Part shown: in pieces, positions 1 through 64,000 of the stretch
Numbering within the stretch: the first letter of the stretch is position 1
How the letters are laid out: every line of letters begins with the position of its first letter
Origin: Ignisphaera sp.
GTDB taxonomy: Archaea; Thermoproteota; Thermoprotei_A; Sulfolobales; Ignisphaeraceae
Direction: 5' to 3'
Assembly (NCBI GenBank): GCA_038735125.1
Contig: JAVYNU010000004.1
Coordinates: 62,001 to 126,000 of the forward strand
DNA length: 64,000 nucleotides
Translations under genes and position numbers: made by a program
The notes under the pieces: model-generated
What the model saw: only the letters and a program-made list of their open reading frames with translations
The model's database searches: none
Told to the model about the DNA's origin: nothing

Positions 1-665
1 ACCACTTTTCTATTGAGTATTAGAAGCTTTGTTGCAAAGCCCAGCACATAGTCAAGATCGTGCTCGACAACAACTACAGTTGCTTTTCTATCTCTCCAAT
101 AGCTGTAGACATACTCGTAGAACTTCTTCTTCGTCATAGGGTCAAGATATGAGCATGGCTCGTCGAGGATAAGTAGCTCTGGTCTCAACGCTATTACAGA
201 TGCTAACACAACCCTCTGGATCTGCCCCATCGAAAGCGTGCTAACAAATCTATTCCTCAGACTATCCAACTCCATAACCTCCAGAGCCTCGTCAACTCTT
301 CTACGAATCTCATCAGCCTCCAGACCAGCGTTCTCTAAAGGAAACGCCACCTCCTCTTCAACTGTAAGCGAGAATACTTGGTTAACAGGATTTTGAAGAA
401 CAACACCAACCCTTCCAAAAAGCTTGTTAAAACCATGCTTCAGAACATCCACATCTAAAACCCTGGCATCGCCCGCCACCCGCAGACTTTCTAAAACATC
501 TCTAATACCAAGCAAAACCTTCAGCAATGTTGATTTGCCCCCACCGCTAGGGCCAGAGACAACGACGAAATCCCCACAATCTATAGATAGAGAAATGTTT
601 TCTAAAATCTTAAATCCATTTAGAGCCTCAACAGATAGGTTAGACACCTCTACACAAGCTGCCAT
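1..665 (-). CDS. ABC transporter ATP-binding protein, partial (C-terminus beyond the window)
   Basis: ATPase subunit that would power a membrane transporter from the cytoplasmic side. Reading from position 665 down to 1 gives about 221 residues. They contain a Walker A motif (GPSGGGKSTLLK, about residues 36-47), a Q-loop (VVLQNP), a variant signature (LSMGQIQRV), Walker B (ELLILDEPCSYLD) and the switch histidine (VVVVEHDLDYV). The LSMGQ signature and overall spacing recall CbiO/EcfA-type importer ATPases, but no permease is visible, so the substrate is unknown. ATG at 665 is chosen because GAGGT lies 10 nt upstream. An in-frame ATG at 713 is the alternative. The gene is cut by the window edge. 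Confidence 0.85.
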   Translation of the reverse strand, partial: MAACVEVSNLSVEALNGFKILENISLSIDCGDFVVVSGPSGGGKSTLLKVLLGIRDVLESLRVAGDARVLDVDVLKHGFNKLFGRVGVVLQNPVNQVFSLTVEEEVAFPLENAGLEADEIRRRVDEALEVMELDSLRNRFVSTLSMGQIQRVVLASVIALRPELLILDEPCSYLDPMTKKKFYEYVYSYWRDRKATVVVVEHDLDYVLGFATKLLILNRKV

Positions 666-791
666 AACATGCAAAACCTCAGCTTCTATTGCTACTCCTA
701 TGCCTAAATACATCCTCAGACTCAAAATACAGCTTTGAACCGTTTAAAATTTTGATCATCTCACCACTTGTACAGTTGCATTATTTATCGC

Positions 792-2201
792 CTAATATTG
801 TTTTGCCTTGTATATAGTCAAGGCGACTACCACTCCAGCCAAAATGTTCAATGCTGCTAGCGATATTGTTGTGGCAACAGGTTCGTTGAAGAATTTCGAA
901 ATTATTGTATATATATACGCTGATCTAATCCCCTCCACAAACTTGTTTATAGCTGTTATCAACTGGATTTCAAGCGGCTTTAAATCTTCGAGGGCACTTG
1001 GATAAGGCGTTGAGATAACGACTACAAGGTTTTCTGCATATGAGTATAGCCCCAAAATGGCAAGCATTATTAAAACAACCTTGTTTTCTAATCCAAGTAC
1101 GAGCGGGGCTATTAGAAGAGGTGTTATTGTTGTTAGGAATCTCGGACCGTAGCAAAGCCCCCCATCCACATCATACCAACTAGAATACACTAAAATTGGA
1201 ATGGCAATAGAAGCTACATAGACTATCTTATCATATGAACCGAGCCTCTTAAGAGCTTTTGGCATGTAGATAATTGCAAGAATGTAGAGCGGGTATAGAA
1301 CTAGGAGACTCTTCCTAGGATCTACAAGCAATATGAACAACCCATATGGAATATCAGCTAGGTTGAACCCCTCAACACCTATACTTTTCAAATATATCTG
1401 CTCCGGAAACGTGAACATGTTACCTGTTGTATAGGCATTATAGATCAACTGCATCACTATAATTGGAGAGATAGATATTATGTATATGAGAACATATGTA
1501 AAGATCCTCCAAAGGCTTTTACGATCCTTCAGATAGTCTCTGATCGTCTTTGCCAAAACAGTTGCAGATGTGAAGAATATTGGTATAAATGTTGAGGGGT
1601 CTAAAACAATTGACATAGATGCTGAAAAACCTGCCAAAACAGCCCAAGGCTTTCCACCACCGCTACAGAGCTTGTTTAGCGACAGTATGTAGAGCATGTA
1701 GAAAAGTGTTAGAGGGGCCTGCGGAAAAACATGTGTTGAATATATGTATAGAGGTCCTGCCAAGCCATTGACTATAGCCACAGCAATAGCTCTTCTACTA
1801 TCTCCGAAAATCGTTTCATAAAGTTTTGCAGAGATGTAAACTGATAGAGAGCCGAGGAAAGCCATTGCAAAGCCTGCAACTATCAAATCCTTTGCATTGA
1901 AAACGTCTGCTAGCTTCATCGGTATAGCAAGAACAATTCCAAGGCCTAGAGGGCCGACAAAAACACATCTACCATTAACATAGACTACATCAGCCCATCT
2001 ATCAAAGCAGATCCAAGACTCAATATAAGGCAATGCACTAGTTATGCTTCTGGCAAGAGCCATAGCACCTATGGTATAGGGAGTATAGAAGACAGCATTA
2101 ACAGAGAGAACATACAAGGCAAAAACCATGAGAATAACAAGCACGGTTCTAAATCCATGTCGAGAAACCTTTTTGATGATTATACCACAGATCAACGCCA
2201 T
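792..2201 (-). CDS. Multi-pass membrane protein, GT-C glycosyltransferase-like
   Basis: Polytopic protein of about 470 residues with roughly ten or more hydrophobic helices. After the first helix a soluble loop holds acidic residues and the segment VNGRCVFVGPLGLGIVLAIP. Near residue 345 comes SSWYDVDGGLCYGPRFLTT. The pattern of a G(K/R) turn followed by a PG/PLG helix, then W-GG-GPR-L, is what I associate with archaeal GT-C (PMT-like) membrane glycosyltransferases, which use lipid-linked sugars on the outer face. That assignment is by pattern only; donor and acceptor are unknown. Start: GTG at 2204 or ATG at 2201. It is not clearly in an operon with its neighbours. Confidence 0.55.
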   Translation of the reverse strand: MALICGIIIKKVSRHGFRTVLVILMVFALYVLSVNAVFYTPYTIGAMALARSITSALPYIESWICFDRWADVVYVNGRCVFVGPLGLGIVLAIPMKLADVFNAKDLIVAGFAMAFLGSLSVYISAKLYETIFGDSRRAIAVAIVNGLAGPLYIYSTHVFPQAPLTLFYMLYILSLNKLCSGGGKPWAVLAGFSASMSIVLDPSTFIPIFFTSATVLAKTIRDYLKDRKSLWRIFTYVLIYIISISPIIVMQLIYNAYTTGNMFTFPEQIYLKSIGVEGFNLADIPYGLFILLVDPRKSLLVLYPLYILAIIYMPKALKRLGSYDKIVYVASIAIPILVYSSWYDVDGGLCYGPRFLTTITPLLIAPLVLGLENKVVLIMLAILGLYSYAENLVVVISTPYPSALEDLKPLEIQLITAINKFVEGIRSAYIYTIISKFFNEPVATTISLAALNILAGVVVALTIYKAKQY

Positions 2202-2399
2202 CACTTTACAGAAAACGCTAAGGACTACTACAATTGCTGAGCAATAAAAGACTTAGTTATTTTAGGATGGAGCTTACCTACATATGCTTTTCAATAAAAT
2301 TAGTCGGATTGAACCTCTAATCAATGCTTCACCTGAAATCTATTAACTTTGACATTTCTCTACAATCTTCAAAAGCTTTGAACAATGTAATCGGTTGTT

Positions 2400-4262
2400 C
2401 TATGACCACAACACCTTCTTTATATCTATCCTCAAAACATTTTTCGGAGTTTTTTCATCGAAGTTCATAACCCTTATCCCAATGGGCTCTGATATGGCGC
2501 CTATATACTCTCTAACCAGGTTTCTTATTGTTTTCAGATCCAGTTCCTCCTTTGATATTATTATCGGTGCTTCAAACCTTGCTTCATCTGGCGCTCCAAC
2601 AACTATAACGTCTTTCCCTAGCTTCTCTCTCAAAATCTTTTCCACAGCACCTGGACTAAGCCTATAGCCACTCACCTTCATTACACCATCTCTTCTTCCG
2701 AGAACAAATACTGTGAAGTCTTTCTTCATATATGCATAGTCTCCTGTTCTGTAAAAGCCATCTTTCCAACTATCGAAGAATTCCTTCGGTGCTTCAACCG
2801 ACATTGAGGGCCACGGCTTTCTCAGTACAAGCTCTCCTATAGAGTCTCTAATACTGTTTCCATGTTCGTCGACAACATCTATGTCGAAGCCCGGTATAGG
2901 CCTTCCAACAGATCCTGGCACAACTGGGGTGAATGTATAGTTTATCAGGTTTCCCAGCACAAATGTTGCTAACTCGCTCTGTATATACATGTTTAGAACT
3001 GGTATTCTGCCGGAGAGGCTCTCAGGCACAGATGTTATCATGGTCGTACCCCCAGTTCCTACAACGCTGTATGTCCACCACCAAACATCTTTCTCAAGAG
3101 GCTCTGCAGTTATGAGGATAGCTTTTAGCGTGTCTATGTTATGTGCCTTGACATGCTGGTCCCCAGCCTTGCTAAGCATTCTTAGTGCAGATCCTGTTGT
3201 CAGAAACAATGTCACGGCATACCTCTCTATAATATCCCACCATCTGTCGATTGATGGGTAGTCGAAGCTTCCTTCATATAGAACGATTGTTGAGCCTATC
3301 ATTAGAGGGCCAAAAACAACGTATGTTATCCCTGTTATCCACCCAGGCCACACAGTACAGAAGTATGTGTCGTGAGGTCTCAAACCAATCCATCTGCTAG
3401 TAGAGTATGTCTGCACAAGGTATCCGCCAACACCATGTGTAATAGGCTTGTAGCCATCCTCATATGCTATGTGAAGTCCGAAGAGGGGGTGATCAGAAGG
3501 CCCTACAAAGTTATCTACTCTTTCTCCGCCAAGACTCTTCAGGCTATCGAAACTCATCTCGCTTTCCATAAGCTTGGCAGATCCAACTCTCTCTATAACC
3601 ACTGTAGAACATCTATGCTTAGCATATTCAATTGCTCTTCTAACAGTTGAAACTGTGTCTATTACTCTGCCCCTCCTATAGAACCCATCGGTTGTAACCA
3701 ACAGCCTTGGTCTCCTAGAGGCGATTCTGTTGCCAAGCTCGTAGAATCCGAAACCAGTGAAAACAACTTCAAATGGAGCTCCAATCCTCATGGAGGCTAG
3801 TATTAAAGCTATCGACTCTATTGTGGGTGGAACATAGAACATCACCCAATCCCCAGCACCAATGCCAAGACTCTTCAAAGCACTCGATAGCTTCTCGACT
3901 AGGTTGTGTAGACTCTCATAGGATATCGCCTCCACATCCCCCTGCTCACTCTCCCATATAATAGCCGGTTTACCCCATACCCATGTATCTTTATGTCTCT
4001 CTACAACATTGTGATAAGCACTTATCTCTCCACCAACAAACCACTTCACGTGTGGTGGCACGCCATCTACTATACTTCTCCACGGCTTTGCCCATACAAG
4101 CTTCTTTGCCTCCTCACCCCAGAAACCAGCTACATCACCTACACTCCTCCTGTAAACAGCTTCATACTCTCTGACATCTACATATTTCCACTTCGTTATA
4201 GGCGGTACTATAGATTCATCGCTGTATAGCTTCTCTAAAACCTTTTCAAGCAACTTAACCAC
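2400..4262 (-). CDS. AMP-forming acyl-CoA synthetase family protein with degenerate P-loop
   Basis: About 620 residues with the acetyl/acetoacetyl-CoA synthetase fold. Visible parts are an N-terminal ACS-like region (WGEEAKKLVWAKPW), the substrate region (CTVWPGWITG), the hinge (YRTGDYAYM, about residue 502) and motif A8 (GRRDGVMKVSGYRLSP). The adenylate-binding P-loop, normally TSGTTGKPKG, reads AYEDGYKPITHG near residue 264. The usual A5 Y/W-x-TE motif reads YIQSELATF. The last residues (PKNVLRIDIKKVL) still carry candidate A10 lysines. Family enzymes activate short acids with ATP and CoA, but these changes make ordinary activity doubtful. It begins 2 nt after the upstream hydrolase, at the end of the hyp gene string. 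Confidence 0.75.
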   Translation of the reverse strand: MVKLLEKVLEKLYSDESIVPPITKWKYVDVREYEAVYRRSVGDVAGFWGEEAKKLVWAKPWRSIVDGVPPHVKWFVGGEISAYHNVVERHKDTWVWGKPAIIWESEQGDVEAISYESLHNLVEKLSSALKSLGIGAGDWVMFYVPPTIESIALILASMRIGAPFEVVFTGFGFYELGNRIASRRPRLLVTTDGFYRRGRVIDTVSTVRRAIEYAKHRCSTVVIERVGSAKLMESEMSFDSLKSLGGERVDNFVGPSDHPLFGLHIAYEDGYKPITHGVGGYLVQTYSTSRWIGLRPHDTYFCTVWPGWITGITYVVFGPLMIGSTIVLYEGSFDYPSIDRWWDIIERYAVTLFLTTGSALRMLSKAGDQHVKAHNIDTLKAILITAEPLEKDVWWWTYSVVGTGGTTMITSVPESLSGRIPVLNMYIQSELATFVLGNLINYTFTPVVPGSVGRPIPGFDIDVVDEHGNSIRDSIGELVLRKPWPSMSVEAPKEFFDSWKDGFYRTGDYAYMKKDFTVFVLGRRDGVMKVSGYRLSPGAVEKILREKLGKDVIVVGAPDEARFEAPIIISKEELDLKTIRNLVREYIGAISEPIGIRVMNFDEKTPKNVLRIDIKKVLWS

Positions 4263-4263
4263 A

Positions 4264-4854
4264 CTACATAATAACTACCTGTGTGTATGGCTGGACAATG
4301 TCTCTAAAGGTGTACAAAAGGCTTTTATCCTCATAGTGAATTGGTATGGCGATAAATGGTCTAAGGCTCTTGACTACCTCTAGAGCCTCCTCGGGGCATA
4401 AAACATTTTTGCATCCAATTGGAATAAATAATATATCTATTTTAATATTAATATCTAGAACCTCTGGAACGAGGTCTGTGTCACCCATGTGATAAACCGT
4501 TATGTCATTGGTTTTCACGATATATCCAACTCCAAGCCCTTTTGGATGTGCAACCTCTTTACCTTCACCAATGTTGTATGCATCAATAGCTTTGATCGTG
4601 AATTCACCAAGAATAATTGTGTCGCCGGGCTCAATTCTGTGTAGTCCTATTGATGGAGAGACTGTTTTTCTGACATCTATCTTCTCTGTTCCTGGGAAGT
4701 GCCTGGGGTGCAGATGTGTGTACAGCAGATAGTTACAGCCATCCACATTTGCAACATCTATACATAGAGTCTCATTGTTTGTAGCAATCCTCACACCTGC
4801 AAACCCATCTCTGGAAACAGTTGTGGAGCCTATCCTAAGTCTCCTCAAGACCAT
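4264..4854 (-). CDS. Metallo-beta-lactamase-fold metal-dependent hydrolase
   Basis: A 196-residue hydrolase of the compact UPF0173-like type. The metal-binding motif is THLHPRHFPG near residue 48: the canonical HxHxDH becomes HLHPRH, so the aspartate is replaced by arginine. Later ligand motifs are present as YHMGDTDLVPE (about residue 120) and a final IPIHYED. The substrate is unknown. It sits between hypE (10 nt upstream) and the synthetase-like gene (1 nt downstream), so it is probably co-transcribed with hydrogenase maturation genes. No SD is obvious except AAGG just before the ATG. Fold assignment is firm; activity is inferred. Confidence 0.8.
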   Translation of the reverse strand: MVLRRLRIGSTTVSRDGFAGVRIATNNETLCIDVANVDGCNYLLYTHLHPRHFPGTEKIDVRKTVSPSIGLHRIEPGDTIILGEFTIKAIDAYNIGEGKEVAHPKGLGVGYIVKTNDITVYHMGDTDLVPEVLDINIKIDILFIPIGCKNVLCPEEALEVVKSLRPFIAIPIHYEDKSLLYTFRDIVQPYTQVVIM

Positions 4855-4863
4855 GTACCTTGA

Positions 4864-5910
4864 TCAGCATATTCTTGGCACTAGCTCCCCTCTTGGAGGC
4901 TCCAAAATTCTGTAGCCACCAACACTTGTTTTCATGAGTACATAGCCTTTGAATTTCTCGCTTGATCTAACCTCTCCAACGATCCTAGCGTTTTCAAAGC
5001 CAAGACTCTTCATATACTCGACAACCTCGTCAGCCACAGCGGGGTCTACCGAAAGTACCGCCACACCCTCTGACGCCAGATACAAGGGGTCTACGCCAAG
5101 CATTTCGCAGTATCTCTTCACAGAGTCTCTCACAGGTATAGAAGACTCTTCAACAACTATCACAGTTCCGGTTCTAGAAGCCCACTCATTTAGTATACCA
5201 GCCAAACCACCTCTTGTTGGATCTCTAGCAGCATTTATGTGATTAGAGAACCTCTCCATGAGTGGCAGCATGAGTCTTGTAAGTGGCTTTGCATCGCTTT
5301 TAAGAAGACCTTTCCCAAGTTCTTCAACATTCTTCTCCAAACCCATTTGAAGAAGCATTATAACGGCTCCGTGATCACCAACAAAATCGCTGACAATTAT
5401 CTTGTCCCCTGGCTTTGGATTGTCAACAATAGGCTTCTTGGTGATGCCTATAGCGGCAGTGGTTATAACTATTTTATCTATACCCCCCTTCGGCATCACC
5501 TTGAAGTCTCCGCCAATCAAGGCAATGTTCTCGCTTTTCAGAACATCTATAAACGACTGCACAATTTTCTCGAGATCCTCTATAGGGAAGCCCTCTTCAA
5601 CAACAATAGAGTCTAGAATGGCTATTGGCCTTCCACCCATCATCAATACATCGTTTATAGAGCCAGCAGCTGCAAGAGTTCCTATGTTGCCGCCTGGAAA
5701 GAACGGTGGGTTAACTGTGTATGCATCTATTGAAACCACTATGTAATCCCCAGTTGGAAGTGGTATTACAGCACCGTCATCTAAAACATCTATTCCAAAT
5801 CCATTGCCAACTCTCTTCAATCTATCCTCAACACGTCTAAATATGAGCTTCTCGAGAATCTCAAATGTTTCTACACCGCCAGATCCATGTGCAAGTAGAA
5901 CCCTATCCAT
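4864..5910 (-). CDS. hypE: Hydrogenase maturation protein HypE (carbamoyl dehydratase)
   Basis: HypE accepts the carbamoyl group from HypF on its C-terminal cysteine, dehydrates it with ATP to a thiocyanate, and donates CN to the iron of the [NiFe] cofactor. The N-terminal LLAHGSGGVETFEI, the AIR-synthetase-like core (GGDFKVMPKGG, AARDPTRGGLAG) and the terminal PPRGELVPRIC with its essential last cysteine are all present. Length is normal (about 348 residues). ATG at 5910 is preferred because GAGGTGA lies just upstream; an in-frame GTG at 5922 lies within that SD. It overlaps hypC by a few bases, which suggests translational coupling. Confidence 0.95.
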   Translation of the reverse strand: MDRVLLAHGSGGVETFEILEKLIFRRVEDRLKRVGNGFGIDVLDDGAVIPLPTGDYIVVSIDAYTVNPPFFPGGNIGTLAAAGSINDVLMMGGRPIAILDSIVVEEGFPIEDLEKIVQSFIDVLKSENIALIGGDFKVMPKGGIDKIVITTAAIGITKKPIVDNPKPGDKIIVSDFVGDHGAVIMLLQMGLEKNVEELGKGLLKSDAKPLTRLMLPLMERFSNHINAARDPTRGGLAGILNEWASRTGTVIVVEESSIPVRDSVKRYCEMLGVDPLYLASEGVAVLSVDPAVADEVVEYMKSLGFENARIVGEVRSSEKFKGYVLMKTSVGGYRILEPPRGELVPRIC

Positions 5911-6208
5911 TTCTAGCTTCACCTCTCAGAGACCTTGCAAGCTCAAGTAGCGTCTCATAAGCTTTTATAACCTCTTTAGCATCCTTACCCAGAACCTCCT
6001 CAAGAAACTTTATATGCTCCAAAACACCCTCATCAGAGAGTTTTGATATGACAACACCTGCATGAACAACTACGATATCTCCTCTAGAAATCCTCTCACC
6101 TGCTATGCCAATTAAAGCGTCTCTGACAATACCATCGCCATAGTTAACCTTGGCAACCATGCTATCCAAATCAACATCAACAACAACTGCAGGAGAGCCC
6201 CAGCACAT
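5903..6208 (-). CDS. hypC: Hydrogenase maturation chaperone HypC/HupF
   Basis: Small chaperone (about 101 residues) that carries the Fe(CN)2CO unit with HypD and hands it to the hydrogenase large subunit. The family needs a cysteine as residue 2, exposed after methionine removal. Starting at the ATG at 6208 gives MCWGSPAVV, which satisfies this, so that start is preferred over the in-frame GTG at 6226. A central RDALIGIAGERISRGDIVVVHAG matches the family beta-barrel. The C-terminal helix is longer than in many bacterial HypC. It lies 104 bp downstream of hypD and overlaps hypE. Confidence 0.93.
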   Translation of the reverse strand: MCWGSPAVVVDVDLDSMVAKVNYGDGIVRDALIGIAGERISRGDIVVVHAGVVISKLSDEGVLEHIKFLEEVLGKDAKEVIKAYETLLELARSLRGEARNG

Positions 6209-6312
6209 GATATTAACCACAGACACCCTTTTATCGTAATCTACAATTCAGTCAAAGCAAATAAGTTTTACCAATGTGATTCCTGCAAAGCACAGGATAT
6301 AAGAAATAAGAA

Positions 6313-7536
6313 TTAGATTGTTAAGGAAAGCTCTTTTGCTATCTCTTCTGCCAAGCCTCCACTTCCAAACCTGGCCCATATAGCGCACGCCCCTTCTAAA
6401 GAGACCATGCATGGCCCATACGGCTTATCCGGTGTACACACCCTCATGAATAGTGGGCAATCTGTTGGTTTTGCCTTGCCAAGGGTTACCTCCGCACATC
6501 TGCACCCAGGTGGTAGGTCGTATCCCCACTCACCTGGCTTAATCTCTTTTACTCCAAGCTCCTCAAAAGCATCATATCTTCTATACTCTTCTCTCAATCT
6601 CAATCCACTTTTCGGTAGAAATCCTATTCCTCTCCAAGCATCGTCAACAACCCTAAACGTCTTCGCAACTATTCTCTGGGCCCTTATATCCCCATGCCAT
6701 GTAACAGCTCTTTTGTATTCTATAACAGTTTTTGCCTCCCCCTTCACAAGTTGCTTCAATATTTCTAAAATCGATAATAAGACATCTATGGGCTCAAAAC
6801 CCGATATAACAACTGGTATGCCATAGTTTTCAGAGACTACAGACCAGGCCTTGCCCCCTGTAATTGTCGATACATGCCCAGGTGCGATAACGCCCATTAC
6901 AGGTGGTTCTGTTGGCTTCTCTCTTAATATCTCTAGGGAGTAGAACATGGCTGGTGGCGTTAGCTTGACAAGACTCATTATCTTGAGGTTTTCCGGTACC
7001 AACCCTTTCAAGATTGCTGATGCGTATCCAGGTGCAACGGTCTCAAAGCCTATTCCTATGAACACAGATTCCCTATTGGTTTTTCTAGCATCTTTAATGG
7101 CGTCGACAAGACTTGTAACGAGCTTTACAACACCCTCTCCCCTAACCTCGCTTAGAGATTTGTATCCCTTAACACTGTTCAGTGTCCTAAGCTTGTAGGT
7201 GTCTCCATAGGTGTAGACGGTTATGCCATCTAATGCAAGTTTTATTGCCTCTTCTATGAAATGTGATGGAGTTACGCAAACAGGGCATCCGGGACCTGCA
7301 ACAAGTTCTATGTTCTTGGGTACAAGACTTCTAATCCCAAAGTGTGTAACCGTCCATTCGTGTGTTCCGCAAAAGTTCATTATCTTAAATCTAAAGTCCT
7401 TTCCATAGATGCTCTCCAAAACCTTGGAGTACTCATTAATCTTCTTGAGTATAGCTTTTACAAGCTCTCTATTCTCTCTAAAAGCCTTCTCAATTTTATC
7501 GGCTATGCTTAGGAAGTATCTAGTGCTCTCCTCCAT
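6313..7536 (-). CDS. hypD: Hydrogenase maturation protein HypD
   Basis: Iron-sulfur scaffold that, with HypC, assembles the Fe(CN)2CO group of [NiFe] hydrogenases. Signatures visible are FCGTHEWTV (about residues 53-61), the thiol motif GPGCPVCVTP (about 81-90), GIGFETVAPGYA, and the C-terminal cysteine-rich [4Fe-4S] region from PPGCRCAEVTLG through TDCPLFMRVCTP to YGPCMVSLEGACAIW. Length 407 is slightly longer than the usual 360-390. Its start overlaps the end of hypF by 17 bp, which indicates one transcript. Confidence 0.96.
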   Translation of the reverse strand: MEESTRYFLSIADKIEKAFRENRELVKAILKKINEYSKVLESIYGKDFRFKIMNFCGTHEWTVTHFGIRSLVPKNIELVAGPGCPVCVTPSHFIEEAIKLALDGITVYTYGDTYKLRTLNSVKGYKSLSEVRGEGVVKLVTSLVDAIKDARKTNRESVFIGIGFETVAPGYASAILKGLVPENLKIMSLVKLTPPAMFYSLEILREKPTEPPVMGVIAPGHVSTITGGKAWSVVSENYGIPVVISGFEPIDVLLSILEILKQLVKGEAKTVIEYKRAVTWHGDIRAQRIVAKTFRVVDDAWRGIGFLPKSGLRLREEYRRYDAFEELGVKEIKPGEWGYDLPPGCRCAEVTLGKAKPTDCPLFMRVCTPDKPYGPCMVSLEGACAIWARFGSGGLAEEIAKELSLTI

Positions 7537-9847
7537 TATTCAGAACCCTCTTAGAGGCTATAACTATTTGACCAAGTGCTATCCCCCCATCGCCTGGGGG
7601 AACCTTCCTAGGCAGTTTAACGCTTATCCCCTCACCCATCAAAGCCTCTTTAACCCCTCTCACAATATGTGTGTTTACAGCTGAGCCACCACTCAAAAAG
7701 ACAGTGTTTACAGTGTTTCTTAGCCCCTTCAAACTCCTCAGCGCTATCATCCCTAACCCGATTCCGAGAGATCTTAGGATTGTCGCTGCCAAGTTGCTCT
7801 CCCTCTTATTCTCGTTGCTCAAAACCCAGTTGAGGAGATCGACAACATCTACCACTAGCCTACCATCAAACATTCTTATCCTTGGCTCATAGTCTAGATA
7901 GACACCGCCATCAGCTAAAGCCTCTAATCTAATGGGTGGCTCACCCTCATATGTTCTAATGGTGCACACCCTTAGAAGCGCCGAGAACGCATCTAGTGTT
8001 CTACCCATGCTCGTCACAATGGCTCCTCGACCACTTTTTGCAAGTATATACGTTATCTCAGCCTCTTTTTCTCTATATGGCAACGAGCTTATCAAATCCC
8101 TTTTCTCCAGTATCCTCATAGTCTCCTCCTCGCTGTAGCCAGCCAGCACTAGAAGTGCTATAAGCGGCTTTACTGGGTAGAGAGCTGCTGTGTCCCCACC
8201 TGGCAAGACAAATGGCTGTAGACTGCCTGTTCTGATAAAGTCTGTGTAGCTTGCTATCATCACCTCTCCACCCCATATACCACCATCAACACCATAGCCT
8301 GTTCCGTCAATTGCTATCCCAACAACCCTCTCATCAACAACACCATGCTCAGCCATGGCAGCTGCTATATGTGCATGGTGGTGCTGAACCTCTGTATACC
8401 CAGCTCCAAAATCTTTTGAAAGCTCTATAGCAAGCCTCTTATTATGGTACAGAGGGTGCATGTCAGCAACAACAGCAGCAGGCTTCAGCCCATAGATTTT
8501 TGCAAACCACATAAGCTCTCTCCTAAGATCATCTAGCTGAGCAGGTTCATCGACATCCCCTATGAACTGCGTCAATACAACCTTGTTCTCAAACGCCACT
8601 GCACCAGCAGTTTGGAGCTCTGCTCCAACAGCTATAGACTCGACCAAATCAAATGGAACCTCTATCCACTCTGGCGCATAGCCCCTAGCCCTTCTGAGAA
8701 AAACTGGCTCTCCATCAGCAAATCTTATAACACTATCGTCAACTCTGTGGACAATCTCCCTCTCATGCTCAACAACATAGTCAACAACTTTGCCAAGCTT
8801 TTCAAAAACACATTTGATGTTTGTGCACATGGGCTCTCCATGAACATTGCCGCTAGTCATTATTAGAAAACCGTCTGGAACCTCTCTCAGTAGAAGCACT
8901 TGAAATCCTGTGTAGGGAAGCATAACACCAACTGTTGAGAGACCAGGTGCAACGTATTTGGATAGCTTGGAACCTCTCCTCTTAGGCAATATAACTATTG
9001 GTCTTTGTGGAGACTCCAAAAGCTCTCTAGCCCCGTCGAAAGGCTCTGCAATTTCCTCAACAACACTGTAGTCCCTTGCCATGATGGCGAAGGGCTGTGC
9101 TGGCCTCCTCTTCCTCTTTCTAAGCTCCAAAACAACACTGTCATCAGATGCAAGACAGGCTATGTGGTAGCCTCCAACACCCTTGATAGCAACTATAGCC
9201 CCTTCCAAGATCTTCTCAACAACAAATCCAACAACATCTTCGACATCTATTCTCCTACCACTAGAATCAAAAACAAATGTCTTTGGGCCACAAACAGGGC
9301 AGCTAATGCCTTGTGCATGGAATCTCCTGATATTGTTGTGATCCCTATAATCAGCTTCGCAAGCAGGGCAGAGCTTGAAGACAGCCATAGAAGTGTTTTC
9401 CCTGTCATACGGAGTTTTAAACATCATAGAGAACCTAGGGCCGCAATTAACACAGCTATTCCAATAGTATCTATAGAACCTTGTACCAGGGTCTAGAATC
9501 TCCCTAACACAATCACTACAAATACCGATGTCGGGGGGTATAATACTCCTCAGAATCTGTATAGACCCACTCTCCCTAATGAAAAACCCTTTGAAGCCTG
9601 CCGGCTCAACCCAATCAACAAAAACCTTTTCAATCCTAGCATTAGGAGGCTTCTCAGAGTAGAGCCTATCGAGAAAAACCCTCAAAACATTTTCATCACC
9701 TTCAACAAAAACCTCAACCTCGCTACCACCCAAATTAACAACATAACCCCCCAAACCAAGTCCAGTAGCAAGTCTATAAACAAAAGGCCTAAAACCAACA
9801 CCTTGAACAACACCAACAATTCTAATGCGAAGAGCCTTAACAACCAT
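7520..9847 (-). CDS. hypF: Carbamoyltransferase HypF
   Basis: HypF makes carbamoyl-AMP from carbamoyl phosphate and ATP and transfers the carbamoyl group to HypE for cyanide synthesis. Domains in order: acylphosphatase-like (IRIVGVVQGVGFRPFVYRL, residues about 4-90); two zinc fingers (CSDC with CVNC, CPAC with CPVC, about 105-190); YrdC-like ATP-binding domain (about 200-380); and a Kae1-like C-terminal domain with VQHHHAHIAAAMAEHG near residue 487 and GTGYGVDGGIWGGE after it. ATG at 9847 is chosen; a TTG at 9856 is also in frame. It is the first gene of the hyp string, with the upstream region shared with the divergent importer. Confidence 0.96.
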   Translation of the reverse strand: MVVKALRIRIVGVVQGVGFRPFVYRLATGLGLGGYVVNLGGSEVEVFVEGDENVLRVFLDRLYSEKPPNARIEKVFVDWVEPAGFKGFFIRESGSIQILRSIIPPDIGICSDCVREILDPGTRFYRYYWNSCVNCGPRFSMMFKTPYDRENTSMAVFKLCPACEADYRDHNNIRRFHAQGISCPVCGPKTFVFDSSGRRIDVEDVVGFVVEKILEGAIVAIKGVGGYHIACLASDDSVVLELRKRKRRPAQPFAIMARDYSVVEEIAEPFDGARELLESPQRPIVILPKRRGSKLSKYVAPGLSTVGVMLPYTGFQVLLLREVPDGFLIMTSGNVHGEPMCTNIKCVFEKLGKVVDYVVEHEREIVHRVDDSVIRFADGEPVFLRRARGYAPEWIEVPFDLVESIAVGAELQTAGAVAFENKVVLTQFIGDVDEPAQLDDLRRELMWFAKIYGLKPAAVVADMHPLYHNKRLAIELSKDFGAGYTEVQHHHAHIAAAMAEHGVVDERVVGIAIDGTGYGVDGGIWGGEVMIASYTDFIRTGSLQPFVLPGGDTAALYPVKPLIALLVLAGYSEEETMRILEKRDLISSLPYREKEAEITYILAKSGRGAIVTSMGRTLDAFSALLRVCTIRTYEGEPPIRLEALADGGVYLDYEPRIRMFDGRLVVDVVDLLNWVLSNENKRESNLAATILRSLGIGLGMIALRSLKGLRNTVNTVFLSGGSAVNTHIVRGVKEALMGEGISVKLPRKVPPGDGGIALGQIVIASKRVLNNGGEH

Positions 9848-9939
9848 GTTAAACAATCCCTGTATAAAATCATCATTAATGTTTCATGGATTTGGCGCTT
9901 TCCATGCTTCATAACGTGACTACAGCTAATAAGGTTATG

Positions 9940-9957
9940 GAGAGTCCATGGATTCTC
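9940..9957. promoter_or_regulatory. Near-perfect palindrome between divergent hyp and importer operons
   Basis: GAGAGTCCATGGATTCTC: the 9-bp arms match at 8 of 9 positions around CCATGG. A looser ATGGAT...TCCAT pair occurs about 40 bp away (near 9886-9905). The site sits in the 237-bp region between hypF (minus) and the permease gene (plus), so it could be an operator for either or both. No regulator is encoded next to it. The function is inferred from symmetry and position only. Confidence 0.4.
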
Positions 9958-10084
9958 TGGATTCGCAGTCCAAAATTTTATGCATTTCTGTTATGCTACT
10001 ATACGCTAATGAAAACTTAAAAAGCTTACACTAGATCGTATTGCTAGATCATAATGTTTGCGGAAATAATATGAGGTGTTATTT

Positions 10085-11104
10085 TTGTCAAAAATAAATC
10101 CATTTGTAATGTTTATATTGAAGAGACTGGGTATTATGGTGCTATCCTTTTTTGTTGCATCAACGATAATGTTTTTACTACCTAGGATAATACCTGGAAA
10201 CCCACTTGCTGTAAAGGTATATCAAATACTTCAACAATCTGCGACAAACCCAGAGATGATTAAGTCTGTGGAGAAGATGCTTATGGATTACTTCAAGCTA
10301 AATAGACCATTGTATGAACAGTACTTCGACTTCCTTATTAACTTACTTCACGGGGATCTAGGAAAATCCATAACATATTTCCCACGAACAGTCAACGAGA
10401 TTGTGGCAATGTATCTCCCATGGACACTCGCCCTGCTTGTCCCAGCAATAATTGCTTCATGGATTGTAGGTAACGTCATTGGTGTGATAGCCGCCATGAA
10501 TAGGGGGAAGATAGTTGACAAGGTGTTGTTGCCTCTGCTAGCAGCTTTGCAGGGTACGCCAGCATATGTTTTTGGAATGTACCTTGTCCTGCTAGCAGTT
10601 GCCACAAAGTGGTTTCCAGCAAGTGGAGCTTATTCACCAAATGTGATACCTTCGTTTTCATGGAGTTTCATAGTTGACTACCTACACCACTATATACTTC
10701 CATTCCTCTCAATATTTCTAACATCACTTGGTGGTTGGGGGCTTAGCATGAGGAACATAGCTATACAAGAGCTATCAATGGATTATATGGACTATGCTAG
10801 GATAATAGGTCTATCACAGAGAAGAACACAGAACTATCTATTCAGGTTATCGGCTTTGCCGCAGATTGTTGGCCTGGCCATAGTGCTTGGGTGGAGCGTT
10901 GCAGGCTCCATAATAACTGAGATTATATTTGCCTATCCAGGTATTGGCAGAGCCCTCTGGACGGCGATACAAGCACAGGACTACATGCTTATCCAGGGAT
11001 ATTTCGTTATATTGATTGGAACTATACTCTTGGCCAACTTCATATCGGAGATAATATTTGCTGTGATAGACCCTAGGGTAAGGTACGCATATGCAGGTGA
11101 GTAG
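10085..11104 (+). CDS. ABC peptide/oligosaccharide importer, permease 1 (DppB/OppB family)
   Basis: First inner-membrane subunit of an Opp/Dpp-type importer. About 339 residues with six predicted helices. The N-terminal helix is followed by MFLLPRIIPGNPLA and a large external loop, and the permease EAA loop appears as SMDYMDYARIIGLSQRR (about residues 230-246). The ending AVIDPRVRY is typical of the family. TTG at 10085 is preferred: GAGGTG stands six bases upstream, and the in-frame GTG at 10076 is part of that SD. The next permease starts 3 bp downstream. In hyperthermophilic archaea this family often imports oligosaccharides as well as peptides. Confidence 0.9.
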   Translation: MSKINPFVMFILKRLGIMVLSFFVASTIMFLLPRIIPGNPLAVKVYQILQQSATNPEMIKSVEKMLMDYFKLNRPLYEQYFDFLINLLHGDLGKSITYFPRTVNEIVAMYLPWTLALLVPAIIASWIVGNVIGVIAAMNRGKIVDKVLLPLLAALQGTPAYVFGMYLVLLAVATKWFPASGAYSPNVIPSFSWSFIVDYLHHYILPFLSIFLTSLGGWGLSMRNIAIQELSMDYMDYARIIGLSQRRTQNYLFRLSALPQIVGLAIVLGWSVAGSIITEIIFAYPGIGRALWTAIQAQDYMLIQGYFVILIGTILLANFISEIIFAVIDPRVRYAYAGE

Positions 11105-11106
11105 TG

Positions 11107-11949
11107 ATGGGCATATTAGCAGATTTGTTTAGAATACCAAAGTTTACTGGAGGGCTAGCAATATTCTTGGCTATTGTAGCCCTCGGCTTGGCGGGTCCCC
11201 TAATATACAGGGTTTCTCCAACAGATATTGTGGGACCTAGGTACACCCCGCCATCGCCTGGTCATCCCCTTGGGATAGACGCCCTAGGCAGAGATGTTCT
11301 AGCGCAACTCCTATATGGCATAAGAGGCTCTTTACTTGTTGGTGCTGTTGCTGCCGGGATTGCGCTAGGTCTATCACTGGTTCTAGGAACCATGGCAGCT
11401 GTATTTGGCGGATTAGTTGATAGGGTGATTATGGTGGTGTCAGAGATATTCATTATCATACCGTCTCTACTCCTCATGATGGTTCTAGCAGCTTATCTGA
11501 GACCAGAGGCCAGAAATATATGGCTCGTAGGATTTGTCATCGGCATAACTTCCTGGGGTGGATGGGCAAGGGGATTCAGATCAAGAACTATGAGCATACT
11601 ACAGTCAGAGTTCATTAAGATGGCTATACTGTCTGGCGCATCTAGAACCAGCATAATATTGAGGGATATCGTGCCAATAATATCGCCATATATATTAGCA
11701 TCACTCGCAATGCTATTCACATCAGCTATAACAGCCGAAGTTGGTTTAACCATTGTTGGCGTTGGCATGACAAAGGACATTACGCTTGGACTCATACTCT
11801 ACATAGCACAGCTATATGCAAACATTACACAAGGTATTTGGTGGACAGTTGTCCCGCCTACGTTAGTTATGATACTGATATACCTCTCATTATACCTAGT
11901 CGCAATATCCCTAGACGAGTACTTCTCACCAAAGCTTGGAACAGCATGA
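11107..11949 (+). CDS. ABC peptide/oligosaccharide importer, permease 2 (DppC/OppC family)
   Basis: Second permease, about 280 residues. Family marks are the N-terminal YTPPSPGHPLGIDALGRDVL, which is the DppC hallmark, and the EAA-type loop EFIKMAILSGASRTSIILRD. The last helix ends ISLDEYFSPKLG. ATG at 11107 follows GGTGA by six bases; GTG at 11104 overlaps the stop of the previous gene. It would pair with the DppB-type subunit to form the pore. Confidence 0.92.
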   Translation: MGILADLFRIPKFTGGLAIFLAIVALGLAGPLIYRVSPTDIVGPRYTPPSPGHPLGIDALGRDVLAQLLYGIRGSLLVGAVAAGIALGLSLVLGTMAAVFGGLVDRVIMVVSEIFIIIPSLLLMMVLAAYLRPEARNIWLVGFVIGITSWGGWARGFRSRTMSILQSEFIKMAILSGASRTSIILRDIVPIISPYILASLAMLFTSAITAEVGLTIVGVGMTKDITLGLILYIAQLYANITQGIWWTVVPPTLVMILIYLSLYLVAISLDEYFSPKLGTA

Positions 11950-11959
11950 GGTAGGGACA

Positions 11960-12955
11960 ATGGGATACGCAGTTGAAACAGTTGATCTAAGAGCATACTA
12001 CATACTTAGGAGAGGCTCCGTCAAGGCTGTTGATGGAGTTAATCTCAGAATCGGTGAGAGAGAGATCGTTGGTGTTGTTGGGGAGAGTGGATGCGGTAAA
12101 TCAACACTTTCAAGAGCTCTTGCACTAGACTTTGTCCCTCCACTAAAGCTTATTGGAGGAAAAATAATTATTGATGGAGAGGATGTAACTAGTATTCCCA
12201 TATCAGAGGCTAGAAAGAGGGTTGCAGGTACAAAAATATCTCTCATACCACAGTCAGCAATGAATGCAATTATACCTGTTGCAAGAGTGAGGGACTATAT
12301 CGTGGATGTTGTAAAGGAGAAGACTGGTATGCCAAAAGAGAGAATATTAGATATGGCTAGAAAGAGATTTGAGGAAATAGGTCTTCCCTCAGTAGCCCTA
12401 GACATGTACCCATTCGAACTATCAGGTGGTATGAGACAAAGAGTCTTGATTGCTCTGGCAACACTTCTAAATCCATCTCTTTTAATAGCAGATGAACCTA
12501 CATCAGCATTGGATGTATCGACACAGAAAATGGTTCTAACAACTCTATACAATGTTTTCAAAATGGGCTTAACAAAGAGCATCATGTTTATAACACATGA
12601 TATTGCCACAGTAAGGCAAATAGCGACTAGAATAGTTGTTATGTATGCAGGTAAAATAGTTGAGGATGGTCCAACAGAGAATCTTATACATAACCCATTA
12701 CATCCATACTCCAAAGCACTAATGTATTCAATTCTAACACCAGAGCCAGAGATTAGAAAGAGAGTTGGGCAGACCGGTGGAATTGCAGGTGAGCCACCAA
12801 GTCTAATTAATCCACCACCTGGCTGTAGGTTTCATCCTAGATGCCCGTTTGCTATGGATATCTGTAGAAAGGAAGAACCACCTCTGGTAGAAGTTGATAA
12901 GAATCGTTTTGTTGCATGCTGGCTCTATGCAAAAAGTAGAGGTGGAAACTTATGA
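11960..12955 (+). CDS. ABC importer ATP-binding protein (DppD/OppD family)
   Basis: ATPase of about 331 residues. Walker A GESGCGKSTLSRAL, signature LSGGMRQRVLIAL, Walker B SLLIADEPTSALD and switch histidine FITHDIATVRQ are intact. The C-terminal extension has the Opp/Dpp cysteine motif (CRFHPRCPFAMDIC and a later C), which binds a [4Fe-4S] cluster or metal in relatives. ATG at 11960 follows GAGGTAGGG, so the in-frame TTG at 11936, inside the permease gene, is rejected. It overlaps the next ATPase gene by 4 bp (ATGA). Confidence 0.93.
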   Translation: MGYAVETVDLRAYYILRRGSVKAVDGVNLRIGEREIVGVVGESGCGKSTLSRALALDFVPPLKLIGGKIIIDGEDVTSIPISEARKRVAGTKISLIPQSAMNAIIPVARVRDYIVDVVKEKTGMPKERILDMARKRFEEIGLPSVALDMYPFELSGGMRQRVLIALATLLNPSLLIADEPTSALDVSTQKMVLTTLYNVFKMGLTKSIMFITHDIATVRQIATRIVVMYAGKIVEDGPTENLIHNPLHPYSKALMYSILTPEPEIRKRVGQTGGIAGEPPSLINPPPGCRFHPRCPFAMDICRKEEPPLVEVDKNRFVACWLYAKSRGGNL

Positions 12956-13755
12956 GTACAATTCTAGAAGTAGAGAACTTAACAAAGATATATGAGATTG
13001 GATACATAAGGAAAAGACGAATAACAGCTGTTGACAAAGTATCCTTTAGTGTAAGAAAAGGAGAGATAATCTCTTTGGTAGGCGAATCAGGATCTGGTAA
13101 AACAACAACTGCTAGAATGATTCTAAGGTTGATTAAGCCTACAAGTGGTGCTATAAAGTTTATGGGCAGAGATATTTGGAGAGATCTAAAGAGCAACTCT
13201 GACTTAAGATGGTATTGGAGAAATGTCAATGGGGTTTTTCAAGATCCTTTCTCATCATTCAATCCAACCCATAGAATTAGAGACTTTATGTACAGAGCAT
13301 TCAATTTGTTTAACGAGAGGCTAGACACTAACGCTAAAGACAAGCTTGTAAGAGAAGCGCTCCAGATGGTTGGTCTAATACCAGATGAGGTTCTGAATAG
13401 AAGACCGTTTGAGCTATCTGGAGGCATGAGACAAAGGGTTATGATAGCAAGAATATTTTTGATAAGGCCTATGCTTGTTTTAGCAGATGAGCCAACGAGC
13501 ATGATAGACGCAACATTGAGACTAGGGATACTAAAACTATTCTCAAAGCTGAGAGAAGAGATTGGAACAGCCATAATATTCATAACACATGACATGGGTT
13601 TAGCTTATTATATCTCAGACAGGATAATGATTATGTATAGAGGCAAAATAATTGAGGAAGGAACACCTGATGAGATTGTGAACAGCCCTAAGCATGAATA
13701 TACGCGCAACCTGCTAGATTCTATACCAAAGCTATACACATCCTGGTTTGGATGA
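12952..13755 (+). CDS. ABC importer ATP-binding protein (DppF/OppF family)
   Basis: Partner ATPase, 267 residues. Walker A GESGSGKTTTARMIL, signature LSGGMRQRVMIARIF, Walker B LVLADEPTSMID and FITHDMGLAYYI are present. It is shorter than most DppF proteins because it ends soon after the core (IPKLYTSWFG) and lacks the cysteine-containing C-terminal extension that its DppD partner keeps. The ATGA overlap with the upstream gene indicates coupling. It is the last gene before the separately promoted binding-protein gene. Confidence 0.92.
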   Translation: MSTILEVENLTKIYEIGYIRKRRITAVDKVSFSVRKGEIISLVGESGSGKTTTARMILRLIKPTSGAIKFMGRDIWRDLKSNSDLRWYWRNVNGVFQDPFSSFNPTHRIRDFMYRAFNLFNERLDTNAKDKLVREALQMVGLIPDEVLNRRPFELSGGMRQRVMIARIFLIRPMLVLADEPTSMIDATLRLGILKLFSKLREEIGTAIIFITHDMGLAYYISDRIMIMYRGKIIEEGTPDEIVNSPKHEYTRNLLDSIPKLYTSWFG

Positions 13756-13852
13756 CCAATTATCCAATGCAAAACATGATGTAGACTGAATATTAGGTCA
13801 TGAACTGTTTTTACTTAATAATCTGTTTTTAATGTTAAATGTACAGCTAAAA

Positions 13853-13860
13853 TTTTTAAA
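13853..13860 (+). promoter_or_regulatory. TATA box for the solute-binding protein gene
   Basis: TTTTTAAA lies 40-50 bp before the TTG start at 13901. Transcription would begin near 13883 and give a short leader that contains AGGTG. T-rich stretches at 13807-13835 lie after the upstream ATPase gene and may end that transcript. A dedicated promoter would let the binding protein be made in excess over the importer, as is usual. Confidence 0.55.
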
Positions 13861-13900
13861 CCTCTCACAACAGTATGTAGAATTCTAGTAGGTGTGTAGC

Positions 13901-16012
13901 TTGAGTCTCGGTAAAAAATCATATATGGTAATAGCAACACTAATGGCTCTAGTTATAATAGCATCGACAATTATGATATACGGACAGGCCCAGCAGGCAC
14001 CCCCAAGACAGGACACAGTTATAATCTCTACGCAGTGGGGAACCCCAAGCGGCTTCAACATCTTGATACCAAACTATGCAACAGGTTCAAACTATTTGAT
14101 GTACCCAGCTCTCTTTGTCTATGGCCCATATAGCGACGATTTTGTGCCCTACCTTGCAAATAGCTGGAGGTGGGTAGATCCCCTAACACTAGAAATAAAG
14201 ATTAAGCCAGATGCTTATTGGTGGGATGGTCTGCCTATAACAGCTGATGACGTTAAATGGAGTTTTGATGTAAACAAGCTTTGCAGCACATCATTTAGCT
14301 ATATATGGAACTATCTATCAAGCGTTGATGCGGTTGACAGCACTACAGTTAGATTTAAGCTAAATCCAAACAATGTTAACTACTTCAGAATAACAGATGT
14401 TCTAACAGTATTCGTCTTGCCCAAGCATAGATGGGAACAACTATACAACCAAATGGGCTGCAAGATTGCCACAGACTTCAAAGATGATGACCCAAGTAAA
14501 ATAGTTGGAGGCGGACCATACAAACTATATTACTATACAGCAGACTCATGGACATTCATAAGAGTTGACCTGCTAGGCATCAAATGGTGGGGCGAGAAAT
14601 ACTTTGGATACCCAGCACCAAAGTATGTTATGCACATAACACCTCAAAGCGATGAGCAAGTAAGGCTTGCCTGGATCAATGGCGAAAGAGATCAGATGTC
14701 GCACTTTGTCGATAGGCTCTGGGAGATAATTCAGCAAAATCCAAAGAGAGGTACCTTCGATAACCACAATTGTCCACCATGCTTCTTCGGAGGTAGCGTA
14801 GTGTTCTTTGCATTCAACTTGAATAAGTATCCATTCAATGATGTGAGGGTTAGAAAAGCGCTGTACTACGCGTTGCTCGCAAACAATATGGAGGCATTGA
14901 AGCAGGCTTCACTAAATGCCTACTCAGGCTATCTCTTGCCAGCAAAGCTCTATCCAGTGCCTATAATACCCGGTATAGAGAGAACCGAGCACTACCTAGC
15001 CAAAGATCTTGTAAACGCATTCATGGCCAATGCTACACTAGACAATGCCAAGAAACTTCTTGACGAAGCTGGGATCAAAGACATAAACGGTGACGGCATT
15101 AGAGAACTCCCCAATGGACAGCACTTCTCATTCACAATATATGCTGTAACAGGCTGGGTCCCAGTAATAGGCTCTGCAAACATGTTTGCACAGTTCTGGA
15201 GAAGCACCCTAGGTGTTGACGCAAACGTTCAAACACTCGATTTCTCAACACTGTGGAATAAGATTGTGCAGGGAGACTACGATTCTGTTTGGTGGATGCA
15301 CAGCACAAGACTTGGGCCTGCATCGCCATGGGTTAACTTCGATGTTGCCATGGACTCTAGACTACCTAGACAGCCATGGACAGGGCCAATATCTGGCTAC
15401 AACAATTCAGAGGTAAATGCCATACTTGATCAAATTGGCAGAACATTTGATGATGCACAGAGGATTCAGCTATTCAGAAAACTGCAGGAAATATGGCTTA
15501 GAGACCTGCCAATGCTTATCTTAGGACAAGACCCACACTGGTATGAGTATTCAGAGGACTACTGGGTTGGCTGGCCAAACACAGATAGAATAGCTAAGTA
15601 CGGCTCATTCTATGCAACAACATGGGATCCAGGATTCCTATTCGTACTATACGAGCTAAAACCAGCATCACAGGTAACATCACCAGACATAGACACTGTA
15701 CCAGCATTCCTAAAGCCACAGAACAGAATACCGGCTGCAAAGTTCTTCGCAGATCTACAAGCTGTTGCAACACAAGCAACAACAACTGCACCACAAACAC
15801 TACCACCAACACAAGTAGTTTTACCAACACAAACAGTTACAGTTCCATACACGATCACAACAACAGTAAAATCAACAATAACCTCGTTATCAACAACAGT
15901 ATCTGTATCAACAACAACAATAGCTCAAACAAATTGGACTATGACAACAGTGTTAGCAGTAGTGCTTCTAGTAATCGGAATAGCCATTGGATGGGTTATA
16001 AAAAGAAAATAG
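13901..16012 (+). CDS. Extracellular solute-binding protein, family 5 (DppA/OppA type)
   Basis: Membrane-anchored receptor for the upstream importer, about 703 residues. It has an N-terminal hydrophobic signal (VIATLMALVIIASTIMI) and a family 5 core (FVPYLANSWRWVDPLTLEIKI, WWDGLPITADDVKWSF, FNDVRVRKALYYAL). A Thr-rich linker (about residues 625-675) leads to a C-terminal helix (VLAVVLLVIGIAIGWVIKRK). This signal, receptor, ST-rich stalk and anchor arrangement is typical of archaeal binding proteins. TTG at 13901 is preferred, six bases after AGGTG; GTG at 13892 belongs to the SD. The ligand cannot be read from sequence. Confidence 0.92.
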   Translation: MSLGKKSYMVIATLMALVIIASTIMIYGQAQQAPPRQDTVIISTQWGTPSGFNILIPNYATGSNYLMYPALFVYGPYSDDFVPYLANSWRWVDPLTLEIKIKPDAYWWDGLPITADDVKWSFDVNKLCSTSFSYIWNYLSSVDAVDSTTVRFKLNPNNVNYFRITDVLTVFVLPKHRWEQLYNQMGCKIATDFKDDDPSKIVGGGPYKLYYYTADSWTFIRVDLLGIKWWGEKYFGYPAPKYVMHITPQSDEQVRLAWINGERDQMSHFVDRLWEIIQQNPKRGTFDNHNCPPCFFGGSVVFFAFNLNKYPFNDVRVRKALYYALLANNMEALKQASLNAYSGYLLPAKLYPVPIIPGIERTEHYLAKDLVNAFMANATLDNAKKLLDEAGIKDINGDGIRELPNGQHFSFTIYAVTGWVPVIGSANMFAQFWRSTLGVDANVQTLDFSTLWNKIVQGDYDSVWWMHSTRLGPASPWVNFDVAMDSRLPRQPWTGPISGYNNSEVNAILDQIGRTFDDAQRIQLFRKLQEIWLRDLPMLILGQDPHWYEYSEDYWVGWPNTDRIAKYGSFYATTWDPGFLFVLYELKPASQVTSPDIDTVPAFLKPQNRIPAAKFFADLQAVATQATTTAPQTLPPTQVVLPTQTVTVPYTITTTVKSTITSLSTTVSVSTTTIAQTNWTMTTVLAVVLLVIGIAIGWVIKRK

Positions 16013-16015
16013 AAC

Positions 16016-16038
16016 CTTTTTATTAATTTTTTTATTAA
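16016..16038 (+). terminator. T-rich terminator after the binding-protein gene
   Basis: CCTTTTTATTAATTTTTTTATT begins 4 bp after the stop codon. Two T-runs without a stem fit archaeal intrinsic termination. Confidence 0.55.
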
Positions 16039-16108
16039 ATATCGTGTCTATTCTTAATCTGATCACAGAAAATATTTGCTCTCAACTTTGTAAAAAGAAA
16101 GTTTAGTG

Positions 16109-17122
16109 CTATACACCTCCAAGTCTTTTGTTTTTAGCAAAATCTTTGACAATTGGATTTACAGCGTTTGGGGGTTCCTCGCCTCTGAGAACACTTATAA
16201 CATTCTTGGCGACTGTTATTGCCATAGCTCTTCTACAATCCTCTGTTAGCCATGCTATATGAGGTGTTAGTATAGTGTTTCTAAGTCTAGTTAATTCATC
16301 GTCTGATGGTATAGGTTCTACATAGAAGACATCGAGTGCTGCACCAGCTATTTTGCCGTTCTTCAGCACATTTACAAGAGCTTTGTGGTCTATTACGGCA
16401 CCTCTGGAAATGTTGATTAGGATAGCGTTTGACTTCATTAAAGAGAATTCTCTTTCTCCTAGCAACCCCCTTGTTCTATTGGTTAGGGGAACAGACACAA
16501 CTATGAAATCAGATCTTTTAAGTAACTCGTCTAGCTGAACATATTCAACTCCTAGTTTATTTTCATGCTCAAGCTTTCTCTCAATGTCGTAGTATACTAT
16601 TTTGAGTCCAAAGCCCCTGGCCCTCTCAGCTATCCTAGAACCTATTCTGCCAAGACCTATAATACCCAGCGTCTTCCCCTTTAAGCCAACACCAACGAAA
16701 AACCTGCTTTCAAATGGGTTCTCAAACCATTTGCCAGACCTAACAAAATCGTCAGCCTCACAAACTTTCCTAGCCAGGCAAAGAAGCAATGCAATAGCAT
16801 GATCTGCTACAGCATCAAAGAGCTCGTCAACAGGTGTTATGGTAACCCAGATGCCAAGCCTTGTAGCAGCATCAACATCAATATTATCGTATCCAACGCC
16901 ATGTCTAGCTACAACAAGAAGTCTTTCAGAGCTCTCCAGAACTCTTCTAGTAAATGGCTCTACACCCATAGACACAACAGCATCAAAGTTTCTTATAGCA
17001 TCGATTAGCTCATCCTCTTTTCTAAGAGGCTTTGAAGCTATAACAACTTCAGCTACATTCCCAAGTATGCTAATACCCTCCTCATGTATTGGAGCTGTTA
17101 GCAAAACTCTGGGCCTTCCCAT
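16109..17122 (-). CDS. D-isomer-specific 2-hydroxyacid dehydrogenase
   Basis: NAD(P)-dependent reductase of the phosphoglycerate/glyoxylate dehydrogenase family, 337 residues. The Rossmann motif is LGIIGLGRIGSRIAERARGF (about 150-169). Catalytic residues are R in NISRGAVIDH (about 238), E in EPIPSDDELTR (about 267) and H in LTPHIAWLTEDC (about 286). No ACT or other serine-feedback domain follows, so it could act on phosphoglycerate, glyoxylate, hydroxypyruvate or another 2-keto acid. It is divergent from the aldolase gene 67 bp away, which also handles 2-keto acids, so a joint sugar-acid role is possible. Confidence 0.9.
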   Translation of the reverse strand: MGRPRVLLTAPIHEEGISILGNVAEVVIASKPLRKEDELIDAIRNFDAVVSMGVEPFTRRVLESSERLLVVARHGVGYDNIDVDAATRLGIWVTITPVDELFDAVADHAIALLLCLARKVCEADDFVRSGKWFENPFESRFFVGVGLKGKTLGIIGLGRIGSRIAERARGFGLKIVYYDIERKLEHENKLGVEYVQLDELLKRSDFIVVSVPLTNRTRGLLGEREFSLMKSNAILINISRGAVIDHKALVNVLKNGKIAGAALDVFYVEPIPSDDELTRLRNTILTPHIAWLTEDCRRAMAITVAKNVISVLRGEEPPNAVNPIVKDFAKNKRLGGV

Positions 17123-17198
17123 TGCAGTTCACAAAATATGTTGGCAAAAGCTATAGCTTTAAATTTTTGGGGAAATAGCTAGCTAGTGGGTGAATAGA

Positions 17199-17996
17199 TT
17201 GTCTAGGCTTAAGAAGATGCTAAAGAATAGAGAAGTGGCGTTAGGAACTTGGATCACTATAGGACATCCAGACGTTGTTGAAGCCATATCGACTCTTCCA
17301 ATAGATTGGCTCGTATTCGATATGGAGCACGCACCATTAGATATCTCAACACTAGAGATTCTTCTAATGGGTTTAAGAAATCCTGATATAGCCTCTATCG
17401 TGAGGGTTCCATGGAACGACATGGTAATGATAAAAAGGGCTTTGGATGTTGGAGCAACAGGTATTCTAGTCCCATGGGTGAATACAAGAGCCGAGGCTGA
17501 AAATGTTGTTAGGTTTACTAGGTATCCTCCTGCTGGCATGCGTGGCGTTGGCCCTAGGAGAGCTGTTCTCTATGGCGCTATAAACTTCCTAGACTATTAT
17601 AAGAGGTTCGAGACTGAGGATCTTGTTGTAGCAGTCCAGATCGAGACTGAAGATGCTTTAAAAAATCTAGAAGATATTGTGAGTGTCAACGGTATTGATG
17701 TGTACTATGTTGGGCCGATGGATCTAACAACGAATCTTGGGATACCTACTGAATATGACAATCCAAAATTCATTGAAGCTCTACGCAAAGTTTTGAAAGC
17801 TTGTGAAAAATTCGATAAGGTTCCAGGCATACATGCATTCGATGTAGACTCCGCGAAGAGGTTTATTGAAATGGGATTTAGATTCGTGGCTTTGATGACA
17901 GATATAAGTATATTGAGAAGCTCTCTTGCAAAGACCATAGAGCTTGTTAGACAAAAACATAATGATGTAGACAAAGGTTTTACACTTGGTATCTAG
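17199..17996 (+). CDS. HpcH/HpaI family aldolase
   Basis: Class II, metal-dependent aldolase of the 2-keto-3-deoxy acid type, about 265 residues. It would cleave a 2-keto-3-deoxy sugar acid or 4-hydroxy-2-oxo-acid to pyruvate and an aldehyde. Family motifs: LGTWITIGHPDVVEAIS, WLVFDMEHAPLDI (base and metal region), VRVPWND, the LVPWVN strand, PAGMRGVGPRRA and QIETEDALKNLEDI. TTG at 17199 follows GGTGA by five bases; GTG at 17190 overlaps the SD. It ends 3 bp before the antiporter gene. The exact substrate is unknown. Confidence 0.88.
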   Translation: MSRLKKMLKNREVALGTWITIGHPDVVEAISTLPIDWLVFDMEHAPLDISTLEILLMGLRNPDIASIVRVPWNDMVMIKRALDVGATGILVPWVNTRAEAENVVRFTRYPPAGMRGVGPRRAVLYGAINFLDYYKRFETEDLVVAVQIETEDALKNLEDIVSVNGIDVYYVGPMDLTTNLGIPTEYDNPKFIEALRKVLKACEKFDKVPGIHAFDVDSAKRFIEMGFRFVALMTDISILRSSLAKTIELVRQKHNDVDKGFTLGI

Positions 17997-17999
17997 GTC

Positions 18000-19667
18000 A
18001 TGGATGCAACATATCAGATTTTCATCCAGCTTTTTCTAGGTTCTGTTCTGGGCTGGCTGTTTAGAAGCACAGGCCAAAGCAGTTTCATCGGCTATGTTAT
18101 TGGGGGTTTTGTAGCCTCCCTAATTATGCAACAAGGCTTCAGAAGCTCTTTTGTTTCTCAACTAGATTTTTTGAAGGGCCTTGGCTTAATGCTCTTCTCG
18201 TTTGAAATGGGGCTTTCAATAGGTATTGAAAGGCTTACCAAATCTTTGAGCAGAGTTGTCGTTGTTGAAATGGTTGCATATTCCATCATATGGTTTTTAA
18301 CAGCATTGCTATCTATCGGAACATCTCTAAATACATTCGAAAGGATATTCCTATTCCTAGTTCTAATAGACTGCTCATCAGTAGCCATAAACCTAGTTAG
18401 TAGAATAGATGATGATGACATAAGATCTCTAGCAATAGTACAATCAAATTTTGAGGATCTTGCCCAGTTCATAGCATTTTCAATGATCTTCACAGCTGGG
18501 ATTACAAAACCTGATATCATAGCTATATTAACTGATGTACTTAGGGTAGTAGGGTTAACAGGACTTCTAGCATATATTCTCAACTTAGCTATGAAGAGAT
18601 CTTATATATGGATCAATAATATGGATAAACTATCCAAATCCATACTGTTTCTCTCAATAGCATTACTATACTCAACTCTTGTTCAAGGCCTTAACCTGCC
18701 TACTCTATTTGGAGCATTCATAGCTGGCATTGTGTTATCTAGCTATGTGAGAGGTGATGAAATCAGTATCATGAGTGGTTTGAGAGAGCTTGGACTCCTC
18801 CTCTACTTCTCTTCCATAGGAATGCAGATGACAGCCTCTACCTCAGCCAGTTTATTGAATATCATAACATATGGTTTTGCCTATGCGATTGCAGGTGTTC
18901 TTACACGATTCATATCTCTGTCCCTTGGTGCACTATTTATTACAATAAGAGCTGATGCCATACCATACTATGCAGCATCTTTACCATCTATTAGTGAAAC
19001 ATCAATAGTATTCGCAGACACACTTATACAGCAAGGTGCTCTAAACCCAGCATTTAAATCCATAACAATTATAACAGTCATTATATCGATGATCCTATCA
19101 CAAATACTATTCAGTAATGCAAGTAGATTTAGCACAATCTTAACTAGCTTAGTACCACAGAACATCAAAACCTTCTTCATGACACTATCTCATTTGCTTC
19201 TAGAGAGTAGTGAAACTTCCATTAAACTTGGTTCAGAGTTAATCAAGTTCTTAATACCATCACTTCTAGCCACATATATTACATACGTAGCTTCTGCAAT
19301 TCCAATGCCGACGCAAAACATACATATAGGAACAGCTGTGGCAACATCTATAGTAGCATACATTGTTATTGTCATAAACTTCTATAAAACATTGAATTCA
19401 ATAATAAAGTTCCTGGATCTGAAATTTGAGCAGAGAATTCAAAACTGGAACGTAGTTTCATTGGCATCAAATGCCATAACCATTGTGTTAGTAGTTATAT
19501 CTATAATTCTTCTCTTTAACGTCACCAATACAATGCTATCCGAAGACTTTGTCCAATCACCATTTCACAGATATCTAGTGGCATTGATTCATGTAATCAC
19601 ATTTATCTTGCTATTCTACCTAATTATAACCAGAATTAGGGTGAAAATACAAAAATCGCGGAATTAG
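18000..19667 (+). CDS. Monovalent cation:proton antiporter, CPA2-like
   Basis: Membrane protein of 555 residues. The first 380 or so look like the Na+/H+ exchanger (CPA2) domain: GSVLGWLFRSTGQSSFIGYV, then GLGLMLFSFEMGLSIGIERL, PTLFGAFIAGIVLSSY and LGLLLYFSSIGMQM. After a short loop, three or four more hydrophobic helices replace the cytosolic TrkA-N/RCK domain found in many relatives. It follows the aldolase by 3 bp, so it may be co-transcribed. The ion is not predictable. An apparent vestige of its start lies at 20148-20166. Confidence 0.82.
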   Translation: MDATYQIFIQLFLGSVLGWLFRSTGQSSFIGYVIGGFVASLIMQQGFRSSFVSQLDFLKGLGLMLFSFEMGLSIGIERLTKSLSRVVVVEMVAYSIIWFLTALLSIGTSLNTFERIFLFLVLIDCSSVAINLVSRIDDDDIRSLAIVQSNFEDLAQFIAFSMIFTAGITKPDIIAILTDVLRVVGLTGLLAYILNLAMKRSYIWINNMDKLSKSILFLSIALLYSTLVQGLNLPTLFGAFIAGIVLSSYVRGDEISIMSGLRELGLLLYFSSIGMQMTASTSASLLNIITYGFAYAIAGVLTRFISLSLGALFITIRADAIPYYAASLPSISETSIVFADTLIQQGALNPAFKSITIITVIISMILSQILFSNASRFSTILTSLVPQNIKTFFMTLSHLLLESSETSIKLGSELIKFLIPSLLATYITYVASAIPMPTQNIHIGTAVATSIVAYIVIVINFYKTLNSIIKFLDLKFEQRIQNWNVVSLASNAITIVLVVISIILLFNVTNTMLSEDFVQSPFHRYLVALIHVITFILLFYLIITRIRVKIQKSRN

Positions 19668-19671
19668 ATGA

Positions 19672-20075
19672 CTATGCCCAGTTACATTTTTCGGATTCCT
19701 CAACAATTTTCTTAATCTGTGAAACATCCTCAGCAATTTTCTCTATGTTTACACCAACAGATTTTAGACGGGATTTCAAATCCTCTACCTTGTTTTTCAA
19801 CATGGCGTTTTCTCTCTTTAGCTTCTTAACCTCTTCAAGGTATCAAGAGTTTTAGCTCGCCCTTTACAAGCATTTCATAAGTCTCCCTAACTAGTCTACC
19901 AGCCTTTGTCTCCTCCTCAAATGCTTCCTAATTGCCAGTTGTGTAAGCTGGATTGCCAAGGGGCTTCAAATGCCACTACCATAAGCCATAGCCAAAAAGC
20001 CTAACCAAAACTGTTCGCTAACTAGAGTAAAAGTGTGTAGAGAACCAGCTAAGCTGATATCAAATTGATATTAAC
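19672..20075 (-). pseudogene. Decayed gene encoding a coiled-coil-ended protein
   Basis: Reading the minus strand from about 20075 gives protein-like segments in shifting frames: SLAGSLHTFTLVSEQFWLGF, then after a shift WHLKPLGNPAYTTGN, a stop, EAFEEETKAGRLVRETYEML, then after another shift LEEVKKLKRENAMLKNKVED and on to a TAG at 19672. At least two frameshifts, one nonsense codon and no start codon are visible. The ending is a strong heptad-type coiled coil of about 45 residues. I do not recognise the family. It fills most of the first 400 bp of the 693-bp gap after the antiporter gene. Confidence 0.55.
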
Positions 20076-20117
20076 TTTACATACTCTGTATATTATGTGA
20101 TATACACAGGCCAGAGG

Positions 20118-20170
20118 CTCGATGCAGGCTCCGCGAAGAGATTTATTGGATGCAATATATCAGATTTGCA
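20118..20170 (+). repeat. Vestigial copy of the aldolase/antiporter junction
   Basis: Bases 20120-20148 match 17840-17868, inside the aldolase gene, at 26 of 29 positions. The next 19 bases, 20148-20166, match 18002-18020, the start of the antiporter gene, at 18 of 19. The roughly 133 bases that separate these two segments in the intact locus are missing. This looks like a leftover of a duplicated region with an internal deletion. It encodes nothing by itself. Confidence 0.6.
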
Positions 20171-20286
20171 TTTTCTTTTCTTAAGTCTTCATGTACTCGA
20201 TCATCTAGAGTACGGCTATTATTATTAGTGAGGAAAAGTTTTATAATATTGTGAGATAAACTGAGGACTGTGTAACAGAAAAGCGT

Positions 20287-20309
20287 ATACAATATCAAAA
20301 GAATTGTAT
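20287..20309. promoter_or_regulatory. Inverted repeat upstream of an MFS gene
   Basis: ATACAAT, a 9-bp spacer, then ATTGTAT: perfect 7-bp arms 52 bp before the MFS start. A candidate TATA element (TTTATAAT, about 20241-20248) would place transcription start near 20270, putting the repeat just downstream where a repressor could block transcription. Drug-exporter genes often have such operators. No regulator gene is adjacent, so this is inference. Confidence 0.4.
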
Positions 20310-20360
20310 CAAATAGACACAATCAGACACTCGGATATACTCACGAGGTGAGACAAGTAA

Positions 20361-21818
20361 ATGGCTAGAGGTTATACCTCTAAAACAGATATATACATGG
20401 TTCTTTCTGTAACAACCCTAGTCAATTTTCTAACAGGGTTTAACGCAAGACTTGCTGTTGTTGGTTTGCCATCTATTGCAAGAGATTTAGGTGCTGATAT
20501 ATATCAAATTGTATGGATTGTTCAAGGATATATGCTTGGCTCGACAGTTATTCAACTCATTGTTGGGAGGTTATCTGATTTATTTGGAAGAGTTAGATTA
20601 TTTAATTTAGGGATAGCAATTTTTGGTTTAGGAGCCTTTATTTCTGGTCTAAGCACTAGTCCAATACTATTAATTGTTTCAAGGTGCATACAAGGTGTTG
20701 GAGCTGCATTTTTAATATCATTAACTGTAACAATTTTAACAGATAATGTTCCCCCTAATAGGCTTGCAACATGGCTTGGGATAAACCAAGTCTCTTGGAG
20801 GGTGGGGGCACTTCTTGGATTAACTCTTAGCGGTTTTATAATTGATTATCTTGGGTGGAGATGGATCTTCTTAGTACAAGCACCTCTTAGTTTAGCAATT
20901 CTTTTGTGGAGTGCTAAGAAGCTTAAGGAAAGGTATAAACCTGTTGAGAAGCCATATATAGACTGGCTTGGATTTACATCATTTACAGCTGCTATTGCAC
21001 TACTACTCATTGGGCTAACACTCTATGGATATGGATTCTCTAAGTATTCTCTATACACCATGATATCTGGCATTGCTCTACTATTATTTTTCTCTATATG
21101 GGAGCTCAACACAGGCCATCCAGCACTAGATCTCAGTATATTTAGGCTATGGCAATTTAGTGGGGGCATAGTCGCTCAGCTTCTATACTCAATAGGTTTC
21201 GGAGCATCGATGACGCTTTTAGCCATATACCTCCAATCGGTTAAGGGATTTACAGCTACCCAAACAGGTCTACTTTTGATACCATATGAGCTAAGCTTCT
21301 TAGTTTTCGGTGTTGTTGGTGGCAGGCTCTCAGATTCCATAGGCTTTGTTCCAGTTGCAGTTGCTGGCCTTGCTGCTGGCTCAGTAGCTCTCTACATAAT
21401 TTCTATGGTTTCTTCACTTAATACATTGATTGTCGCAGAGCTTTTACTAGGTGTTGGAACAGGTCTTTTCGTTTCCCCAAATACAAGCTCAATAATGAAC
21501 TCTGTGCCCCCACATAGAAGAGGCATCGCATCATCTATAAGAACCATATCATTTAATATAGGATTTGCGCTGAGTCTTAATATAGCCGTTCTATCACTAA
21601 CACAGGTACTGCCATACGAAATAGTTTCAAAGCTAATCACATATGAAAGAGTACAAAACACAAGCGAAAGCAGTCTTTCAATAGAAATATCTATGCTCTC
21701 AAAAACAATTAAACACTCATTTAAGGTGCAATCAATTCTAATGGCAATAGCAATACCATTTACAGTTTCGCGCACTAGAAAAAGCCATGAAAAGATAGAT
21801 ACACTTTTTGAAGCATAG
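20361..21818 (+). CDS. MFS transporter, EmrB/QacA-like (DHA2)
   Basis: Proton-coupled exporter of 485 residues with about 14 predicted helices. Motif A appears as GRLSDLFGRVRLF (about residues 74-86). Motif C-like features follow (IQGVGAAFLISLTVTI), and a second half is related to the first (GRLSDSIGFVPVA). The ATG at 20361 has GAGGTGA nine bases upstream. Family members expel drugs, organic acids or other small hydrophobic compounds; the substrate here is unknown. It stands alone after a 693-bp gap of decayed DNA and has its own promoter. Confidence 0.88.
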   Translation: MARGYTSKTDIYMVLSVTTLVNFLTGFNARLAVVGLPSIARDLGADIYQIVWIVQGYMLGSTVIQLIVGRLSDLFGRVRLFNLGIAIFGLGAFISGLSTSPILLIVSRCIQGVGAAFLISLTVTILTDNVPPNRLATWLGINQVSWRVGALLGLTLSGFIIDYLGWRWIFLVQAPLSLAILLWSAKKLKERYKPVEKPYIDWLGFTSFTAAIALLLIGLTLYGYGFSKYSLYTMISGIALLLFFSIWELNTGHPALDLSIFRLWQFSGGIVAQLLYSIGFGASMTLLAIYLQSVKGFTATQTGLLLIPYELSFLVFGVVGGRLSDSIGFVPVAVAGLAAGSVALYIISMVSSLNTLIVAELLLGVGTGLFVSPNTSSIMNSVPPHRRGIASSIRTISFNIGFALSLNIAVLSLTQVLPYEIVSKLITYERVQNTSESSLSIEISMLSKTIKHSFKVQSILMAIAIPFTVSRTRKSHEKIDTLFEA

Positions 21819-21881
21819 TAAAGTAAAATATGTTTTGGATTTAACATAAGAGATTCTTTAAAGAATCTTTTCCATAGTATT

Positions 21882-22967
21882 CTACCAGAATCTCTTTGTC
21901 ATCATAAGCATTGATAGTATTGTTGCGTAAAGAGCTATAGAGTCTGTTAAAACGATAAAGGTGTCCCTATAGAATCTCCAGTATAGTAGACCTATTGCGG
22001 AGAGCACCAATGTATATAGAGCTGATATCCATATACCTCTATGCTTATACAAGATCATAAAAACGGCTAATACCATAGGACTAAACCATATTACATAATG
22101 TGGATATATAAATGGATTTAGCATCACAAGAAGAACTGTTGAGAATGCAGCGGAGATTGCTAAGGCCATGTCCTTACTAGTGCCTTTGTCTGCAAGAAAT
22201 CTCTGAATGAAAAGACCAGCAACCATGGAGATCACCATTGATGCTATGCTCATGTACTGTATTCTAGGCATTAGAGAAAGTCCCTTGTCAAGTCTTTCAA
22301 TGTGGAATAGAAACTGGTTTTGCAGAGACCTTTCAAAACATTTGAAAGAGAGCATATACTCTATGCAGAGAGAAACAACAGCTACAATAGCGAAATAACC
22401 CAAGGCCTTTTTGATATCCACAGATTTGAGAAAAGCTATGTTTGGTGGCAGGTAGATAAGGGGATAGGTTTTCGCTACAATAGCTAGAGAAAGAAGCAAT
22501 GCAGATAGGGCGGCACCAAGATTTGAGAGCGTGTATATGGAGAGCATTGATAGGAGGGCTGGTATAGAGTCGAAAAGCCCATACCATGCAGAAGCAACAA
22601 TCGCCAGCGGGTTTAGGGCCCATAGAAGGCTAGAGGCAATGGCAAGATTCTCATCACCTGTGAACCTTCTGACAACAAAGAAAATTGCTATTGTCAAGAG
22701 AGAGTCAAAAAGTATGGAGGCGAACTTATATCCAATAACATTCCAACCAAATATGATGATGCCAATCGATTGTATGGCTGAGTATAGGGGCGGATAGCTA
22801 TAGTTCGCTAAGCAGTAGGGGGATCCAGTCAATAAAAAACTTCTAGCACCTTCTACATGGGCAAGAATATCTGTGCCGTGAATACCCTGCAAACCAACCA
22901 AAACTCTGATAGCAAGCCCTGTGAAAAATATCGCAAAGAGCTTTGTATACAGCTTCCGACTATGCAT
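21882..22967 (-). CDS. Membrane mannosyltransferase-like protein (GT-C fold)
   Basis: Polytopic protein, 361 residues, about ten helices. After the first helix comes GIHGTDILAHVEGARSFLLT with an acidic residue in the first external loop, then NYSYPPLYSAIQS, and later ALNPLAIVASAWYGLFDSIPA and PFIYPHYVIWFSP. This pattern fits the GT87/PIG-M-like GT-C group of polyprenol-phosphate-sugar-dependent transferases. It is likely involved in building surface glycans or lipid-linked sugars, by inference. It lies tail to tail with the upstream MFS gene (63 bp apart). Confidence 0.65.
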   Translation of the reverse strand: MHSRKLYTKLFAIFFTGLAIRVLVGLQGIHGTDILAHVEGARSFLLTGSPYCLANYSYPPLYSAIQSIGIIIFGWNVIGYKFASILFDSLLTIAIFFVVRRFTGDENLAIASSLLWALNPLAIVASAWYGLFDSIPALLSMLSIYTLSNLGAALSALLLSLAIVAKTYPLIYLPPNIAFLKSVDIKKALGYFAIVAVVSLCIEYMLSFKCFERSLQNQFLFHIERLDKGLSLMPRIQYMSIASMVISMVAGLFIQRFLADKGTSKDMALAISAAFSTVLLVMLNPFIYPHYVIWFSPMVLAVFMILYKHRGIWISALYTLVLSAIGLLYWRFYRDTFIVLTDSIALYATILSMLMMTKRFW

Positions 22968-23089
22968 TGAAACAGCCCATCTCTATTCTAAAACACGAAT
23001 ATTTAAGTTTTGTGAAACCAGAGGCACTGCATAAAGAGCAGGTAAATAAATGAGTTCCTAACTATCCCCAGTCATCTAGGGCAGTTGAG

Positions 23090-24421
23090 TCAAAATTGCT
23101 TGGAGCAATTGGTATTCACATGTTCTTTGGCTATTGTGAAAACTGCTAACAGTGTTCCAATTGACGAGGCTATTAAATATGCTGTTAGTGCTGGTTTCAT
23201 TGGTGCTGCTACTTTGTATGTGGCAATAACTATTGTTAGTATTGATGTACTTAATGCTTGTCCTAGGAATCTCATGGTTCCTAGGAATGCTGTCGCTGTT
23301 GCGTACACCTCTTTTGGTACTCTCCTAACAATCTGTGTTGTGTTTGGAGATGCGAAGAATGCAAAGCCTATCCCCACAACAACCAGTATAGTCATCAAAA
23401 GCCATTGCTGTGTGTATACATAGATTGAAGCTCCTATCCCCAGGGTTATCAAGCCCATGCCAAGTGCTACAAGAACTCCAGGATCCCACCTATCTGCTAA
23501 GTGCCCTGCTATCGGAGATAGGAGAGTTTGTGCTATGGGTTGTGACAAGAGGATTAAACCTGCTTGCCACGCGCTCAATCCCATCTCTGTTTGGAGGTAG
23601 TTGCTGAAGAGTATCGATAATGCAAAGGTAGAGACATAGTTGAATAGCGCAACCAGATATGCCAGAAAAACTCTCTTCTCAAAAATTTGTCTGGCAAAGA
23701 CCCTTGGATGCTTGTACTCAATGATGAATGTGGCGATGAAGAAGGTGAGACCCATACCAAAAATTGTTGCACCACCAAAACTCTTTATATAAGCCGAGCC
23801 TGTTGAGACCATGGCCAAGGAAGCAACAAAGAGAGCTGGTGTTACTAGATCAGGTCTTCTCCCCAAATCCCTTTTGCCGAGATTGATGGATGTGAAAGCC
23901 AGAGCTGTGCTTGTCAAAGCTACGAAGCTTACAAAGATAAAGATCGAGGGCCAGCCGAGGAAACTTGTTAGGAAACCTCCTAGAACAGGTCCCAAGGCTG
24001 TGCCTATGTAAACAGCAGCGCTGTTTATCCCTATCACAAGACCTGTTCTCTCACGAAACATGCTAGCCAGAATTGCGACGGTTGTTCCAGAGACCATAGC
24101 GGCTCCCAAACCCTGGAGACACCTCAAAATTAGAAGAGCTGCAAAATCCTTGATATATGGGATAGCGGCAGAGGTTATGGCAAAGAGAATAACGCCTGAA
24201 ACAAAAACACGTTCTCTACCAACATAATCAGCTATAACACCTAGGAGAAGAATTGTTGATGCCAAAGAGATTAGAAAGGCATTGGCAAACCAGTTAACTT
24301 GAGCCATATCAATATTCAAAGACCTTGCAATAGATGGAAGAGCAATGTTGACAGCTGAAGATATGAACGGAGTTATAAAAGAGGCCATGGTGGAAGAGAC
24401 TAGAAAGAGTCTTTTCCTAAT
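23090..24421 (-). CDS. MFS transporter, DHA2-like, with unusual start
   Basis: Exporter with about 12-14 helices. Motifs include FITPFISSAVNIALPSIARSL in helix 1, GVIADYVGRERVFV (motif A), LRCLQGLGAAMVSGTTVAIL and a second-half GHLADRWDPGVLV. From the first ATG (24388) the N-terminus would lack the positive residues IRKRLFLVSST that precede helix 1. An SD, GAGGTGG, sits 8 nt before an in-frame ATT at 24421, and there is no ATG, GTG or TTG between. Further up, an ATG at 24448 is in the same frame but is followed by TGA four codons later. Start coordinates are therefore uncertain. Confidence 0.8.
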   Translation of the reverse strand: MRKRLFLVSSTMASFITPFISSAVNIALPSIARSLNIDMAQVNWFANAFLISLASTILLLGVIADYVGRERVFVSGVILFAITSAAIPYIKDFAALLILRCLQGLGAAMVSGTTVAILASMFRERTGLVIGINSAAVYIGTALGPVLGGFLTSFLGWPSIFIFVSFVALTSTALAFTSINLGKRDLGRRPDLVTPALFVASLAMVSTGSAYIKSFGGATIFGMGLTFFIATFIIEYKHPRVFARQIFEKRVFLAYLVALFNYVSTFALSILFSNYLQTEMGLSAWQAGLILLSQPIAQTLLSPIAGHLADRWDPGVLVALGMGLITLGIGASIYVYTQQWLLMTILVVVGIGFAFFASPNTTQIVRRVPKEVYATATAFLGTMRFLGQALSTSILTIVIATYKVAAPMKPALTAYLIASSIGTLLAVFTIAKEHVNTNCSKQF

Positions 24422-24660
24422 GGCAAAACCACCTCAAGCAGTTCTCATAATGTTCACCTAAATATATAGATGCACAATTAAACAAATGTTTTAGGACTAT
24501 ATAGAATTCAAATAGAATTCGATAATGTATCCCTAGACATGTCTTTGTCAGCCAATTAGAGAAGTTCTAGTGGGGAAAGTAGGTTTGCTGAGCTAAAGAC
24601 GATTATTAGTTTTTACAGGGATATTTGTTTTAGTAGAGGTGCTGCTAAGGGGTTTTGGCT

Positions 24661-25125
24661 ATGGGTGCACAAGTTAAAAGGGTTTGGAGAGATGTTGTTG
24701 ACGGCATCGAAGTCGAGGTTATGGAGTTTAGCGATACTGTGGAGACTGTCGAAAAAGCTTCTATGCTAAGTGGCTATCCAAGATCGTCTATAGTGAAGAC
24801 TCTTCTAATGAGGGCAGACAACGAGTATATTGTAGCTGTTGTAAGAGGTGATAGAAGGGTTGATGTTGAGAAGATACAGAGGTTGCTTGGAAAAAGGGTT
24901 GAGCTTGCCAAAAGCTGGGAGGTCAAACAGGTTCTCGGTGTTGAGGTTGGCGCGGTTACACCATTGTCGCCAAGGGTAAAGTCGTTAAGGGTGTTGATGG
25001 ATCCTCAGATACTGTCTTTAGACTGTGTTATATGTGGTGGGGGATCTCTAAACAGGTTGTACAAGGTGAGGGTCCAGGATCTTCTGAGATATCTGAATCC
25101 CCAAATAGTGGATGTATTCAGGTAG
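24661..25125 (+). CDS. YbaK/ProX-like aminoacyl-tRNA deacylase domain protein
   Basis: Single-domain protein of about 154 residues with the YbaK/EbsC fold, which hydrolyses mischarged aminoacyl-tRNAs in trans. It shows SIVKTLLMRADNEYIVAVVRGDRRVD with the conserved lysine (about 45), the VGAVTPLSPR loop in place of GGxSP, and VICGGGSLNRLYKV near the end. Which tRNA it edits is unknown. ATG at 24661 is chosen; TTG at 24655 is an alternative. It is convergent with the HD gene, with 8 bp between the stops. Confidence 0.85.
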   Translation: MGAQVKRVWRDVVDGIEVEVMEFSDTVETVEKASMLSGYPRSSIVKTLLMRADNEYIVAVVRGDRRVDVEKIQRLLGKRVELAKSWEVKQVLGVEVGAVTPLSPRVKSLRVLMDPQILSLDCVICGGGSLNRLYKVRVQDLLRYLNPQIVDVFR

Positions 25126-25133
25126 AGCTGGTT

Positions 25134-25697
25134 TCACAATCCAAGCTCTGCAGAGATGTTCTTCAAGCTCTCTAGTGCTAGGCCTAGAAACTCCTCTAGC
25201 TTTAGACCAAGATGCTCTATCTCCATTATCCTGCCTCTGTCAACTCCTTTCGCAAAGTCCTTCGATCTAAACTTCCTCATCAGAGTCTCTAGTCTAATCT
25301 CAGAGATCTTTTTATTCGGCATGACAAGTGCTGTTGCTATTATCAGTCCAGATGCATGATCAGAGGCTCTCAGCCCGTGGAGAAGCCTCTTAGCCTTCTC
25401 ACTTGTTACCACAAATCCGTTGTGTTCGTTGTGACCTGCTATAGCCTGTAAGGCATTGTCTGGGAGAAGACTCTTCAAAATGTTTAGTGCTTCAAGTCCA
25501 TGTCTTTTCATGTCCCTGTCCACATAGTCGTAGTCTATATCGTGTAGAAGGCCTGTTAACCCCCACAGCTCCTCGTCCTCGCTTAGCCTCTTCGCCAAGT
25601 TTCTCATAATCGCTTCAACAGCTATGCAATGCTTTACCATCTTCTCATCTTTGAGATATCTCCTCAAAAGATTCAGTGCCTCTTCCCTTGAAATCAT
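25134..25697 (-). CDS. HD-domain metal-dependent phosphohydrolase
   Basis: About 187 residues, HDIG-like. Metal ligands: KHCIAVEAIMRNLA (first H, about residue 22), LTGLLHDIDYDYVDRD (HD pair), then RHGLEALNIL and AIAGHNEHNG. Relatives hydrolyse phosphoesters of nucleotides or act on RNA ends; the substrate cannot be told. ATG at 25697 is chosen because GAGGT lies 8 nt upstream, giving MISREEALNLL. An ATG at 25727 would add ten residues. Confidence 0.82.
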   Translation of the reverse strand: MISREEALNLLRRYLKDEKMVKHCIAVEAIMRNLAKRLSEDEELWGLTGLLHDIDYDYVDRDMKRHGLEALNILKSLLPDNALQAIAGHNEHNGFVVTSEKAKRLLHGLRASDHASGLIIATALVMPNKKISEIRLETLMRKFRSKDFAKGVDRGRIMEIEHLGLKLEEFLGLALESLKNISAELGL

Positions 25698-25774
25698 GTT
25701 GGACAACCTCTGCTGGGTATAGAACATCGTTTCAGCTAATTAACTCTTTTGCGTAGAAGCTATATCTGATAGTT

Positions 25775-26047
25775 ATGAAAAGTTTTGATATTCCGGGGAT
25801 TGGCAAGATCACTGTAGAGGAGATTGGTGCTACCTCGGCTAGGGTATGCGCGGATATAGCTGATTATGTAGAGGTCTGCGTTGTTTTGGAGTTGAAGCCT
25901 TTGAGAAGCGATGCAGAAAAGATAATCGGCGAGTTGTTTAAAAAGTATGAGGGTATTGTTGTAGAGGGTTTTGTAAAGGGGTTGCAAAATGTTGCTACAT
26001 TGATTGGGGCTGAGAACAGGGCTAGCAAGTCTATTAATTATATGTGA
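25775..26047 (+). CDS. Small conserved-looking protein of unknown function
   Basis: A 90-residue soluble protein, MKSFDIPGIGKITVEEIG at the start, with predicted alternating beta strands (ARVCADIADYVEVCVVLELK) followed by an amphipathic helix (SDAEKIIGELFKKYEGIV). Its codon use is like that of its neighbours. It has three cysteines and no transmembrane segment. I do not recognise a family. Its TGA stop lies inside the C box of a guide sRNA on the same strand, so the sRNA may be processed from its 3' end. Confidence 0.65.
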   Translation: MKSFDIPGIGKITVEEIGATSARVCADIADYVEVCVVLELKPLRSDAEKIIGELFKKYEGIVVEGFVKGLQNVATLIGAENRASKSINYM

Positions 26048-26093
26048 TGATAGAGGGAAGAGCTGATGAGGTGATGACCTCACCCTTTGCTGA
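26044..26093 (+). ncRNA. C/D-box guide sRNA
   Basis: A complete dual-guide architecture: C box GTGATGA (26044-26050), 12-nt guide TAGAGGGAAGAG, D' box CTGA (26063-26066), 4-nt spacer, C' box GTGATGA (26071-26077), 12-nt guide CCTCACCCTTTG, D box CTGA (26090-26093). Both guides are exactly 12 nt and all four boxes match the archaeal consensus. Such RNAs direct fibrillarin to 2'-O-methylate the target base paired to the fifth guide nucleotide before D or D'. It overlaps the stops of two convergent genes. Targets were not searched. Confidence 0.85.
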
Positions 26094-27078
26094 TAGATCT
26101 TCTGAACCTCTTCTTTATGTCTAGGAGAACATCCCCTGTTATCTCAACACCTCTTTGGATTAGCCTATACACCTCTTCCTCGAGGTCAAGCTCTGTGAAT
26201 ATGCCAAGCTCGTTGAGTCTTTTTCTTGCGCATTCAATGCTTTTGCAATTTTCGATGTCCTTCACAACTGGATTCAGTGATGCTACAATAGTTGAGTCTA
26301 GAAAGAAGGTCAGTAGATTTACTGGCGATATGAAGACTTCTCTGCTACCCTTTCTAATGGAAGCATAGCCCCAAACACCTTTAGCAGCTAGCAGTGTCGC
26401 CCTGCTAGCCTCACTCTCAACAAACTCAAGTATCTTCTCAAGACTCTCAACATCTTCTCTAGTAACACCCCTAGCCCCTAGATATCCACCATGCTCTGTT
26501 ATGAGCGAAATCCTCTTCAAAACATAGTCTTGGGCTAGCTCCCCATCACCTCCAGGAGAATGAACAGCTACAACACCTTTTAGCTGGGCCACAGCCGCAA
26601 GCCCTGTGAAATCTGCTAGAGGACTCCACAAATCCTCTTCAAAACCTGTCGCAACAATATCTCCCCCAACATCAACAGCTACAACAGTTTCGCATCCAAA
26701 GTAATTTAACACTTCCTCCAAGCCTTTCCTAACACCGTGGACACCACTTATAAGATCAATAACAGCAATAGGTTCTCCAAGAACCTTAGAGACTCTAGCA
26801 GCCTGGAAAACAACCTCTCTACCACCTCTAAAAGCCTTGGAGTTACCATCAACAAACATAGAGAAATTGCCTATGGGTCTGCCTCTAGAGACCTCATCAA
26901 ATTTAATAGGACCTGGAATAGGATCAACAACAAACCTCTCCCAGACCACACTAGCAACAAAAGATCTTAAACCAAGTCTTCTAGCAGCCAGCGCAAGCAT
27001 AGACGCTGTCGCAACATCACCTCCACCACCAGCAGCAAAAAACAGTAGACACTTTTTACCGCCGAAAAATAGTTCCAA
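26080..27078 (-). CDS. DUF1152 family protein
   Basis: About 332 residues, matching the archaeal DUF1152 family. It has an N-terminal glycine-rich loop (FFAAGGGGDVATASMLALAA), then VVWERFVVDPIPGPIKFDEV, the middle motif AVIDLISGVHGV, and TVVAVDVGGDIVATG followed by SPGGDGELAQDY. Function is unknown; the loop suggests nucleotide or sugar-phosphate binding. TTG at 27078 follows GGTG by six bases; GTG at 27087 is part of that SD. Its stop codon lies inside the sRNA on the other strand. Confidence 0.85.
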   Translation of the reverse strand: MELFFGGKKCLLFFAAGGGGDVATASMLALAARRLGLRSFVASVVWERFVVDPIPGPIKFDEVSRGRPIGNFSMFVDGNSKAFRGGREVVFQAARVSKVLGEPIAVIDLISGVHGVRKGLEEVLNYFGCETVVAVDVGGDIVATGFEEDLWSPLADFTGLAAVAQLKGVVAVHSPGGDGELAQDYVLKRISLITEHGGYLGARGVTREDVESLEKILEFVESEASRATLLAAKGVWGYASIRKGSREVFISPVNLLTFFLDSTIVASLNPVVKDIENCKSIECARKRLNELGIFTELDLEEEVYRLIQRGVEITGDVLLDIKKRFRRSISKG

Positions 27079-27190
27079 CAAAATCACCAGTCAAATATGG
27101 AAACTATAAATAAATAATCTGATTAAGTACGGAAAATAAGCTAAGCACCTAATACAAAACATAGTGTCTCTTCGGCGATGATGTAACAGA

Positions 27191-27211
27191 TAAAAATATA
27201 AAATAAAAAAG
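27191..27211 (-). terminator. T-rich terminator after the secreted helical protein gene
   Basis: On the minus strand this reads CTTTTTTATTTTATATTTTTA, starting about 29 bp past the stop of the gene above. It also lies upstream of the DUF1152 gene and separates the two transcripts. Confidence 0.5.
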
Positions 27212-27239
27212 TTAGTTAATTTTTTATTTGTGTTGTTTG

Positions 27240-29003
27240 CTACTCGACTTCAGCACTAGTAGTTATTACTCCTATCGATGTTGTTATGACGATGTTTATA
27301 CTTTTCTCTGATATAGGTGGGACAATGGTTACATTAACTGTTATTGTTTTCTCAGCTCCTGGACCAATATCTACATTCACAGTTTTTGGCGACATTCTCG
27401 GCATCATAATACCTATGCTCAATATCTTGACTATGCTATTTCCATTGTTCTTAATCTTTAGGACAAGGTTATAGTTGTAGCCTTTGACGTGTTCTAACTT
27501 TGCCTCTTTGACCTCTATGGAGGTGGCTTGCACAGGTGTTGTAGTCTCTTTGGAGGTTCTGATGAGCATGTTGTACAAGGGCTCTAGCTGTGCTTTGATT
27601 GTTTGTAGTATTGAGTAGGCTTTGTTTGCAAGTATCAGCGCTGTTACTTTGTTGCCAATGCTATACTGTTTAACGGCTTCGTTGATGAGGTTCTCCGCTG
27701 TGTTGATGGAGTTTTCCACCCATTTCATGAAGTTGATATCCATGAATTTGCATTGCGGAGGTGGCGGATAGATCTGTATACACACAACAGTCTTTGACTT
27801 GTTTGCCACGTAGTTGTACATCTCCTTTACCTTGGATAACGATTCCTTGGCTTTTTCAATCGTTGTATTGTAAGCCTTTTCAACATCTCTTGCTGGTAGG
27901 TTCTTTGGCGTTTCATTTATAACCTCCCTAATGATATTGGCTTTTGCTTTTATCTCTGCTAGGTCAGGCATCCACCTAGCCAAGTCTTCTACACTGGCAT
28001 TGGCGATTCTCTGCTTTAGTTCCTCAATTCTCTGCAAGAGCTCGTCTATCTGTTTCATGACAGAAGTTGTATTGACCTCTATGGATATGTTCTTCAGGCT
28101 CTGCAACTCGTTTTCTAGTTCCTCCAGCTCCTCCAAAGCCTCCTCGGTCTTATTCTCAACGAGTTTTGAGATGACTTTGCTGATGTTCGCAGGTTTCTCA
28201 ATAGCTATCTGCTTAGAGATGTTGGCGACGATGTTTCTAGCTTCAACAATTTTGCTGATAGCTAATCTAAGTGCTTGCACAGCTGTCTCAGATATGTTGG
28301 CTTTCTCAAGCCTCTCAACAGTTTTGTTCAGAATGGCCACAGCTATGTCCAGATGCTGCAAGGATTCCTCCAAGTCCTTTGCCGTACCCCTAGACAGCTC
28401 CACAGACGCTATGTTTAGTGTTGCATTGGCGAATCTATGCATCTTTTCATACTCGAACTGCTTTCTAAGCTCCTCTAAACACTTGTTGAACTCTCTTATG
28501 TCTCTAGCCCTCGACATGTTGGCTAATACGCTCTCAACAGGTAGTGTAGCATTGTATCTCTTCTCAAGCTCTCTAGCCCTATTCTCAATAGCTGTTCTAA
28601 GCCCATTCAAGAACCTCTCCAGAGCAACTCCAACAGCATACGCCTTTCCACCTACCCTAACCTCCTTACTGACATCTGCAAGAGCCTTAGATGCATTGAC
28701 AACCCACTCTCTAAGCTCATCAACAGACAGCTGAGAGATGTTAACAGCTAGAAGCGCTGATATTTCTGACCTAAGCTCGGCAGATATGTTTAGAGACTGT
28801 GCCTTGCCAAGCATCTCCCTAAGTATAATCGCCTTCGCCAAAAGCACTTGATAGGCAATTTTAGTAGCAGTTGTAGTGGCATTTGTCTGACTAGCTTGCT
28901 GGGCAACTGCAAATGCCGGCAATGGTCCAAATTGCGGCATTATTGCTAGACCAACCATTGCTATGAAGAGTAGCCCCAACAGAGTTTTTACAGCATTTCT
29001 CAT
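27240..29003 (-). CDS. Secreted helical (coiled-coil) protein with C-terminal beta domain
   Basis: About 587 residues. N-terminal signal peptide (KTLLGLLFIAMVGLAIMPQF...AFA). The mature part is very rich in Ala, Glu, Lys, Leu and Asn, with long alpha-helical repeats and many N-x-S/T sites, from about residue 40 to 480. It ends with an immunoglobulin-like or CARDB-like beta domain (YNLVLKIKNNGNSIVKILS, GPGAEKTITVNVTIVPP). It resembles surface or stalk proteins of archaeal envelopes in style, but I know no family. No C-terminal membrane anchor is seen. ATG at 29003 is chosen: GAGGTG lies 7 nt upstream; an ATG at 29066 would put extra residues before the signal. Confidence 0.75.
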   Translation of the reverse strand: MRNAVKTLLGLLFIAMVGLAIMPQFGPLPAFAVAQQASQTNATTTATKIAYQVLLAKAIILREMLGKAQSLNISAELRSEISALLAVNISQLSVDELREWVVNASKALADVSKEVRVGGKAYAVGVALERFLNGLRTAIENRARELEKRYNATLPVESVLANMSRARDIREFNKCLEELRKQFEYEKMHRFANATLNIASVELSRGTAKDLEESLQHLDIAVAILNKTVERLEKANISETAVQALRLAISKIVEARNIVANISKQIAIEKPANISKVISKLVENKTEEALEELEELENELQSLKNISIEVNTTSVMKQIDELLQRIEELKQRIANASVEDLARWMPDLAEIKAKANIIREVINETPKNLPARDVEKAYNTTIEKAKESLSKVKEMYNYVANKSKTVVCIQIYPPPPQCKFMDINFMKWVENSINTAENLINEAVKQYSIGNKVTALILANKAYSILQTIKAQLEPLYNMLIRTSKETTTPVQATSIEVKEAKLEHVKGYNYNLVLKIKNNGNSIVKILSIGIMMPRMSPKTVNVDIGPGAEKTITVNVTIVPPISEKSINIVITTSIGVITTSAEVE

Positions 29004-29117
29004 TTTTTGCACCTCGATATAGGGATACTGAATTATAGGTTTAATAAGGTCTAACATGAAGCACATGTTTCATTTAGTATAAACAGCTAACAGGTTGCAT
29101 AAACAGTGAATAAAAGT

Positions 29118-29144
29118 ATGATAAGCTTAACACGTGCTTATCAT
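29118..29144. promoter_or_regulatory. Perfect 9-bp inverted repeat upstream of the purine operon
   Basis: ATGATAAGC and GCTTATCAT flank a 9-bp spacer. The repeat lies about 45 bp upstream of the purC TATA box and downstream of two ATAAACAG direct repeats spaced exactly 20 bp (29079 and 29099). Its position between the divergent secreted-protein gene and the purine operon suggests a regulator site. This is inferred from symmetry only. Confidence 0.45.
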
Positions 29145-29189
29145 TGCATAGTTTATGTATAAATATCTTGGGATATGTAAACGTGGGGT

Positions 29190-29197
29190 TTATATAG
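29190..29197 (+). promoter_or_regulatory. TATA box of the purine operon
   Basis: TTATATAG, centred about 26 bp before 29220. It would give a transcript starting at or just before the GTG at 29221 or a short leader to the ATG at 29236, and it argues against starts upstream of it. Confidence 0.55.
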
Positions 29198-29235
29198 AGT
29201 ATTACACAATTAAAGTAAATGTGGTTAAAGTGTCG

Positions 29236-29967
29236 ATGTTACAGCTTATCTACGAGGGTAAGAGCAAGCGCGTTTATGCTGTTGATGAAGACACCCTTGT
29301 GATGGAGTTTAAAGATGATGTTACGGCCGCTGATGGTCTTGTGAAGGCTATTGCCCTAGGCAAGGGTGTTCTAGCCGCTAGAATATCCATGTTTTTCTTC
29401 AAACTTCTTGAAGGCACTGGAATCAAAACCCATTTCATAGATTATGATGGTTCGAGAAGAATTAAGGTCAGAAGACTTGAGATGATACCTATAGAGGTTA
29501 TTGTCAGAAACTATGCGTATGGCTCTCTAATCAGGAGAATGCCTCTTTACAAACCTATGCAAAAACTTGAGCCACCTCTCATAGAGTTTCATTATAAAGA
29601 TGATGATCTCCACGACCCGCTTATCTTGGAGGAGGATGCTGTGCGGACAGGCATTTTAGACACTCGTGATATCGAAACTATAAAGAGTGTTAGCCTAAAG
29701 GTAAACGAGATTTTAACTAGATTCTTCGAGTCAAAAAATCTTAGATTCATCGATATAAAGCTCGAGTTTGGCAGGTCTAGATCTGGGGAAATAATTCTGG
29801 CTGACGAAATTTCTGGAGACACATTTAGAGTTGTTGACGAGAATAATAATCATCTTGACAAAGAGGTTTTTAGAAGGACTAGAGATGTTGGTCTTCTTCT
29901 AAAGGCCTATCTTCGTCTTGCCGAGGTTATTGGTGTAGGGATAGACAATGTCTACACATCTTATTGA
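29236..29967 (+). CDS. purC: SAICAR synthetase PurC
   Basis: Ligates CAIR with aspartate using ATP to make SAICAR in purine synthesis. Visible: LQLIYEGKSKRVYAVDEDTLVMEFKD split over the N-terminal beta sheet, VEVIVRNYAYGSLIRR, DDDLHDPLI and FGRSRSGEIILADEISGDTFR, all conserved in the family. Length 243 is normal. The open frame extends up to 29155, but the TATA box at 29190 shows that the start lies after about 29215; ATG at 29236 (or GTG at 29221) fits family length. It heads the pur operon and overlaps purS by 20 bp. Confidence 0.96.
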   Translation: MLQLIYEGKSKRVYAVDEDTLVMEFKDDVTAADGLVKAIALGKGVLAARISMFFFKLLEGTGIKTHFIDYDGSRRIKVRRLEMIPIEVIVRNYAYGSLIRRMPLYKPMQKLEPPLIEFHYKDDDLHDPLILEEDAVRTGILDTRDIETIKSVSLKVNEILTRFFESKNLRFIDIKLEFGRSRSGEIILADEISGDTFRVVDENNNHLDKEVFRRTRDVGLLLKAYLRLAEVIGVGIDNVYTSY

Positions 29968-30205
29968 GGTAATCATAACAAATAAGAAGGGGGTTAGGGA
30001 CCCAGAGGGAGAGACTATACACAAGCACTTGATACTGAGGAGAGGCTATTCAATGGTTTCAAGAGTTAGAACTGGGAAGTACCTATTGCTAGAAGTTAAT
30101 GCTAAGAATGCTGAAGAGGCTATGAAAATAGTCAAGGAACTCTGTGAAAAACTTAGAATATACAATCCAGTTGTACACGACATAGAGCTGAGGGTCCATG
30201 CCTAG
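29948..30205 (+). CDS. purS: FGAM synthase subunit PurS
   Basis: Small structural subunit (85 residues) that joins PurQ to the small form of PurL in phosphoribosylformylglycinamidine synthase. Typical VEVIITNKKGVRDPEG-like start and KGYSxVxxVRTGKYxxLEV-like core are present (RRGYSMVSRVRTGKYLLLEV). Its end overlaps purQ by 8 bp. Confidence 0.94.
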   Translation: MSTHLIEVIITNKKGVRDPEGETIHKHLILRRGYSMVSRVRTGKYLLLEVNAKNAEEAMKIVKELCEKLRIYNPVVHDIELRVHA

Positions 30206-30887
30206 GGTAGCCATACTGAAGTTTCCTGGAACAAACTGCGACGAAGATGTTCACCATGTTCTGAGAAATGTTATAGGCATTGAATCCTCTATTGTATGGT
30301 ACAAAGACTTTGTGCTCAAGGATTGGGACGCAGTTATAATACCCGGGGGCTTTAGCTATGGCGATTGGCTAAGAGCAGGCGCCATAGCAGCTAGAACAAA
30401 TGCTGTAGAAGAGCTTGGTAATGCCAGATCTAGTGGGGTGCCTGTGCTGGGCATTTGCAACGGTTTTCAAATTCTTGTGGAATCAGGTCTACTCCCAGGC
30501 GCTTTACTGCTAAACGAGACAAGCAAGTTTGTGTGTAGATGGGTTAGGACACGTGTTGAGAATCCTAAGGGGCCGTGGCTCAGCCTTGTCAGCGATGGTC
30601 AGACACTTGATATGCCTATTGCACATGCTGAGGGAAGGTACTACATAGATAACGAGTCATATAGTGTGTTGGTCAAGACATCTCCGATTATAAGGTATCT
30701 ACCAGGCTTTAATCTAAATGGGAGTCTCTACGACATTGCAGGAATAGCTACAGAAGACGGTATGATCCTTGGTCTAATGCCTCATCCCGAAAGAGCCTCA
30801 GAGGATTTTCTAGCGCCGAGGGGGTTCAAGGCAGGTGGGAGGATAATATTTGAGAGTATAGCACATTCTCTTAAGAGGGGGTGGTAA
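30198..30887 (+). CDS. purQ: FGAM synthase glutaminase subunit PurQ
   Basis: Class I glutamine amidotransferase that feeds ammonia to PurL. The catalytic triad is visible: Cys in VLGICNGFQIL (about residue 84) and His/Glu in LMPHPERAS (about 196-198). The N-terminal RVAILKFPGTNCDEDVHHVL is characteristic. 229 residues, normal size. Its stop shares bases with the purL start (TAATG). Confidence 0.96.
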   Translation: MPRVAILKFPGTNCDEDVHHVLRNVIGIESSIVWYKDFVLKDWDAVIIPGGFSYGDWLRAGAIAARTNAVEELGNARSSGVPVLGICNGFQILVESGLLPGALLLNETSKFVCRWVRTRVENPKGPWLSLVSDGQTLDMPIAHAEGRYYIDNESYSVLVKTSPIIRYLPGFNLNGSLYDIAGIATEDGMILGLMPHPERASEDFLAPRGFKAGGRIIFESIAHSLKRGW

Positions 30888-33085
30888 TGCCCCTAACAAA
30901 TGAGGAGATAGATGAGATTAGAAAAATTCTTGGGAGAGAGCCTACAGTAGAAGAACTGGCAATGTTTGAGGCTCAGTGGAGTGAGCACTGCTCATATAAA
31001 AGTAGCAGAATTCTTTTGAAGCTTCTTCCAACAGATGGAAAACATGTTCTTGTCGGCCCTGGAAAAGATGCGCCAGCTGTAAAGATTTTCCGAGACTACG
31101 CCATAGTCTTCAAAATTGAGAGCCATAACCATCCATCGGCTGTAGATCCGTACGATGGAGCGGCAACAGGGGTTGGAGGGATAGTAAGGGACATTCTATC
31201 CCTTGGTGCAAAACCTATAGCGCTTTTAGACATGCTCTACATGGGCGACCCCAGAGACCCTCACGCAAATTGGCTGATCAGAGGCATTGTCAAGGGTATT
31301 AGCGACTATGGAAATAGGATAGGAATTCCAACCGTAGCCGGCGACACATGGTTCGACAGCTCATTCAATACACAGCCTCTAGTCAATGTGGCATGCGTTG
31401 GCATAGCAAATATCGACGACCTTGTGCTAGGAGCTCCAAAGCCTGGAGACCTCATCATAATTGCTGGCAATGCTACTGGAAGAGATGGGATACTTGGCAG
31501 CAGCTTTGCTTCAAAGCCCCTCTCTGAGGATAGAGACAAGGATATCGGGGCTGTTCAAGTTGGTGATCCTCTCACAGAGAAGCTTCTCATAGACGCTCTA
31601 CAGTTTTTAGTTAGCAAAAAGCTTGTTAGGTACATTAAAGATCTTGGTGGAGGCGGATTAACAACAGCTATAAGCGAGACTGCTGCCGACCATGGTCTCG
31701 GAGCAGTTGTACACCTTGAGAAGCTTCATACAAGAGAGAAGCTGAGCCCCCTAGAGCTCCTCGTTTCCGAAAGCCAAGAGAGAATGCTGATAGTTGTCGA
31801 CCCATCCAATTCCAGAACCGTTGAAGAGATTATCAAAAGATTTGATCTGCAATACAGCATCATAGGGTATTTCACAGACGACGGGATTATAAGGGTCTAT
31901 TTCAATGGTAACAAGGTTGCTGAGGTACCTGCAAAAGAGCTTGCAAAACCCAGACCGATTAGAAGAGCTTCAACTCCTCCGCAAGATGCTTTAAAAGGAC
32001 TAAAACCAATTTTTGTCCCTCCCCCGGAGCCCAAATATGAAGAGGCTATTCTAAAGCTTCTTGCGTCCCCCAACATAGCCTCTAAAAGGTGGATATACCA
32101 GCAATACGACCATGAAGTCGGTATTAGAACTGTTGTAAAGCCTGGTTATGGGGATGCAGCTGTTTTGAGGTTGTTGGATGGTAGTAGAAGGGGTGTTGCT
32201 GTAAAAGGTGATGCAAACCCCAGATACACATCTCTAGATCCGTTCAACGGAGCAGCCAATTCTGTTGGAGAGTGCTTTAGAAACCTAGTTGCTGTCGGTT
32301 CTAAGCCGATTGCAATAGTTGATGAACTCAATGCTGGCAACCCTGAGAAGCCAGAGCAGTTCTGGTACTTCGAGATGATGTTGAAGGGCGTTGCATGGAT
32401 GGCTGAAGAGCTTAGGCTGCCCGTTGTTGGCGGCAAGGTAAGCTTCTATAACGAGGATCATATGGGGAGACAGGTAAAGCCGACAACAACTATAGTTGGA
32501 GTTGGTAGGGTAGACGACATATCCAAAGCAATGACCGTTGAATTCAAAGAACATGGATCAGCCATAGCCATTATAGGTGTTACATACCCTGAGTTAGGTG
32601 GGAGCGAATACCTCTATAGATTGTTTGGAATTGAAGAGGGTGAGATACCTAGACCAAGGCCTGTGTCCGAGATCAGGAATGCTAGGTTGATACAAAAAGC
32701 TATAAGACTTGGACTAGTCAACGCAGTTCACGATATTGGTGTAGGAGGGCTTATAGCATCCTTGGCTGAAATGGCTATCATGGGCCGACTTGGATTTAGC
32801 ATCGATGTTGCAAATATCTATGCTAGGGGTGTTCAGAGAATAGATGAGTTGCTTTTCTCAGAAACCCAAGCAAGATATGTTGTTGAGGTTAGAGGAGATA
32901 GAGTTGACGAATTCGCCAAATTGGCGAGGAGCATGAATGTTAGGTTCAGTATTATTGGCAGAGTTGTCGACTCCAATAGGATTACAATAACAAGCAATTC
33001 TAAGACTGTTGTAGAGATAGATTTGGATAGAGTTGCTGATGTGTACAACAATTCATTGGAAGTGGAGCTAGAGGGCGAAGCATAG
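30887..33085 (+). CDS. purL: FGAM synthase large subunit PurL
   Basis: ATP-dependent synthase converting FGAR to FGAM with PurQ and PurS; about 732 residues, the small archaeal/Gram-positive form. Landmarks: MFEAQWSEHCSYKSS, KIESHNHPSAVDPYDGAATG, GGGGLTTAISETAADHGLG, LVSESQERML, and the second half with GDANPRYTSLDPFNGAANSV and VNAVHDIGVGGLIASLAEMA. ATG at 30887 follows a strong GAGGGGG SD; GTG at 30881 lies within it. The next start is immediately after the stop. Confidence 0.97.
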   Translation: MPLTNEEIDEIRKILGREPTVEELAMFEAQWSEHCSYKSSRILLKLLPTDGKHVLVGPGKDAPAVKIFRDYAIVFKIESHNHPSAVDPYDGAATGVGGIVRDILSLGAKPIALLDMLYMGDPRDPHANWLIRGIVKGISDYGNRIGIPTVAGDTWFDSSFNTQPLVNVACVGIANIDDLVLGAPKPGDLIIIAGNATGRDGILGSSFASKPLSEDRDKDIGAVQVGDPLTEKLLIDALQFLVSKKLVRYIKDLGGGGLTTAISETAADHGLGAVVHLEKLHTREKLSPLELLVSESQERMLIVVDPSNSRTVEEIIKRFDLQYSIIGYFTDDGIIRVYFNGNKVAEVPAKELAKPRPIRRASTPPQDALKGLKPIFVPPPEPKYEEAILKLLASPNIASKRWIYQQYDHEVGIRTVVKPGYGDAAVLRLLDGSRRGVAVKGDANPRYTSLDPFNGAANSVGECFRNLVAVGSKPIAIVDELNAGNPEKPEQFWYFEMMLKGVAWMAEELRLPVVGGKVSFYNEDHMGRQVKPTTTIVGVGRVDDISKAMTVEFKEHGSAIAIIGVTYPELGGSEYLYRLFGIEEGEIPRPRPVSEIRNARLIQKAIRLGLVNAVHDIGVGGLIASLAEMAIMGRLGFSIDVANIYARGVQRIDELLFSETQARYVVEVRGDRVDEFAKLARSMNVRFSIIGRVVDSNRITITSNSKTVVEIDLDRVADVYNNSLEVELEGEA

Positions 33086-34474
33086 ATGTGCGGAATAGCT
33101 GGCTATATGGGTTCAGGCGATGTGATAACAACAATTCTATCCCTTCTCATAGAACTTCAGCATAGGGGGCAGGAGTCAGCCGGTATAGCTGTTGCTACAA
33201 GAGGTGGCGAAATACATAGGGTGGTGGGGAAAGGTCTTGTTGTAGAGGCTCTAAACAATGAGAAAATCTCACAGCTGAGAGGTGTCGACGAGATTGTTGG
33301 GGGTATAGGGCATGTAAGGTACTCCACATCTGGTGGATACCTAGACTCGCAGGCCCAGCCAATTCTAGTAGGCGATGAGAATTTTAAAATGGCTGTTGCT
33401 TTCAATGGTACAATAGCAAACTTTTTTAGCATGGCAAAGCTCCTCGGGATTGCGGATGCTGATGGAGATGCCAAAGTTTTGACAGCATTTCTATTTAGGC
33501 TGGCTAAGGAGTTTGGAAACGATGTTGTCGAGGCTTTGAAGGTTCTTCCACACTATGTTGTTGGGGGATACAGCATTGTCGTATTGACATCTGAGCCGAG
33601 GATTGTTGTTGCAAGAGATCCGCATGGGTTTAGACCCTTAGCGATATTGCATACAGGTAGCGATTTCTATGTAGCGTCGGAAACAGCTGCGCTAGATATT
33701 GTTACCGGGCATCTGTGGAGGTGGAGAGAGGTTTTGCCAGGCGAGATCATATCTTATGATGGTTCCTCACTCGAGTTCACCAAATCACCAATTTCGACCC
33801 CAATATCTCCATGTGTTTTTGAATATGTCTACTTCTCTAGACCGGATAGCGTATTTAATGGGGTTAGCGTCTATGTTGCTAGGGTTAGAATGGGTGAGGA
33901 GCTTGCGAAAGCTGCTCCGGCAATGGGCGACGTTGTTGTTCCTGTTCCTGATAGTGGTAGAGCTGCTGCAATAGGTTTTAGCAGAGCTTCTGGGTTGCCG
34001 CTTGAGGAGGGCATTGTTGTTAACAAATATGTTGGTAGAGGGTTTATAGCGCCTCCAAGGTCTAGAGAGATCATATCTAGGCTCAAATACGGTTTTATAA
34101 AGAGTGTTGTGAGTGGTAGGAGGGTTGTTCTCATCGATGATTCTATTGTTAGGGGCACCACCATGCGGAGTATAGTGAGGAGGCTTAGGGAGACTGGCGC
34201 TAGCGAAGTACATGTAAGGGTTGCCAGCCCCCCATTCAGATACCCGTGCTTCATGGGCATAGATGTGGCCTCTAGAGAACAGCTACTGGCTTGGAGGGCA
34301 ATGGGCTTAGACGAGATTGCAAGGGCTTTGAATGCTGATAGCGTTGGATACAACACTATAGAGGGGCTTAGAAAAGCTGTTGGAATACCTCTGATATGCC
34401 ATGCCTGCTTCACTGGGCTATACCCATTCAAAGGGCTTGATGCTGATGCCCTAGAAAAGATGTTTATTAGGTGA
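33086..34474 (+). CDS. purF: Amidophosphoribosyltransferase PurF
   Basis: First committed enzyme of purine synthesis: PRPP plus glutamine gives phosphoribosylamine. N-terminal Ntn glutaminase: Cys2 in MCGIAGYMG, HRGQESAGIAV, GHVRYSTSGG and FNGTIAN are intact. The PRTase half has the flexible loop NKYVGRGFI and PRPP loop VVLIDDSIVRGTTMRS. Four cysteines match the B. subtilis-type [4Fe-4S] cluster (CVFEYVYFSRPDS, YPCFMGID, CHAC). 462 residues. It is followed 6 bp later by a degenerate paralogue. Confidence 0.96.
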   Translation: MCGIAGYMGSGDVITTILSLLIELQHRGQESAGIAVATRGGEIHRVVGKGLVVEALNNEKISQLRGVDEIVGGIGHVRYSTSGGYLDSQAQPILVGDENFKMAVAFNGTIANFFSMAKLLGIADADGDAKVLTAFLFRLAKEFGNDVVEALKVLPHYVVGGYSIVVLTSEPRIVVARDPHGFRPLAILHTGSDFYVASETAALDIVTGHLWRWREVLPGEIISYDGSSLEFTKSPISTPISPCVFEYVYFSRPDSVFNGVSVYVARVRMGEELAKAAPAMGDVVVPVPDSGRAAAIGFSRASGLPLEEGIVVNKYVGRGFIAPPRSREIISRLKYGFIKSVVSGRRVVLIDDSIVRGTTMRSIVRRLRETGASEVHVRVASPPFRYPCFMGIDVASREQLLAWRAMGLDEIARALNADSVGYNTIEGLRKAVGIPLICHACFTGLYPFKGLDADALEKMFIR

Positions 34475-34480
34475 TGTGAT

Positions 34481-35758
34481 ATGAGTGGCCTCCTAACTAT
34501 CTATGCATTCGACGAGCTTTGGAACCTCTCAAATATTCTAAGATATGGATTGATGGCTCTACAGCATAGAGGCTCCCAATACTATGTGGCCTGCACCAAT
34601 GAGAGTAATAGCCTCAAATGCTACGAAGATGAAGATATTGATGTTGCAAAAAAGATTTCAAGCCATGTGACAATAGCCTCAACCTATAGCTATCAAACTG
34701 AGAATCTTTTCGATGTAAAGAAAAGCGATGGCTATGAAATTGTCGCTATTGTTGATAGGCCGTGGAGCGCCATAAGCGATTTTACATCTGCCCTAGTTTT
34801 GTCGTTGAAGAACAGCAGAAATAGGATTGATGCATTCAGAAATACTATAAAAACTTTCCAGACAGATCACAGTGTTTCAATTCCGTCGCTCATGGTTTTG
34901 ACAAGCGATAGAGAGGTTTTTGTTTGGAGGGGCCCACAAGGATTTACAACATTTGCTTTGGGTAGCTATGGATTTGACATGGCTATAGCATCATCGGAAA
35001 GCGTTGCTATAGATATTCTTGGTGGTGATTTAAAGAGGTTTCTAGGGTGTGGAGAAGGTGTTTACATATCGAGGTACCTGTTCAAAACATTTTCAACAGA
35101 TTTCAGCAATGGTCACAGTGGGGTTTGTCTCTTCGAGCTTCTCTACCTATCTCGACACGACTCCATTGTCCATGGCATTAGCGTCTACGAGTTTAGAAAA
35201 GCTCTTGGCACAGAACTTGCAAAATATCTTGATAGAGAAGTTGATGTTGTTGTTGGTGTTCCTGAAACGGCTTTGCCATATGCTATAGGCTTTGCAAACA
35301 GTATTCAAAAAGCCTTTGACATGGCCTTTGTTGCTACAGGTGGGAGAAGGAGATCCATGCTGGCAAGCGATCCCTTCGAAAAAATTGTTGCTATACACCT
35401 TAAGATGAATCCTATTAGAAGCTCGCTAGAGGGCAAGAGGATTGCAATAGTTGATGACAGCATGGTGACAGGATCTACCATGAAGACCGTTTCCCAGATC
35501 CTAAGATTCAGAGTTGGTGTAAAAGAGATCCACCTATTCATAGCATCTCCACCCCTGGTGCACGGCTGCCCCTACAACGTTATGAGGCTTGATGTACAGA
35601 ATCTTCTAGCGGCGAATCTATCTAAGGAGCTTGCCAAAAGCTATCTAGAGGTTGACTCTCTTCACTGGCTCTCGAAAGAAGATGTTGACAGGGTTGCTAG
35701 GAGGTTTGGAATAAGATTTTGTGGAAAATGCTTTGGTGTAGACTATTTTGGGGGGTGA
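34481..35758 (+). CDS. PurF paralogue lacking both active sites
   Basis: A 425-residue homologue of PurF along its full length, in the same operon. Position 2 is Ser (MSGLLTIYA) instead of the catalytic Cys. The glutaminase Arg motif HVRYST reads IASTYSYQ, and FNGT reads VDRP. In the PRTase half the flexible loop KYVGRGFI reads ATGGRRRSM. The PRPP loop is mostly kept (IAIVDDSMVTGSTMK) but Arg is replaced by Thr. All four cluster cysteines remain (GVCLFELLYLSRHDS, VHGCPYN, CGKC). It is probably a non-catalytic partner or regulator of PurF, by inference. GGTG stands seven bases before the ATG. Confidence 0.85.
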   Translation: MSGLLTIYAFDELWNLSNILRYGLMALQHRGSQYYVACTNESNSLKCYEDEDIDVAKKISSHVTIASTYSYQTENLFDVKKSDGYEIVAIVDRPWSAISDFTSALVLSLKNSRNRIDAFRNTIKTFQTDHSVSIPSLMVLTSDREVFVWRGPQGFTTFALGSYGFDMAIASSESVAIDILGGDLKRFLGCGEGVYISRYLFKTFSTDFSNGHSGVCLFELLYLSRHDSIVHGISVYEFRKALGTELAKYLDREVDVVVGVPETALPYAIGFANSIQKAFDMAFVATGGRRRSMLASDPFEKIVAIHLKMNPIRSSLEGKRIAIVDDSMVTGSTMKTVSQILRFRVGVKEIHLFIASPPLVHGCPYNVMRLDVQNLLAANLSKELAKSYLEVDSLHWLSKEDVDRVARRFGIRFCGKCFGVDYFGG

Positions 35759-35763
35759 GAGAT

Positions 35764-37254
35764 TTGAAGGTACTCATCATAGGATCTGGCGGAAGAGAAC
35801 ATGCCATAGCCAAGCTCATTAAAAGAAGTGGTTTGGGACCAAGAATATTTGTTGCTATGGACTATAGGAACCCCGGTCTAGAGAGAGAAGCCAGCGAGAC
35901 TGGGGGTAAGTGGTTCATAGCGCCTACCACAAGCCCTGAAAAGATTGTTGGTGTGGCTGAAGAGGTATCCCCAGACCTAATAGTCGTTGGTCCCGAGGAG
36001 CCGCAGTTCGCCGGTGTTACAGATGCTCTAAGAAACAAGGGGTTTACAGTCTTTGGAGCATCAATGCGCTGCGCAGAAATTGAGAAAAGCAAGGTGTTTG
36101 CAAGAACCCTCATGTGGAAATATGGTATTGAAGGCAGGCTATACTTCAAGGCGTTTGCAGATGTTGAGGAGGCTAGGAAGTTCATAGAGTTTGCAGGCGA
36201 TGTTGTCATAAAACCTGCTAGACAGGCAGGTGGAAAGGGTGTAAAGGTTGTCAGGGATACCCAGGCATATCTTTCTAGGGATAGGGCAGAGGTTAAGAGG
36301 AGCTACGTCGAAAAGCTGTTCAATGAAATGAGCAGTTATAGAGATATAGACTACAAGATTATTGTTGAGCAGAGAGTTGAAGGAGTTGAATACACAGCAA
36401 TGGTTATAACAGATGGGGATACAGTACTACCACTACCTCTCATACAAGACCATCCACATGCCTTCGAATATGATACAGGCCCTGAGACTGGCGGTATGGG
36501 TAGCATACAGGGCCCTGGATGGACACTGCCATTCATAACAGATGAGGAGTATAGAAAGACCATAGAAATTGTCTCGAACGTTCTAAAGGCTCTGGCCAAA
36601 GAGATTGGAGAGCCGTACATAGGCGCTTTCGCTGGGCAAATGATGCTCACAGGTGTTTGGGGGCCAACAGTAATAGAGTTTTATAGCAGATTCGGCGACC
36701 CCGAGGCATCCAACCTTGTTCCAATAGTTGAAAGCGACTTTCTAGAGATTTTGGATAGAGCTGCTGAGAGAAGGCTTGCAGGCGCGAAGCTCAGGATAAA
36801 CGAGGAGATTGTGACAATAGTCAAAGCTGTTGCACCCGCTGGGTACCCAGACGATAAACGCCTTGCTAGCTCTCATCCAATATCTATCGACGAGGCTAGG
36901 ATAAGGGAGCTTGGTTGCGAGACCTTGTATGCAAGTGTTGAAATGAGGTCTGACGGGATCCTCTACACAAAGGGTTCTAGAGCCTTTGAAATTGTTTGCC
37001 ATGGCAACAACTATGAAGAGGCATACAAAAAAGCTGAGAATGCTGTTACACACATCAGTACATTGGATGGGTGGCCACTGTTCTACAGAAGAGATATTGG
37101 CTCTAACGAGCTCTTGGAGGATAGGAAAAGAGTTGCAAACAGAGTTAGGCAAGTGTATATGGCTAGGGCAAAGAATGGTTTGATCGGCAAGATACTTGTT
37201 TGGGTTCCTGGTGAGGGTATATTGGAGAATCCCCTCATCGGTTTTGTGAGGTGA
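35764..37254 (+). CDS. purD: Phosphoribosylamine-glycine ligase PurD
   Basis: ATP-grasp ligase joining phosphoribosylamine and glycine to GAR. N-terminal LKVLIIGSGGREHAIAKLI is characteristic; VIKPARQAGGKGVKVV and MVITDGDTVLPLPLIQDHP follow, with GGMGSIQGPGW and FYSRFGDPEASN. About 497 residues, longer than the bacterial 430 but typical of this archaeal group. TTG at 35764 is chosen because GGTGAGAGAT precedes it and it starts exactly at the conserved motif. The open frame extends 45 bp further into the previous gene. Confidence 0.95.
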   Translation: MKVLIIGSGGREHAIAKLIKRSGLGPRIFVAMDYRNPGLEREASETGGKWFIAPTTSPEKIVGVAEEVSPDLIVVGPEEPQFAGVTDALRNKGFTVFGASMRCAEIEKSKVFARTLMWKYGIEGRLYFKAFADVEEARKFIEFAGDVVIKPARQAGGKGVKVVRDTQAYLSRDRAEVKRSYVEKLFNEMSSYRDIDYKIIVEQRVEGVEYTAMVITDGDTVLPLPLIQDHPHAFEYDTGPETGGMGSIQGPGWTLPFITDEEYRKTIEIVSNVLKALAKEIGEPYIGAFAGQMMLTGVWGPTVIEFYSRFGDPEASNLVPIVESDFLEILDRAAERRLAGAKLRINEEIVTIVKAVAPAGYPDDKRLASSHPISIDEARIRELGCETLYASVEMRSDGILYTKGSRAFEIVCHGNNYEEAYKKAENAVTHISTLDGWPLFYRRDIGSNELLEDRKRVANRVRQVYMARAKNGLIGKILVWVPGEGILENPLIGFVR

Positions 37255-37260
37255 TTCTAT

Positions 37261-38481
37261 ATGGGGTATAGGAAGAGAGAATATTTGTCTACACCACTGT
37301 TTGGAGAGTCTATAAAGATTATGCTTTTGGGTGGAGGAGAACTAGGCAAGGAGATAGCTATAGAGGCGCAGAGACTTGGTGTAGAGGTGGTTGTTGTTGA
37401 TAGATACGACTGGGCACCAGCAATGCATGTTGCCCACAGAAGATATGTTATAGATATGCTAAACGCTAATGCTGTTAAAGCTGTTGCCGAAAGAGAGAAG
37501 CCAGATGTTATAGTACCCGAGATAGAAGCTATATCGTATGAGGCTCTAGAGGATCTAGAGTCCAGAGGGTTCTTCGTAGTCCCCAATGCCAACGCTGTCA
37601 GAATCGCTATGAATAGAATAGAGCTTAGAAGATTCGCTGCAGAGAAGCTTGGTCTCCCAACAACCAAATACGCATTTGCCGAAAGCCCTGACGAAGCTGT
37701 TGAGGCCTGTGACAAGGTTGGCTATCCATGTCTGCTAAAACCCGAGATGAGTAGTAGTGGCCATGGACATGTAAAGATCTCTGAGCCCAATCCAAAGCTT
37801 GTTAGAGAAGCTTATGAATATGCTGTAAGGCATTCTAGAGGCAAGAGCAGAAGGGTTATAGCCGAAGAGTTTGTCCAGCTAGAAACAGAGTTCACTATTC
37901 TTGCATACAGATTCGTTGGAGACAACGGAGTTGTTACAGAGTCTTGTGAACCTGTTGAGCATTGGAGATACGGGAAATACCATTATATAGAGTCTTGGCA
38001 ACCATCACAAAAGCCTGTAAATGTCCTTGACAAGGCTAGGGAAATAGGCATTAGAGTAGCAGAAGGTCTGGGAGGACTAGGGATATTTGGCGTCGAAGTT
38101 TTCCTGACAAAAGACGGCAGAATATTATTTAGTGAAGTGGCTCCAAGACCCCACGACACCGGTATGGTCACCATGGCTAGTCAAGAGCTTAGTGAGTTTG
38201 CGATCCATGTTAGAGCCGTCCTAGGGCTTCCAGTGCCGAGACCAAGGATATTAATCCCTGCCGCATCAATTGCCATATATGCTGAGACCGACAATATGTG
38301 GGCTCCGAGGATAGCAGGGGTCTACGAGGCTATGAAGATAGAGGGTGTTGATGTGAGGTTATTTGGGAAACCGTTTACATATAGAGATAGAAGAATGGCT
38401 GTGATCCTCGCGAGAGGAAGAAGCGTTGAAGAGGCCCTGGAAAAGGCAAGAAAAGCAGCATCTTATATAGCTATTGTATAG
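37261..38481 (+). CDS. purT: Formate-dependent GAR transformylase PurT
   Basis: ATP-grasp enzyme that formylates GAR with formate and ATP, replacing folate-dependent PurN. Marks are IMLLGGGELGKEIAIEAQRL at the N-terminus, YPCLLKPEMSSSGHGHVKI (ATP-binding), ETEFTILAYR, and EVAPRPHDTGMVTMASQ with metal ligands. 406 residues. GGTG is seven bases before the ATG. Use of PurT means this step needs formate, not formyl-tetrahydrofolate. Confidence 0.95.
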   Translation: MGYRKREYLSTPLFGESIKIMLLGGGELGKEIAIEAQRLGVEVVVVDRYDWAPAMHVAHRRYVIDMLNANAVKAVAEREKPDVIVPEIEAISYEALEDLESRGFFVVPNANAVRIAMNRIELRRFAAEKLGLPTTKYAFAESPDEAVEACDKVGYPCLLKPEMSSSGHGHVKISEPNPKLVREAYEYAVRHSRGKSRRVIAEEFVQLETEFTILAYRFVGDNGVVTESCEPVEHWRYGKYHYIESWQPSQKPVNVLDKAREIGIRVAEGLGGLGIFGVEVFLTKDGRILFSEVAPRPHDTGMVTMASQELSEFAIHVRAVLGLPVPRPRILIPAASIAIYAETDNMWAPRIAGVYEAMKIEGVDVRLFGKPFTYRDRRMAVILARGRSVEEALEKARKAASYIAIV

Positions 38482-38489
38482 TGGTTGTA

Positions 38490-39506
38490 ATGTCCTCATG
38501 GACGTATAGCATGGCTGGTGTAGACCTAGATAAGCACAAGTCTATGCACAGATTTGTTCTCTCATTGATAGAGTCTCTCAATAAGGAGCTAGGGTTTGAG
38601 GTTAGTGGGATAGGGGGATACACAACATCAATCAAATACAGTGGGCTAAGCCTTTCTCTGCATGTTGATGGCGTTGGGACAAAAACTATTGTTTTGCAGA
38701 AACTGGGTAAGCTAAGGGTCGCCGGATGGGACTGTGTTGCTATGAATGTAAATGATGTTGTGTGCGACGGGGCCAAGCCCCTCGCAGTTGTAGATTATAT
38801 CGCCATGCCAAAAGCAGATGAAGAGATGTTCAAAGATATTGTTGAGGGTGTTGTAGATGCTGCAAGAGTTACAAGAATAGCTGTTCTCGGTGGTGAAACA
38901 GCGATTCTACCAGACCTTGCAAACGGCATTGATGTTGTGTGTACAGTGCTTGCGGTAAGGGACAGTGGCTTCAGCAACAGTGCGCGTATAGGCGATGTTG
39001 TTATAGGTGTTTCGAGCTGGGGGCTTCACGCAAATGGCTATAGCCTTGTGAGAAGAGTTTTGGAAAGTAGAAACATAGGCTATAGCTCCACTATAGACGG
39101 TATCAACCTAGCTGATGAACTCGCCAAGCCTGTGGCCATATACTCTAATCTGGTTCGAGATCTAATAGACCAGAGGCTTGTAACAAGCGCTGCACACATA
39201 ACTGGAGGAGCCTTCACAAAGCTGAAGAGGGTTACACCACCAAATGCAAACATGGTGCTCGACATGCCGAAACCGCCAAAAATATTCGAAGCCATTATGG
39301 AGCTAGGCAACATATCCGTCGATGAAATGTATAGGGTGTTTAACATGGGTGTGGGACTCATCTTAACAGCATCTAAAGAGAATATTCATGATATTGAAAG
39401 CATCATTAAATCACACAACTTTGAATTCTATGAGCTTGGTCGTGTTGTTGACGGAAGCGGCAAGGTGGTTTTGAATACAGTCTATGGAAAAACAATAGTA
39501 TTTTAA
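38490..39506 (+). CDS. purM: AIR synthetase PurM
   Basis: Closes the imidazole ring, converting FGAM to AIR with ATP. Motifs: TSIKYSGLSLSLHVDGVGTK, WDCVAMNVNDVVCDGAKPLA, VLGGETAILPD, WGLHANGYSLVRRV and AHITGGAFTKLKR. About 338 residues. ATG at 38490 follows GTGGT; GTG at 38481 shares its first base with the purT stop. It is the last gene of the pur operon; purE, purB, purA, purH/purP and guaA/B are not in the window. Confidence 0.95.
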   Translation: MSSWTYSMAGVDLDKHKSMHRFVLSLIESLNKELGFEVSGIGGYTTSIKYSGLSLSLHVDGVGTKTIVLQKLGKLRVAGWDCVAMNVNDVVCDGAKPLAVVDYIAMPKADEEMFKDIVEGVVDAARVTRIAVLGGETAILPDLANGIDVVCTVLAVRDSGFSNSARIGDVVIGVSSWGLHANGYSLVRRVLESRNIGYSSTIDGINLADELAKPVAIYSNLVRDLIDQRLVTSAAHITGGAFTKLKRVTPPNANMVLDMPKPPKIFEAIMELGNISVDEMYRVFNMGVGLILTASKENIHDIESIIKSHNFEFYELGRVVDGSGKVVLNTVYGKTIVF

Positions 39507-39534
39507 AAATAGGCATGTTGTTGACAAACATTGT

Positions 39535-40188
39535 TTACGCGTCTTGCATGTTTTTCATATCAATATCTATTAGCATGACCTTCACCTCGTCAAAAGGAGT
39601 TTTCACAGTAAATGTTACAACACCTTTGAATATATTGGAAACAGCTCTCCACGCTTTTGCAAGATTAGATGACGACACCATGACAAACCTCTTTGATACT
39701 CTAACCAGCTGAGACACAATATCTATATACACATTCTCATCAATACCGCTACATAGCTGAACCGATAGTGATGTTGGACACGGCAAATATGGGGGGTTGG
39801 ATAAAGCTAAATCATATGATTTTTTCCTTAGACAATGGCCAGAGGGGCATTGGACTATATCCAATCTGCTGAAAACACCAATTTTCTTAGCATTTATTTT
39901 AGAGATCTTAGTAGCATTCTCGTCAATGTCTATGACCACCGCATACAGGTTTTCAAATTCTTTAAGGAGCTCTATGGCTATGTATCCAGACCCGCCACCA
40001 ACTTCGCAGAAACTCTTTATGCTAGACACATTGTTGAGAGCTTTAGCTGTTGTTGCAACAGCGTTTGATGAGACAAAGTAGAAGGGTATGAAGACTCCTT
40101 GAATCACATACCCCTTGATACTCTTCTTTCTCCATAGAAGCTTGTGGAGAGCCTTCAAAAACAAGGCTATGACGAAGGCTCTTATCAA
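39535..40188 (-). CDS. HemK/PrmC-like SAM-dependent methyltransferase
   Basis: About 217 residues. SAM-binding motif EVGGGSGYIAIELLKEF (about 63-79), acidic VVIDIDENAT, and catalytic NPPY in LALSNPPYLPCP (about 129-140), the mark of N5-glutamine or related N-methylases. In archaea the Mtq2-like member methylates the release factor aRF1. No separate N-terminal helical domain is present, which fits Mtq2 more than bacterial PrmC. It is convergent with purM and downstream of the YjbQ pair. Confidence 0.8.
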   Translation of the reverse strand: MIRAFVIALFLKALHKLLWRKKSIKGYVIQGVFIPFYFVSSNAVATTAKALNNVSSIKSFCEVGGGSGYIAIELLKEFENLYAVVIDIDENATKISKINAKKIGVFSRLDIVQCPSGHCLRKKSYDLALSNPPYLPCPTSLSVQLCSGIDENVYIDIVSQLVRVSKRFVMVSSSNLAKAWRAVSNIFKGVVTFTVKTPFDEVKVMLIDIDMKNMQDA

Positions 40189-40190
40189 GT

Positions 40191-40586
40191 TTAGATACCA
40201 TGAATTTCCACAGCTATTCTCCTCACATGGTTGTAAACAGATCTCGTCTCCAGCAAATATATCCTCTCATCGTCACGCAGCATAATAGCCTCGTTTTCAA
40301 CTGGGATAACAGCATTTGTCGATAGAACTGTTGAGATTAGATGTGCATATGCATTTCCGTGTCTCCAACCTTCAAATGGTATTAGCCTTGTTATGAAATT
40401 CAAGAACGCCTTTTCCTTGCCAACCTCAAGGATTGCAATGGCTGGTGTTGCCCCTTCAACTGAGATCCATATCAAACCGTTTTTGACGCCGCTTTCTTTA
40501 ATACAGTCTGTTACAATATTAGTAATGTTGTGTAGCACCATCGGTCCATAGGTTTTGACTTCAACTACTTTTGAATACACCTTCAA
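40191..40586 (-). CDS. YjbQ/UPF0047 family protein (paralogue 1)
   Basis: About 131 residues of the trimeric YjbQ fold, whose bacterial members have a weak thiamine-phosphate synthase activity. The conserved end region is visible: GWRHGNAYAHLISTVLSTNA (His residues at about 90-97), VIPVENEAIML, IYLLETRSVYNHVRRIAVEIHG. TTG at 40586 is preferred, seven bases after GGTG, giving LKVYSKVVEV; TTG at 40592 is an alternative. It overlaps the upstream paralogue by about 25 bp. Confidence 0.75.
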   Translation of the reverse strand: MKVYSKVVEVKTYGPMVLHNITNIVTDCIKESGVKNGLIWISVEGATPAIAILEVGKEKAFLNFITRLIPFEGWRHGNAYAHLISTVLSTNAVIPVENEAIMLRDDERIYLLETRSVYNHVRRIAVEIHGI

Positions 40587-40944
40587 GGACAAGCACCACA
40601 GACTTGCTTCCCTCGATTCTGGATATATCTACAAATACTATTCTCTTGAACTGGCCTAGAAACATGGATCCTTTTACAACAGGTACAAAGACGTTTTTCC
40701 CTATTATTACATTGCAAAGCAGCTTGTCTACACATCCAACCTTGTGGAGAAGCTCTTCGAGGTCTGCGAGTAGCTCAGGCTCATACTCTATTTCGGTAAC
40801 GCTACAGCCCCTCTCATTGGTATATAGAACTGCTATTCCATTCACAAGACCACTCTCCCTAATAACATTAGCTATATGTGCTGTTATATCCTGTGCCTCG
40901 TAGCCTTTGCTCTCAAACGTTAGTCTATACACCTTCAAATCCAC
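40561..40944 (-). CDS. YjbQ/UPF0047 family protein (paralogue 2, histidines lost)
   Basis: About 127 residues, same fold as the next gene downstream: DLKVYRLTFESKGYEAQDIT mirrors LKVYSKVVEVKTYG, VNGIAVLYT mirrors KNGLIWIS, and VIIGKNVFVPVVKGSMFLGQ matches the terminal strands. The HGNAxAHL histidine motif is absent: the aligned region reads CVDKLLCNVIIG. It probably forms a mixed assembly with its neighbour. GTG at 40944 is preferred, six bases after GGTG; an in-frame upstream extension reaches 40980. A guide sRNA lies 65 bp upstream on the same strand. Confidence 0.65.
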   Translation of the reverse strand: MDLKVYRLTFESKGYEAQDITAHIANVIRESGLVNGIAVLYTNERGCSVTEIEYEPELLADLEELLHKVGCVDKLLCNVIIGKNVFVPVVKGSMFLGQFKRIVFVDISRIEGSKSVVLVLEGVFKSS

Positions 40945-41008
40945 AAAAACCACCACAAAAATGTTGCTTGTTGGCAGCAATTAAAAGTGGTTGTTATGCC
41001 AAGTTGGT

Positions 41009-41057
41009 TCAGCCAAGGCTGACCACATCACTATTCAGAGTCGCCTGAGTTCATCAC
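41009..41057 (-). ncRNA. C/D-box guide sRNA
   Basis: On the minus strand: C box GTGATGA (41057-41051), 12-nt guide ACTCAGGCGACT, D' CTGA (41038-41035), 3-nt spacer, C' GTGATGT (41031-41025), 12-nt guide GGTCAGCCTTGG, D CTGA (41012-41009). All boxes fit the archaeal consensus except the last base of C'. Guide lengths are exactly 12. It lies in the 198-bp gap between the YjbQ pair and the ACT gene, with an AT-rich promoter-like stretch at 41108-41118. Predicted targets are the complements of the two guides, not searched here. Confidence 0.87.
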
Positions 41058-41142
41058 ATTTTTCTGAAATGCGCTTTTCTTCTGGAACCTGATTCTAGAT
41101 TCAGTAATATTTTTATGCATTACTATGTAACTAATATTCGCT

Positions 41143-41463
41143 GTGGTACGAGAAGCCATGTTGCATAGCGATCTTGATAGAGCTTCAGATGAGAGCTTAG
41201 CCGTCATAACTGTTATTGGTGCTGACAAACCTGGTATTGTAGCTGGCATAACATCTGTTCTAGCAAAATACAATGTGAATATTGTTGACATTTCCCAGAC
41301 AGTTGTTAGAGGAATTTTCAGCATGATAATGATCGTCGATTTGTCTACAGGTAGAATCGACTTGCCTAAGCTTAGAGAAGAGCTTATTGCAAAGGGTAGG
41401 GATCTCGGTGTTGAGGTGAGCGTTAATCATATTGCTGTTTTCAGGGCTATGCAGAGGGTGTAG
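41143..41463 (+). CDS. ACT-domain protein, UPF0237 family
   Basis: Small ligand-binding protein with two beta-alpha-beta units: LAVITVIGADKPGIVAGITS, then KYNVNIVDISQTVVRGIFSM. The DKPGI turn is the usual amino-acid binding loop of ACT domains. Relatives are encoded next to UPF0210, as here, with a 3-bp gap, and are thought to be regulatory. Start is uncertain: GTG at 41143 (close to the predicted transcript start from the TATTTTTA box near 41112) or ATG at 41158. Confidence 0.85.
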   Translation: MVREAMLHSDLDRASDESLAVITVIGADKPGIVAGITSVLAKYNVNIVDISQTVVRGIFSMIMIVDLSTGRIDLPKLREELIAKGRDLGVEVSVNHIAVFRAMQRV

Positions 41464-41466
41464 CGC

Positions 41467-42855
41467 TTGCCAAGGATATTCGCTCCTGAGGAAATTGGAG
41501 AAGTTGTTGAGATGCTACTTTTTCAAGATCTGGACATAAGGTCTGTAACACTTGGTTTAAGCATCCAGGATTGTATATCGCATAGCGTAGCAGACTCCAT
41601 TGGCTGTATAGAGAGAAAGGTTGGTGTATATGGCGAGAAGCTGGTTAAAGCTGTTGACAAAGTTGCCAACAAATATGGTGTAAAGATAGTTACCAAGAGA
41701 ATTGCGTTGACACCGATATCAATTGTTCTAGAGGCTATAGCTAAGAACAGTATCGACAAGGCTGTTGAGGCTGGAATAGAGATCGCTAAAGCAATTGATA
41801 GGATTGCCACGAGCATTGGAATAGACTATGTTGGTGGGTACTCAGCCTTTGTACACAAAGGCTTTACACATGGAGATATAGCTGTAATAGAGTCGTTTCC
41901 AGATGCACTAGCATCGACACAGACAATAGCATCCATGATTAACGCAGCATCAACATACACTGGGATAAACGTCGATGCGGTTAACACAGTCTCTAGAAAA
42001 ATTGTTGACCTTGCCCACAAGACTCCGAAGGGAATTGGATGCACAAGATTCGCTGTTATGGCTAATGCCCCAGAGGACAACCCATTCGTACCAGGGGCTT
42101 ACCACGGTCTCGGAGAGCCGGAAACAGTTGTCAATGTTGCTGTTAGCGGCCCTGGGGTGATAGAGGCTGTCATTAAGAGGCTTGGAGAAAAAGCTGATAT
42201 GAGAACATTGCACGACTATGTGAAGAGGGCAGCATTCAAGATAACTAGGCTGGGTGAGCTTATCGGGAGAGAGGTTGCTAAGGAGATAGGCGCGCAGTTT
42301 GGTATTGTCGACCTCTCTGTCGCTCCATCGCCAAAGATAGGGGATAGCGTTGCAAGAATATTGGAGGCGATGGGCTTGGAGGTTGCCGGAGCCCCTGGCA
42401 GCATAGCAGCTCTCTATATATTGGTTGACGCGGTTAAGAAGGGTGGTGCAATGGCGACTTCGAGTATAGGGGGGTTGAGTGGGGCATTTATACCAGTTAG
42501 CGAGGACTGGGGGATGACTAGAGCGGCTATGCTAGGGGCTATAACGATAGATAGGCTAGAGGCCATGATGGCTGTCTGCAACACCGGAATAGACATGGTT
42601 GCAATTCCAGGTGATACACCGCCAGAAACAATAGCTGCTCTAATACTAGATGTTATGGCTGTTGGGATAGCACTCGACAAAGCACTTGGAGTTAGAATAA
42701 TACCTGTACCAAATGCAAAACCAGGTGATGTGGTTGACTTTGGGGGGCTGCTAGGATCAACCGTAGTCATGAATGTGCCTAGATACAATACAAAAAAGTT
42801 TGTTGAAAGAGGGGGTCTAATACCCCCATCGATAAAGAGGCTTGACAAAGGCTAG
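41467..42855 (+). CDS. UPF0210 (DUF711) family protein
   Basis: 462-residue protein of a widespread family that pairs with UPF0237 ACT proteins. Landmarks: DIRSVTLGLSIQDCISHSVA, FVHKGFTHGDIAVIESFPDA, NAPEDNPFVPGAYHGLGEPE, GVIEAVIKRLGEKADM, SSIGGLSGAFIPVSEDWGM and IPGDTPPETIAALILD. Its structure is known to resemble glycyl-radical (pyruvate formate-lyase) barrels, but no reaction is established. TTG at 41467 is six bases after GGGTG. Confidence 0.9.
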   Translation: MPRIFAPEEIGEVVEMLLFQDLDIRSVTLGLSIQDCISHSVADSIGCIERKVGVYGEKLVKAVDKVANKYGVKIVTKRIALTPISIVLEAIAKNSIDKAVEAGIEIAKAIDRIATSIGIDYVGGYSAFVHKGFTHGDIAVIESFPDALASTQTIASMINAASTYTGINVDAVNTVSRKIVDLAHKTPKGIGCTRFAVMANAPEDNPFVPGAYHGLGEPETVVNVAVSGPGVIEAVIKRLGEKADMRTLHDYVKRAAFKITRLGELIGREVAKEIGAQFGIVDLSVAPSPKIGDSVARILEAMGLEVAGAPGSIAALYILVDAVKKGGAMATSSIGGLSGAFIPVSEDWGMTRAAMLGAITIDRLEAMMAVCNTGIDMVAIPGDTPPETIAALILDVMAVGIALDKALGVRIIPVPNAKPGDVVDFGGLLGSTVVMNVPRYNTKKFVERGGLIPPSIKRLDKG

Positions 42856-42911
42856 AAAACAACTATACATACAGAATTTAATAGAAAAGCTTTTTTGTTT
42901 TCTCCACAGCT

Positions 42912-42929
42912 ATCAAACCCAAGTTTGAT
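42912..42929 (+). promoter_or_regulatory. Hairpin immediately before the permease start codon
   Basis: ATCAAAC, CCAA, GTTTGAT: a perfect 7-bp stem with a 4-nt loop, ending 5 bp before the ATG at 42935. It occupies the place where an SD would be, and none is visible. It might mask or replace a ribosome site, or act as an operator. The T-run GCTTTTTTGTTTTC just upstream could end the UPF0210 transcript. Confidence 0.4.
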
Positions 42930-42934
42930 GAATT

Positions 42935-44224
42935 ATGAACTACGAGAATCTGGCTGGGTTGATAATAGTCATACTGCTTATAGCATCGCTCATAGCTAGA
43001 AGCCGCAGGCCCCAGACACCTGTGTGGAGCATAATGGCCTTTCTATCGTTTATAACAATTCTCTTCAGATTGGTTAAACCAGATGAGCTAGACAATGTTA
43101 TCGACCTTGACGTAATACTGTTTTTAATTGGCATGTTCTCAATAGTTGGATTGGCCGAGGCATCGGGGGTTCTAGAAGCCATCTCCACATGGTTTATTGG
43201 TCGCTTCAAAAGCAGGTATGCGGTGATATATGCCTCATCTATATTGTTTGGCCTTCTAGCAGCTATAGCAATGAACGATACTGTAGCGTTCATGGGACCC
43301 CCAATAGCATACACTATTGCAAGAGCTATTGACGTCGATCCAAAGGCTATGTTCCTCCTACTCGCATTCTCGCTTACAATAGGCTCTGTTACAACACCCA
43401 TTGGAAATCCGCAAAACGTTTTGATAGCTGAGAGATCTGGTCTAGAGGCCCCCTTCATAAGATTTGTGAATTATCTGATTATACCAACCATCATAAACCT
43501 CTTGGTAACGCCATACATAATCATAAAGTTTTTTAGGATAGAGAATAAGAGGACTCAACTTGCCTTAGTACCCCATGAGGCCATAAAGGATAGGAGAGAA
43601 GCGCTACTGGGGGTCATAGGGTTGCTATCCTCTATAGCAGCTCTTATAGTCAATGATGTTCTGCAGATAATGGGTCTGCCCTACATATCGAAGAGAGGGT
43701 TCATACCATTTATAATAGCGGCTGCTCTATACATAATGTCTAGGAATCCGAGAAGGGTTCTATCGAATGTTGATTGGGGAACAATAATATTCTTCATAAC
43801 GATGTTTATAACTATGGAGGGGGTTTGGAGAAGTGGTGTTCTAAACCCACTTCTAAACATATTCATACCGAGGAAGCTCAGCGGCATAATGGATGTAATT
43901 TCTATAACAGCCGCATCTATAGTTGTAAGCCAGGTCATAAGCAACGTGCCTTTCACAAAACTGGTCATAGACTATATGAAAAGCCTTGGATATGCAAGCA
44001 TCGATCAACTATCTTGGATAACACTGGCAATGGCATCTACAATAGCTGGGAACCTAACGCTTCTTGGCGCAGCATCGAATATAATAATAATTGAGTATCT
44101 AGAGTCAAAGATGAACACATCAATATCGTTTACAGAGTTTCTCAGGATAGGGGTTATCGTAACAGCTGTAAACACCTTGATATACCTCGCCCTACTGTGG
44201 GTACCAGCTATAGCCCTGCATTGA
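42935..44224 (+). CDS. Anion/ion permease, ArsB/NhaD-SLC13 superfamily
   Basis: Integral membrane protein, 429 residues, about 10-12 helices. Characteristic re-entrant motifs occur in both halves: FGLLAAIAMNDTVAFMGPPI with FSLTIGSVTTPIGNPQNVLI, and SQVISNVPFTKLVIDYM with STIAGNLTLLGAASNIIIIE. The TPIGNPQN and GAASN-type signatures fit the IT superfamily (arsenite, citrate, Na+/H+ or sulfate transporters). Substrate cannot be assigned; no arsenic genes are nearby. Confidence 0.85.
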   Translation: MNYENLAGLIIVILLIASLIARSRRPQTPVWSIMAFLSFITILFRLVKPDELDNVIDLDVILFLIGMFSIVGLAEASGVLEAISTWFIGRFKSRYAVIYASSILFGLLAAIAMNDTVAFMGPPIAYTIARAIDVDPKAMFLLLAFSLTIGSVTTPIGNPQNVLIAERSGLEAPFIRFVNYLIIPTIINLLVTPYIIIKFFRIENKRTQLALVPHEAIKDRREALLGVIGLLSSIAALIVNDVLQIMGLPYISKRGFIPFIIAAALYIMSRNPRRVLSNVDWGTIIFFITMFITMEGVWRSGVLNPLLNIFIPRKLSGIMDVISITAASIVVSQVISNVPFTKLVIDYMKSLGYASIDQLSWITLAMASTIAGNLTLLGAASNIIIIEYLESKMNTSISFTEFLRIGVIVTAVNTLIYLALLWVPAIALH

Positions 44225-44303
44225 AGTCTATCCAATAGCTGTCAATATAACAGTTCTTACAGCATATATCTTTCCTCTAGATGCTCTATTGAAAGCTGAT
44301 AGC

Positions 44304-44314
44304 GTTTTAATATC
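44304..44314 (+). promoter_or_regulatory. TATA box for the GT35 phosphorylase gene
   Basis: GTTTTAATATC is centred about 26 bp before 44335. The short leader that follows contains GGTGA (44338-44342) before the TTG start. Confidence 0.45.
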
Positions 44315-44348
44315 TGTGACGACATAGAAATTAGTATGGTGAAAACTT

Positions 44349-45911
44349 TTGAGTAGTGTAAGAAGAGATGCTTATGCGATTAGCATAACACCTGATCTAG
44401 CGCTAGAATCAGGTTACACATATGCGGGTGGTCTAGGGGTTTTAGAGGGAGACAAGTTTTATGCTGCTGGAAAAATGGGGATAAGATATGTTGTTCTAAC
44501 GCTTCTCTATAAGAATGGTTATGTGGACTACGAATTCGACCCTGATGGCACTCCAAAGCCAAAGCCCCAGCCACAGCCCCAAGAATTTCTCATCATGCTA
44601 AAACCTGGCGACAAGTTTACGATAAAATTGAGAAACAATGATGTAACTGTAGAGGCCCTAGAGTACACATATGGAACTGCAAAAACAGTTTTCTTCAATG
44701 TTGTCAATCCTCCTTGGGCCAGTAAAATAGTTGATAGGATATACATTGAAGACTCTACAGAAGAAAAGTTCTACAAATACACATTATTAGCAAAGGCCGC
44801 GGCAGAGTACATCAGAAGAAACATTGGATTGGAGGACATAGCATATATAGATCTTCAAGAAGCGTACACAGCTTTGCTACCCCTCCAGCTTAGAATCCCT
44901 GGAAAATATAGAATGGTTATACACACTGCTGGTATATGGGGACACCCATCGTTTCCAAGAGATATGCTCTCACTAGAATACGAATATAGATTCATAGAGT
45001 CAGAGGTATACTTAACTGAAATAGGTCTTGCCGTCGCGGAACAGGCATTTGCAGTATCAGCTAAGCACTATGATGTGCTTCTTAAAATATTTCCACACTT
45101 TAGTGACAAGCTTAGCTATATAACGAATGGTGTAAACATTGATAGGTGGATGCATGAAGAGCTTAAGAAACTCTACTCTGCAACAACAATAAGTCTAGAC
45201 GCGCTTGTAAAAATTAAAGAAAAGATTAAGAGCAACTTCGAGGCATTTCTCCAGCAATATAAAAAAGATGTAACAATAGACGACAAATTTGTTGTTATTT
45301 GGGCTAGGAGGATAACAGAATACAAAAGACCTTGGATGGCTATAAAACTTGTCAGAGAACTCAAAGATATGCCAATACTCTTCGTACTTGGGGGAAAAGC
45401 CCATCCCTATGATTATGTAGGACTTGAATACATGAAACTGTTTAAGAAGCTACACAACGAACTACCAAATGTTGTATACATACACGACTACGACATACAG
45501 AAGGCAAGAACAGTTCTATCATCTGGAGATCTACTGTTGTTTACGCCGTTCTCAGGACTTGAGGCATGTGGCACAAGCTTTATGAAAGCAGCCATAAACG
45601 CTGTTCCAACCCTTGCCTCAAGAGATGGTGGAGCACTGGAATTTATCGTTGATAATGTTAATGGATGGCTTTTTGGTGAAGATTTGAGAGAACCTATAGA
45701 TGTTTATAGTGTTAAAGCTGGCGAAATAAATGAGAAAGAATATGCAGAGTTAAAGGCATTGCTTATAAAGATATTCAATCTATACAAAGATAATCCAGAA
45801 CGATATTACAGCATCTCTTTCTCGGCGTTTAGATCATTTGTAACTAGAGCAAGTATGCAAAGGGTGTTAAAAGAATATTACCCAGATCTTGTAAAAGCAC
45901 CTATAATCTAA
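44349..45911 (+). CDS. Short alpha-glucan phosphorylase-like protein (GT35)
   Basis: 520 residues, far shorter than the usual 750-850 of glycogen phosphorylase but alignable: TYAGGLGVLEGDKFYAAGKM (about 22-41), VVLTLLYKNGYVDYEFD, RRITEYKRPWMAIKLV, GGKAHPYDYVGLEYMK, YIHDYDIQKARTVL and ACGTSFMKAAINAVPTLASR. The lysine of GTSFMK (residue 413) corresponds to the pyridoxal-phosphate lysine of GTGNMK in the family. It would release glucose 1-phosphate from an alpha-glucan using phosphate. Glycogen-synthase-like activity is an alternative. TTG start after GGTGA. Confidence 0.8.
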   Translation: MSSVRRDAYAISITPDLALESGYTYAGGLGVLEGDKFYAAGKMGIRYVVLTLLYKNGYVDYEFDPDGTPKPKPQPQPQEFLIMLKPGDKFTIKLRNNDVTVEALEYTYGTAKTVFFNVVNPPWASKIVDRIYIEDSTEEKFYKYTLLAKAAAEYIRRNIGLEDIAYIDLQEAYTALLPLQLRIPGKYRMVIHTAGIWGHPSFPRDMLSLEYEYRFIESEVYLTEIGLAVAEQAFAVSAKHYDVLLKIFPHFSDKLSYITNGVNIDRWMHEELKKLYSATTISLDALVKIKEKIKSNFEAFLQQYKKDVTIDDKFVVIWARRITEYKRPWMAIKLVRELKDMPILFVLGGKAHPYDYVGLEYMKLFKKLHNELPNVVYIHDYDIQKARTVLSSGDLLLFTPFSGLEACGTSFMKAAINAVPTLASRDGGALEFIVDNVNGWLFGEDLREPIDVYSVKAGEINEKEYAELKALLIKIFNLYKDNPERYYSISFSAFRSFVTRASMQRVLKEYYPDLVKAPII

Positions 45912-45943
45912 TTTCCTAGCATTGCCCTAGGTTTTAAACATCT

Positions 45944-46385
45944 TTAACTATTCTCAAATATTCTTCGAATCCCTATTTTTGGAAAAGCTGTAACAGCACC
46001 TCGCTTAAGGCATTGAAAACCTGCTATAACGTTTGATGGCTTTACAGATGCTTCAATATCTACATTTTCAAGAGTGCAAAATGTCATAAATACGGCTGTC
46101 CATGCATTTCTTACACCAGTTGTATCAATAGGGCTCTATCTTCATAGCCTCTTTTACATATCTCACCTTTTCTCATTTTACATACGCTTCTTGAGCTCCA
46201 AGTCTTATAGCAATTATTTCAACATATTCATATTTATCTAACAACTTTTCAGCGTCTTCTCTGATCCAATCATCTACATATCTATATGCATTCTCACCCA
46301 TATACCTAAACCTGGTTAACCAAATAACGTGGTTAAAGCCCTTCATCTCAAAATCTAGTTCATCAAAATTTATTGTTACATACAA
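45944..46385 (-). pseudogene. Degraded PfkB-family sugar kinase
   Basis: The minus strand from 46385 gives an intact stretch of 70 residues ending IAIRLGAQEAYVK, the middle of a PfkB kinase. A TGA follows (probably a former Cys), then EKVRYVKEAMKIEP, then a frameshift, then IDTTGVRNAWTAVFMTFC and on to IGIRRIFENS and a stop at 45944. The catalytic GAGD motif is now GVRN, so the base aspartate is lost. The N-terminal half is missing. So at least three lesions are present. It fills the 527-bp gap between the phosphorylase and isomerase genes. Confidence 0.75.
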
Positions 46386-46438
46386 TTACATCTTAAAGCT
46401 AAAAGAAGTTAAATTTAAAAATCTGTGTCGAGCTCTAG

Positions 46439-47773
46439 GTGCTGGCGATTTATATGTTAAGAATGCCCATAGTTTTTGTAGCTCCTGAAACAACCCCTGG
46501 AAGCTATACTGGTGCATTGGGTGGGCCTCCACTTATAAAAGAGTGGATTGAAAAAGAAAAAAGTAAGATCTTGTATAAGCTTTATTCGTCCCTTCCCCAT
46601 ATAGACTTTGTGCATTATACAGTTACCACAGTTGAGGAGGCTAGGAAAGTTGTTGAGATTGAAAAAGGGTCTATAGGTTTTGTTGTTATCTTATTGCATA
46701 CATGGTCTAGGGGTGCCACAAGGGTTTTTATAGAAAGTGGAAAACCAGTAATACTTATTGCTGAAAGCTATGGTGGTGGAGGGGAATTTCTAATTGAATT
46801 TGGGAGGGCGTTAAGCGAGGGTAGAAGAGTTGTAGGAGTCTCTATAAGGGATTTAGCCGATGATATAGTGGTTGATAAGGTGAGGCTTCTAGAGACTTTG
46901 TATAGACTTGCAAGCACTAAGATAATTTTCATATTGGCTGATGGTCAAAAATTTGAATATATTAGAAGGGTTTTAAAAGAGTCTTTCAATATAGAAGCAA
47001 TATACCTAGATGGAAGAGAATTTGCAGAGAAATATTACAAGGTAGTTGATGAGAATGAGGCTCGTAAGTGGGCTAATGAGTGGATCTCAAATGCCTCTAA
47101 GGTTTTTGAAGATCACCTTGAGGATATATTGAAAGCCGCCAAACTGTACCTAGCCATGAAGAAGGCTCTGCAAGACTATAATGCCATCGCCATAGCTGTT
47201 GATTGTATAAACCTCTTCGATAAGAAGGTGTTAGATGCGTGGCCATGCCTTGGATTCATGCAACTTTGGCTAGACGGATATGTTCCTGTTTGTGAAGCTG
47301 ACCCCCATTCAGCAATAGCACTTCTTATAGGGTGGTATCTTGCCGGTAGACCTGGGTTTGTATCAGATCCTGTGATAGATTATACTAAGAACGAGATCAT
47401 ATACTACCATTGCTATAGCCCTATAAATCCATTTGGAGGAAACAAGAAGGTTCCATACATCATAACACCAGCTCACTTAGGATTAAAAAGGGCATCAATA
47501 TACGTAGAGCTTCCAGTAGATGAGGAAATAATAGCTGTGCAGATATGGCCCGAACAAAAAACCATTGCAATTCATAGAGGTAAGGCTATAGGCAACGAAT
47601 ATGGGATACATGCATGCGCTACAAAACTTGTTGCAAAGGTGAATGCCAAGGTTCTTGCAAGAAATTGGAGGTGGAGCTGGCATAGAGTGGTATTCTATGG
47701 CAATCTAGCAGAGAATCTAAAGGATTTCGCAACTTTGATAGGATTTCATGTCCGTGAAGAGGATGTGGAATAG
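46439..47773 (+). CDS. L-fucose/L-arabinose isomerase-like protein
   Basis: About 444 residues with the fold of the fucose/arabinose isomerase family. The first domain is Rossmann-like (PIVFVAPETTPGSYTG, GFVVILLHTWSRGATR). The later part has IAIAVDCINLF, PCLGFMQLWLDGYVPVCEAD (likely metal-binding Glu/Asp), IGWYLAGRPGFVSDPVIDY and YYHCYSPINPFG. Relatives interconvert aldoses and ketoses. Start is uncertain: GTG at 46439, near the predicted transcript start given ATTTAAAA at 46412-46419, or ATT at 46448, six bases after AGGTG, or ATG at 46454. Confidence 0.7.
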   Translation: MLAIYMLRMPIVFVAPETTPGSYTGALGGPPLIKEWIEKEKSKILYKLYSSLPHIDFVHYTVTTVEEARKVVEIEKGSIGFVVILLHTWSRGATRVFIESGKPVILIAESYGGGGEFLIEFGRALSEGRRVVGVSIRDLADDIVVDKVRLLETLYRLASTKIIFILADGQKFEYIRRVLKESFNIEAIYLDGREFAEKYYKVVDENEARKWANEWISNASKVFEDHLEDILKAAKLYLAMKKALQDYNAIAIAVDCINLFDKKVLDAWPCLGFMQLWLDGYVPVCEADPHSAIALLIGWYLAGRPGFVSDPVIDYTKNEIIYYHCYSPINPFGGNKKVPYIITPAHLGLKRASIYVELPVDEEIIAVQIWPEQKTIAIHRGKAIGNEYGIHACATKLVAKVNAKVLARNWRWSWHRVVFYGNLAENLKDFATLIGFHVREEDVE

Positions 47774-47789
47774 TTTAGCATTGAAATAA

Positions 47790-47806
47790 ACCAAATTTTT
47801 ATTAAT
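47790..47806 (+). terminator. T-rich terminator after the isomerase-like gene
   Basis: The short space between two convergent stop codons contains CCAAATTTTTATTAATTA, a T-run typical of archaeal termination. Confidence 0.4.
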
Positions 47807-49083
47807 TACTGTGCCTGTTCTACAAATGGGATTATGTAGGGACCTTCTGGAATAGCAATTATCTTCTCACATGGAGTTAATCTACATGCAATTTCCATAG
47901 CCTCTTCAGGTGCTGATGATGGTATAAGATTCATTTCTTCTAATACACTATGACTAATGTTTCTTGTTACAACAATAACTTTATTCTTTAGAAGAACTTG
48001 TACTAGTTTCTGAACCTCCCACTGATCTCTTAAAGGCTCGTTCCTCTCTATATATTCTAAAATCTTTTGTGGATCTTTACTTACAGAAGCTAAGTCCCTG
48101 AAATGTTCATGACCAACACCATCTACACATTCTGATAACATTATTATAACGCCTCCTCTTTTTGTGACTCTAGATGCTGTCACCATACCCTTTACAGCTT
48201 GGTATAGATCTCTATCTAGAGGATAACCACCATTTGTAACTATAGTTAAATCTGCTTCAAATGGAGCTTCAATTTTAACATATTTATCAAGTTCTTTAAC
48301 ACCGTATTCATGCGCTTTAAATGGATCTCCTGCAACAACATCAAATACCCTCTTTTCTTTATCTAGAAGGACGTGAACAATAAACTTATAGCTTCTAACA
48401 CGTTTTGCAGCATCAATCATATCTTCGTGAACCGGATTCCCATCTAAATATCCATAATCTGCTTTCGGGTGGCTCAACATCTTATATCCATGATTTTGAT
48501 AAACAGTTTTTGTTGCTGAGACACCAGGTAAAATAAGTTTCCTACCACCACTATACCCAGCAAAGAAGTGGGGCTCTATAAGACCTATACCAATAGTTAA
48601 ATCTGATTCAACAACATCTTTATTAACCAGCACATCAGTTCCATAAACAGTTTTTCCAAGGTAAACCATATGTTCTTCATCATCGGAATTGTGACTATAT
48701 ACATTGAACTCCTTTGCAATAACCTCGCCAACCAACTCTATTATCTCATCTCTTCTATGTGGTTTATGAAGGCCTGTAGCAACAATTATATTAATGCTAT
48801 CCCTTCTAATCCCCACCTCATCCAAAACCTTTAGAATCTGTTCTAGCAATAACCTATTTGGCGTTGCCCTAGTCTTATCTGTTATCAATATTGTTACCAG
48901 CCTAGACCTTAATGCTAGAACTCTAAGTGGTGAAGAATCTACAGGATTCTCTAATCTATTTCTAATTATCCTCCTTACCTCTTCTTCATTCAAACCTCTA
49001 GGAGCTTTGGAATATAAAACATGTGTTTTATGCGGTAAGTCAATCTCTATATATTTTCTACCATACGGAAAAAACACTTTCAT
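47806..49083 (-). CDS. larA: Nickel-dependent lactate racemase family protein LarA
   Basis: 425 residues, LarA/DUF2088. LarA interconverts L- and D-lactate using a nickel-pincer nucleotide bound to a lysine. Residues matching the L. plantarum enzyme are all present at a near-constant offset: H106 (in VATGLHKPH), H172 (EPHFFAGYSGG), K182 (RKLILPG, the cofactor lysine) and H198 (YQNHGYKML). Other family members racemise different 2-hydroxyacids. It is the last gene of etfB-etfA-glcD-larA, 6 bp after glcD, which supports lactate as substrate. The cofactor genes larB, larC and larE are not in this window. Confidence 0.88.
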   Translation of the reverse strand: MKVFFPYGRKYIEIDLPHKTHVLYSKAPRGLNEEEVRRIIRNRLENPVDSSPLRVLALRSRLVTILITDKTRATPNRLLLEQILKVLDEVGIRRDSINIIVATGLHKPHRRDEIIELVGEVIAKEFNVYSHNSDDEEHMVYLGKTVYGTDVLVNKDVVESDLTIGIGLIEPHFFAGYSGGRKLILPGVSATKTVYQNHGYKMLSHPKADYGYLDGNPVHEDMIDAAKRVRSYKFIVHVLLDKEKRVFDVVAGDPFKAHEYGVKELDKYVKIEAPFEADLTIVTNGGYPLDRDLYQAVKGMVTASRVTKRGGVIIMLSECVDGVGHEHFRDLASVSKDPQKILEYIERNEPLRDQWEVQKLVQVLLKNKVIVVTRNISHSVLEEMNLIPSSAPEEAMEIACRLTPCEKIIAIPEGPYIIPFVEQAQ

Positions 49084-49089
49084 AAAAAT

Positions 49090-50490
49090 TCACTCAGGCA
49101 AAACCTTGTCTGGATTGAGGATATTATTTGGATCTAATAAATTCTTTATGCTTCTCATAGTCTCTATCCATATATCTCCAAGTATCTTTCTAACATACTT
49201 TCTCCTAATGTGTCCTATGCCATGCTCACCTGTTATAGTTCCTCCAAGAAGCAACGCTGCATCGTAAATTTCATCAACTATTCTCTCTAACAATTCTTTG
49301 CTAAATCCATTATATCTCATTACATGGACATGTATATTGCCATCACCTATATGTCCATACATTGGAAGCCAAATGCCATACCTCTTTTCAATGTCTATAA
49401 CGTTTTCAACAAATCTATCTATAACCCCTATAGGAACAGTTGTGTCTAGTATATCAAATGTCTCATCTTTTAGCGATGAGAATATCTCGCTTCTAATCTT
49501 TAGTAGGTTCTTTTGCTCATCATCTCTTTGTGCAACAAAAGGCTCTGAAGCCCCCTCTTCTCTTATAAGTTTATCTATATTTTCTATCTCTACGTAAAGC
49601 ATATCCTCTAAAGCCTCCGCCAATATAATCATTAAAAAGTAGTCGCCCTCTTTGACGGGCCAAGCAGTACCTAAATACCTTGCCGAAGTTTCTATAACTC
49701 TTCTATCAAAATATTCAAGAGCTAACGGTGTTATCCCCTCAAACAACATCCTTTTAGCTGCTCTAAAAGCCTCTACCCTACTCCTAAATGGTATAACAAT
49801 TGTGGCTGTGTAATGCCACTTTGGATAGAGTCTTAGATAAGCCCTTGTAATTATCCCTAAAATACCTTCAGAGCCTATGAAAAGATGTGCTAGGTTATAG
49901 CCCATGTTATTCTTAATTGTCTTTCCACCTAGTCTAAGAATAGCTCCATTGGGGAGCACAACTTCTAATCCAAGAACATAGCTTCTCATAACACCTGTTC
50001 TCACAGCTCTTGAACCACCTGCATTGCAAGCTATTAGACCCCCTATGCTAGCACCTTCATCACCTGGGTGAGCAGGAAACATAAGATTGTATTTTTCTGC
50101 CTCTTCAATTAATTTTCCAAGTGTTACCCCAGCCTCTGCATCTGCGACCATGTTCTCAACATCTATAACAAGTCTATCCATTCTCTCAAGAGATAACACA
50201 ATACCTGGTTTTGTGGGTATTGCTCCACCTACGAGTCCTGTTCCTCCACCTCTAACATAGATAGGAACTTTATATCTATTAGCTATTTTTACAATTTCGG
50301 AAACCTCATCTGCAGTACTAGGCTTAACAACTACAACATCTCTGATAGGTTCTGGTCTAACACCATATGCTGTTTCATCATATAAATACCTTTCAATTGC
50401 CTTAGCTTCTGTAACAACCCATTGAGATCCCACAACACTTTTTAAGTCTTGAACAACAGAATTAAAGTCCTTAAGCAACTGTTTCACCAC
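49090..50490 (-). CDS. FAD-linked D-lactate/glycolate dehydrogenase (GlcD family)
   Basis: 466 residues, VAO-type flavoprotein. FAD-binding PCMH domain: VPIYVRGGGTGLVGGAIPTK (about 75-94), HPGDEGASIGGLIACNAGGS (about 136-155). C-terminal FAD-oxidase domain with YGHIGDGNIHVHV and TGEHGIGHIRRKYV. It oxidises D-2-hydroxyacids. Its start overlaps etfA by 20 bp; with Etf it resembles the catalytic subunit of D-lactate dehydrogenase/Etf complexes. No cysteine-rich CCG domain is attached. Confidence 0.9.
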   Translation of the reverse strand: MVKQLLKDFNSVVQDLKSVVGSQWVVTEAKAIERYLYDETAYGVRPEPIRDVVVVKPSTADEVSEIVKIANRYKVPIYVRGGGTGLVGGAIPTKPGIVLSLERMDRLVIDVENMVADAEAGVTLGKLIEEAEKYNLMFPAHPGDEGASIGGLIACNAGGSRAVRTGVMRSYVLGLEVVLPNGAILRLGGKTIKNNMGYNLAHLFIGSEGILGIITRAYLRLYPKWHYTATIVIPFRSRVEAFRAAKRMLFEGITPLALEYFDRRVIETSARYLGTAWPVKEGDYFLMIILAEALEDMLYVEIENIDKLIREEGASEPFVAQRDDEQKNLLKIRSEIFSSLKDETFDILDTTVPIGVIDRFVENVIDIEKRYGIWLPMYGHIGDGNIHVHVMRYNGFSKELLERIVDEIYDAALLLGGTITGEHGIGHIRRKYVRKILGDIWIETMRSIKNLLDPNNILNPDKVLPE

Positions 50491-51490
50491 TTCTCAATTT
50501 CTTCAATACATTTAAAAGGTTTTGAGCAATATAGTAGATATCCCCCACGACAAATAAATCGCTATACTTTGCTATTGGAGCGCTTGCATCAATATTTACA
50601 GCTATAACATATTTAGAATCTTTCATACCTGCTATATGTTGAGGGGCTCCAGAAATTCCAAATGCTATATAGATTTTTGGCTTTACAATATTTCCACTAA
50701 AACCAACCTGCCTATCTCTCTCCATCCAACCAGTATCAACTAATGGTTTACTGCATGCAAGTTGCGCATTAAGCTCTTTAGCTAAATCCTCAAAAAGCTT
50801 TATATCTTCCTTACTCTTAACACCTCTTCCAATAGAGACTATGATTTCTGCTTCCGATAGTCTAACCCTTTTCTCTTTAGCTATACCCAAAACCTTAATC
50901 TTATTAGAGGTCTCAAAACATCCTTCAGATTTATCTAAAGATCTTTTCTCAATCTCGCCACCTTTACTACTATCAGCTTTTGGAATTTGAAAAACGCCAG
51001 GTCTTATAGTTGCTATCACAGGATTTGTCAATGTCTTGATATGCGCAATTATATTGCCTGTAAAAGCTGGTCTAACCTGAACAATGTCATTTGAATCATC
51101 AACATATATATCAAGACAGTCAGCTGTAATACCGGTTCTAATATTAGCTGCAACTCTAGGCGCCAAGCTTCTCCCCCATGGCGTTGCAGGAAATAGGACG
51201 AGCTTTGGTTTTATATAGTTGATAGCGTCGATAATTATGCATTTATGTATCAAAGGATTGGATATCTCATTTTCATTAACTTGGTACAAAAGAACTTTGT
51301 CTGCTCCATACATTATCAAATCTTTTGCATATTTCTCAGCATCATCAGATTTAGAGACTATTGCCACTGCTGAGACAGCTCCACCAAGTTTTGAAACAAC
51401 TTCTCTAGCTTTTCCAAGTAACTCAAAAGAGGTTTTTGAGATGCCTCTACCATAGTTTTCAGCATATATAAGCACTCCTTTCCATGACAT
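50471..51490 (-). CDS. etfA: Electron transfer flavoprotein alpha subunit
   Basis: 339 residues. The FAD-binding C-terminal half is clear: IIVSIGRGVKSKEDIKLFED, DTGWMERDRQVGFSGNIVKP, KIYIAFGISGAPQHIAGM and VIAVNIDASAPIAKYSDLFV. No N-terminal ferredoxin domain is fused, unlike some lactate-dehydrogenase Etf alpha subunits. It would pass electrons from the GlcD-type dehydrogenase to an acceptor. It overlaps etfB by 1 bp and glcD by 20 bp. Confidence 0.93.
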   Translation of the reverse strand: MSWKGVLIYAENYGRGISKTSFELLGKAREVVSKLGGAVSAVAIVSKSDDAEKYAKDLIMYGADKVLLYQVNENEISNPLIHKCIIIDAINYIKPKLVLFPATPWGRSLAPRVAANIRTGITADCLDIYVDDSNDIVQVRPAFTGNIIAHIKTLTNPVIATIRPGVFQIPKADSSKGGEIEKRSLDKSEGCFETSNKIKVLGIAKEKRVRLSEAEIIVSIGRGVKSKEDIKLFEDLAKELNAQLACSKPLVDTGWMERDRQVGFSGNIVKPKIYIAFGISGAPQHIAGMKDSKYVIAVNIDASAPIAKYSDLFVVGDIYYIAQNLLNVLKKLRSGETVA

Positions 51491-52296
51491 TAGATAACAC
51501 CTAATTCTCTCAAAGTCTTGATTATTGCGGTTATACCCTCATCTCCTTTAACTATCCTCGGATTCCTGCCTTTTTCAAGAGCATAATAAGCTTTCACAAC
51601 TCTTGTTGGAGAACCTGAAAGCCCAAATCTATTTACATCAGCTACATCGTTTAAATGGTCAGCACTCCACACTTCTATCTTTGCCTTTCTAGCTTTCAAA
51701 ACATCGCTTAATCTAGGTATTGATGGCTCTATAAATTCTCCAAGAAATGTAATCGGACGAGATAATGCTATTAAAGCTGGTAACCCAACCTCAACCCTAT
51801 AATAAGCATCGCCAAAATCAGACTCAACAACAATTCTATCATTTTTAACATCTACTATACCAGTAACAAAAGATATGTGTGGAATACCTAGAAACTCTGC
51901 AACCTCTGGCCCAACATGAGCTGTATCTCCATCAACAGACTTCTCACCACATAGAATAATGTTAAAAAATCCAAGCTTTCTAATAGCAGAGGCAAGCGCA
52001 TATGATGTAGCTAAAGTATCTGCACCAGCAAATCTTCTGTCACTTAACAAAATAGCTCTATCAACACCCCTTGCAATAGCATCTCGAAGAGCTGTTTCCG
52101 CATGAGGAGGAGCCATAGAGATGGATGTTATGGTACCTCCAAACATCTTCTTAATTCTTTTAGCAACCTCTATAGCATATAAATCAAATGGATTTATTTC
52201 TAATGTTGTTGACGCTCTATCAACAGCGCCTCTCTCAACATCAAATTTAGCTTTTGTGATATCTGGAGTAGGCTTGATCAGCACTATAATATTCAT
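51490..52296 (-). CDS. etfB: Electron transfer flavoprotein beta subunit
   Basis: 268 residues. IIVLIKPTPDITKAKFDVERG, then FDLYAIEVAKRIK and CGEKSVDGDTAHVGPEVAEF followed by LGIPHISFV. The SVDGDTAHVGPE nucleotide-binding stretch resembles that of electron-bifurcating Etfs, which bind a second FAD, more than the AMP-binding form; this should be tested structurally. First gene of the lactate operon; a candidate TATA (AATTTATTAA, about 52334-52343) lies upstream. Confidence 0.92.
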   Translation of the reverse strand: MNIIVLIKPTPDITKAKFDVERGAVDRASTTLEINPFDLYAIEVAKRIKKMFGGTITSISMAPPHAETALRDAIARGVDRAILLSDRRFAGADTLATSYALASAIRKLGFFNIILCGEKSVDGDTAHVGPEVAEFLGIPHISFVTGIVDVKNDRIVVESDFGDAYYRVEVGLPALIALSRPITFLGEFIEPSIPRLSDVLKARKAKIEVWSADHLNDVADVNRFGLSGSPTRVVKAYYALEKGRNPRIVKGDEGITAIIKTLRELGVI

Positions 52297-52423
52297 TTTT
52301 TAAGACCTACACTATAGTAAATAACCTCGTTAATAAATTTTACATAGTTGTTTTTTGTTGTGGTTTTTGTTGGGGGTGGTGTGGCTGGTTAAAAACTGTA
52401 TTTGGTTTAATCAAGAAATATTC

Positions 52424-52701
52424 TTAGCTAAAATGCTTCGCCATCTCCTCATTACCAGGCATTCTAAGAATGGCGTCTATAACATCATTAACTTGCTGAA
52501 TACTCTTTGTTCTAACATCAACTATCAGCCAATTGAATATTTAGCAAAGCCGTGGATTAGATTATGTCTCCAATCAATAATATCCATAAGCTAAATGTCA
52601 ACTCTATTCCGTAGATCCTTATTAATTAGTATGTCCATAGCTATTCTGCTAGACCGAACAGCACCTTCAGCACCGATAAACGCTGTCTTAATTCTTTCCA
52701 A
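52424..52701 (-). pseudogene. Remnant of a GH4-like glycosidase gene
   Basis: From a TTG at 52701 the minus strand reads ERIKTAFIGAEGAVRSSRIA and MDILINKDLRNRVDI, then a stop, then LMDIIDWRHNLIHGFAKYSI, two stops, and in a shifted frame VDVRTKSIQQVNDVIDAILR ending near 52424. The start resembles the NAD-binding N-terminus of family 4 glycosidases (KIAFIGAGS, then LMDID). Only about 90 residues remain, so the family call is tentative. It lies in the 528-bp gap between the lactate operon and the mannosidase gene. Confidence 0.45.
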
Positions 52702-52769
52702 TTAACTCTCCTAAGAATCGTACCAAAAGTTAAATTAGTACTATTAAACTGGCTATCTAAGATGTTATG

Positions 52770-52780
52770 TTTTTAAATAC
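52770..52780 (+). promoter_or_regulatory. TATA box for the alpha-mannosidase gene
   Basis: TTTTTAAATAC centred near 52775 predicts a transcript start near 52801, with GGTGA at 52813-52817 in the leader. Confidence 0.5.
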
Positions 52781-52824
52781 GTGGTTTTGGTTAGGCTTGC
52801 TACAGAGGTGTAGGTGATAGGAAT

Positions 52825-55800
52825 TTGAATTTAGCTGATGCTGAGAGAAGGGTTTTTGATTTAATAGCGTCCTCTATTCTAAGAGTTGTAGATGTAAGTA
52901 AATGGGTTTATGGCGATAGAGAAATACAATTGCCATTCTATATCGAGACAGTACCTAGTAGAATTCATGTGTTTAAAACAAAGATTGAAGTACCTCAAAC
53001 AAGGTTTAGCTGGTTTATGAAGTTTGTTATAAGTGGAAATGCTAGGGTTAGAGTTGATGGAGAGAGCTATGCAGGGATTGATGAGGCTCACACATACATT
53101 TCACTACTTCCTGGCACTCATGATATAGAGTTGATAGACTCTCCAAGAACTCTTTTTGGCTTACATGGATGGTCATTAACATTTCAAAAGGCGTTTCTAG
53201 TTGAAGTTGCTTGGGATGTTATGAAAACTGGGCTCAGGATTCTTGAGCTAATAAGACTTATTGAAAGCCTGCCTCAGAATAGCAATGTTAGAGAAAGTCT
53301 CCAAAATCTCTTATTCAATATAACATCTCTTCTAAGGCTAAACCCATCCTTAAGACAAATAACAATAGCTCTATCTTTGCTATACGAATCTAGTTTACAA
53401 CCAATATATTTTAGAAGAAATGATTTGAGGCAGCCCTACGGAGATTATGCATGGCTTTCTAATGTATATGGAATAGGGGTTTTGAAGGGGTATCTAAATG
53501 ATTTACCAGAGCAAAATATAGAGAAGGTTCTCGAGGAAGTTAATAGAATTAATAGTGAGTTAGAGAAGGGATTAGATGATCTCAGAAAAAGATACCCAAA
53601 AATCGGAACAATTCACATTATGGGTCATAGCCACATCGACGCTGCTTGGCTATGGCCTAGAAATGAAACTGTCGAGAAGGTTTTAAGAACATTCTCAACT
53701 ATAGTAAGGCTCGCAAACGAATATGAATTTAGCTTCGTTCAGAGCTCTGCTCAATACTATAAATGGGTTGAGGAAATAGATAGAGGGTTGTTTGAAAAGA
53801 TAAAAAGCTTAGTTAATAGTGGTAAATGGGTTATTGTCGGGGGTATGTGGATAGAGAGCGACACAAATCTAATTGATGGAGAGTCGCTCGCAAGACAGTT
53901 TCTATATGGTCAACGATATTTCTTAGAAAGGTTTGGTAGAATAGCTAAAATTGGTTGGATACCAGACAGCTTTGGGTTTTCAGGTAATCTCCCACAGATT
54001 ATGAGGAAGAGTGGTATAGAGGTTTTCATTACACATAAAGTTATGTGGAACGACACAAACGAGTTTCCCTACCATTCATTCATATGGAGAGGTATTGATG
54101 GAACAGAGATACTTGTACAAATACTCATAACAAGCTACAATGAGACTATGACGCCCACATCAATTTACAGATACTGGGAAAGGTATAAACAGAAAGATAC
54201 AATACCATTTACAGTGTATTCCTATGGATATGGAGATGGTGGTGGTGGGCCAACAAGAGAGATGATGGAATATATAGAGCTCGTTAATAAGCTTCCCTAT
54301 ATACCATTTGTTAAACATTTCAATGAGAGAGAGTACGTAGAGAATGTAAAGAAGACCAAGGATTTAATGCCTATTTGGAGTGGCGAACTTTATGTAGAGA
54401 TTCACAGAGGTACATATACAACAAACATAGCTGTTAAAAACGCTATGGCTGAAGCTGAAAAGGCGTTAAAAGAAGCTGAAACACTATCAACTATAGCAAA
54501 TATACTTTCTGGCCACCACATTAATAAAAGAATGGATTCTCTATGGCATCTCCTTCTATTTAATCAATTCCACGACATAATACCTGGCTCATCAATAAAA
54601 GAGGTTTATGATGATGCTGTGACTGATTTGAGAAAAGTAGTCGAAGAGTCGTATACTATATCATATAATGCTATAGGAAGTGTTATAGGCAAAAATAAGA
54701 AGGGAAAGGTTCTTGCAATAGCTAGTGTAGTTCCATGGAAATTTAGATCCGTTATTAAGATACCAAAGGGCTTTGGAATACCAACTAATGTGGAATGCCA
54801 AGAAGATGGAGATGGATATTACCTACTTGTCGAAACCATGCCGATGGGCATCAAATCTCATCGACTTGAAGAAAACATTTGTAGAAGTGGAGATGGCGCT
54901 AGGGTTTTTGAGGCAAATGGAATATATCTAGAAAATGAAGCATTAATTATTAAAATTAATGAAAAAGGTGATATAGAATCTATTAAAATTAAAGAAGGAG
55001 ATATCGAGCTATTGAGAGAGCCAGCAAAGCTTGTTGTACATATTGACAAACCTGGAAGATTCGATGCTTGGGACGTTACAAGCGACTTTCTGCAACATGG
55101 AATCGAAATGAATATAGTTGAAAAACCAAAGATTGTGCTCAAAGGACCGTTAAAAGCTTGTGTAGAAGTTTCAAAGACTTTCGAAAACTCTAAGATAAGA
55201 CAAAGAATATGTTTATATAAAGGACTTCCATACATAGTAATCGAAAATGATGTTAACTGGAGAGATAAGGGTGTTATGGTTAAACATTGGTTTAAAACAG
55301 TTGCAAAAGCCTTGAAGGCTGACTACGATATTCCATTTGGTGTTGTAGAGAGATCAACAAAAATGGAGTCGAACCGGGAGAAAGCAAAATTCGAAGTACC
55401 GGCTGTTAGATGGGCTGATATATCAGATGGTGAAAAAGGACTTGCCATAATAGCTCCATCAAGACATGGATATTCTGCTACAGGTAGCGACATAGCTTTA
55501 ACTATAATTAGATCACCTCTATTTCCAAATCCATGGAGTGATATAGGAGACTACAACATAACATACTACATATATCCGCATAGAGGGGATTACCAACAGG
55601 CTGAGGTGCCTAAAATAGTCCAGGAAGTTATGTTTAGACCTTTGGCTAGAATCATCGATGGAGAAGAAACTGAGGAGAGCATACTATCTATAGACCCTCC
55701 AAAAGCAATTATATCAGCATTTAAACCTGCATATGATGGAAACGGGTATATACTAAGACTTTACAATCCATATAGAGACGAGGTAAAGGTAAAAATAAAC

Positions 55801-55938
55801 CTGAGGTTCAAGGCACTTCAAATTACTGAAACAGATTTAGTAGAGCTTAGCAATCTAAATGAGCTAGGCAAGGACATCCCTGAGATAGAATGTAGGATAA
55901 AGCCATTCGAAATAAAGACACTTAGAATAATACAATGA
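52825..55938 (+). CDS. Alpha-mannosidase, GH38
   Basis: 1037 residues, a standard size for class II alpha-mannosidases. N-terminal beta domain (about 1-250), then the zinc-binding catalytic domain with HIMGHSHIDAAWLWPRNETV (about 263-282), the nucleophile Asp in GWIPDSFGFSGNLPQI (about 378-393) and THKVMWNDTN. After that comes a helical bundle (HHINKRMDSLWHLLLFNQFHD) and C-terminal beta domains. It removes terminal alpha-mannose, from either cytoplasmic glycans or imported sugars; no signal peptide is seen. TTG start after GGTGA. An MFS gene follows 65 bp downstream. Confidence 0.93.
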   Translation: MNLADAERRVFDLIASSILRVVDVSKWVYGDREIQLPFYIETVPSRIHVFKTKIEVPQTRFSWFMKFVISGNARVRVDGESYAGIDEAHTYISLLPGTHDIELIDSPRTLFGLHGWSLTFQKAFLVEVAWDVMKTGLRILELIRLIESLPQNSNVRESLQNLLFNITSLLRLNPSLRQITIALSLLYESSLQPIYFRRNDLRQPYGDYAWLSNVYGIGVLKGYLNDLPEQNIEKVLEEVNRINSELEKGLDDLRKRYPKIGTIHIMGHSHIDAAWLWPRNETVEKVLRTFSTIVRLANEYEFSFVQSSAQYYKWVEEIDRGLFEKIKSLVNSGKWVIVGGMWIESDTNLIDGESLARQFLYGQRYFLERFGRIAKIGWIPDSFGFSGNLPQIMRKSGIEVFITHKVMWNDTNEFPYHSFIWRGIDGTEILVQILITSYNETMTPTSIYRYWERYKQKDTIPFTVYSYGYGDGGGGPTREMMEYIELVNKLPYIPFVKHFNEREYVENVKKTKDLMPIWSGELYVEIHRGTYTTNIAVKNAMAEAEKALKEAETLSTIANILSGHHINKRMDSLWHLLLFNQFHDIIPGSSIKEVYDDAVTDLRKVVEESYTISYNAIGSVIGKNKKGKVLAIASVVPWKFRSVIKIPKGFGIPTNVECQEDGDGYYLLVETMPMGIKSHRLEENICRSGDGARVFEANGIYLENEALIIKINEKGDIESIKIKEGDIELLREPAKLVVHIDKPGRFDAWDVTSDFLQHGIEMNIVEKPKIVLKGPLKACVEVSKTFENSKIRQRICLYKGLPYIVIENDVNWRDKGVMVKHWFKTVAKALKADYDIPFGVVERSTKMESNREKAKFEVPAVRWADISDGEKGLAIIAPSRHGYSATGSDIALTIIRSPLFPNPWSDIGDYNITYYIYPHRGDYQQAEVPKIVQEVMFRPLARIIDGEETEESILSIDPPKAIISAFKPAYDGNGYILRLYNPYRDEVKVKINLRFKALQITETDLVELSNLNELGKDIPEIECRIKPFEIKTLRIIQ

Positions 55939-56003
55939 ATTGTATAACATCTCAAATTTTCCATAGAGTGATGCAAAAGTTTTTATAGATTAATTTTATT
56001 TAT

Positions 56004-57218
56004 GTGAATGGTATCTGCATGGCTAGCACGAGCAAAGTCGTTATATTATTGGCTATTGTAAATGCTTTGCTCATGTTCATATCAGGCTTAACCTATCCAT
56101 TAATACCCCTATACCTAGTTGGGCATAGAGGTTACTCCGCCTTTGTTTCAGGTGTTATAGCATCTCTATCATCTTTTATAAGCTTTGCTTTCAGTGTTGT
56201 ATGGGGATATATTCTGAATAGGTTTAGGGGTAGAGAGGTATTTTTCTCTGGATTTGGAGGACTAATAACAGCAATATTCTTCAGCTTAGCATCTATTTCT
56301 ACTAAAGATGTTTTACTTTTATCCATCTTCTTTTCTCTTACAGGTATTGGAACTTCGTGCACATTAGTTTCATCAACAACTTTGGTATCGTTAATCAGCT
56401 CAAGTAAAGATATTGGTAAGAGTATGGGAATCTTCTGGGCAGCAGGCTCATTAGGCTGGGCTACTCCATTAACCTTCTCTGGATATTTCTTGAATAGATT
56501 TGGAATTGAATCTATATTCTACATCGCTGTATTTGCATCTTTGCTAATAACCCCAGTATCGATTGCTTTAAACAAATATGTTAAAGATTTTAAAAAGCTG
56601 GTTAGTATCAAATATTTCAATGGTGCTAAGAAAAGGTCTTTTACGTTTTTAGGAAATAGGCTTTATCTATTGTTTTTCATCTCCACAATAATTTTTGGTG
56701 CTGCTGATGTTGCTAAGAACATCTATGTTCCCCAGTATTATGCCTATGAGGTTGGGCTTGGAGAGACCTGGGCAACACTGCTATTAAGTGTTGCAAGCTG
56801 GTTTGAAATCCCAATGCTCATAGCTTTTGGATATATTGTTGATAGATTTGGTTCGAGAAATGTTTATGTTTTTAGCCTAATATCTATGGCTATGTTCATG
56901 GCTTTAAATATTTTCATTGTAAAGAATGCCATAACAGCCTTTATTGTCATGGCTTTCTACAGCATTGTTTGGGGCTCTTACGCCTCATCAGCATATGTTT
57001 TAGCGGTTGAGTTAGCAAGAAATGAAAAATCAACCTCGCTGGGTTTATTAAATTCTAGCATACCTCTTGCAAGTATTATCTATAATCCTCTTGGAGGCTA
57101 CATCTCCTCTTCTATGGGCTACAAAGCTAATTTTACATTTCTAAGCCTTTTATCGATAGCATCGTCTGCCACATTCTACTATTACTCTACAGAAAATCGA
57201 GGGGCAACTATAAAGTAA
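56004..57218 (+). CDS. MFS transporter
   Basis: About 404 residues, 12 helices. N-terminal half: GLTYPLIPLYLVGHRGYSAF, with motif A replaced by WGYILNRFRGREVFFSG. Second half: FGYIVDRFGSRNVYVFSLIS. The position after the mannosidase suggests sugar uptake, but the sequence does not fix the substrate. Start is uncertain: GTG at 56004 or ATG at 56019. A TATA-like TTTTTATAG near 55980 would place transcription start near 56005, favouring a leaderless GTG or the later ATG. Confidence 0.82.
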   Translation: MNGICMASTSKVVILLAIVNALLMFISGLTYPLIPLYLVGHRGYSAFVSGVIASLSSFISFAFSVVWGYILNRFRGREVFFSGFGGLITAIFFSLASISTKDVLLLSIFFSLTGIGTSCTLVSSTTLVSLISSSKDIGKSMGIFWAAGSLGWATPLTFSGYFLNRFGIESIFYIAVFASLLITPVSIALNKYVKDFKKLVSIKYFNGAKKRSFTFLGNRLYLLFFISTIIFGAADVAKNIYVPQYYAYEVGLGETWATLLLSVASWFEIPMLIAFGYIVDRFGSRNVYVFSLISMAMFMALNIFIVKNAITAFIVMAFYSIVWGSYASSAYVLAVELARNEKSTSLGLLNSSIPLASIIYNPLGGYISSSMGYKANFTFLSLLSIASSATFYYYSTENRGATIK

Positions 57219-57365
57219 AGGTGATAATACATCTTCAACTAATCTTAAGGTAGCTTATTATTAAGAGTATTAAAATATCTTGAATAGTGATATGATGCAA
57301 AAATTCATTGAAAGCTTCATAACCTTAAAATCTCTGTCTCTCAAAAATGTCTAAGGCCGATTAAG

Positions 57366-58118
57366 ATGCCGGGCAAATCGATTGCATTAATCGGCTTAGG
57401 GATACTTATATTCGTTATTGGATGGTCGCTATTGTTAAATGGTGTTGAGATTAAAACATGTTCAACATATGTTTATGTTCCCAAAGAATTTGTTGGAAGG
57501 ATGAGTCCTAGATATAGTGAATGGTATTACTGGAGAATCGCTCCAGTTAATCTATCAAACATTGTAATTGAAGCTAGCAAATCATTTAACTACACATTTA
57601 GTGTGAATAACACTATTGGCTATATATACATAGAAATTGTTGGAAAGCCCAAAACCGAAAATTATGAAGGTTATGTAGCAATTCTAAATGCCTCAAATAA
57701 TCAGACTGTCGTTTATTCTTCGTTAAGTCCACAGCAATCAATTTCTGGTAGAGGGCTAAATACAACACTTTTCTACCAAAATCCCTTAGAGCCTGGACTC
57801 TACAAACTTGCTCTAAGCTTTAATACAGATGTCAATATATCGAAGCTTTTGGTATACGGTCCCAGCTCAAAAGAAGTTGAGATACAAGCAATAGAAATAA
57901 CCCTTGCACCATCCTCCGAATCATCTTATGAACAAATAAAAATAGATTACATATGTGGTGTTAGCTTCACCCAAGCTATAGCATCTTCAACAGCTGTTGG
58001 AGTAGGTATTTCAATGATTGTAGCTGGGGCTTTTATAGAATCTGCAAAAATACCCAGAATAGGCTTTGGCAAAACATCTCAGCTTAAACCCAAGAAAAAG
58101 TCTGGAAAGAAGAGATAA
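57366..58118 (+). CDS. Membrane-anchored extracellular protein of unknown function
   Basis: 250 residues with a helix at each end: ALIGLGILIFVIGWSLLLNG (about 7-26) and AIASSTAVGVGISMIVAGAF (about 204-223), followed by a basic tail (KPKKKSGKKR). Between them is a beta-rich domain with many N-x-S/T sites (YTFSVNNTIGYIYIEIVG, NASNNQTVVYSS), probably outside the cell. I do not recognise a family. It stops 1 bp before the hydrolase gene, so the two are probably co-transcribed. Confidence 0.65.
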   Translation: MPGKSIALIGLGILIFVIGWSLLLNGVEIKTCSTYVYVPKEFVGRMSPRYSEWYYWRIAPVNLSNIVIEASKSFNYTFSVNNTIGYIYIEIVGKPKTENYEGYVAILNASNNQTVVYSSLSPQQSISGRGLNTTLFYQNPLEPGLYKLALSFNTDVNISKLLVYGPSSKEVEIQAIEITLAPSSESSYEQIKIDYICGVSFTQAIASSTAVGVGISMIVAGAFIESAKIPRIGFGKTSQLKPKKKSGKKR

Positions 58119-58119
58119 G

Positions 58120-58866
58120 GTGTTTTCTATTGTTAAACTAGTTTTTCTTGGTGTTGGGGGCTGGATTTCAGACCCCCTCCTCGGCTACACATCGTTTGCA
58201 GTGTTCAATTCGAGGGGTGACTGGATTCTTGTGGAGGCTGGTGAGGGGGTGTACAGATCCATGAGAGAATGCGGCTTGAGGTTGGATAGCAGTTTCAAGG
58301 GGGTTTTGATATCACATAGACATGGGGATCACATCCTTGGTGTTCCAACAATTCTTCAGATGACTAGGCACATGGGCATTGAAAGGATATCTATAGTGTC
58401 TATAGATGATGTTGTGAAGGCTCTTGCAGAGCTTCTAGATGCCTCTGGCTCGTGGAGTGTGGCCCACATAGCAAATTTCATTAGGGTAAATTTCAATGAG
58501 AGGTTTGTTCTAGACGGCTTTGAGATAGAGCTTATAGAAGCTGTGCACTCTGTGCCCACAGCATCGATTAAGATTTTGGTTGATGGTAGGTGTATTGTCT
58601 ATAGCGGGGACACATCATATAATCCAAAGCTGATAGAGTTTGCCAAGGGTTGTGATGTTCTGGTGCATGAGGTGTCTACCTATGGCGATGAGGCTCACAG
58701 ATATGGGCACAGCACATACAGAGACGCTATAGACGTTGCGATTAGAAGTGGTGTGAAGAGGCTTATCCTCATCCACTTCTACCAGTGGCCCCAGCCCATA
58801 AAAGCCCCTATACATGGGGACATAGAGATTTTGGTTTCGCAGCCATGTCAATGCATAGAAATTTAG
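58120..58866 (+). CDS. RNase Z-like metallo-beta-lactamase protein
   Basis: About 249 residues. HRHGDH motif in VLISHRHGDHILGVP (about 60-74), followed by VYSGDTSYNPKL and a late EVSTYGDEAHRYGHSTY with further ligands. The layout is that of the tRNA 3'-processing (RNase Z/ElaC) family. Start: the preceding stop ends at 58118, so GTG at 58120, or ATT at 58129, six bases after AAGGTG as at other starts here. The open frame upstream overlaps the previous gene. Its end overlaps the radical SAM gene. Confidence 0.8.
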   Translation: MFSIVKLVFLGVGGWISDPLLGYTSFAVFNSRGDWILVEAGEGVYRSMRECGLRLDSSFKGVLISHRHGDHILGVPTILQMTRHMGIERISIVSIDDVVKALAELLDASGSWSVAHIANFIRVNFNERFVLDGFEIELIEAVHSVPTASIKILVDGRCIVYSGDTSYNPKLIEFAKGCDVLVHEVSTYGDEAHRYGHSTYRDAIDVAIRSGVKRLILIHFYQWPQPIKAPIHGDIEILVSQPCQCIEI

Positions 58867-59918
58867 ATTTGTCTGGGCAGAGAAGGGTTGCAAGACTCTG
58901 GAGAAAACAAGGAGATTCTATTGTATGCATGGTCTGCGAAAGAAAATGCTCTATACCAGTTGGCAGGACGGGGATCTGCGGATCCTATAAAAATGATGGT
59001 GGGACCCTCATACATGTTGGCTATGGGAGGATAAGCGCTGTTGAGAGCAGGCCCATAGAGATCAAACCACTGTTTCACTACTGGCCAAATAGCACAGCAC
59101 TAACATTTTCCACATGGGGCTGCAACTTCTATTGCCCCTGGTGCCAAAACCACCACCTGAGCTTCAGGCTGCCCAAAGAGGATGACGAGTTTATACCGCT
59201 GGAAAAGCTTTTGGAGATGGCTATCAGATTTGGTGACGAGGGTTTTAGCGCAAGTTTCAACGAGCCGACTGTAAACTTCGACTATCTAATTGATTTGGCA
59301 GATCTTGCAAGGAAAAGCAATATGTATTTCATGATCGTTACAAACGGCTATCAAACACTTGATGCTGTTGAAAAGCTTGTTGGTGCTGGTGTCGATGGCT
59401 GGAGCATAGACATAAAGGGTTGTCCGAAGATGAGAAGAGCTTTGCAGAGCATAGACCACAGCATAGTCTATAGAAATGCGAGAGCTGTTCTAGATCTAGG
59501 CGGGCATGTGGAGATGGTTTATCTGGTGGTCACAAACACAAATGATTTTGATGAGTGCATCGATTGGATCATAGATATGCATATAAGCAGGCTGGGAGAG
59601 AAGACACCCCTACACATAAACAGGTATTACCCAGCGCACAAATGGAATGAGCCTCCAACGCCAAAGGAAAAGCTTCTCAGTGTGGCTGAAGAGGCTAGGA
59701 GGAGCGGAATCGAGTTTATCTATATTGGAAATGTTGGGGATCCAGAGCTAGAGTCGACCAAATGCCCAAGGTGTGGCAAGACCCTGATCTACAGGAGGTG
59801 GTATAGGGTCTGGGAGTGGCATCTAGACAGAGATGACGGAAAGTACAAGTGTCCTAGATGCGGATATGAGATACCCATAAAAGGATTGTACATACCATGG
59901 AAGAAAACCCTCTTCTAA
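58845..59918 (+). CDS. AmrS-like radical SAM protein with zinc-ribbon tail
   Basis: About 357 residues of the AmmeMemoRadiSam radical SAM subfamily, related to pyruvate formate-lyase activases. An N-terminal cysteine set (CMVCERKCSIPVGRTGICGS) precedes the [4Fe-4S]-SAM motif in STWGCNFYCPWCQNHHL (about 100-116), then FNEPTVNFDYLIDLA and VDGWSIDIKG. The C-terminus carries two CPxCG pairs (CPRCGKTL, CPRCGYEI), a zinc ribbon. ATG at 58845 is chosen; the open frame extends further into the upstream gene. The partners AMMECR1 and Memo are not in this window. Confidence 0.85.
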   Translation: MSMHRNLDLSGQRRVARLWRKQGDSIVCMVCERKCSIPVGRTGICGSYKNDGGTLIHVGYGRISAVESRPIEIKPLFHYWPNSTALTFSTWGCNFYCPWCQNHHLSFRLPKEDDEFIPLEKLLEMAIRFGDEGFSASFNEPTVNFDYLIDLADLARKSNMYFMIVTNGYQTLDAVEKLVGAGVDGWSIDIKGCPKMRRALQSIDHSIVYRNARAVLDLGGHVEMVYLVVTNTNDFDECIDWIIDMHISRLGEKTPLHINRYYPAHKWNEPPTPKEKLLSVAEEARRSGIEFIYIGNVGDPELESTKCPRCGKTLIYRRWYRVWEWHLDRDDGKYKCPRCGYEIPIKGLYIPWKKTLF

Positions 59919-59923
59919 TTATG

Positions 59924-60682
59924 TCACACTACTGGTATGACAGCCTTCAAAACCTTGTCAACTCTTACCCTAACCTGATACACATCCTCAATAACATTTT
60001 CGGTTAGCACCTCGTCTGGCCTTCCAATTGCGTAGACCCTCCCATTTTTCAGCACAATAACCTTGTCTGAGAACCTATATGCTTGTGTTAGATCATGAAG
60101 TGACATTATTACTGTGAGTCTCTTCTCTCTGCTAAGACTCTTAATCAGATTGAGTATCTCTATCTGAAACCTCAGATCGAGATTTGACGTGGGCTCGTCG
60201 AGTAGCAGCACCTTCGGCTCTGCTGCTAAGGCTCTTGCAATTAGAATCCTCTGCAACTCGCCACTACTCAACTCCGTCAAGTCCCTGTCAACAAGGTTGC
60301 CAGCTTTGACAGCTTTAAGCACATTCAACGAGATTTCAATGTCTTTTCTAGTTGGCATGAAGTCTATGTGTGGCCTTCTTCCGGTTAAGACAAAGTCTAT
60401 TACCTTGATACCCGGTACCACATATGTAGACTGCGTCACTAGTGATACCTCCTTCGCAAGCTGCTTTCTAGGGATGTCGTCAACGTTTTTCATATCTATG
60501 TAGACTGATCCTTTCACAGGCTTTAGTATGCCATCCACTGTTTTTAGAAGTGTTGTCTTCCCCGATCCATTCGGGCCTACAACAGCTACAATCTCCCCCT
60601 CAAAAACGTCGAAAGATATGCTGCCCAAAGCCTTAACACTATCGTATCTAACCTCCACATCAACAACTCTTATAATAACCAC
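59924..60682 (-). CDS. ABC transporter ATP-binding protein (FecE/BtuD family)
   Basis: 252 residues. Walker A GPNGSGKTTLLKTV, Q-loop LVTQSTYVVPG, signature LSSGELQRILIARAL, Walker B VLLLDEPTSNLD, switch histidine MSLHDLTQAYRF. It powers a class II importer of iron, haem, cobalamin or siderophore type. It lies 4 bp after the permease gene, in the order fmdE-like, binding protein, permease, ATPase. Confidence 0.92.
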   Translation of the reverse strand: MVIIRVVDVEVRYDSVKALGSISFDVFEGEIVAVVGPNGSGKTTLLKTVDGILKPVKGSVYIDMKNVDDIPRKQLAKEVSLVTQSTYVVPGIKVIDFVLTGRRPHIDFMPTRKDIEISLNVLKAVKAGNLVDRDLTELSSGELQRILIARALAAEPKVLLLDEPTSNLDLRFQIEILNLIKSLSREKRLTVIMSLHDLTQAYRFSDKVIVLKNGRVYAIGRPDEVLTENVIEDVYQVRVRVDKVLKAVIPVV

Positions 60683-60686
60683 TCTA

Positions 60687-61715
60687 TCACCTCCTCAAAA
60701 GAAGGTATATGAGCAGAGGTGAGCCAATCAAAGACAGTGTTATCCCAACGGGTAGTGTGACAGGAGATAGCACAAACCTGCCAATAGCATCAGCCACCAC
60801 GAGAAGTGTTGCCGCTACAAGCATTGACTGCGGAACGAGGTATCTATGGCTATTTCCAACAACTAGCCTTGCAATATGTGGCGAAACCAGGCATAAAAAG
60901 GCTATTACACCAGAGAATGCAGTTACAATAGAGGCTCCAAGTGCTGCTACAACCGAGGTTTCTAGTCTAACCCTCTTAGCATTTACACCACTGACATAGG
61001 CAACATCATCTCCAAGACTCATCAGGTCGAAGTCTAGGGACCTGGCGATGAAGTATATCGAGAGCGCAAAAGCGCTGATGAAGAGTATCTTCAGCTCCTC
61101 CCATCCAACCCTGCCAACATCCCCAAAGCTCCAAAAAACTATCAGTGCTATTTGAAGTTCGTTCAGCTTGAGATATTGGATGAGGCTTAGCAGCGCTTGG
61201 TAGAAGAAGTTCATTGCTATAGCAGCTAAAACTAGGGCTCTTTCACTCAACCCAGCTTTGTATGCTAAAAGCAAAACAATAGCTGTTTGAATTAATGCAA
61301 AAGCAAATGCAAATATGGGTATTATATATGGGTTTGAATATGAGAGAATCACACCTCTTACAGAACCTCCAAAACCTGTTAACAAGGCTATTGCGACCCC
61401 AAGTGCTGCAGCGCTGGATATGCCAAGTGTGAAGGGAGAGGCCATGGGGTTTCTGAGCACAGACTGCATTGCTGTACCAGAAGCTCCTAGGATAAACCCT
61501 ATCAAAATCCCTGCTAAAACTCTCCTCAGTCTGATTAAGAGGACGCTTGTTGCGTCAGGCGATAGGCTATTGCCCCAAAATAGAAGCTTTAGCACGTCTA
61601 GATAAGTCACATTGTATGCACCCACGGAAAGAGAAAATGGTATTACAAGCAATAGTATGGCTATAGATACCAATATAAAGATTTTCCTAGCCCTAAAAAT
61701 TCTCTCTATAACCAT
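60687..61715 (-). CDS. FecCD/BtuC-type permease
   Basis: 342 residues, about ten helices. Family motifs: RLRRVLAGILIGFILGASGTAMQ (spread over about 61-83), NPMASPFTLGISSAAALGVA, LALSIYFIARSLDFDLMSLG, GVNAKRVR, CLVSPHIARLVVGNSHRYLV and a final LPVGITLSLIGSPLLIYLLL. It forms the channel for the binding protein encoded 6 bp upstream. Confidence 0.93.
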   Translation of the reverse strand: MVIERIFRARKIFILVSIAILLLVIPFSLSVGAYNVTYLDVLKLLFWGNSLSPDATSVLLIRLRRVLAGILIGFILGASGTAMQSVLRNPMASPFTLGISSAAALGVAIALLTGFGGSVRGVILSYSNPYIIPIFAFAFALIQTAIVLLLAYKAGLSERALVLAAIAMNFFYQALLSLIQYLKLNELQIALIVFWSFGDVGRVGWEELKILFISAFALSIYFIARSLDFDLMSLGDDVAYVSGVNAKRVRLETSVVAALGASIVTAFSGVIAFLCLVSPHIARLVVGNSHRYLVPQSMLVAATLLVVADAIGRFVLSPVTLPVGITLSLIGSPLLIYLLLRR

Positions 61716-61721
61716 TTATAT

Positions 61722-62882
61722 TCATCCACATGGAAACATATCGCTTAGATTCGCAAATCCTGGGTACCCGCCAGCGACAAACTCTTGGTATAGTGGCTTA
61801 CCGAGAAACACCTTGAATATCTCATCTGCTTTGGCAACTGGATCCACATCAGCAAACCTGTTTGGGTAGAGTACCTTCCCAATGAAATAAGCATCTGCAA
61901 ATGCTGTAGCAACATTTGTGTGGTAGTAGTTGAATGGCAGAACGCCGTAGACTCTCCCAGATCTAAAAGCATTCAAGCTACAGTACATCGACGAATCTTT
62001 CCTGAAGTCGCTTAAAACTGTATTCAAGTTATTTTCGTCTATGAATATGAAATCTGGCTGTTGCTTTACCAGATACTCGAAATCTATTGTTGTAAAACCC
62101 GCTTTACCAGCTACAGAATCTACAATCGACGGTGTGTTCAAAAGCTGTAGAGGGGCAAACCTGGCTTGCGTTGATGTGAATGGCTGTGCACCTTTATATG
62201 ATATCGCGCCTACGTAGACCTTTGGCCTAGAAGCTATATCTCTAGTCCTATTATTTAAATCGCTTACCAATTGGTTGATATAGTTAACAAGTTCTTTAGC
62301 TCTCTCCTCTCTCCCCAAAACCTTTCCAAGGATCATCAAAGCGTTCTTGATTCCATCAATATCTAGGTATCCCGCAACCCCATAGTCGATTACAAAAACA
62401 CTTGCATTAACCTCTTCAGCTAGTCTATCAGGTAGGTAGAGATCTGCATATGTCCTAGACATTATTATTAGCTGTGGCCTTACAGTCCTTAGCTTTTCTG
62501 GATCCGGCGGTCTATTGGGGCCTCCAGGCCCTATCACAAGTAGGTTCTTGAATATCGTGTTGTAAGCCATTGCATAGTCTCTTCCGACTGGGCTTTGACT
62601 CAGCTCGATCTCCTCTACGCCAACAAGAAGATTGGTTGCATTTAGATATGCTACTAGCCTAAGCGCTCCTGGACCTATGGCAACTACTCTACCCAGATTC
62701 TTCGGAATTTTAACGGACCTATTCAAAATATCTGTAACAATAAAGTATGCCTGTGTCTCTGCCTCTTCCTTGCTGGTTCTCCCCATATAGAGAAGCAGAT
62801 AAGAAACTCCGATAATCGCTATTGCAATGGCTATGGCAATAACTATAACCAAAGTTGCTTTAGCAACTCTTCTAATGAGCAT
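61722..62882 (-). CDS. Periplasmic-type binding protein (FecB/BtuF family), membrane anchored
   Basis: 386 residues. N-terminal transmembrane helix (ATLVIVIAIAIAIAIIGVSY) with no lipobox cysteine, then two Rossmann-like lobes joined by a long helix: KIPKNLGRVVAIGPGALRLV, PDPEKLRTVRPQLIIMSRTY, PDFIFIDENN. Ligand class: iron-siderophore, haem, cobalamin or another metal complex. It overlaps the FmdE-type gene by 11 bp, so the two are coupled. Confidence 0.9.
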   Translation of the reverse strand: MLIRRVAKATLVIVIAIAIAIAIIGVSYLLLYMGRTSKEEAETQAYFIVTDILNRSVKIPKNLGRVVAIGPGALRLVAYLNATNLLVGVEEIELSQSPVGRDYAMAYNTIFKNLLVIGPGGPNRPPDPEKLRTVRPQLIIMSRTYADLYLPDRLAEEVNASVFVIDYGVAGYLDIDGIKNALMILGKVLGREERAKELVNYINQLVSDLNNRTRDIASRPKVYVGAISYKGAQPFTSTQARFAPLQLLNTPSIVDSVAGKAGFTTIDFEYLVKQQPDFIFIDENNLNTVLSDFRKDSSMYCSLNAFRSGRVYGVLPFNYYHTNVATAFADAYFIGKVLYPNRFADVDPVAKADEIFKVFLGKPLYQEFVAGGYPGFANLSDMFPCG

Positions 62883-63561
62883 TGGGGGTCACCTTGAATG
62901 GGATTTTTGTATACGTTATACCCCTTCCTATTACAGCTAGAGCCTCTTTACCTGCACACTGCAGACATAGGGGCTTTCCATCAACATACACAATCCTTGG
63001 CGCCATCACAAGCTCGCCACATTTGGAACACCTAATGCTCTCGAATATCGGTGCCCTCTCTATCTCCTCAACAATTTCAACCTCTTGGACAACGAACTCC
63101 TCTTCTGGGATGTCAGCCATTCTATAGCCTATCTCAGTCCACAGCCTGTGCAACTTCTCAACATCTTCTCTACTACCTCTTCTCTCAGCTACAACCTTAT
63201 GGAATAGTTCGAGAGCCTCTTTAGAGAAGTATTTCTCTCTAAGCTTTTGAGCGTCTATGTAGACCCTAACACCTCTCCTGTTACCCCTCCTAAAAAGCGT
63301 AAGAGCATTCTTCCCAGTATCTATATACATCAAAGAGTTGTTGCCAAGAGTGCAACCAGTCGCTATTTGAACTCCATCAGCAAAACAGTTATTGGCTTCA
63401 ACAATAGCCACAATATCCTCACTAATAGTCTCTCCAACACCGGCTTTGCTAATACCAAGTCTTTTCATAGCTATTTCAGATGCTCTAAGACCCAAAACTA
63501 GAAATGGGCATATATGCCCGTGAAATTCTCTTGCCTTCTCTATAAGCTCTTTACTTACCAT
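62872..63561 (-). CDS. FmdE-family protein with C-terminal zinc finger
   Basis: About 229 residues. The FmdE domain (named from a formylmethanofuran dehydrogenase operon) shows FHGHICPFLVLGLRASEIAM (about 11-30), DIVAIVEANNCFADGVQIATGC across about 46-67 and TLGNNSLMYID, with metal-binding His and Cys. A C-terminal treble-clef zinc site reads CSKCGELVMAP and CLQCAG. ATG at 63561 is six bases after GGTG; an upstream GTG at 63573 overlaps the SD. It heads the ABC importer operon, so it probably handles the imported metal or cofactor. Confidence 0.88.
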   Translation of the reverse strand: MVSKELIEKAREFHGHICPFLVLGLRASEIAMKRLGISKAGVGETISEDIVAIVEANNCFADGVQIATGCTLGNNSLMYIDTGKNALTLFRRGNRRGVRVYIDAQKLREKYFSKEALELFHKVVAERRGSREDVEKLHRLWTEIGYRMADIPEEEFVVQEVEIVEEIERAPIFESIRCSKCGELVMAPRIVYVDGKPLCLQCAGKEALAVIGRGITYTKIPFKVTPNAH

Positions 63562-63610
63562 AAGGTGCACCAATCAAATTTACATGTGTACAACATGAAA
63601 TTAGTGTAGC

Positions 63611-63622
63611 CAAATATTTAAA
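63611..63622 (+). promoter_or_regulatory. TATA box for the last, partial gene
   Basis: CAAATATTTAAA lies about 45 bp before the ATG at 63662; transcription would start near 63643 and give a short leader containing GTGGT. Confidence 0.45.
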
Positions 63623-63661
63623 AGCCTTTCGTCTGCAAAATAGAGTAGTCTTGTGGTTAAT

Positions 63662-64000
63662 ATGCGTGTAGAAGAAGGCGTCTTAAATAATTTCAGAGTT
63701 CTGTTTATAGAGATGGGTAATCTCGTAGTTGGCATAGCAAAGGATATCGGACCACGCATTCTATACCTTGCTCGCAAAGACAAGAGAGACTTAAACGTTT
63801 TTGGAGTGGTTCCTGAAATTTCTTTGGAAACTCCTGATGGTGTTTGGAGAATATATGGTGGCCATAGACTGTGGACATCTCCGGAAGCTTTTCCACGCTC
63901 ATATTCTACTGAGGATAAGCCTGTTAAGATATATATGAAAGAGGATGAAATAGTTGTTGAGGGTAATCCAGAACCACAAAACTGTGTGCTGAAGAGAATT
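63662..64000 (+). CDS. DUF4380-like sugar-mutarotase-fold protein, partial
   Basis: The first 113 residues are visible; the rest lies beyond the window. They contain GIAKDIGPRILYLARKD, LNVFGVVPEIS, RIYGGHRLWTSPEAFPRSYS and KPVKIYMKEDEIVV. The GGPRIL, N-FG, then GGHRLW-PE pattern fits DUF4380, whose fold is like aldose 1-epimerase; the substrate is unknown. Start at ATG 63662 follows GTGGT. Divergent from the FmdE operon. Confidence 0.7.
   Translation, partial: MRVEEGVLNNFRVLFIEMGNLVVGIAKDIGPRILYLARKDKRDLNVFGVVPEISLETPDGVWRIYGGHRLWTSPEAFPRSYSTEDKPVKIYMKEDEIVVEGNPEPQNCVLKRI

What the first reader, a model, noticed from the sequence alone, without database searches (positions are those of the whole stretch)
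34481..35758. A PurF look-alike with dead active sites but an intact Fe-S set sits inside the purine operon
It is directly after a complete purF. Cys2 became Ser, the glutaminase Arg and Asn motifs are gone, and the PRTase flexible loop is lost, yet four cysteines matching the [4Fe-4S] ligands remain and the reading frame is clean. Keeping the structural cluster without catalysis suggests a partner that forms mixed oligomers with PurF, perhaps sensing nucleotides, PRPP or oxygen.
Basis: partly seen in the sequence, partly recalled or inferred. Interest (0 to 1): 0.65.

Follow-up and report, generated by a model that had tools for sequence, protein, structure and literature searches.

The report
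Glutaminase-dead second PurF of archaea
Next to the gene for the first enzyme of purine synthesis, this heat-loving archaeon carries a second, altered copy that can no longer use glutamine but keeps the pocket for the other substrate; the copy was first described in 2011, is older and more widespread than was reported then, and its job is still unproven.

Summary
The ORF at 34481-35758 is real. It is the PurF paralog named PurF' by Brown et al. 2011 (PMC3261824, section read), whose function was left untested. The glutaminase is dead: Cys1, the glutamine-binding Arg and the oxyanion Asn are gone. All four Fe-S cysteines are kept. Across 141 PurF', the PRPP-site residues are almost invariant (Arg311, Lys328, Asp345, Asp346, Gly351: 141 of 141; B. 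subtilis numbering), and the flexible loop is replaced by a family-specific motif, not deleted. The first 124 PurF' form one clade (support 1.0), evolve under purifying selection (dN/dS 0.04-0.17) and, in the order searched, co-occur with PurF (71 of 73 PurF genomes). PurF' also occurs, in tandem behind purF, in Asgard and Theionarchaea lineages, beyond the Crenarchaeota of 2011. Some Asgard copies still have Cys1 but already lack the Arg: transitional forms. Best reading: a PRPP- or nucleotide-binding partner subunit of PurF. The 2011 ammonia-dependent synthase idea remains possible. No complex or activity was shown here.

The parts
34481..35758 (+). purF' gene (425 codons + stop)
   Evidence: one clade with 123 other PurF'
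34484..34486 (+). Ser2 in place of the nucleophile Cys
   Evidence: Cys kept in 1 of 124 and then 8 of 141 PurF'
35126..35128 (+). Cys216, Fe-S ligand equivalent (C236 of B. subtilis)
   Evidence: alignment; 134 of 141
35567..35569 (+). Cys363, Fe-S ligand equivalent (C382)
   Evidence: 141 of 141
35720..35731 (+). Cys414 and Cys417, Fe-S ligand equivalents (C437, C440)
   Evidence: 140 of 141 each; the exception L246 ends at its contig end
35336..35413 (+). family-specific PRTase flexible loop (residues 286-311) with invariant Arg291 and Lys308
   Evidence: A1 invariant columns; R311 and K328 equivalents 141 of 141
35453..35479 (+). PRPP loop DDSMVTGST (residues 325-333)
33086..34474 (+). purF, intact catalytic paralog and presumed partner
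   Evidence: TIGR01134 388.9 bits over the 350 cut-off; Cys1, Arg72, Asn102, loop NKYVGRGFI
35764..37254 (+). purD, next gene downstream (start codon inferred TTG)
   Evidence: purD follows purF' in 71 of 124 loci, and 30 of the 124 end before it could be seen

Best explanation
PurF' is an ancient PurF paralog that lost the glutaminase but kept the PurF fold, the Fe-S ligands and a PRPP pocket with a re-specialised flexible loop. It most likely works as an obligate partner subunit of PurF: PurF binds glutamine and makes phosphoribosylamine, and PurF' binds PRPP or a purine nucleotide in its PRTase site and sets PurF activity through shared oligomer contacts. Shown by sequence: loss of glutaminase residues, retention of PRPP and Fe-S residues, co-occurrence, tandem position, purifying selection. 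Inferred: the hetero-oligomer, ligand binding and the regulatory role.
For: Co-occurrence: in the class search all 71 genomes with PurF' also have PurF, and 71 of 73 PurF genomes have PurF'; the two exceptions are drafts of 76-77% completeness, one with its purF at a contig end (counted by hand from its rows). Tandem: purF ends 13 bp or less before, or overlaps, the open frame of purF' in 95 of 124 loci and in 17 of 17 further Asgard and Theionarchaea loci. PRPP pocket: P281, R311, K328, D345, D346 and G351 141 of 141, S347 140, T353 138 plus 3 Ser, R/K321 141; the E. coli equivalents R342, K349, T333, T374 and R371 contact the PRPP analogue in simulations (PMC7953260, passages), and mutating the D-D-S residues cuts plant enzyme activity (PMC7056826, passages). 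Glutaminase: R72 0 of 141, Cys1 8, N102 11. The Ntn domain keeps its fold although it is glutaminase-dead, which suggests a structural or allosteric use. dN/dS like PurF. One clade.
Against: No interaction data. Mirror-tree: the PurF/PurF' partial correlation given PurD is 0.18, below PurF/PurD 0.61 and PurF'/PurD 0.54 (75 loci); given PurL or PurM it is 0.55 and 0.61, only slightly above the other pairs (35 loci each). 29 of 124 PurF' loci showed no purF upstream on the same strand; some are short loci, others are truly unlinked. An intact-looking PRPP pocket fits an enzyme as well as a sensor; R350 is kept in only 62 of 141. Co-occurrence is also expected of any purine-pathway gene.
Confidence: 0.5

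Rival explanations
1. PurF' is an ammonia-dependent PRPP amidotransferase (proposal of Brown et al. 2011): it makes phosphoribosylamine from PRPP and free NH3.
For: PRPP-site residues conserved; the proposal is printed in PMC3261824, section 6; purD, which uses the product, follows in 71 of 124 loci, 30 of the 124 ending before it could be seen.
Against: An intact PurF is always present too; the NRY segment of the flexible loop is gone in 141 of 141, R350 is kept in only 62 of 141 and F313 is replaced; the useless Ntn domain is retained.
Confidence: 0.25
2. PurF' hands the heat-labile phosphoribosylamine from PurF to PurD (scaffold or channel).
For: Gene order purF-purF'-purD in the window; purD directly downstream in 71 of 124 loci.
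Against: It does not explain the invariant PRPP pocket. Operon order alone is weak. PurF' also occurs in Bathyarchaeota and Asgard MAGs that are probably not all hyperthermophiles (inference).
Confidence: 0.12
3. PurF' is the unidentified crenarchaeal IMP cyclohydrolase, on an Ntn fold like PurO.
For: The crenarchaeal IMP cyclohydrolase is unidentified (PMC6797443, passages); PurO is an Ntn fold without nucleophile (same passages); PurO absent in 200 of 200 Thermoproteota genomes and PurH found in only 11 of 200.
Against: Lineages f18 and f50 lack PurF' and have only an MGS hit of CarB size, yet must make IMP (inference). Most genomes of the phylum searched, probably Thermococcales (inference), have PurF but no PurF', although Pyrococcus lacks a known enzyme too. 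No PF07826 match to the window protein at E<=1.
Confidence: 0.03
4. PurF' is a PRTase with another acceptor or another pathway role.
For: Own conserved loop motif and PRPP pocket.
Against: Strict tie to purF and the purine operon.
Confidence: 0.1

Closest known systems
PurF' of Crenarchaeota (Brown et al. 2011, PMC3261824)
   Same: Second PurF cluster, no N-terminal Cys, close to purF in the purine gene cluster
   Different: That paper treats it in Crenarchaeota and does not mention, in the section read, the Fe-S ligands, the PRPP pocket, the loop motif, or copies in Asgard or Theionarchaea
PurF / GPATase (TIGR01134; 1gph, 1ao0, 1ecb, 6lbp)
   Same: Same two-domain fold (Z 36-39, rmsd 2.6-3.0 over about 400 residues), Fe-S ligands, PRPP loop
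   Different: No nucleophile Cys, no Gln-binding Arg, changed loop; 151 bits against the cut-off 350
Regulatory pseudo-paralogs such as PRPP synthase-associated proteins or HisZ (recalled, not tested)
   Same: Works-like analogy: an inactive paralog tunes the catalytic subunit
   Different: Unrelated families; no complex shown for PurF'

Membership tests
PurF glutamine PRPP amidotransferase (TIGR01134) | N-terminal Cys nucleophile | tested here: not met
   Ser2; 8 of 141 PurF' keep Cys
PurF glutamine PRPP amidotransferase (TIGR01134) | Gln-binding Arg (E. coli R73) | tested here: not met
   0 of 124 and none of the 17 added
PurF glutamine PRPP amidotransferase (TIGR01134) | curated score 350 bits | tested here: not met
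   151.1 bits
PurF glutamine PRPP amidotransferase (TIGR01134) | Ntn plus type I PRTase two-domain fold | tested here: met
   AF2 pLDDT 89.9, pTM 0.90; Z 36-39 to PurF structures
PurF glutamine PRPP amidotransferase (TIGR01134) | PRPP loop DDS..G.T and flexible-loop Arg and Lys | tested here: met
   the NRY part of the loop is absent
PurF glutamine PRPP amidotransferase (TIGR01134) | amidotransferase activity | not testable with these tools
   no assay
PurF' (Brown et al. 2011) | separate clade from PurF, lacking Cys1 | tested here: met
   124 of 124 in one clade, support 1.0; Cys1 absent in the window protein
PurF' (Brown et al. 2011) | located near purF and purine genes | tested here: met
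   window operon; 95 of 124 and 17 of 17 tandem
PurF' (Brown et al. 2011) | direct match to the 2011 locus tags | not tested
   supplement of the paper not readable here
[4Fe-4S] protein | four Cys ligands | tested here: met
   all four in the window protein; 134, 141, 140 and 140 of 141 in the family; the cluster itself not shown
PurO IMP cyclohydrolase | PF07826 profile | tested here: inconclusive
   no match at E<=1, but a remote relation is not excluded

The most novel reading that the evidence does not exclude
In many archaea of at least three lineages the first committed step of purine synthesis is run by a two-paralog enzyme, PurF plus PurF', in which a glutaminase-dead subunit with its own conserved PRPP loop is required for, or regulates, catalysis. 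It arose by one ancient duplication in which the Gln-binding Arg was lost before the nucleophile Cys, as the Asgard copies that still have Cys1 suggest.
Probability: 0.4. Interest if true: 0.7.

Novelty: new member of a known kind. Interest (0 to 1): 0.42.

Why it matters
The function of PurF' has been open since 2011. PurF is the committed, feedback-controlled step of purine synthesis; if archaea run it as a PurF/PurF' pair, homomeric bacterial PurF is the wrong model for them, and PurF reconstitutions from these archaea without PurF' could mislead. The conserved PRPP pocket and the transitional Asgard copies give concrete residues and proteins to test.

Tried and rejected
Pseudogene: rejected; dN/dS 0.04-0.17 in seven pairs, open frames almost throughout. 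The 124-protein set was picked from frames of at least 350 codons, so broken copies would be missed; one 313-codon frame (L177) was dropped.

PRTase site dead: rejected by the residue counts.

IMP cyclohydrolase: searched PurO, PurH and MGS; the distribution does not favour it. PurO did not appear among the fold matches listed, which proves nothing.

Mirror-tree coevolution: no support for a special PurF/PurF' tie. Archaeal PurF with and without a partner: loop residue 308 is Tyr or Phe in 87 of 116 with partner and 40 of 42 without (three f50 rows not verified as partner-less were dropped); the losses sit mainly in Sulfolobaceae-type loci, so about one event, weak.

Later papers on PurF': none seen in the listings of searches; the PurV search gave nothing relevant. 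PurF and PurF' cannot be folded together with the tools here.

Full report
What is there. The window holds a purine operon in which an intact purF (33086-34474) is followed after 6 bp by a 425-codon ORF (34481-35758) and then by purD. The own genome has exactly these two PurF-type proteins by this query. The second is 34% identical to PurF over 292 aligned positions and matches the NCBI purF model at 151 bits, below the cut-off of 350 that PurF itself passes with 389. Two contigs of the same genus group have lengths identical to named records, Ignisphaera sp. RSNS13 and a Desulfurococcaceae MAG, so the window is probably from an Ignisphaera-like archaeon (inference).

Prior art. Brown et al. 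2011 (PMC3261824; section 6 read whole, other passages) found two PurF clusters in the Crenarchaeota studied, named the one without Cys1 PurF', noted that it lies near purF, and proposed an ammonia-dependent PRPP aminotransferase to be tested. They also state that the reason for the duplication is not established. Searches showed no later functional work in their listings. So the finding is a member of a known but uncharacterised family.

Family. From the genome search and genome-contig hits I collected 124 distinct PurF' and 119 PurF of at least 350 codons. All 124 PurF' form one clade, support 1.0, no exception. Searches then showed PurF'-strength hits (above 460 bits) in 13 of 148 genomes of the phylum of L107 (Candidatus Jordarchaeum, an Asgard archaeon) and 6 of 115 of the phylum of L108 (Theionarchaea). 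Seventeen of these were added to the alignment, not to the tree, giving 141. Named PurF' loci also come from Bathyarchaeota, Methanomethylicota and Nitrososphaeria or Thaumarchaeota MAGs. Many Thermoproteota families lack PurF' (for example f17, f18, f50).

Residues (B. subtilis mature numbering, 141 PurF'). Glutaminase: Cys1 8, Arg72 0, Tyr73 not among the six commonest, Asn102 11 (Asp 94, Glu 18), Asp127 47. Fe-S: C236 134 (7 Ser, all in loci of families f3 and f4), C382 141, C437 140, C440 140, the missing one being cut off by a contig end. PRTase: P281 141, D or E282 141, Y242 140, R311 141, S or T312 138, R or K321 141, K328 141, D345 141, D346 141, S347 140, R350 62, G351 141, T353 138 (3 Ser). 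The loop segment N-R-Y found in many PurF is absent in 141 of 141 and replaced mainly by Thr-Gly. Among 116 archaeal PurF with a partner, 42 without and 15 bacterial, the glutaminase and Fe-S residues are essentially complete. In published work the E. coli equivalents of these loop and PRPP residues contact a PRPP analogue in simulations (PMC7953260, passages), and changing the D-D-S residues lowers the activity of the plant enzyme (PMC7056826, passages). The E. coli to B. subtilis mapping uses a constant offset of 21 in this stretch, which I inferred.

Transitional copies. Eight Asgard-phylum PurF' (L107, L246, L250, L251, L252, L253, L255, L256) keep Cys1, Asn102 and Asp127 but not Arg72. 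This suggests that glutamine binding was lost, and the PRTase loop changed, before the nucleophile went. Other PurF' of the same phylum (L247, L248, L249, L254, L257) have already lost Cys1.

Linkage and selection. purF lies directly upstream of purF' in 95 of 124 loci and 17 of 17 additional ones. Of the 29 others, many are loci with short flanks; in several f8 genomes purF lies about 6 kb away, and in f7 genomes it is unlinked. purD follows in 71 of 124, purM in 7, none in 16, and 30 loci end. In the class search, 73 of 197 genomes have PurF, and 71 of these have PurF' (counted by hand; the 12 further genomes with only weak hits were not counted). dN/dS (NG86) in seven genome pairs is 0.04-0.17 for PurF' and 0.05-0.12 for PurF (ratios computed by hand).

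Structure. The AF2 model of the window protein (34-row alignment) has mean pLDDT 89.9 and pTM 0.90. Its best matches are PurF structures, Z 36-39, rmsd 2.6-3.0 over 399-407 residues. The loop region is the least certain inner part (mean pLDDT 73 and 69 in the blocks 281-290 and 291-300).

Interpretation. A merely structural relic should not keep every PRPP contact while losing every glutamine contact, and a free enzyme should not need to stay with PurF for so long or to keep a useless Ntn domain. I therefore favour a PRPP- or nucleotide-binding partner subunit of PurF (0.5), above the 2011 ammonia-dependent synthase (0.25), a hand-off factor to PurD (0.12) and another PRTase role (0.1). The IMP cyclohydrolase idea is attractive because that enzyme is unidentified in Crenarchaeota (PMC6797443, passages) and PurO is an Ntn fold, but lineages without PurF' also lack the known enzymes, so I give it 0.03. 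Physical association, ligand binding and activity are all untested, and the mirror-tree test gave no positive support.

Noticed in passing
L107, L246, L250-L253, L255, L256: Asgard-phylum PurF' with Cys1, Asn102 and Asp127 still present but no Gln-binding Arg: apparent transitional forms.
   Followed up: partly
L050-L061, L063-L067 and other f5 loci: PurF itself has lost the N-R-Y segment of the flexible loop (e.g. VRTLVAKRSFI) in the Sulfolobaceae-type family, which has PurF'; only 2 of 42 partner-less archaeal PurF lack loop Tyr or Phe.
   Followed up: partly
L068, L071, L077, L080, L081, L084, L085: Fe-S ligand C236 is Ser in these seven PurF' only; the other three ligands stay.
   Followed up: no
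L211, L212: In two f23 genomes purF' and purF lie on opposite strands and their frames meet; f23 PurF' are mostly shorter (about 380 aa) and match the profile only over the PRTase part.
   Followed up: no
f18 and f50 genomes: These lineages show only a CarB-sized MGS hit and no PurF'; PurO was absent in 200 of 200 genomes of the phylum. Their IMP cyclohydrolase is also unidentified by these searches.
   Followed up: partly

What the first reader, a model, noticed from the sequence alone, without database searches (positions are those of the whole stretch)
47806..52296. Lactate module combining nickel racemase, D-lactate dehydrogenase and an Etf
etfB-etfA-glcD-larA are tightly packed (overlaps of 1 and 20 bp and a 6-bp gap) on one strand. 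LarA keeps H106, H172, K182 and H198. EtfB has the SVDGDTAHVGPE stretch like bifurcating Etfs. This would let the cell take either lactate isomer and oxidise it, possibly coupling NAD+ reduction to ferredoxin oxidation, as in acetogen Lct complexes. The Etf alpha lacks the fused ferredoxin domain seen in some of those, so the acceptor may differ.
Basis: partly seen in the sequence, partly recalled or inferred. Interest (0 to 1): 0.65.

Follow-up and report, generated by a model that had tools for sequence, protein, structure and literature searches.

The report
Archaeal lactate-oxidising operon with nickel racemase
A heat-loving archaeon carries a four-gene operon that looks like the bacterial machinery for oxidising lactate to pyruvate, together with a nickel enzyme that swaps lactate's mirror forms; related genomes link it to genes that break down deoxy-sugars, which suggests where both the lactate and the driving electrons come from.

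Summary
In detail: etfB-etfA-glcD-larA, minus strand, 52296-47806, with a 1-bp overlap, a 20-bp overlap and a 6-bp gap. The genome (1.81 Mb, 99.9% complete, genus Ignisphaera) has single copies of larA, etfA and etfB, plus larB, larC and larE elsewhere. EtfA and GlcD match Acetobacterium woodii LctC and LctD best among solved structures. EtfB matches bifurcating Etfs; its b-FAD motif reads DGDTAHVGP (Gln to His). NAD+, flavin and Ldh active-site residues are conserved. No ETF-QO, FixC or acyl-CoA dehydrogenase was found, so a canonical Etf shuttle lacks a known acceptor. EtfA lacks the ferredoxin domain, as do its close archaeal and Thermotogae relatives. The combination is known in bacteria (lct cluster), so this is an archaeal variant; a 2018 survey reported confurcating Ldh only in bacteria. 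New here: larA and lct co-occur, and in several genomes are physically linked, with a fuculose-phosphate-type aldolase plus aldehyde:ferredoxin oxidoreductase (one operon in G373; next to larBC in this genome). Proposed route: deoxy-sugar to L-lactaldehyde, to L-lactate (reducing ferredoxin), to D-lactate (LarA), to pyruvate (ferredoxin-driven Ldh-Etf). Function is inferred; nothing was assayed.

The parts
51490..52296 (-). etfB (LctB-like): Etf beta subunit with predicted second FAD (b-FAD) and NAD+ site
   Evidence: Pfam ETF; PDB hits 4kpu_B, 7qh2_B; DGDTAHVGP, RRFAG, SPT motifs; AlphaFold2 model pLDDT 85.5, five best folds are all bifurcating Etf beta chains
50471..51490 (-). etfA (LctC-like): Etf alpha subunit without the N-terminal ferredoxin domain
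   Evidence: Pfam ETF + ETF_alpha; best PDB hit 7qh2_A LctC; Arg205 equivalent kept; 339 aa, no upstream start
49090..50490 (-). glcD (LctD-like): FAD-dependent 2-hydroxyacid (D-lactate) dehydrogenase
   Evidence: Pfam; best PDB hit 7qh2_C LctD, 2.6e-83; R328, D346, H377, H384, E422, H423 equivalents kept; groups with Etf-linked GlcD in tree
47806..49083 (-). larA: nickel-pincer-nucleotide racemase, most likely lactate racemase
   Evidence: Pfam Lar_N/LarA_C; NCBIfam Ni_dep_LarA 427.8 bits, below its 460 cut-off; PDB 2yjg, 9eid; catalytic residues; only LarA-family gene in the genome
46439..47773 (+). neighbouring divergent sugar ketol-isomerase fold (L-arabinose/L-fucose isomerase type), convergent to larA; functional link only possible
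   Evidence: no Pfam hit; weak SftI hit; AlphaFold2 model (pLDDT 68.9) matches L-arabinose and L-fucose isomerases; present about 5 kb from larA in G006

Best explanation
The four genes encode an archaeal Lct-type module. LarA (Ni-pincer cofactor made by LarB/LarE/LarC) interconverts L- and D-lactate; GlcD oxidises D-lactate to pyruvate; EtfAB passes those electrons one at a time to a b-FAD in EtfB, where they are combined with electrons from reduced ferredoxin to reduce NAD+ (flavin-based electron confurcation). The lactate most likely comes from 6-deoxyhexoses (L-rhamnose/L-fucose type): isomerase, kinase and class II aldolase give L-lactaldehyde, which an aldehyde:ferredoxin oxidoreductase (AFOR) oxidises to L-lactate. 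That step yields the two reduced ferredoxins that the next step consumes, so the net is lactaldehyde + 2 NAD+ -> pyruvate + 2 NADH. Shown: gene order, residues, genome-wide presence and absence, linkage and co-occurrence. Inferred: complex formation, substrate identity, confurcation and the sugar route.
For: Best solved relatives are LctC and LctD, and LctB is second best for EtfB. Residues needed for b-FAD, NAD+ and lactate oxidation in A. woodii are kept. larE, larC and larB are present. Single EtfB/EtfA pair; no ETF-QO, acyl-CoA dehydrogenase or FixC in the genome, leaving no known canonical acceptor. Aldolase + AFOR directly follow larA in G373 (L046) and precede larB-larC in G000 and G006; aldolase-AFOR-larA in G312, and aldolase/AFOR/FGGY kinase among etfBA-glcD in G168, G237, G298. 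Aldolase-AFOR adjacent in 20 of 21 genomes examined, followed by a rhamnulokinase in G084 and G124. larA follows rhamnulokinase + FGGY kinase in G008. G005, without larA or lct, lacks precisely aldolase + AFOR in the otherwise syntenic larBC locus. Over 398 Thermoproteota: larA with close aldolase 18 shared of 34 and 28 (p 3e-15), larA with EtfB 25 shared of 34 and 45 (p 3e-20) (not corrected for phylogeny). G000 also has a sugar ABC transporter, fucose-isomerase-type protein, rhamnulokinase and aldolase in one locus.
Against: No assay. EtfA lacks the ferredoxin domain that is essential in the A. woodii complex. Gln127 of the b-FAD motif is His, and position 139 of Ldh is Asp rather than Glu. 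In G000 itself the aldolase/AFOR genes are on another contig from larA-lct. 16 of 34 larA genomes lack the close aldolase homologue, and most lct operons in the phylum lack an adjacent larA. LarA-group enzymes are promiscuous (PMC11770544), so the substrate could be another short 2-hydroxyacid. The aldolase could be specific for another ketose phosphate.
Confidence: 0.68

Rival explanations
1. Canonical shuttle: GlcD hands electrons through an AMP-type Etf to another acceptor (quinone via ETF-QO/FixC, or an acyl-CoA), as in Fusobacterium nucleatum Ldh-Etf-Bcd, without ferredoxin.
For: Ldh-Etf operons can be canonical: in F. nucleatum the Etf transfers electrons from Ldh to Bcd (PMC12630350). 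EtfA here lacks the ferredoxin domain.
Against: EtfB keeps Gly123 of the b-FAD site, replaced by Phe in F. nucleatum, and the NAD+ motif. Genome has no ETF-QO, FixC or acyl-CoA dehydrogenase found.
Confidence: 0.12
2. The module acts on a different 2-hydroxyacid (for example 2-hydroxybutyrate, glycerate or a branched hydroxyacid), with LarA as a broad short-chain 2-hydroxyacid racemase.
For: LarA scores below the NCBIfam lactate-racemase cut-off; lactate racemases and LarAH2 are promiscuous; GlcD-family substrate cannot be read from sequence.
Against: F173-F174/W355 pocket as in lactate racemases; GlcD best match is the lactate enzyme LctD; aldolase/AFOR/rhamnulokinase linkage points to lactaldehyde.
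Confidence: 0.2
3. It runs mainly in the reverse direction: pyruvate reduction to lactate with NADH, reducing ferredoxin (bifurcation), as a fermentative or redox-balancing step.
For: The reaction is reversible; the A. woodii enzyme shows about 10-fold lower activity this way.
Against: Linkage to a catabolic aldolase and AFOR that would make reduced ferredoxin; a racemase is more useful for lactate consumption.
Confidence: 0.1

Closest known systems
Acetobacterium woodii Lct complex (Ldh-EtfAB, LctBCD; PDB 7qh2)
   Same: Three homologous subunits in the same order (etfB-etfA-ldh), conserved b-FAD, NAD+ and lactate-site residues; lct clusters of A. woodii and gut Firmicutes are described with a lactate racemase
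   Different: Archaeal; EtfA has no ferredoxin domain; Gln127 of the motif is His; no permease or regulator gene adjacent; linked in relatives to aldolase + AFOR
LarA lactate racemase (T. thermosaccharolyticum 2yjg; L. plantarum 6c1w; Isosphaera pallida 9eid)
   Same: Full-length homology, NPN Lys/His, two catalytic His, Tyr-Gln-Lys and Arg contacts, hydrophobic pocket
   Different: Just under the NCBIfam equivalog cut-off; archaeal clade
Thermotogae loci with larA near etfB-etfA-glcD (L109, L128)
   Same: Same four gene types, EtfA also without ferredoxin domain (331, 337 aa)
   Different: larA lies upstream and is only 35-36% identical; GlcD branches outside the archaeal plus A. woodii group
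Fusobacterium nucleatum Ldh-Etf-Bcd cluster
   Same: D-lactate dehydrogenase plus Etf
   Different: Its Etf is canonical (Phe in place of Gly123) and feeds Bcd; no acyl-CoA dehydrogenase here

Membership tests
Confurcating Ldh-EtfAB (Lct) | etfB, etfA and glcD-type ldh adjacent on one strand | tested here: met
   conserved in about 25 further Thermoproteota genomes
Confurcating Ldh-EtfAB (Lct) | b-FAD motif DGDTAQVGP with Gly123 in EtfB | tested here: met
   DGDTAHVGP: Gly123 and 8 of 9 residues kept, Gln127 is His; FAD binding itself not shown
Confurcating Ldh-EtfAB (Lct) | NAD+ motif RxFxG and SPT anchor in EtfB; Arg205 in EtfA | tested here: met
   RRFAG, SPT, QVRPAF
Confurcating Ldh-EtfAB (Lct) | Ldh catalytic His423, metal ligands His377/His384/Glu422, Arg328 | tested here: met
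   all kept
Confurcating Ldh-EtfAB (Lct) | Glu37 and Glu139 near the flavins | tested here: inconclusive
   position 139 is Asp; position 37 lies outside the LctD stretch available
Confurcating Ldh-EtfAB (Lct) | N-terminal ferredoxin domain of EtfA (essential in A. woodii; absent from Bcd-EtfAB) | tested here: not met
   339-aa EtfA, no upstream start. Hence filed as a variant that works like Lct rather than as a strict member
Confurcating Ldh-EtfAB (Lct) | ferredoxin-dependent lactate:NAD+ activity | not testable with these tools
   needs purified protein
LarA lactate racemase | NPN Lys and Ni-ligand His, two catalytic His, Tyr/Gln/Lys substrate contacts | tested here: met
   K182, H198, H106, H172, Y294, Q295, K298
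LarA lactate racemase | NCBIfam NF033504 equivalog cut-off (460 bits) | tested here: not met
   427.8 bits; still the best of the LarA models by 63 bits, so lactate racemase is the likeliest activity but not a certified assignment
LarA lactate racemase | larB, larC, larE in the genome | tested here: met
   all above cut-offs
Canonical (AMP) ETF | bulky residue instead of Gly123; ETF-QO/FixC or acyl-CoA dehydrogenase partner | tested here: not met
   Gly kept; no partners found

The most novel reading that the evidence does not exclude
In hyperthermophilic archaea, an aldehyde:ferredoxin oxidoreductase that oxidises L-lactaldehyde from deoxy-sugars supplies the reduced ferredoxin that drives a ferredoxin-domain-less confurcating lactate dehydrogenase two steps later, with a nickel-pincer racemase bridging the stereochemistry: a closed ferredoxin loop giving lactaldehyde + 2 NAD+ -> pyruvate + 2 NADH, and an archaeal branch of confurcating Ldh.
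Probability: 0.45. Interest if true: 0.72.

Novelty: new variant of a known kind. Interest (0 to 1): 0.55.

Why it matters
A 2018 survey concluded that confurcating lactate dehydrogenase occurs only in bacteria and arose there (PMC6085437). Etf-linked GlcD operons with intact bifurcation motifs are widespread in Thermoproteota, so that evolutionary claim can be re-examined. The ferredoxin-domain-less form would show whether external ferredoxin can reach b-FAD directly in a lactate enzyme. The linkage to aldolase and AFOR proposes a physiological partner for the ferredoxin, a substrate for an uncharacterised AFOR, and a full anaerobic route for 6-deoxyhexoses in archaea, all directly testable.

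Tried and rejected
No relatives of GlcD in viral contigs. A conserved FeS or ferredoxin gene beside the etf operon was sought across about 40 loci and none recurred, so a split-off ferredoxin domain encoded next door was rejected. ETF-QO, FixC and acyl-CoA dehydrogenase were sought as alternative Etf partners and not found. Glycolate as substrate was considered (GlcD name) and disfavoured because glycolate is achiral and would need no racemase. Literature searches for Ignisphaera lactate metabolism and for lactaldehyde-oxidising AFOR in archaea returned nothing on point (open-licence papers only). Profile comparison of the larC-linked DUF362 protein with LarA gave no signal, although the two families share a Pfam clan.

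Full report
Anatomy. The four genes lie on the minus strand at 52296-47806 in the order etfB, etfA, glcD, larA, with a 1-bp overlap, a 20-bp overlap and a 6-bp gap. Pfam and NCBIfam place all four unambiguously by family. The window lies in a 1.81-Mb, 12-contig, 99.9% complete genome.

Relation to Lct. Against solved structures, GlcD hits A. woodii LctD best (2.6e-83), EtfA hits LctC best (1.4e-71), and EtfB hits the bifurcating A. fermentans EtfB and then LctB. An AlphaFold2 model of EtfB (pLDDT 85.5) returns five bifurcating Etf beta chains as its five best solved folds, ahead of human and other canonical Etfs. The A. woodii paper (PMC9232219) lists the residues that matter. Of these, the EtfB motifs RxFxG and SPT, the EtfA arginine at the b-FAD N5, and Ldh R328, D346, H377, H384, E422 and H423 are all kept. 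DGDTAQVGP reads DGDTAHVGP in this genome, G004, G006 and G382, and GDTGQVGP or GDTAQVGP in most other archaeal relatives; Gly123, whose replacement by Phe marks the canonical F. nucleatum Etf, is invariant among the 28 aligned relatives.

Ferredoxin domain. EtfA is 339 aa and cannot be extended. The closely related archaeal EtfAs are likewise 324-346 aa, whereas four more distant Thermoproteota (L071, L072, L074, L077) have 396-419-aa EtfAs with an N-terminal ferredoxin domain, and Thermotogae loci L109 and L128 lack it too. In A. woodii the domain is essential; in CarCDE it is dispensable and in Bcd-EtfAB absent. The donor may therefore still be ferredoxin, but this is the least secure step.

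Alternative partners. The genome has one EtfB and one EtfA, no ETF-QO domain, no acyl-CoA dehydrogenase and no FixC by a Sulfolobales FixC query. The canonical-Etf rival thus lacks a known electron acceptor.

LarA. Both catalytic histidines, the NPN lysine, the nickel-ligand histidine, the phosphate arginine and the Tyr-Gln-Lys contacts are present, with a Phe-Phe/Trp pocket as in lactate racemases. larE, larC and larB occur in the genome above their cut-offs. LarA is the only Lar_N protein there. However, G003, G005, G007 and G009 have larB/C/E but no Lar_N gene, so larB/C/E is not specific evidence for this LarA.

Distribution. The four-gene order recurs in G004, G006, G010, G382 and G373; etfB-etfA-glcD without adjacent larA is found in about 25 further Thermoproteota genomes. 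In a GlcD tree the ferredoxin-domain-less archaeal sequences form a clade (100/100) next to those with the domain and A. woodii LctD; the larA-linked five form a clade (100/100) in which G382, from another family, falls beside G004 inside Ignisphaera, suggesting transfer. Bacterial sampling was thin. A 2018 survey reported this enzyme only in bacteria. The combination of Etf, D-lactate dehydrogenase and racemase is itself known from bacterial lct clusters.

Source of lactate and ferredoxin. In this genome larB-larC lie downstream, on the same strand, of a class II aldolase (closest solved relatives are fuculose-phosphate aldolases) and an AFOR (closest to solved aldehyde:ferredoxin oxidoreductases such as 1aor). 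In G373 those two genes directly follow larA: etfB-etfA-glcD-larA-aldolase-AFOR. G312 has aldolase-AFOR-larA; G168, G237 and G298 have the pair and an FGGY-type kinase among etfBA and glcD. The pair is adjacent in 20 of 21 genomes checked and is followed by rhamnulokinase in G084 and G124. In G008 larA follows a rhamnulokinase and a second FGGY kinase, and the same kinase pair exists without larA in this genome. G005, with neither larA nor lct, lacks only aldolase and AFOR from a syntenic larBC locus. Across 398 genomes larA co-occurs with the close aldolase (18 shared of 34 and 28, p 3e-15) and with EtfB of at least 50% identity (25 shared of 34 and 45, p 3e-20); these counts are not corrected for shared ancestry. 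This genome also has a locus with a sugar ABC transporter, a fucose-isomerase-type protein, a rhamnulokinase and another class II aldolase, and the gene next to larA in the window folds like L-arabinose/L-fucose isomerases.

Mechanism and energetics (inference). Class II aldolases acting on L-rhamnulose- or L-fuculose-1-phosphate give L-lactaldehyde (established chemistry). AFOR would make L-lactate and two reduced ferredoxins; LarA would make D-lactate, which GlcD-type enzymes oxidise; the Etf would combine the two electron pairs on two NAD+. With lactate/pyruvate at -190 mV and textbook values near -580 mV for aldehyde/acid and -320 mV for NAD+ (own knowledge), the mean donor potential is about -385 mV, so the sum is downhill although lactate oxidation by NAD+ alone is not.

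Verdict. A sound finding: an archaeal, ferredoxin-domain-less variant of a known bacterial system, with a new and testable link to deoxy-sugar breakdown through AFOR.

Noticed in passing
G003, G005, G007, G009 (same genus); loci L178-L180, L183: larB, larC and larE are present but no Lar_N (LarA-family) gene is found, including in the single-contig genome G009: nickel-pincer cofactor synthesis without a known user.
   Followed up: partly
L094:4532-5437 (-), also L176, L178, L180: A DUF362 protein sits next to larC, also in genomes without LarA. It shares a Pfam clan with LarA and has invariant His150, Lys160, His176 with the same spacing (+10, +16) as LarA His172, Lys182, His198, so it is a candidate nickel-pincer enzyme; profile comparison gave no support.
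   Followed up: partly
window 46439-47773 (+): Protein without Pfam match that folds like L-arabinose/L-fucose isomerases; a divergent sugar isomerase.
   Followed up: yes
L050, L058: etfB-etfA with a DGDTAQVPP motif near FixC/FixX-like genes and a transporter-like gene, without glcD: a different Etf system in the same order.
   Followed up: no
L079, L081: EtfB and EtfA fused in one 610-646-aa protein followed by FixC-like and FixX-like genes.
   Followed up: no
L249:14677-15753 (-): Type III RuBisCO near the rhamnulokinase/FGGY pair in this genome; its start appears truncated at the locus end.
   Followed up: no
window 52825-55938 (+): GH38-type alpha-mannosidase gene divergent from etfB.
   Followed up: no
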